Below are positions 1 to 20,991 of a DNA stretch of 20,991 nt, one piece after another (position 1 is the first letter of the stretch; every line of letters starts with the position of its first letter). The translations under genes and the position numbers were made by a program. The stretch is from Saccoglossus kowalevskii (lineage: Eukaryota; Hemichordata; Enteropneusta; Harrimaniidae): contig NW_003158735.1 of the NCBI RefSeq assembly GCF_000003605.2, positions 51,321 through 72,311 on the forward strand, written 5' to 3'. The notes under the pieces were generated by a model. The model saw nothing but the letters and a program-made list of their open reading frames with translations, did no database searches and was not told the origin of the DNA.

Positions 1-117
1 CTGTTGTACTACAAGATAGGACATCCACATGTGGTCACACATGGACGTTCAGATCGGGTTCTATCAAAGTACGCTTCTCCAGTACTAATTGAAAGAAACA
101 TCTCGCCACTCTATATT

Positions 118-161
<44 letters not shown>

Positions 162-470
162 ATATATTAATATCTTAATTATCTATCGCCAAAAGCAACA
201 TTGCCTATCTATCGACATAAGACAAACACAAAACACCACCATCACGACATACAACATAAATATGATTTAATGTTTGACATTCGTGACAATATTAAATGAT
301 AATTGAAACTGGAGTGACCTTTGTGAACCAGTGAATAAACGACATTGATGTTAACTATTGGAGTAATTTATTTCTGACGCTTGCGAACTGTGATCCCTCA
401 AGTGAACTGTCTCTCTATTGATGGAATTAATTTGGAGTGAAACGATTCATCATCAATCATTCGCCACAAT
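1..470. other. Intergenic, AT-rich
   Basis: I see no coding region or RNA gene here. The only structured element is the AT microsatellite at 120-158. Similarity to the block starting near 8220 begins only at about 460-500. Confidence 0.5.
120..158. repeat. AT dinucleotide microsatellite
   Basis: This is an uninterrupted AT/TA dinucleotide run of about 39 bases, followed by imperfect AT-rich sequence. A similar run sits at 14932-14969. Such tracts are typical of AT-rich animal intergenic DNA and are prone to length polymorphism. Confidence 0.97.
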
Positions 471-499
471 AAGAACAGATTTATTTTAATTTGTAAAAA

Positions 500-690
500 A
501 CGTATTATCATCAAAAGAATACTTACGGGAATGTTGCTCGGAAAATAATTAAAACATATGGGTCTGTTAAAACTTGATAAGCCAAGGATATATTAATATG
601 TCTACCATATGTCACATTAATGCTATCACAATATTGCATGTTACCATATGTCAGCATAAATTACTGTTTAATGTTTAAACCCTTTTCACA
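500..690. repeat. Duplicated spacer block R1, copy 1
   Basis: This block matches 8221-8430 in the same orientation. Shared landmarks include GGTCTGTTAAAACT, GATATTAATATGTCTACCAT followed by TGTCAC, and the TGTTACCAT/TGTCA pairs ending in TTTAAACC. It is the first of five collinear blocks shared by the spacer left of copy A and the spacer left of copy C. I see no coding potential. Confidence 0.85.
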
Positions 691-844
691 CCAACTAATT
701 GCCATGTTTGGGACGGTTTTAAAATACTAGATACCACTTCATGCATGAAATAAAGCAACCAGCGAGGATCTTCTTTATAATATAATCCAAATACGTTTGA
801 ATGATGTTTCTGGAAAAGAAGTTTGTATAAAATTTAAAAAATAA

Positions 845-935
845 GCTTACATCACTTTACAACATTTTAAATTATACTATATTATACATTGATACAAACA
901 TGTATACCTTAAACTTAGCAAATGTTCAAATTGAA
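845..935. repeat. Duplicated spacer block R2, copy 1
   Basis: This block matches 9866-9948 in the same orientation. Shared strings include ACATCACTTTACAACAT, GATACAAA.ATGTATAC and GCAAATGT. In the other copy, block R3 follows at once. Here about 320 bp lie between R2 and R3, and that extra DNA contains glycosyltransferase relic E. Confidence 0.85.
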
Positions 936-980
936 AGAAATTCTCCCTTTATATAGTATATGTCCCTTATGTATCCACAT

Positions 981-1180
981 CGTTGAGAGAATCAGCACAG
1001 AATTACACTCCTAACACAATGTCCAGAATATAATGAGATTTATCTGTCCACAAAGCAGATGAAGTGGGTTTAAAAATCACACAGCGTCAGATTATGTTAA
1101 TAATACTCTTATATTACAAACTGTTTTGACATTGAAGTGTACAAATTAATAATAATTGACTAATAATTGAAGATGACATT
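981..1180 (-). pseudogene. Glycosyltransferase relic E (internal fragment)
   Basis: Read on the minus strand, this is a decayed internal piece of the same gene family as 6558-7616, covering roughly residues 156-228 of that protein. The clearest match is 1050-1160, where GAAGTGGGTTT, ACACAGCGTCAGATT and AATAATAATTGAC align with the segment around the family's E-x-D motif. The aligned Trp codon has become TGA (1077-1079) and the Glu of the E-x-D motif has become TAA (1092-1094), so it cannot encode an active enzyme. Similarity weakens towards 981 (CGTTGAGA, AGCACAGAA) and there is no N- or C-terminal part. It lies in about 320 bp that are missing between the matching blocks of the second spacer copy, so it was either inserted here or deleted there. 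The coding match is clear; its origin is inference. Confidence 0.75.
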
Positions 1181-1254
1181 TCGTGAGTGATGTCAACTAT
1201 TCTGTGAAACATGCATATGTGGGAGAGGAATCCTTGTCCCAATTTTAACCAGAA

Positions 1255-1430
1255 TGCTAAAAAATTATTAAGTGTTCATCAATGAAGTTGTAGTCATTGT
1301 TCCAATAAAATTTATATTCTGAAATTGTGTCAGTTTGTAATGGAACTCAAGATCTCATCACTTGGTCTCAAATTCATGCACGCATACAATATTGCTCCCA
1401 TCAAAACATTACATAGTGTATTGAGAATTC
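1255..1430. repeat. Duplicated spacer block R3, copy 1
   Basis: This block matches 9949-10090 in the same orientation. Shared strings include GTTGTAGTCATTGTTC, ATGGAACTCAAGATC and CATCACTTGGTCTCAAATT. The best-matching part contains a short open frame in both copies, but the frame is not preserved between them, so I treat it as non-coding. Confidence 0.88.
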
Positions 1431-1594
1431 CTTTGTGTCATTCCTCATGGAATTGTATGCATGAGTGCAACGCACATATTGCCATTAATTTATTCAACAT
1501 GCCAAGCATGTGCAGCAGAGTTAGCATGTTATTCGACTCTAAATTGCATTCTTGGTTAGTGCAATCTTGAGGTAAACTAAATTTCTTCTCGGAA

Positions 1595-1915
1595 ATTTTA
1601 TTTCGTCATCACAATCATTAGGATATCTTTGATCTCACTTTAATAACACCACTGTGCACCACGCAATTGCTCAGTTCTTGTACCTCACCAAACACTGCTG
1701 GTGGTATGTGTTACACTAGGAACGTGTAGAATGTAGGGACTCGCGTAGCCTTCACTGATGACACACCTGTCATACAAACAGATTATGTAGAATAGATATA
1801 TACAGCCTCGGCTGGATGCATTTTCTATATAATTACTTAGCTAGTTGTAAATATTTAATTAATGTAGTGGTTTTATTTAAATTATTGAACAGCTATAAAT
1901 TCCACTGTATGTAAA
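1595..1915. repeat. Duplicated spacer block R4, copy 1
   Basis: This block matches 10255-10690 in the same orientation. Landmarks are TAATAACACCACTGT.CACCACGC, TTGTACCTCA, TTCACTGATG followed by CTGTCATAC, and GTGGTTTTATT. The other copy carries about 135 extra bases (about 10410-10546) where this one has only a short stretch near 1738-1748. Confidence 0.88.
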
Positions 1916-2395
1916 TTGTGCGTCTAAATCCCGACGATTCAGTCAATTCAAGGGTGTTTAGGTGACAACACTTATATTTCTAATGAACATTAACAAAAAA
2001 AGGCAGTTTATGATATCTATCTTATTATATCTATCTGACACGTGTAAATATGCTATACACCTCTAAGAACAATTCGCCCCATGTGATCAAAATGATTGCA
2101 TCATATCTAAACACGTCCTTTACATCTCTTCAAGTTTATATAGGAACTAGTTCCAACGCTTCTAGTGAAAATTCGTTAGGCATTCCATGCTTCCGCCTTT
2201 AATCATAAGCGTGTTTGAATTTCAGCTATGGTCTTTGTGAACTATTTTTCAGCTCGTTATAATTTCACTGACGATGAAAAGTCAGCAGTTGACTTACAGT
2301 TGTCCATCATTAGTGTTTTAAATGGGCTTGCATAAAATTAAAATAAATTCACCCAATCACAGCAGGTATAATACACGGCACGTTATGTATGTATT
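1916..2395. other. Intergenic, part of duplicated unit 1
   Basis: No gene is visible. Short matches to 10700-10790 (around ATAATGAAAAGT versus GATGAAAAGTCAGC) suggest the duplication continues in a weakly conserved form. Confidence 0.35.
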
Positions 2396-2401
2396 ATGAG
2401 G

Positions 2402-2496
2402 TTATTACGAGAATACCTCAAAGTATGCACGAAGACAGTATCAACCTACGTGCAGCGTACTTTTTTCGGGCATACTTTGAAGTATTCTCGTAATAA
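2402..2496. repeat. 95-nt inverted repeat (hairpin)
   Basis: The arms 2402-2428 and 2470-2496 are 27 nt each and complementary with one mismatch; the left arm starts TTATTACGAGAATACCTCAA. A 41-nt loop separates them. Pairing can extend inward through 2430-2435 and 2463-2468. I found no counterpart in the duplicated spacer on the right, so it probably arrived or formed after the duplication. It could be a small MITE-like element or a template for a hairpin RNA; the sequence does not decide. Two short open frames cross it and are not taken as genes. Confidence 0.9.
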
Positions 2497-2814
2497 ATTA
2501 TTATCCATCTTTCTCTTCCAAGGATACACCATGGGAACGCCGAAATCAAAAATGTTTAGAAGCGAATCAACGAACTTCTTTGTGTAGAGGACACTTATGC
2601 GCGCAATCATTCTATATTTGAAATTCGCATTTCGTAATATGGTAGGATGGAAATACCCCGTAAAATACCGCAAAATTACGGCACGCTGTAACTTGTGGCG
2701 TTACGGTGACAGATGTATAATAATATAATATATCTCAAGTAGATAAACACGAAACATTACAAATCTACTATATATTCCATGGTGACACTAGCAAACACTG
2801 TCAGGTGTAATGTT

Positions 2815-2910
2815 TGGGTGTGTAAGTGTTCTGTAAGCCAAGGAGTCGCGACTAGCGTTGTGGAAATGGATAATGGAATAATCGCATTAATGAACTATCG
2901 GATTTCGTCA
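2815..2910. repeat. Duplicated spacer block R5, copy 1
   Basis: This block matches 11456-11525 in the same orientation. Shared strings include GCCAAGGAGT, GACTAGCG, and GGAATAATCGCATTAAT against AGAATAATCACATTAAT. It lies on the C-terminal side of copy A, just as its partner lies on the C-terminal side of copy C. Confidence 0.8.
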
Positions 2911-3169
2911 ATAACTGATTATAAATATTCTTGAGCACTAACAAGTTTTTTCCAAATAAAACAATAACATATTACAAGCAACATTTTGCAATGTACCCAC
3001 GCACACATAAACCCAATTGAAGTTTTTTCGGAAACATCCATTTATTTATATTAAACCTTACAAAATGAATATGCAAAATCACAATACTACATTACCCTAT
3101 TTACAATACAATACAAACACAATCACATTTATTACATCCCCATATTTAATGCCATTTGAAGGTTAAATT

Positions 3170-4162
3170 TTAACAGGCGTTGGCGATACAATGCACCGTA
3201 TCACATGATAAAAACCAGTGCCCCCATTTTTGGGCTCGTCTGATTTTGTTCTCGTTGCCAATAAGACAGTTGTTTTGCAGAACAACTGGAGTGAGGTTGT
3301 GTTGCATTTTTACGTTAAGATATCACTGCCCGCTGACAAATCTGTCCTTGGGTAGATAGTTCAGTCTTATTGGGTCCTCACGAATTGCGATGTGCGATAA
3401 CATTACTTGTTTCGAGCCTTTATTAGCACAAATTTTACGTTGTACGTCTTTAAACGTGCGCATATGTTTACTTAGCCTCACGAAGAGTGTATTCCACACC
3501 CGTTGTGTCGCTCTCGTTGAATTGAGAAACAAGAAATCAGCACAAAAACCATCTCCGTTAGCGTAATTTGCGACATTGACGTGCATATCTGATGGATGTA
3601 TCAGTTTACAAAAAAAATAAGAGGGTTTCCAAACCACACAGCGTCAGCTTCGCTTATTAATACACTAATATTACTCGCCAACAACTTATTAATCATCCGT
3701 ACACGGTCCAAATTGATAATAATTGACAGGCCCAAATGACATGGAATCTTCTGCTCCAAATTCTACAAGCAAGACATTCAGTTCTGGTCGCCAACCAAGT
3801 AATCCATCGTATGCAGCTTGGTCAGTAGTAATAAACACCGTTTGTCTCAATACGTCATCAAACAATCCACGTTGCAAATCCAACTTTTTGTGATATTCCA
3901 GTAAGCATAGTTCAAAAACTGCACGACGATAAAGTCATAACGTTTCTGTATAGCTGTACTTATTTTTAGTAACGGGTCATCTTGTACAACTCCATTCTCA
4001 TCAGGTACAAGCGTGCTCTTGGATGAGTCAGCCTGTCGTCTCAGAACCCGAGCGTTGTTGAGTGTCCCACCATCTCATATAAAGGAGATCACGTCAATGT
4101 CATAAATACAACGCAAAGACATAAGACAAAACGAGTTGCTGTCGTGAACTTATTTTGGGTCA
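3170..4162 (-). pseudogene. Glycosyltransferase pseudogene A
   Basis: This is a nearly full-length copy of the gene at 6558-7616, read on the minus strand. The aligned ATG is at 4160-4162, followed by the family's membrane anchor (RFVLCLCVVF). Motifs recognisable in order are STAIQKRY, TVFITTDQAAYDGLLGW, VNYYQFG, SDMHVNVANYA, IREDPIRLNYLP and RRAQKWGHWFL. Lesions seen: an in-frame TGA at 4089-4091, about codon 25; an apparent deletion of about 30 nt in the stem near 4030-4060; one base lost in an A run at 3860-3862; five bases lost near 3709-3710; one base lost between about 3607 and 3622; Trp to TGA at 3323-3325; and an early TAA at 3170-3172, about eight codons before the position equivalent to copy C's end. 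It cannot make the enzyme. The open pieces 3323-3637 and 3689-3883 are fragments of it. Confidence 0.93.
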
Positions 4163-5550
4163 TGATATTGCAACTGCGTTGGTACATAGCCTTGCAAACC
4201 AGTGGGTGAATTGGACCAGTCGTTTTATGGTTTTGACTGTTTACAAAATCACCACTTAGAGCTGGGAACAATTGTCATATACAATTTTGTGTTCACTGAA
4301 TGAATTGATGTGTGAATTTATATACTCTTGCAACACAGACCATTCCATTTCGACACTTAAAGTGACCAATCAACTATTTCATGGTATCCATGGTATTTGA
4401 GTACTTAAATAAAGACATATACAATTTCTGATGAAATCTTGTGCACTGTGTGTTAACACGAATGTTAACGAATAGAACAGGTCATTCAACAACAACAGTT
4501 TTACTAGTAGCACATGGCTAAAAATGCTACTGTATTTTTGTCATGTATTGAGGTTAGTCTTTTTAAAACTCCAATATTTCTTTTAAGAAAGTGATTTCAG
4601 GTTCCATGTACCAATCTACCTTAGAGTATATGATGTAACGTTTTGTAATTATGCCCTTCCCAATTAATACGGCTGATAACAATATTATATATACATCTTG
4701 TCGTGCATTAGCTTACTATTGCTCATTAGCCAATCACCATTACACATCCTTCTAAGCGATATGCTTTAACTTAGTTTACCTGAAAACGCGGATGTTTTTG
4801 CAAGTATTCAACATATTAAGCAGGATAATTGTGACATGTTCTGGCTAATTTACCATCTATGAACTGCTGTTATAGTTCATATTGTTACACTAATGACGTA
4901 AAATATAAAAACACTAAAATGCCGATGCAACATTAATCAACACATTCTTTAACATCATTCGCACTCAGTGTCCAAATTAAAAATTGAAAAAAACGGAATT
5001 GTTTGAGTAACACCAGGTATACATAGTAAAAATGATAAATTATAAGTTTTTTTTATTTATTTGTAATATAATATTACTTTATTTTATTCTGCCAGCATAT
5101 TGGAATCTAATAATGGGACAAACTCTGAATGAGATCTGCACAATGACTTTATTAATTAGAATGACGCGTTTTTTATTTGTTTTTATTTGACGCAGACTAG
5201 TTGGGTCGTTGTGATCACATTGAAGCAATCAGTGTAAACAAACATACTAAACAGTAAATTGCACCGGTGGGCAGACAGTCGGGAAAATGAGTATATGTTG
5301 TCCCAGTATTCAAGGCTCTTCATCAACAGTTTATTTGACGATTACATACAATTTTAAAGATATTCTTTTTCAAAATATTACTTATTGTGACTGCAAAATA
5401 GAATGGAACGGCAAATTTGCAGTGTGCGTCACTGGTGTGATAACGAAATATCTAACACAACGCATTGTGGTGCCATAGGAAGCTATGTTTAAATATAGCT
5501 CTGTCTTTTAACAGTGTCCCATACTACAATATTGCTGTTCCATTTTCATT
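4163..5550. other. Intergenic between copies A and B
   Basis: I find no gene, RNA gene or clear repeat here. The sequence is AT-rich with short homopolymer runs (for example near 5047). The 5' flank shared by copies B and C is not recognisable upstream of copy A. Confidence 0.5.
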
Positions 5551-5554
5551 GCTG

Positions 5555-5933
5555 TCACAGACAGTAGGTTATTCCAGCTCCCTGTATGTGGGCGATAATA
5601 GGGCATGATTTCCACCTGTGATAACTCTTATGAGAGTTCAACGCCGAGGGTTTATCGGATCCGAACTCGGCTCGTGACAAATGCGTAAACTCATTTAGTT
5701 CTACTGGCTCAATCGGTTGGGCTCCAATAAATGCGTCATGTGGTATGGTATGTGATTTTTGGTGCTGGTCTGTCAACCTCACATTGGAGATAGGGATGCC
5801 AAACGTGGAGCATGTAGACAGACATTCGTGTTTTAGTTTTTGTAGTGTTTGTGCTATCAGCTTGATGGAAGCCAGCATTTGGCATGTGTGGTGTCAAGGA
5901 GTACGGATGCGATGCGATATCTACTTGTACCAT
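5555..5933 (-). other. Unrecognised open stretch, two overlapping frames
   Basis: Two minus-strand frames overlap here: 107 codons at 5555-5878 and 65 codons at 5736-5933. Base composition is visibly less AT-rich than the surroundings, and a single frameshift near 5750 would join the ATG at 5931-5933 to the longer frame. That is compatible with a decayed exon or transposable-element fragment. I recognise no domain in either translation and see no splice or promoter support. It may equally be chance. Confidence 0.15.
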
Positions 5934-5944
5934 AGTCCTTAGAG

Positions 5945-6490
5945 AACGGTAACATGCAACTGTTGGTTTCCTTTCATGTAACCTTAGTTATAATCCTCTA
6001 CCCAATTAACACCTTAGTGAAACTAACAATAAATCTATGTCAACACTGTAACATCCTCACCTGTTCCATGAGCCAAACATGGCTGCCAGGGAGTAGCTAC
6101 ACAAAATGGACCAACTTTGTTGTTAGAATATGATCAGTAAAATTACATTTGATCAAAACTGAATAGCCAAGTCAATTCTATTCATACCAGTGAAAGTAAA
6201 ATTACACGTCAATGTCTTGAAATGTCGCTTACGCGTTTTAATATTGGCACAGTGCTTCATTTGAACTTACATTTTATTCGTATCGTTCGTATAGTAGACA
6301 TGGAACTGACTCAATATTAAATAATAACATCTACAACTCCTTTTACAAATATATCAACCGTACCATGTTTGTAAAGGAGTCGCAATTTTACGTTGTCTAT
6401 CTTCCTTGTATTTGAACTGTATTCCAGCTTGACATAAATGGCTGATATTTAACAATCAGTCCGCCCGCAATGATATAACACATTCGCAAT
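5945..6490. other. Intergenic downstream of gene B
   Basis: No gene is seen. It contains one short inverted repeat (6336-6380) and otherwise ordinary AT-rich sequence. Confidence 0.45.
6336..6380. repeat. Short inverted repeat
   Basis: The left arm ACTCCTTTTACAAA (6336-6349) is complementary to TTTGTAAAGGAGT (6368-6380) with a single bulged T and an 18-nt loop. It lies on the 3' side of gene B, about 180 bases beyond the stop codon. No function can be assigned. Confidence 0.7.
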
Positions 6491-6498
6491 GTAAAGTA

Positions 6499-6504
6499 TT
6501 TATT
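6499..6504 (-). terminator. Candidate polyadenylation signal of gene B
   Basis: On the minus strand this reads AATAAA, about 54 nt after the stop codon of the intact glycosyltransferase. Spacing and sequence fit a short 3' UTR. This is prediction only; AATAAA is common by chance in DNA this rich in AT. Confidence 0.45.
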
Positions 6505-6557
6505 TTTTAGTTATACCCATGTCTAATTTCATTCCAATACAAACAAAGTCGCTATAA

Positions 6558-7616
6558 CTAAAACGCCATATGGAAAGATACATTTTTACAGGCATTGGTT
6601 ATACATTGCGTCATATCCTTTGATAAAAACCAATGCCCCCACTCTTGGGCTCTTTTGATTTTTTTCTTGTTACCAATGACATAGTTATTTTGCAAGACGA
6701 CTGGAGTGAGGTTGTGTTGCATTTCTATACTGTTGTACCACTGCCCACTGACAAACTTGTTTTTGGGTAGATAATTCAGTCTGATTGGGTCTTCACGAAT
6801 TGCGATATCTGATAACATTATTTGTTCTGCACCTTCTTTACCAATGTTCTGTTGTTCTTCTTTGAACATGCTCATCCGTTTACCTAGTCTCTCGGACAGC
6901 GTATCCCACACTCGTTGTGTTGCTGTCGTTGCATTGAGAAACAGGAAACCAGCACAGAAACCATCTCCTTTAGCGTAATTTGCGACATTGACGTGCATAT
7001 CCGAGGGATCTTCTCGTCTACGGAAGAGTTGAAGTGGGTTTCCAAACCACACAGCATCGGACTCTGTTATTAATACACTAATATTTCTTGTCAACAACAT
7101 ACCAATTGTCTTTACACGAAACAGTCCAAATAGATAATAATTGACATGCCCAAATGACATAGAATTTTTAGTTCCGAATTCTAGAAGCAAGACATTTAGG
7201 TGAGGTCGCCAGCTAAATAATCCATCCCGTGCTGCTTGGTCAGTTGTAATAAACACCGTTTGCTCTAATACGTCGTTAAAACAATCAACGTTGCAAATCC
7301 AACTCTTTGCCATATTTAAGTAAGCGTGGTTCAAAAACTGCACAACGATAAAACCATAACGTTTTTGTATAGCTGTACTTATTTCAAGTAATTTGTTTTT
7401 CTCGGCACTTGTATTGACTCCGTTCACATTAGGTACAAGCACGCTCTCAGATGAATCAGCCAATCTATTATCGTGTCTATCGCCAGACATTACCATCTTC
7501 AACTCTGTACGTGGTCGAATGTTCCACCAAGAGAAGTATCCATGCAGGAACCCAGCCAACGTCAAAAATGTAACACACAAACATGATACAAAACGAGTTG
7601 ATATCTTTTGAGACAT
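6558..7616 (-). CDS. Intact nucleotide-diphospho-sugar glycosyltransferase B
   Basis: This is a single-exon gene of 352 codons with A at -3 of the ATG. The protein has type II Golgi layout: a short cytosolic tail, a hydrophobic anchor at about residues 9-28, a stem to about 80, then a PF03407-like transferase domain. Visible family features are FLNHAYLNMAKSWICNV (about 94-110), TVFITTDQAARDGL (120-133), the metal/sugar-nucleotide motif ITESDAVWFGNP (183-194), FCAGFLFLN (220-228), IREDPIRLNYLP (273-284), and VVLQNNYVIGN with EWGHWF near the end. The acidic motif is E-S-D (185-187), not D-x-D. Sequons occur at N68, N178, N228, N302 and N345. By family, it should transfer a sugar from a nucleotide sugar onto a secreted or membrane glycan; donor and acceptor cannot be told. 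Between B and C, codon changes at 7021-7300 are mostly synonymous (about 15 to 8 by eye), which suggests the protein has been under constraint. It is the only unbroken copy. Confidence 0.93.
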   Translation of the reverse strand: MSQKISTRFVSCLCVTFLTLAGFLHGYFSWWNIRPRTELKMVMSGDRHDNRLADSSESVLVPNVNGVNTSAEKNKLLEISTAIQKRYGFIVVQFLNHAYLNMAKSWICNVDCFNDVLEQTVFITTDQAARDGLFSWRPHLNVLLLEFGTKNSMSFGHVNYYLFGLFRVKTIGMLLTRNISVLITESDAVWFGNPLQLFRRREDPSDMHVNVANYAKGDGFCAGFLFLNATTATQRVWDTLSERLGKRMSMFKEEQQNIGKEGAEQIMLSDIAIREDPIRLNYLPKNKFVSGQWYNSIEMQHNLTPVVLQNNYVIGNKKKIKRAQEWGHWFLSKDMTQCITNACKNVSFHMAF

Positions 7617-7688
7617 CGTATTGCAGCTACATTAGCGGTATGTGTCTGAGCTTTGTGTGATCGCCTCATATTAGTGTTTTAGGTTTGA

Positions 7689-7694
7689 TTTATA
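7689..7694 (-). promoter_or_regulatory. Candidate TATA element of gene B, proximal
   Basis: On the minus strand this reads TATAAA, about 73 nt before the ATG. The equivalent position in the copy C flank reads TCTAAA. There is no transcript evidence; this is a motif prediction. Confidence 0.35.
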
Positions 7695-7716
7695 GACAAT
7701 TTATCGCGGGGAGGAC

Positions 7717-7722
7717 TTTATA
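7717..7722 (-). promoter_or_regulatory. Candidate TATA element of gene B, distal
   Basis: The minus-strand sequence is GCATATAAAG, about 100 nt before the ATG, next to the GC-rich patch CCTCCCCGCG that is conserved with copy C. Copy C has GCATATTTGC instead, so this element differs between the intact and the broken gene. Confidence 0.4.
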
Positions 7723-7984
7723 TGCAGATATGTCAAGTACAAGGTTATTATCTGACTGAAACCACAATGCTTAAAAGGCCAATATATATGTGATATTTTG
7801 GGAAATTGTGATACTTTCAAAGGCAATAGGCGAGTTCTAAGACCAATTTTGCATGTCATGCGAAATGGGTTTAATCCCCCATTTATCAATGGAATATCCT
7901 ATAAAAATATTGAACGTTTATTACACAATGCGAAAATGCAGTACCCTCGTGCACTTTTTAGAATTCATAGATCTCCTAGAATTT

Positions 7985-8200
7985 GAATACTGAAATATAT
8001 GCACAACTTATGGCTAATCGAGATTATCTCGAAATACCATATAGTCTAAAAGTCTACACTCTACAACATTGTATGAGCCTTGTATTAGAACACACCATTT
8101 GTGGGTTTCTTCTTATAAAAGTATAACTGACAAGTGTATGTTTATTGTCGCGTGACCTACATAACAGTTAGAGACAAGTTATAAGAAATAAGGTGATCGT
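7985..8200. other. Intergenic between the B flank and unit 2
   Basis: No gene or repeat is recognised. It separates the duplicated B/C flank from the start of the second copy of the duplicated spacer. Confidence 0.4.
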
Positions 8201-8220
8201 CCTGGGACAATTCAAAAGAA

Positions 8221-8430
8221 AAATTTTAATGTGTGTGAAAAACGTAATATTATCAAAAACTATAGGTACTTATGGATACACAGCAGAATCGAACATTAAT
8301 TTAAAAGATATTGGTCTGTTAAAACTGAATAATGCAGCGGATATTAATATGTCTACCATGTGTCACCTTAATGTTATCAGATGTTACCTGTTACCATCTG
8401 TCACCATTAATATGCCATGATTTAAACCAA
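8221..8430. repeat. Duplicated spacer block R1, copy 2
   Basis: Partner of 500-690, same orientation. An open frame of 75 codons crosses it but is not conserved in the partner, so no gene is called. Confidence 0.85.
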
Positions 8431-8534
8431 AATTGCATTCAATTTTTTTACACCTTCTAATTGATATGACAGAAGCGTCCGTAAAAACATTATATGTCTG
8501 AATAAAATAAACGAGTAACTTCTTTGATTTGCGA

Positions 8535-9860
8535 ACTATAGTCAAAGAGCGTGGAGAGAGTTGTCACCACCATCCAGGAAAATTTGTTCATTCAGTTGGT
8601 CTTATAGGGTTGTGTGTTCTAATTATTGAATAAGTTTTGGTATTAAATATTTAAGTCGAAGCCTTGCTGGAGCAAGGAGCATGTCGATAGGCGGTTTGAT
8701 GCTAAGGTCACGTATACTTGGATTTCTTATTGGGGTCAATCATTCCTTACTACGTCACTTTTTGCAACGATGGTGGCTTTTCTGACTGACTTGTGTTGAC
8801 CTGCAATGGACGAAAATCATATGCCATTCAGTTTCGATTAAACTTCATATTGCAAATCTTTTCAATGTCCACAATAATTCCAGTTATAGCTTGGATAAGA
8901 TAATATGTGGGAATTCTATGGAAACATCAATTGAATGATACTCCACAGACTGTCATACTTGAGTATAATGATGACTCTTATCATTCAAATAATAATAAAT
9001 ATGAACATTTCCGATCGTTGGTAAAATATTCAGCTAAAATAAATATATCATGTTTGAGTATTACTCACGTTCGCTTTAAAATGTTATTTTCTTGCCTTAA
9101 TAAGTGTTTGATGATTCCTAAAATTTAATAACATGTAAAACATCCGCTAAAATCACGCTCCCTCTCACCAGCAATTGCGTTAAAGACGTAAAGGCGCTGT
9201 TCACGAGATGCTGGTAAAACTGGTACAGCTTAGTACAGATTACATGGTGTTAGAATTCTGTGTTTAACTCCGTGATCGAGCAGGTGCAGCTAAAATCAAG
9301 CACCAGTGGTCTATTATTAAGGTTTGACTCAATGTGGCTCTTTCGAGTATTAAAATATAGGTCATACTACTGAAGAAGAGTAAAAAAAACTAAAGTTCTC
9401 GGCTACTTGTATCTTGCTTATGAAATTATAGATTTTAGTTGGACAAGCAGTACGTAGAAGTAATAGCAGCATGAACAGCAGTCAGTCAGTTTTGAGAGTC
9501 TAATTTCAGTTTATGTCCCACACTCTCTAAGTACACACATGTTTTTTGGTATCACATTATTAACAAATGTAGAAGGCAGTTTACTTTAGGCGGATAGTGA
9601 CCACGTATCCCATCATACGCTCATCAAAAATAATTTCACCCATCAACAATGTCCCAACAGAAACGTAATCAGGCATATCCGCCATATTAAATGTAGGAGC
9701 AATTCTAAATTTAAGTATGGCTCAATAAAACATATTTCAAACACACACTCGGCAGATTACCGACAGTAACGTATGCTTCCATTCTTGATTGTGATGTTAA
9801 TCATCCGTACATATCACACAAATACTTCAGTATTTAAACTGATTTAAGCAGCCGTCCAGT
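8535..9860. other. Extra 1.3 kb in unit 2 between blocks R1 and R2
   Basis: In unit 1 the interval between the R1 region and R2 is only about 150 bp, with weak similarity continuing to AAATAAA...CTTCTTT (near 774 and 8525). Here it is about 1.3 kb. I find no open frame of note, no terminal repeats and no target-site duplication that I could confirm, so I cannot say whether it is an inserted element or DNA lost from unit 1. Confidence 0.5.
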
Positions 9861-9865
9861 ATTGG

Positions 9866-9948
9866 AATACATCACTTTACAACATCTTAGATTATAATAT
9901 ATCAATAAAGGATACAAATATGTATACTATAAATATGGCAAATGTAGA
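9866..9948. repeat. Duplicated spacer block R2, copy 2
   Basis: Partner of 845-935. It joins directly to block R3, without the glycosyltransferase relic present in unit 1. Confidence 0.85.
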
Positions 9949-10090
9949 ATATGATAAAAATATATTACGTGATCACCAATGTTGTAGTCATTGTTCTGAT
10001 GAAATATGTATATTAAGCTTGTGGCATATTGTGATGGAACTCAAGATCCCATCACTTGGTCTCAAATTGTACCAATGTGCCAAGCATGTG
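9949..10090. repeat. Duplicated spacer block R3, copy 2
   Basis: Partner of 1255-1430, with the shared core ATGGAACTCAAGATC then CATCACTTGGTCTCAAATT. A shared CCAAGCATGTGCA string shows the duplicate continues to about 10100 here and about 1515 in copy 1, with an indel between. Confidence 0.88.
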
Positions 10091-10254
10091 CATCATAGTT
10101 CAGTTGAATCATTTGCATGTGTCTGGCTTCTAGGTACAGCTTATCAATGACTTTTATGCATTTTTGGTCAGTGGAGCCTTTGAGGTAAACATCCTCATGA
10201 CAATTGTATGCAGAAGTTCAGTTATATAATCTTCTGTCTAGTTTCTGATTGGTA

Positions 10255-10690
10255 TCGTCATCACAAATCTGTGAAGGATCCCTAATCATTATGATATCTT
10301 TAATCTCACTCTAATAACACCACTGTACACCACGCCTTTGATCAGTTGTTGTACCTCATCAAACATTGCTGCTGGTGTGTGCTATAAAACGCGTAGAGTG
10401 TATGGACTTTGAATCGCTTGGTAGATAACTCTTACGCTGGAAAGATATTCATCTCGACTTGAAGGGATGAAAAAAAAAGACAAATTAGTGATCACGTCAC
10501 CCATTTGCGCATCTGTTACCAGTTTATACAACGTCACCGTATTCACTGATGGTACATCTGTCATACCGGCAGGTTATGTAAGACAGATAGATAAAGACCG
10601 TAGCCTTTTTTTATACAATTACTAAGCAAGTAGTAACATTTTAATTATTGCAGTGGTTTTATTAAAATAATTGTACAGAGATAAAGGAAA
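10255..10690. repeat. Duplicated spacer block R4, copy 2
   Basis: Partner of 1595-1915. It contains about 135 bases (about 10410-10546) with no match in copy 1, bordered by the shared GACT and TTCACTGATG sequences. Otherwise it is collinear. Confidence 0.88.
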
Positions 10691-10699
10691 AGTCGTAAG

Positions 10700-11440
10700 G
10701 CTTAACATTCTGCCGCCTTGGGTTACTGCTTTCCATGATTAGATATTTATGGTTATTTCATGGATAATGAAAAGTTGGCACTTGATACATTCGTTCAGAG
10801 ACATGTATCACATCAACACTATACCAGTATTAATCACAACCGCGCATTCAAATGTTTAATATAATATATAATAATCGTCAGCATCCTTTATTCTATGTTT
10901 TTGTCACATTACACCAAACCCTGCAAATAGAAGTGTTCGTGGAATCATGGAAAGAACGGTGTTCATTACTATGTGATAACTGTTGTAAAGGTGATTGATA
11001 GGTCATACTTGTTTACAACTCAGGAAGGACAATTGGAATCTACTAGGCGTATTTGTGATTCAAATAACAAAGGATGTTTACGATCTACTGAGTTCCCTAC
11101 GTGAGGCAGGTGCTAGCAATACCACATTCTGATTGGCTCATGTGGAAACCCAGGGTGTACATGAATCTCGGCCATTTATGCCTATAAATTGGCTAGACTG
11201 AGGACAATTGTGGTTCATTATTTAAACTAAGTACTCTGTGTATTGCTGCTGCGATATTGTTATTTATATGATGTATGTGTATGTGTATTTCATTTCATTT
11301 CAGGTAATATTGTATTGTCTACCCTATTCTAGCAGTGAAAGAACCCACTGTTCAGTGTCTGTTCAAAACACAAAACAGTACGAATCGACTGTACCATCCT
11401 TAATAACACCAACAGAGAAAAGGGGTGTATGTGCACTTGT
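10700..11440. other. Intergenic, unit 2
   Basis: No gene is recognised. A 100-codon plus-strand frame at 11238-11540 runs into duplicated block R5, where its partner shows no matching open frame, so I do not call it. Confidence 0.4.
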
Positions 11441-11455
11441 GCTGCACATTGAAAT

Positions 11456-11525
11456 GGGCTTTGCCAGCCAAGGAGTATGGACTAGCGATGTGAATAATAG
11501 AATAATCACATTAATAAACCACGAT
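11456..11525. repeat. Duplicated spacer block R5, copy 2
   Basis: Partner of 2815-2910. It lies about 470 bp from the C-terminal end of copy C. The longer distance than in unit 1 (about 240 bp) shows further indels between R5 and the gene. Confidence 0.8.
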
Positions 11526-11995
11526 TATATATATTTGTGACCCATTCTATTTATTAAACTTTACATGATGAATGATCTAAATAGGTGACACAAAAAACAT
11601 TGAGACAAGCATATCAGTGTTTTACGACTATTTTGGTAAATAATTATAGTGCTAGCATTGCTAAAACGGAATATACGGACCTCTAACCAATACAAATTTA
11701 CTCCGCTAGAATAGTATATCAATACAGTACAATGACATGATTGTTACATGACTATTACATGCCCATTTACGACACAGTGGCACAGAGACTAGTACTTAGG
11801 TCTGTGAACATTTGGTTATATGTATTTCATGCATTTCACGACCCGATGAATCATTGTCAAACACAGTAATTTCCGAGCATATCACCAAATCTTTTAAAAC
11901 ATAATATCGGCATATTTACAATACAAACAAAATCAAATTAACTGAATTACCTTATTACCAATACGAACAGAATTACAATGATAAAATCGCCTTAT

Positions 11996-13044
11996 TTAAT
12001 GCCATTTTGAAGTTAAGTTTTCACAGGTGTTAGCTATACATTGCACCGTATCACTTGATAAAAACCAGTGCCCCCATTTTTGGGCTCTTCTGATTTTGTT
12101 CTCGTTGCCAATAACATAGTTGTTTTGCAGAACAACTGGAGTGAGGTTCCTTTGCATTTCTACTTTATGGTACCACTGCCCGCTGACAAATCTGTCCTTG
12201 GGTAGATAGTTCAGTCTGATTGGGTCTTCACGAATTGCGATGTTCGATAACAGTACTTGTTCCGAACCTTTAGTACCGATGTTCTGTTGTTCGTCTTCAA
12301 ATGTGCTCAAACGTTTACTTAGTCTCATAGACAATGTATTCCACACTCGTTGTGTTGATCTTGTTGCATTGAGAAACAGGAAACAAGCACAGAAACGACC
12401 TCTTATAGCATAATTTGCGACATTGACGTACATATCTGAGGAATTTATCTGTCTACGGAACAATTGAAGTGGGTTTCCAAACCAAACAGCGTCAGATTCT
12501 GTTATTAATACACTAATATTTCTTGTCAACAACATACCAATTGTCTGTACACGGAAGAGTCCAAATTGATAATAATTGACATGCCCGTATGACATAGAAT
12601 TTTTAGTCCCAAATTCTATAAGCAAGACATTCAGATGAGGTCGCCAACCAAGTAATCCATCGTACGCAGCTTGGTCAGTAGTAATAAACACCGTTTGCTC
12701 TAATACGTCATCAAAACAATCCACGTTGCAAATCCAACTTTTTGTCATATTCAAGTAAGCATGGTTCAAAAACTGCACAACGGTAAACCATAACGTTTTT
12801 GTATAGCTGTACTTATTTCAAGTAATTTCTCGGCACTCAGGTACATATTAGGCACAACCACGTTCTCGAATGAATCAGCCAAGCTTTTTTCCTGTCTACC
12901 GCCAGACATTGCCATCTTCAGCCTTGTAGGTGGTCGAATGTTCCACCAAGAGAAGTATCCATCAAGAAACCCAGTCAACATCAGAAATGTAACACACAGA
13001 CATAATACTAAACGAGTTGATATCTTTAACATGTTTTGAGACAT
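11996..13044 (-). pseudogene. Glycosyltransferase copy C, single frameshift
   Basis: This is a full-length homologue of gene B, 1049 nt against 1059. The first 86 codons (from the ATG at 13042-13044) encode the tail, membrane anchor (about residues 12-31) and stem. The frame then runs to a stop at 12766-12768. The catalytic part continues open in another frame from about 12784 to the TAA at 11996-11998. The cause is one missing base in an A run at 12785-12787: copies A, B and D all keep the four-base phase at this point. The E-S-D motif, the ATTDQ-like segment, LNYLPKDRFVSGQ and RRAQKWGHWFL are all preserved, and I see no other lesion. If the missing base is real it would remove the catalytic domain. 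A homopolymer assembly error is a live alternative, and then this would be a second intact gene of about 349 codons. TATA-like elements seen in B are altered here. Confidence 0.9.
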
Positions 13045-13405
13045 CGTATTGCAACTATATTAGAGGTCTGTGACTGAGCGTTGTTTGATCGCCTCATGTC
13101 AGGGTTTTAAGGTTTGATTTAGAAACAATTTATCGCGGGGAGGATGCAAATATGCAGATGTGTCGAAATACAAGGTTATTATCTGACTGAATCCACATTG
13201 CTGAAAAGGCGAATATATATGTGATATTTGGAGAAATTGTGATACTTTTAAAGGCAATAAGCGAGTCCTACCACCAATTTTGCACGACATGCAAAAAAAT
13301 AAAAGTGGTTCAATGCCCCCCATTTATCAATGGAATATCCTATGAAAAATATTGGACATATATTACCCAATGCGAAAATGTAGTACACATGTGCACAAGT
13401 TGTAT
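13045..13405. repeat. Duplicated 5' flank of copy C
   Basis: Partner of 7617-7975. It ends shortly after GCGAAAATG.AGTAC, where similarity to the B flank is lost. Confidence 0.95.
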
Positions 13406-13586
13406 TCTACGTAAAAAAACAATAATATTTGTCTGTGCATCTATAACTGTAGCAGTTTAAAGGACTATGACAGTTGTCTGGTATTGCGTTATATGTTTTC
13501 TTGAATTGTATTTTTACTATACCTAAGTGTTCCGAATATAGCGTAGTTAGTGTGAAATCACATTTAGCTAGGGAGGCTATTAGGGG

Positions 13587-13997
13587 TTGCCCTTATTGGC
13601 AGCAGCTCAAGAACTCGGCGATTTGTTTACAAGGCTGGACGGCTGCATAGTAGTTTTATGGTTTCTCTTCGATTTAGATGGTTTCTCACTTCACTTATAC
13701 AGCAAACGTCAAGATTTGAATTTTGTATTTACCTACCTGTTAGTGAACTGTTGGAAGGAATCGTTACGCAATAAACGTATAAAGTTGCACTGTTATCGCG
13801 ATCTGCTAGTTTGTTATTGTCGGCACTTCGCCGTCTGCACGCGATCTGACGTGAACTTGTACATACAAATAGAACGATTTATTCCTGTAGGTTACATGTT
13901 TAGTATCGATTGGGAACTTATAAGACTCATGCGGAATTACTATAGGAAGCTAGTGTTTTCGTTTATCCTAGTACGATTTGCGACTACATTAAGATAA
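13587..13997 (+). CDS. Unrecognised 136-codon open frame, doubtful
   Basis: This is the longest open frame outside the glycosyltransferase family. Its composition is less AT-rich than its neighbours, which itself lowers stop-codon frequency. The translation is rich in Leu, Arg, Tyr and Phe, with a hydrophobic stretch near residues 20-36. I recognise no domain, signal peptide, zinc finger or repeat. There is no convincing Kozak context, polyadenylation signal or duplicated partner. It could be an exon, a transposon scrap or chance. Confidence 0.15.
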   Translation: MPLLAAAQELGDLFTRLDGCIVVLWFLFDLDGFSLHLYSKRQDLNFVFTYLLVNCWKESLRNKRIKLHCYRDLLVCYCRHFAVCTRSDVNLYIQIERFIPVGYMFSIDWELIRLMRNYYRKLVFSFILVRFATTLR

Positions 13998-14928
13998 TAC
14001 GAGTATGACTTAACATAGTTTTCATTATAGCAGAAATACCGACAAGCAAATGGATATTGTGATTCGTATAACTTTTTTTTCTGTAGTAGCAAGGATAGGA
14101 GTGGGCTTCTACCAAACACTACAGTATGCCTGTTATATATAAATGATCATTCGCATATCTATTATCTGATTAATAATAATAATGTAGGACGCAATTGTGA
14201 TTGCTGTCAAAACATTGTATTAATAATTGCATTCATCAACTTGTTTATGTCCGGTAGACATGTGTCACACGCATATCAACAACTTCTCTTTTTTTATCTG
14301 TTAGACCCATTCAGTTGGCTGGTACCCATAGAAAATTGGTTATTTGAAGCATGTTTGTTACTTAGTGTAATTAACATTAATTTTGAAATGTATTATAATA
14401 TTAATCATTTTCTTATTTTTTAATGCCAGAAGTATTGCTTTCGAAATCTTATTATCTGTTCGAACTGAAACTTTTGTCGCCGGTATCCACGTATATCCAT
14501 GTCTCTCAACGCCCTTCAGTTGAATGAAAACATTGTGAATCGCAATACTGTCTATCCAATGCAGTTCACCAGTTTAAGCCATTAAAATACACGCGCATTA
14601 TAGTTTAAATAAGATAATCGCTTCTCGATTTTGTTTCTATTAGCAGATTGATTAGTTCCCTGTAAGAGTGACACATTGAATGATGCATTCAAAATCTTAT
14701 GAACACGGCAATGTGTAGTTTACACTAATATATAATCGACAGAACTGTAGTACAGAACATCTCACAGGATTACTGGTAGTACAGTACAGCCTTGGGAACT
14801 ATATGTTTAACAACCAAGAAAGAATGGTCTAATGCGAATATAAAAACGATGTAGAATTGACCCTCCACCTGTACAACTGTCGCTTTGATAATGGGCCGTC
14901 AAACGAAATTAAGTATCAATTTTAAATG

Positions 14929-14931
<3 letters not shown>

Positions 14932-14969
<38 letters not shown>
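14932..14969. repeat. AT dinucleotide microsatellite
   Basis: This is an uninterrupted AT/TA run of about 38 bases, similar in length to that at 120-158. It lies about 325 bp before copy D. Confidence 0.97.
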
Positions 14970-14973
<4 letters not shown>

Positions 14974-15294
14974 TGGTTGCCAATCACAGTTAGAGAAATT
15001 CACTAATAAATGTCTACCCAATTTTCAGGTCTAAATTAGGTTGATTCTACTACTTCGAATGATTCACTCATAACAAATTGCATTTGTATAGGTTATGGTA
15101 TTTGATGTTTTACCAAAATAAGTAATTATTTAAAATAATTTATTCTGCTTGTTTCCCATTTTGGTCATTAAGGAAAATAATATTTAAACATAAACATAAT
15201 ATTTTCATTCATTTATTATTGAATTTATTATACGTTTTATATAATTTTATTAAATTATTATAAGGCTGAAGCTGTGTTAATCATATATTGCAAT

Positions 15295-16327
15295 ATGGTG
15301 TCCAAAAGCGCACTGAAAATAATAGCGCGCTGTTTGTGTGTTGCCGCCATCAGAGCATCTATCATTTTCTCAACGGGAAACTATAACAGTGATTAGATAT
15401 TTAACAACCGTTTTAAGTGTGAATCTGGTTTAGATAGTCTGGTGCCAGTCCAGGGACATTATTAAAATAATGATACATTCACGAACATGAACAAATTTAG
15501 TTAGAATAGGCTCAGATATACAGAAACGTTATTGTTTTATCGTTGTGCAGTTTTTGAACCATGCTTACTTGAATATGACAAAGAGTTGGATTAGCAACGT
15601 GGATTGTTTTGATGACGTATTGGAACAAACGATTTTTATTACTACTGGCCCAAATGCATACGATGGATTACTTGGTTGGCGACCTGAACTGAATGTCAGG
15701 CTTATATAATTCGGAACAGAAGACCCTATGTCATATGGGCGTGTCAATTATTATCAATTTGAACTGTTCCGTGTAAGGATGATTAATGAGTTGTTGGCGA
15801 GTAATATTAGCATATTAATAACCGAAGGTGACGCTGTGTGGTTTGGAAACCCACTTCATCTGTTTCGTGAAAAGCCGATTCCCTCAGATATGTACGTAAA
15901 TATCGCAAATTACGCTGATGAATCACAATTCTGTGCTTGTTTTCTGTACCTTAATGCAACAAGGGCAACACAAAGAGTGTGGAATACACTATCCACAAGA
16001 CTGGCTAAATGTATGAGCAACTTTAAACAAGGACAGCAGAACATTCATTTTCGAGGTTCGGAACCAGTAATGTTTTTCAACATTGCTATTCGTGAGGACC
16101 CCATCAGATTGACTTATCTTCCCAGAGACAGATTTGCCAGTGGACAGTGGTACCATAGTGAGGATATGCAGCAAAACATCAGTCCAGTTGTTTTGCAAAA
16201 CAACTATGTTACTGGTAATGAGAACAAATTAAGAAGAGCCCAGAAGTGGGGACACTGGTTTTTGGCAAAAAATACAACACAGTGTCTATATGATAAATGT
16301 CAAAGTTTAATTTCTAAATCGCTCTGA
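15295..16327 (+). pseudogene. Glycosyltransferase pseudogene D
   Basis: This is the only plus-strand copy and is nearly full length. The segment from 15295 encodes a decayed anchor (ARCLCVAA) and stops at TAG 15394-15396. GCAAT followed by ATG GTG TCC aligns with GCAAT ACG ATG TCT of gene B, so the original start seems to have become GTG with a new ATG one codon earlier. Stem-like codons around 15433-15457 stay in that frame, with a further stop at 15463-15465. The catalytic part continues in another frame from about 15491, starting near IQKRYCFIVVQFLNHAYLN. A nonsense TAA at 15707-15709 replaces the Glu of the EFGT segment. From there the frame is open to TGA 16325-16327. The acidic motif is E-G-D (15824-15832). 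FITT is followed by GPNA instead of DQAA, an odd change in a conserved spot. A protein starting at the ATG at 15728 would lack anchor and N-terminal domain. Confidence 0.9.
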
Positions 16328-16329
16328 TT

Positions 16330-17840
16330 GTTATGATACAAAACGGTATGGGATAACTTGTGATTCCATTTTTGTGAAACAATGTACATTTCTAATCATG
16401 TATCGAATATTTAAAAGTGTATTTCTTAAAGTGTTTGCCTAGTATACCAACCCAGTGTATATAATAAGCCTTTCAAAGTTGTTGTCACTGATATCATGCA
16501 ACTGAATTAATAAGGACGCGCTTATTTTCTGATATATAAATTTTTGATGTTTTTGAGGGGCACTAATCAAATGCGTTGCATCAGTCTGACTCTCATGATC
16601 ATACTTGTATGTAGTGGGATGATTGGTATTTGGTCTACTGTTCACGTTGGCATAATCTGTTAAATGAACGTTAAATGGAGTAAATGAACGTTCATTTCTT
16701 GATATGAACAAACATTGAAACAAGTTACAGTGTAACACCACAAACGTTGAAGAATTCGAATCTCTAAATGCTGTGTAATTTGTTTTAATTTCGAAGTTAG
16801 CTAACAATGCATTGTACACAAATAAACCTATAATTCATGGTTTAATACGACCTTACACAGTTAAGAATGTTCCCGAGGGACAACTCAGTTAACGAGCAGA
16901 GACAGTCACTGTGTGCAATTTGAATTAAATGTACAGGTAAATGAGGATTCAAATTCGTGATCACGGCAAACGCCCCTGCATGTAGACTTTTTTCTCGTCA
17001 ACCCACAGTCAATCACCCAAAACGAATATCGCAAAATGTCATGTAATTATGGAAAGACAGGGATTGGTGTATACAATTTCAAGAGAATACTAAGACTAAT
17101 TTTGAAGATGTATTGTTGCTCGTTTTGTGAAGGAAAATGAATAAAGACTGTCAAATCAATACTATAAAGCAATCACCACTTCAAACAGCTGACGAATTTA
17201 CACACACGAGTTTTGGTTAAATGAATTAAACATTTGAAGGAGCCTTACTATAATCATCATCAACATGTCAAGACATCATTTCCCAAATTGATAATTCTAT
17301 TGATAATGTGGTACAAAAACGAACCTTCTTTACATAAACAATTAAACCCAGTTAGCGCCGGTTTCTAACAAAACTAGGTAAATTTACTCACACATTAAAT
17401 AATAAGTATAAGAAAAATGTTTTAAACAATTAAATTCATCTAAAGTAGAGAATACTGATAGTGATCTCTCACATACTATAAAATGGTTACATGATGATAA
17501 ACAGTAATTACATCACAAGTTGAAATAATGATAGATATGCATAAACAGGAACATTCGGTTTCATTGCACATATACACACACGTAGGAAAAGCATAACTCT
17601 AATGAATGTCATTGAAAACATTTTACAAACATTTGCATATAATTACTTAAACGTTCTAGATATGCATAAATCTCATTTTCTATGTAAAATATCGATACTT
17701 TGCAATACAAACGTTAATCCTGAGATGGAGACTTATCATTTAATATCTGTAAACTTGACTTAAGAATTTGAAAGGTATGTCGGAAATGACAACAAGTTTA
17801 TATATCCTTATACAAAAGTTTAACCGACAGAGGTAACCAT
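16330..17840. other. Intergenic downstream of copy D
   Basis: No gene is supported. A 126-codon minus-strand frame at 16439-16819 has no recognisable features. One palindrome lies at 16682-16697. Confidence 0.45.
16682..16697. repeat. Perfect 16-bp palindrome
   Basis: AAATGAACGTTCATTT reads the same on both strands. The half TAAATGAACGTT is also repeated about 22 bases earlier (near 16660). It could be a binding site for a dimeric factor or chance; nothing nearby decides. Confidence 0.8.
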
Positions 17841-17843
17841 GGA

Positions 17844-17913
17844 GTTTTAGCAACCTGAGAGCTCATTGTCAAGCACGACGAAGTTGACAATGTACTCTGA
17901 GGCTCACTAAAAT
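17844..17913. repeat. 70-nt imperfect hairpin
   Basis: The arms 17844-17872 and 17884-17913 pair over about 29 nt with a few mismatches, including a perfect CATTGTCAA/TTGACAATG stem next to an 11-nt loop. The size resembles a precursor hairpin RNA, but the same motif recurs nearby in degenerate form, which favours a repeat element. Confidence 0.75.
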
Positions 17914-17974
17914 GTATGTCCACTGCTATCGGGTGAACACTCGAATAATTGTAGCGAATATCTTTGGACATACA

Positions 17975-18016
17975 GTTTTAGCGACCCGAAGAGCCCGTTG
18001 TCTACTGAAGCGAAGC
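17975..18016. repeat. Degenerate direct copy of the hairpin's left arm
   Basis: GTTTTAGCGACCCGAAGAGC followed by CCGTTGTC resembles GTTTTAGCAACCTGAGAGC then TCATTGTC at 17844-17870 in the same orientation, 131 bases downstream. The second copy has no matching right arm. Together they look like pieces of a dispersed repeat family. Confidence 0.55.
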
Positions 18017-18019
18017 CGA

Positions 18020-20280
18020 GAGCGCCCTCCTAAAAAAACAGCTAGAAAACCCAGTCAACAGAAGCAGGCAGAAATTTTCAATGCTGGTTTTACTGTTAAA
18101 GTTTGTGAATAACTCGAGCATTTTGTAACGTGAATATGAAAGTCAGAGCATTACAGTACCGTGTCGGATGTTCATATACTGATGTATATAATATTAACGA
18201 TGTGCAGTTATGTATGTGTAGTATCCACCAAATAGGGATAATATACCATATTATATGTTTCTAATTATTTGCAATATAATACATTCTCATTGGTTAATCG
18301 GCACCACGTGCAGCCCTGTTATCAGACGTTAACTGATCAGTGAATAAGTTCAATATACGCATATGAATATGTGTAACTCGCCTATGTCTTATGTTTCCCT
18401 TGTTTTGTACGGATAATTTAAACAACAAAAGCCTCAATGATTATTTAACTTTCTGTATTTATTTACAAATAATGCATTAAATCTCCGAATATGTATTCAA
18501 CAATGTTAGGACAAAAATATAAACACTGTTTTTTTAATTCTACTACAATTGAATTGAATAATTTAAATTGTATGTCCAACGGTTTATATATAAGAACAAT
18601 TATATGCAAATACTAGCTATTAAACAAATATAATAATTAGTACACATTTATCTGTAGTTAGTGTATTGCTCCAAATGACAAATAAAAAAAGTCATCATTT
18701 GTGTATTTTATTACTTTATGATATAAAATGTGTATATCAATAAAGCGTAAAACACTATAAGACTGGTTAACCAGCATTCTGAGTGAGAAGAGTAATTGAA
18801 TAGAAAAAGACTTTTAGCACGCACGTTGAGGGCGTTGTTGCAAGTAACAGGAAACTGCTCTGCATTATGAAGGGTTTTGGAAAAGAGATTGTCAATCTAT
18901 GCAAAGAATATACAGCAAAAACACTTTCCGGGTATTTAGAACAACTGTAAAGTAACTTGGGACAAATTTGAATCGGCCCAGACAAATTGCCTCAAAGATT
19001 TTAATTAGTGTAAATGTGATGTTTACACTGTACTGAATTACAATCTTCATTAACTTTCCTATCGACGAATATTTTTTTTATTTAGTAGTTTTACATCTGT
19101 ATATGGTATTCTCGTCCTATCTTTAATATTAATGTCCCAGGACGTAGCAATAGATCGTATCGAAATCCCTTTACAACCATATTCTGATTGTTTAAGCCCA
19201 TCTTATCAGTTTCCTTTATATTGTGAGTGTCAACAGTTTCCGTATACACACATTATTGGAAGAGAGAACGCACAACCAACACCTTTTTTCGGCAAGGAAA
19301 ACAGTATTATTTTACCACGAGAAAAAAGAGAGGTTGTCAAAAAAGTATTTTGAACCCATGAGTGAAGAGAAACGGGTCCGATTGAGTGGGTACAGCAGAA
19401 AATTAATCCTGTTTCAGATGATTTAGAAGAAGCAACTTTAGTACAGAGAAGGTCGATGTGTCAAGTGACAGCAACTCTAAGTACGCGCAAGCGAGAGTGA
19501 CAAACATTCACCAATTTTAGTGAATTTGTAGTCTGTAAACGAGCAAAGTAGCTACACAATCTGTCTACGCAAACTGCAAAAAAGGTTGGGCCATGGCCTC
19601 TCAGGTAAATTAGAAATAGTGAGACATACACGCATGTTCGCTCTCACTGGCTGGCTAACCCACTTTAATCTGACTATCAGGAACCATGGTTTAAGGTCTT
19701 AATCAATTGGAACGGCAACAACCTTCTACACCGTGGTGAGTGCAGCTTATGTTGTGTTTCAAAATAGAATTGTCATGAATCTAAGTTGTTTCAGATTTCA
19801 AGGATAGATATGAAATCTGCAGCAATGGGATGTACAAGCGAGAACATTCTGTCGGCGAGTGTTATAAAACGATATAAAACGGTGAACGGTAACATGTTCA
19901 TAAACATAGCGGTCTAAGAAGAGCCGCCATGTTGCTAAGCATATATGTCAAATATTCCACATTCCACATGACAGCGGTATGTAATAAAATGTTTTTTTTT
20001 TCTGATCGCGCATGCATTAATTACATGGCCTAATTATGCACACTTTTCAATAGAAAGACGAAATGATGAAAAAAACAATAATGGCTGCCAGTAACCAGTG
20101 AGTATTATATTCTGCTATGCGTTGCATGATCACTTTTTATGAGATCTCAAACAACTGATAACAATAAAAAAAAAAATTGTTGAAATTTTATTAAATTAAA
20201 AGTATTCAGTGGATGGGTTGTGGAAGCAAACGAAACATTGAAATAAAAAATGTTAAAATGTGCAAAAAGCAGTTAGTTTA
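18020..20280. other. Intergenic, no recognised content
   Basis: Several short open frames occur (18767-18985 minus; 19132-19353 and 19223-19426 plus, which overlap each other in different frames). None shows a domain, a supported start or a duplicate. I see no RNA gene. Confidence 0.4.
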
Positions 20281-20511
20281 GAAGTGTTTAATCAAGAGTT
20301 GTCCAGACCCACAGGTTGCCGGTACTCGTCAATAAACAAAGCTTCACGCACAAGTGAACAGCTGACGTAAATGAAGTACGCCCTCGCACCATGGTTTAAA
20401 GGGGAGCAGAGGTGTGGCTTTTGACACTCTGTACATGAAATCTGAGATCTATGAATGAATTCTGTCGATGAAAACAACTTATATGTGCTTCGAAATGCCC
20501 TAAATATCGGG

Positions 20512-20518
20512 TATAAAA
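20512..20518 (+). promoter_or_regulatory. Candidate TATA box
   Basis: TATAAAA lies at the edge of a less AT-rich patch (20519-20595). With the CRE-like site downstream, this could be a core promoter pointing rightward. No gene follows within the window, and TATA-like strings are frequent here by chance. Confidence 0.2.
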
Positions 20519-20587
20519 CGGGCTGTGAAGCAGACGACAAACTTCCGCTTTTCCTGGTGTCATTTCGCCTCTAGAGGGCCAGTCAAA

Positions 20588-20595
20588 TGACGTCA
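20588..20595. promoter_or_regulatory. CRE-like palindrome TGACGTCA
   Basis: This is an exact match to the consensus cAMP-response element bound by CREB/ATF bZIP dimers in animals. It shares its last base with the inverted repeat ATCAGTGAACACTGAT (20595-20610). Being an 8-mer, it may occur by chance. Confidence 0.3.
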
Positions 20596-20610
20596 TCAGT
20601 GAACACTGAT
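20595..20610. repeat. Short inverted repeat next to the CRE-like site
   Basis: ATCAGTG and CACTGAT are perfectly complementary around a two-base AA centre. Fused to TGACGTCA, it makes an unusually palindromic 23-bp stretch. Confidence 0.6.
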
Positions 20611-20991
20611 AATTGAACCCATTCATGCTAGTACGTCAATCCCATAGAAATGCTACTATGAAAGACCTTGTCAACTGACTACTTAAAAGTTGAAACATGA
20701 CGAGGTGTTGTGTTATGAATGCCGTAACGATTCATGTTATGTTTCTCGAAATCCCAAATAAAAAATCACGTTGTTGGTTGCGAGAAATCGGCGGAAGAAC
20801 TAACCTGAAAGTGAAGACAATACAGCATTCTGGCTATAGTAAACAGTGAGTGAATAAATATTGTACGAGTTAAAACTAAATGAGAAATATGCTAATATCA
20901 CTTGAACCACAGTACTCATTTTGCCCAACTTCCCACTTTTTAAACGATCGCTTAATTTCCGACTGCACTGTATTTTCCGACCGGAAAACGA

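Follow-up and report, generated by a model that had tools for sequence, protein, structure and literature searches.

Does the cluster of intronless glycosyltransferase genes on a contig of the hemichordate Saccoglossus kowalevskii record gain and loss of copies alone, or have the copies also exchanged sequence while they decayed? We analysed a stretch of 20,991 nucleotides, referred to here as the window, which holds copies A to E. We conclude, with a probability of about 0.82 for the full explanation of duplication, exchange and late breakage, that the cluster is a rapidly turning-over, pseudogene-rich group of intronless PF03407 glycosyltransferase genes.

The intact gene and its broken neighbours

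Codon 1 is the one that directly follows the stop preceding B, which places the ATG of B at codon 6. We built an nhmmer profile from copies A to D, with E left out, and all four were found in the window over nearly the full length of the profile. The original prediction described a five-member, intronless cluster. There are indeed five PF03407 copies in the window, at the predicted positions, and their coding frames lack introns. The count of five does not extend to the 117-kb contig (C4782), where eight copies were found and where one third of the sequence reads N. Close copies are also present on a second contig, and PF03407 matches occur at 18 places in the genome. The predicted state of each copy was borne out as well: B is intact, C is one base short, A and D are multiply broken and E is a relic. 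The window also contains an inverted-repeat element at 2402-2496. Neither Rfam nor a tRNA scan gave a match in the window. Among its 22 frames of at least 80 aa, we searched 13 outside the five copies against Pfam, leaving out two frames antisense to B and C and one at 13191-13460. The lone match was a sub-threshold one to otubain (14.1 bits, cut-off 24.3).

Copy B (6558..7616, minus strand) stays open for 357 codons, or 352 aa from its ATG. When the window was shuffled 20 times, the longest frame without a stop was 135. B matches PF03407 (Nucleotid_trans, nucleotide-diphospho-sugar transferase) with an E-value of 1.1e-23 and 84.7 bits (gathering score 22) over profile positions 3-207 of 208, and Pfam places the domain at residues 122-327 of P0001. 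Copies C and D also score above the curated cut-off. A hydrophobic anchor near residues 5-28 follows a short start, the five most hydrophobic 19-residue segments all begin at residues 5-10 (up to 1.65), and B has five N-glycosylation sequons. B has the layout of a type II Golgi glycosyltransferase, with a short N-terminal tail, a single anchor, a stem and a catalytic domain. The PF03407 match and the anchor make a type II Golgi-type membrane enzyme the most likely identity of B, with a putative role in sugar transfer from a nucleotide-sugar donor. Such transferases are expected to carry a D-x-D motif. In contrast, the pieces from this genome have E-x-D at that place, at residue 185 in B and in 19 of the 21 pieces aligned. 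The wider family of PF03407 is likely CAZy GT77, which includes AgtA and plant pectin-related enzymes and of which B would be a candidate member. An excerpt of PMC8724618 describes AgtA of Dictyostelium as a GT77 galactosyltransferase whose relatives include a Golgi enzyme of T. cruzi and plant pectin enzymes.

B differs from A, C and D in having 9 bp fewer at codon 9 and 11 bp fewer at codon 353, the latter 3' of the domain. Among the changes private to B, 12 of 34 are non-synonymous, against a neutral expectation of 0.80 (p = 2.6e-8), and B alone among seven such tests stays significant at 0.05 after correction. No other intact copy was seen on this contig. The nearest intact relative of B, P1 on another contig, shows no significant constraint in its private changes although it is intact (12/17 non-synonymous, p = 0.26). 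A search of the PDB with B returned a single match (E 0.73) and no close solved structure by sequence, and NCBIfam gave no match for B or C. Searches for relatives of B yielded two pattern matches in viral contigs and six in a collection of genome contigs, none of them confirmed, and tblastn of phages found no relative. Among the papers listed by literature searches, no title or abstract opening described a PF03407 cluster in an animal.

We scored the lesions of A, C and D relative to B. Copy A (3133..4177, minus strand) carries five frameshifting deletions, of 5 and 29 bp in the stem and of 1, 5 and 1 bp in the core, together with in-frame stops TGA27, TGA298 and TAA349. Two partial frames of A, taken alone, gave no Pfam match. 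Copy D (15287..16327, plus strand), inverted relative to A-C, has a core stop, TAA151, and a stem broken by a stop at about 15394 in its own-ATG frame and by a frame change into the core. Its open part matches PF03407 at profile positions 42-207 (E 1.9e-17, 64.4 bits). Copy C (11996..13044, minus strand) lacks a single base in a short T run, at about 12788 (codon 93), and has no stops in B's frame. At this place B, D and G have four T, and A, F and P1 have three T after another base. The main frame of C matches PF03407 with an E-value of 2.3e-24 and 87 bits. Relic E (980..1160, minus strand; 181 bp, nhmmer E = 7e-19) covers a piece of the catalytic domain (about codons 162-235, gapped) and contains internal stops, and in tblastn it aligns to codons 163-202 with stops of its own. 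It is identical to C at 148/176 aligned bases, to A at 143/176, to B at 141/173 and to D at 133/172.

Some of these lesions, chiefly that of C, might be sequencing or assembly errors, so that more copies are intact than appear. The C lesion is one base in a T run, a short T run also holds one of the 1-bp losses of A, and the private changes of C depart from neutrality (9/16 non-synonymous, p = 0.029 uncorrected). Against this, A and D carry varied lesions, such as the 5- and 29-bp deletions of A and stop substitutions in both, and the private changes of D look neutral (18/22, p = 0.68). We therefore regard error as unlikely for A and D, and as a reading of the cluster it is possible but doubtful. 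The lesion of C could be a recent loss, a polymorphism or an error. With a single base apparently lost and some constraint apparently kept in C, the description of the cluster as caught at every stage of decay was overstated. Independent loss of each copy, also proposed, fits A, C and D, whose lesions never coincide, but elsewhere TGA142 is common to F and G outside the window, and TAA151 of D is found again in P3 on another contig. Such recurring stops could stem either from parallel mutation or from transfer.

Shared flanks and the relationships of the copies

The 3' flank of A (483..3147, minus strand) is collinear with that of C at 8223-12003 in seven aligned pieces that are 80-87% identical. 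Pieces of the C counterpart (8223..11995, minus strand) also match C4782:29347-29419, which adjoins F, and C4782:31438-32031. Two stretches of N adjoin the window (C4782:32053-51320 and 72312-77214), and because a flank piece at 31964-32031 is oriented as in A and C, a further copy on the minus strand is predicted within the first of them. Relic E lies in a stretch of the A flank (942-1253) that is absent from the C flank. The 5' flank of B (7632..7954, minus strand) is common to C, with 322 aligned bases at 88.5%. A genome search with this flank found the B and C places only. In a separate comparison the flank of B also matched 46 bp upstream of P1, so the B/C flank may be ancestral and simply lost from A. 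D and G have both flanks in common. Sharing of the A/C 3' flank, the B/C 5' flank and both D/G flanks shows that genes were duplicated at the DNA level together with their flanks as the cluster expanded. Coding frames without introns would also fit retrocopies that arose through RNA. However, the flanks were duplicated together with the genes, and the distant members have the whole domain in a single open frame (337-614 aa) in eight of nine matches, on five contigs, so the absence of introns is not special to the cluster. An RNA route is disfavoured for the pairs A-C, B-C and D-G, and retrocopying as the source of the copies is extremely improbable.

We built trees separately for codons 6-80, 81-205 and 206-350, with UFBoot support. 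The window copies had been expected to form a local clade, and this expectation failed: a clade of A, B, C and D was rejected both in codons 81-205 (AU 5e-5) and in codons 206-350 (AU 8e-6), and the sister of D is G (C4782:81100-82187), outside the window, with support of 96, 99 and 97 in the three segments. A clade of the six contig copies A, B, C, D, F and G gave AU 0.23 for codons 81-205 and 0.022 for codons 206-350. In codons 206-350, copy A falls together with F and the C3895 copies (UFBoot 80), and its placement in codons 81-205 has a support of only 31. The stem branch of D+G measures 0.48 in codons 6-80, 0.046 in codons 81-205 and 0.226 in codons 206-350. For C, neither grouping with B in codons 206-350 (AU 0.13) nor grouping with A, F, P, D and G to the exclusion of B in codons 81-205 (AU 0.30) was rejected. 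For the quartet A-D, none of the three topologies was rejected, either over the whole core (AU 0.93, 0.12, 0.07) or in codons 206-350 (0.09, 0.63, 0.46). The tree tests on C are weaker than the site tests described below.

Probable segment exchange between copies

Codons 81-205 of D (15494..15870, plus strand, ends approximate) are A/F-like, as they are in G, and form a putative conversion tract within a backbone that is older and more divergent. Third-position differences between D and A are 0.08-0.15 inside the tract, 0.38-0.40 after it and 0.51-0.54 before it. Counted about codon 221, they number 17/138 before and 54/130 after (0/5000 permutations). A break as strong arose by permutation in 134/5000 for B-D and 126/5000 for C-D, and A-B and A-C show no significant mid-domain change in third-position divergence. 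The dS of D to A, B and C is 0.21, 0.39 and 0.31 in codons 81-205, against 1.04, 1.01 and 0.89 in codons 250-350. Because D is close to all three copies in the first segment and far from all three in the second, we take D as the recipient. This bounded tract of similarity, silent sites included, is the pattern of ectopic conversion, and an A/F-like donor probably overwrote about 375 bp in the ancestor of D and G. The core deletions of A inside the stretch are absent from D, so if A was the donor, the transfer preceded its breakage. The tract falls within the mean lengths given for ectopic conversion in an excerpt of PMC3924818 (50 to several hundred bp), and an excerpt of PMC3924832 notes that in inverted copies breaks can be resolved by conversion. 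Unlike the known kind, the partners seen here are mostly broken genes. We also considered a dead N-terminus that D and G would have inherited in common, and dropped this because G is open for ~80 codons around its own ATG, where D has a stop. Both shift frame near the stem-core junction, where they may have one frameshift in common.

Copy C was compared at 96 diagnostic sites at which A, F and P1 agree with each other against B, and C matches one of the two sides. By these sites C is mostly B-like in codons 7-80, A/F-like in 102-145, mostly B-like in 154-205 and A/F-like in 243-345. A/F-like states make up 31/31 sites after codon 243 and 26/65 before it (0/10000 permutations as strong). We had treated C as a single crossover product, and this pattern along the gene replaced that idea with a patchwork. 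A quartet-site permutation test (0/20000) and a PHI-like test (0/10000) agree with the patchwork. Some tests were weaker or null. In a GENECONV-like longest-run test of A-D, the best pairs, B-C (79/5000) and A-D (124/5000), were not significant when corrected for six pairs. With A, B and C only, core third positions of C showed no significant break (633/5000), though a significant one appeared when all core sites were used (6/5000). Recombination between copies probably turned C into a B/A-like patchwork, and gene conversion or unequal crossing-over could have produced the segment patterns in both C and D.

Could plain birth and death, with no exchange, explain the same data, the differences along the genes reflecting uneven constraint or rates? 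Stem dN/dS exceeds core dN/dS in the pairs computed, at 0.56 (AB), 0.65 (AC) and 0.74 (BC) with intervals that extend above 1, and a single topology for C goes unrejected in some tree tests, as it does for the whole-core quartet. Uneven rates sit poorly with the roughly threefold jump of D-A third-position divergence in mid-domain (0.12 to 0.42, 0/5000) and with the clustering of conflicting sites (0/10000 for all 49 sites, 26/10000 for the 23 third positions). We consider plain birth and death improbable. Pseudogene donors re-shape some variable receptor genes, and by analogy the broken copies could be a sequence reserve from which conversion keeps re-shaping live copies. C, a patchwork unbroken save for one base, would then be the latest product, and C-like chimaeras with new donor/acceptor preference would arise repeatedly. 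We give this reading very little credence. Our preferred reading remains duplication with segment exchange. Varied divergence, duplications and many pseudogenes are found here as in birth-and-death families, so that part of the original prediction stands. The plain form does not, since the site patterns show that segments also seem to move between copies, on the side of ectopic conversion. Excerpts of PMC3924832 discuss both processes.

Constraint, timing of loss and meaning

The core dN/dS was 0.22-0.60 over the pairs computed. All six A-D pairs fell at 0.25-0.42, with every interval below 1, and D-G gave 0.41 (0.26-0.67). Neither overall nor in the stem did dN/dS exceed 1. Selection for glycan diversity, which had been suggested, is unsupported, because each computed core value lies below 1, though positive selection confined to a few sites could escape a pairwise average. 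A pair of a live and a dead gene can likewise yield dN/dS below 1. The core values indicate that constraint was acting while much of the divergence accumulated, so the losses are probably young. Most copies were probably constrained over much of their past and broke later.

The cluster is a good case of already known gene-family turnover and leaves what is known of that process unchanged. With segment exchange, no single tree fits well and lesion counts per branch are unsafe. The locus is a worked case in which counting lesions in a tandem family on one tree is unsafe because segments move between decaying copies. For annotation of this genome, B should be trusted and C checked.

Members of the family in the window and the genome

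Four copies of a PF03407 gene and one relic lie in the window. Five frameshifting deletions, together with three stops read in the frame of B, disrupt copy A (3133-4177, minus strand). Copy B (6558-7616, minus) is intact, and copy C (11996-13044, minus) lacks one base at codon 93. In copy D (15287-16327, plus) the stem is broken and codon 151 is a stop, and relic E (980-1160, minus) has its own stops. Codon numbering starts immediately after the stop that lies upstream of B, which makes B's ATG codon 6. The original prediction had described and placed these five members correctly, as we found them in the same places and states. The least secure lesion is C's missing base, which falls at a short T run. 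B lacks two stretches present in A, C and D: 9 bp at codon 9 (about 7607) and 11 bp near codon 353 (6558-6575). As a consequence, B's last few residues are peculiar to B. Two long AT dinucleotide repeats were also observed, at 112-167 and 14932-14969.

In the B product, a hydrophobic stretch around residues 5-28 is followed by a stem and then by the PF03407 domain. The domain has E-S-D-A-V-W at residue 185, and the protein includes five sequons. The E-x-D motif occurs in 19 of 21 aligned pieces from near and distant members in this genome, and is thus a family feature rather than a product of decay; the two pieces lacking it are relic E and a gapped piece of A, whose other piece has it. Judged from its sequence, B is most likely a Golgi-type nucleotide-sugar transferase, presumably a member of GT77. 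GT77 includes a Dictyostelium alpha-galactosyltransferase related to plant pectin enzymes (PMC8724618).

Searches of the 572-Mb genome gave at least 18 matches with PF03407 and at least 25 with B, several of which are pieces of one gene. The contig that carries the window (C4782, 117,370 bases, window at 51321-72311) has three further broken copies on the plus strand: F (28278-29338), G (81100-82187) and H (86081-87132, in pieces). Contig C3895 carries P1, a 361-aa open frame with 69% identity to B; P2, stop-free as far as it is readable before N; and P3, which is broken. More distant copies lie on C3979, C725, C3323, C1316 and C4657. On these five contigs, eight of nine matches hold the whole domain in a single frame of 337-614 aa, so absence of introns is not peculiar to the C4782 cluster. 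Four of the more distant members stand in tandem on one strand at C3323:613765-625530, with open frames of 395-614 aa; they form a second cluster of this family, which appears to be intact. N makes up about 40,200 of C4782's 117,370 positions, and long runs of it adjoin the window at both ends; further copies may therefore be hidden. Pieces of the 3' flank of A and C, in the orientation of those copies, occur at C4782:31964-32031 and 31438-32031, just before an N stretch, which suggests that one more minus-strand copy is hidden in that stretch.

Probable exchange of segments between copies

Judged by their sequences, the copies appear to lack a single common history. Along the gene, sites in conflict with one another occur in clusters (PHI-like test, 0/10000 with 49 sites; 26/10000 with third positions only). 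The four-copy tree of A to D is AD|BC in codons 81-205, where the other topologies have AU values of 6e-4 or less. In codons 250-350 the best tree is AC|BD, which is not decisive (others AU 0.08), and across the full span of codons 206-350 no four-copy topology was rejected.

The best-supported exchange is a tract of codons 81-205 in D and its sister G. The third-position distance from D to A is 0.08-0.15 in this tract, 0.38-0.40 thereafter, and 0.51-0.54 in the stem (about codons 6-80). G has the same pattern, and the D+G stem branch measures 0.046 in codons 81-205, 0.226 in codons 206-350 and 0.48 in codons 6-80. Because the pattern is common to both copies, the transfer predates their split. 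D is nearer to A, B and C in the tract (dS of 0.21, 0.39 and 0.31) than in the 3' part (codons 250-350; 1.04, 1.01 and 0.89), which indicates that the recipient was probably the ancestor of D. We propose that A/F-like donor sequence would have been transferred into codons 81-205 of the D/G ancestor before D and G separated. A's core deletions are absent from D within the tract, so A, if it supplied the donor sequence, had not yet been broken.

The second-best-supported exchange is a patchwork in C. We scored 96 diagnostic sites at which A, F and P1 agree and differ from B, and at which C matches one side. C is B-like at 21/26 sites in codons 7-80, A/F-like at 13/13 in codons 102-145, B-like at 15/19 in codons 154-205, mixed in codons 206-237 (B-like at 3/7), and A/F-like at 31/31 in codons 243-345. 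None of 10000 permutations gave an equally strong break. For C, tree tests give less support than these site tests: grouping C with B in codons 206-350 was not rejected (AU 0.13), nor was grouping C with A, F, P, D and G to the exclusion of B in codons 81-205 (AU 0.30). Longest-run tests gave at best 79/5000 (B-C) and 124/5000 (A-D), neither of which survives correction for six pairs. When the comparison is limited to A, B and C, the break in the core was significant for all sites (6/5000) and for first and second positions (44/5000), and not for third positions (633/5000).

Duplication of flanking DNA

In a comparison of the 12 flank pairs of A to D against dinucleotide shuffles, a clear relationship emerged only between B and C on the 5' side and between A and C on the 3' side (0/200 shuffles each); the next best was the A-B 3' pair (18/200). 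Both flanks are common to D and G; the matching pieces extend over about 1.2 kb on the upstream side and 2.1 kb on the downstream side, at 77-94%. We conclude that the B-C, A-C and D-G sharing reflects segment duplications at the DNA level. A retrocopy origin for these copies is very unlikely because the flanks were duplicated along with the genes.

Relic E lies inside a segment of A's 3' flank (942-1253, 312 bp) that is absent from the flank of C (near 9951-9972), and thus was either inserted on A's side or deleted from C's. A's 5' flank gave no alignment to that of B in the flank comparison. A 46-bp stretch is common to B (7876-7921) and intact P1 on another contig (L032:3227-3271) at 83%, lying some 260-360 bp before the start codon, and could be an upstream control element retained in live copies. 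Given this match upstream of P1, the 5' flank common to B and C may be ancestral and lost from A. An inverted repeat lies at 2402-2496, with 39-nt arms that are 90% complementary and 17 nt apart. Matches to the adjoining sequence (about 2476-2726) lie at C4782:91507-91773 (75%) and immediately downstream of a distant family member on C3979 (76%), and the region may be a small dispersed element.

Loss, constraint and birth and death

In line with the expectation that each copy was lost independently, A, C and D have no coinciding lesion, but two stop codons recur in the wider set. F and G both have CGA changed to TGA at codon 142, which is absent from D, the sister of G. At codon 151, D shares with P3 a change of GAA to TAA that their relatives G and P1 lack. 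CGA to TGA is a CpG-type change, and such changes are often recurrent. Either parallel change or short transfers could account for the stops at both codons.

Two genes that have both been dead since their split are expected to show a dN/dS of about 1. Core dN/dS was 0.25-0.42 for the six pairs of A to D. In a wider set of 15 pairs, B-R1 was saturated and the remaining 14 gave 0.22-0.60, with intervals below 1 in all except P1-P3 (0.37-1.19). Pairs now both broken gave 0.33 (A-F), 0.40 (A-C), 0.33 (C-F) and 0.41 (D-G). The average values lend no support to the suggested selection for glycan diversity.

Private non-synonymous to synonymous ratios per site among the four copies were 0.34 (A), 0.20 (B), 0.23 (C) and 0.52 (D), and differed for D versus B (p = 0.015) and not for A versus B and C combined (p = 0.31). 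With seven copies (codons 81-348; neutral expectation, 0.80 non-synonymous), private changes were non-synonymous in 12/34 for B (p = 2.6e-8), 9/16 for C (p = 0.029), 8/14 for F (p = 0.048), 13/23 for G (p = 0.01), 16/25 for A (p = 0.052), 12/17 for P1 (p = 0.26) and 18/22 for D (p = 0.68). After correction for seven tests, B alone remained significant. The ratio depends on the set of copies, from 0.72 to 1.16 for D and from 0.34 to 0.78 for F, and the lack of significant constraint on intact P1 calls for caution about the power of this test. From these substitution patterns, B is clearly under constraint. D looks to have spent a large share of the time after its split from G as a dead gene, yet the D-G pair overall, at 0.41, is below neutral. 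The other copies lie between.

Birth and death accompanied by ectopic conversion is a well-documented kind of process, of which this locus is a further instance. PMC3924818 puts the mean length of conversion tracts at about 50 to several hundred bp, a range that the 375-bp tract of D and G fits, and PMC3924832 describes conversion between inverted neighbours and counts pseudogenes among the marks of birth and death. The locus adds a clear example in which birth and death and conversion both seem to act in decaying copies.
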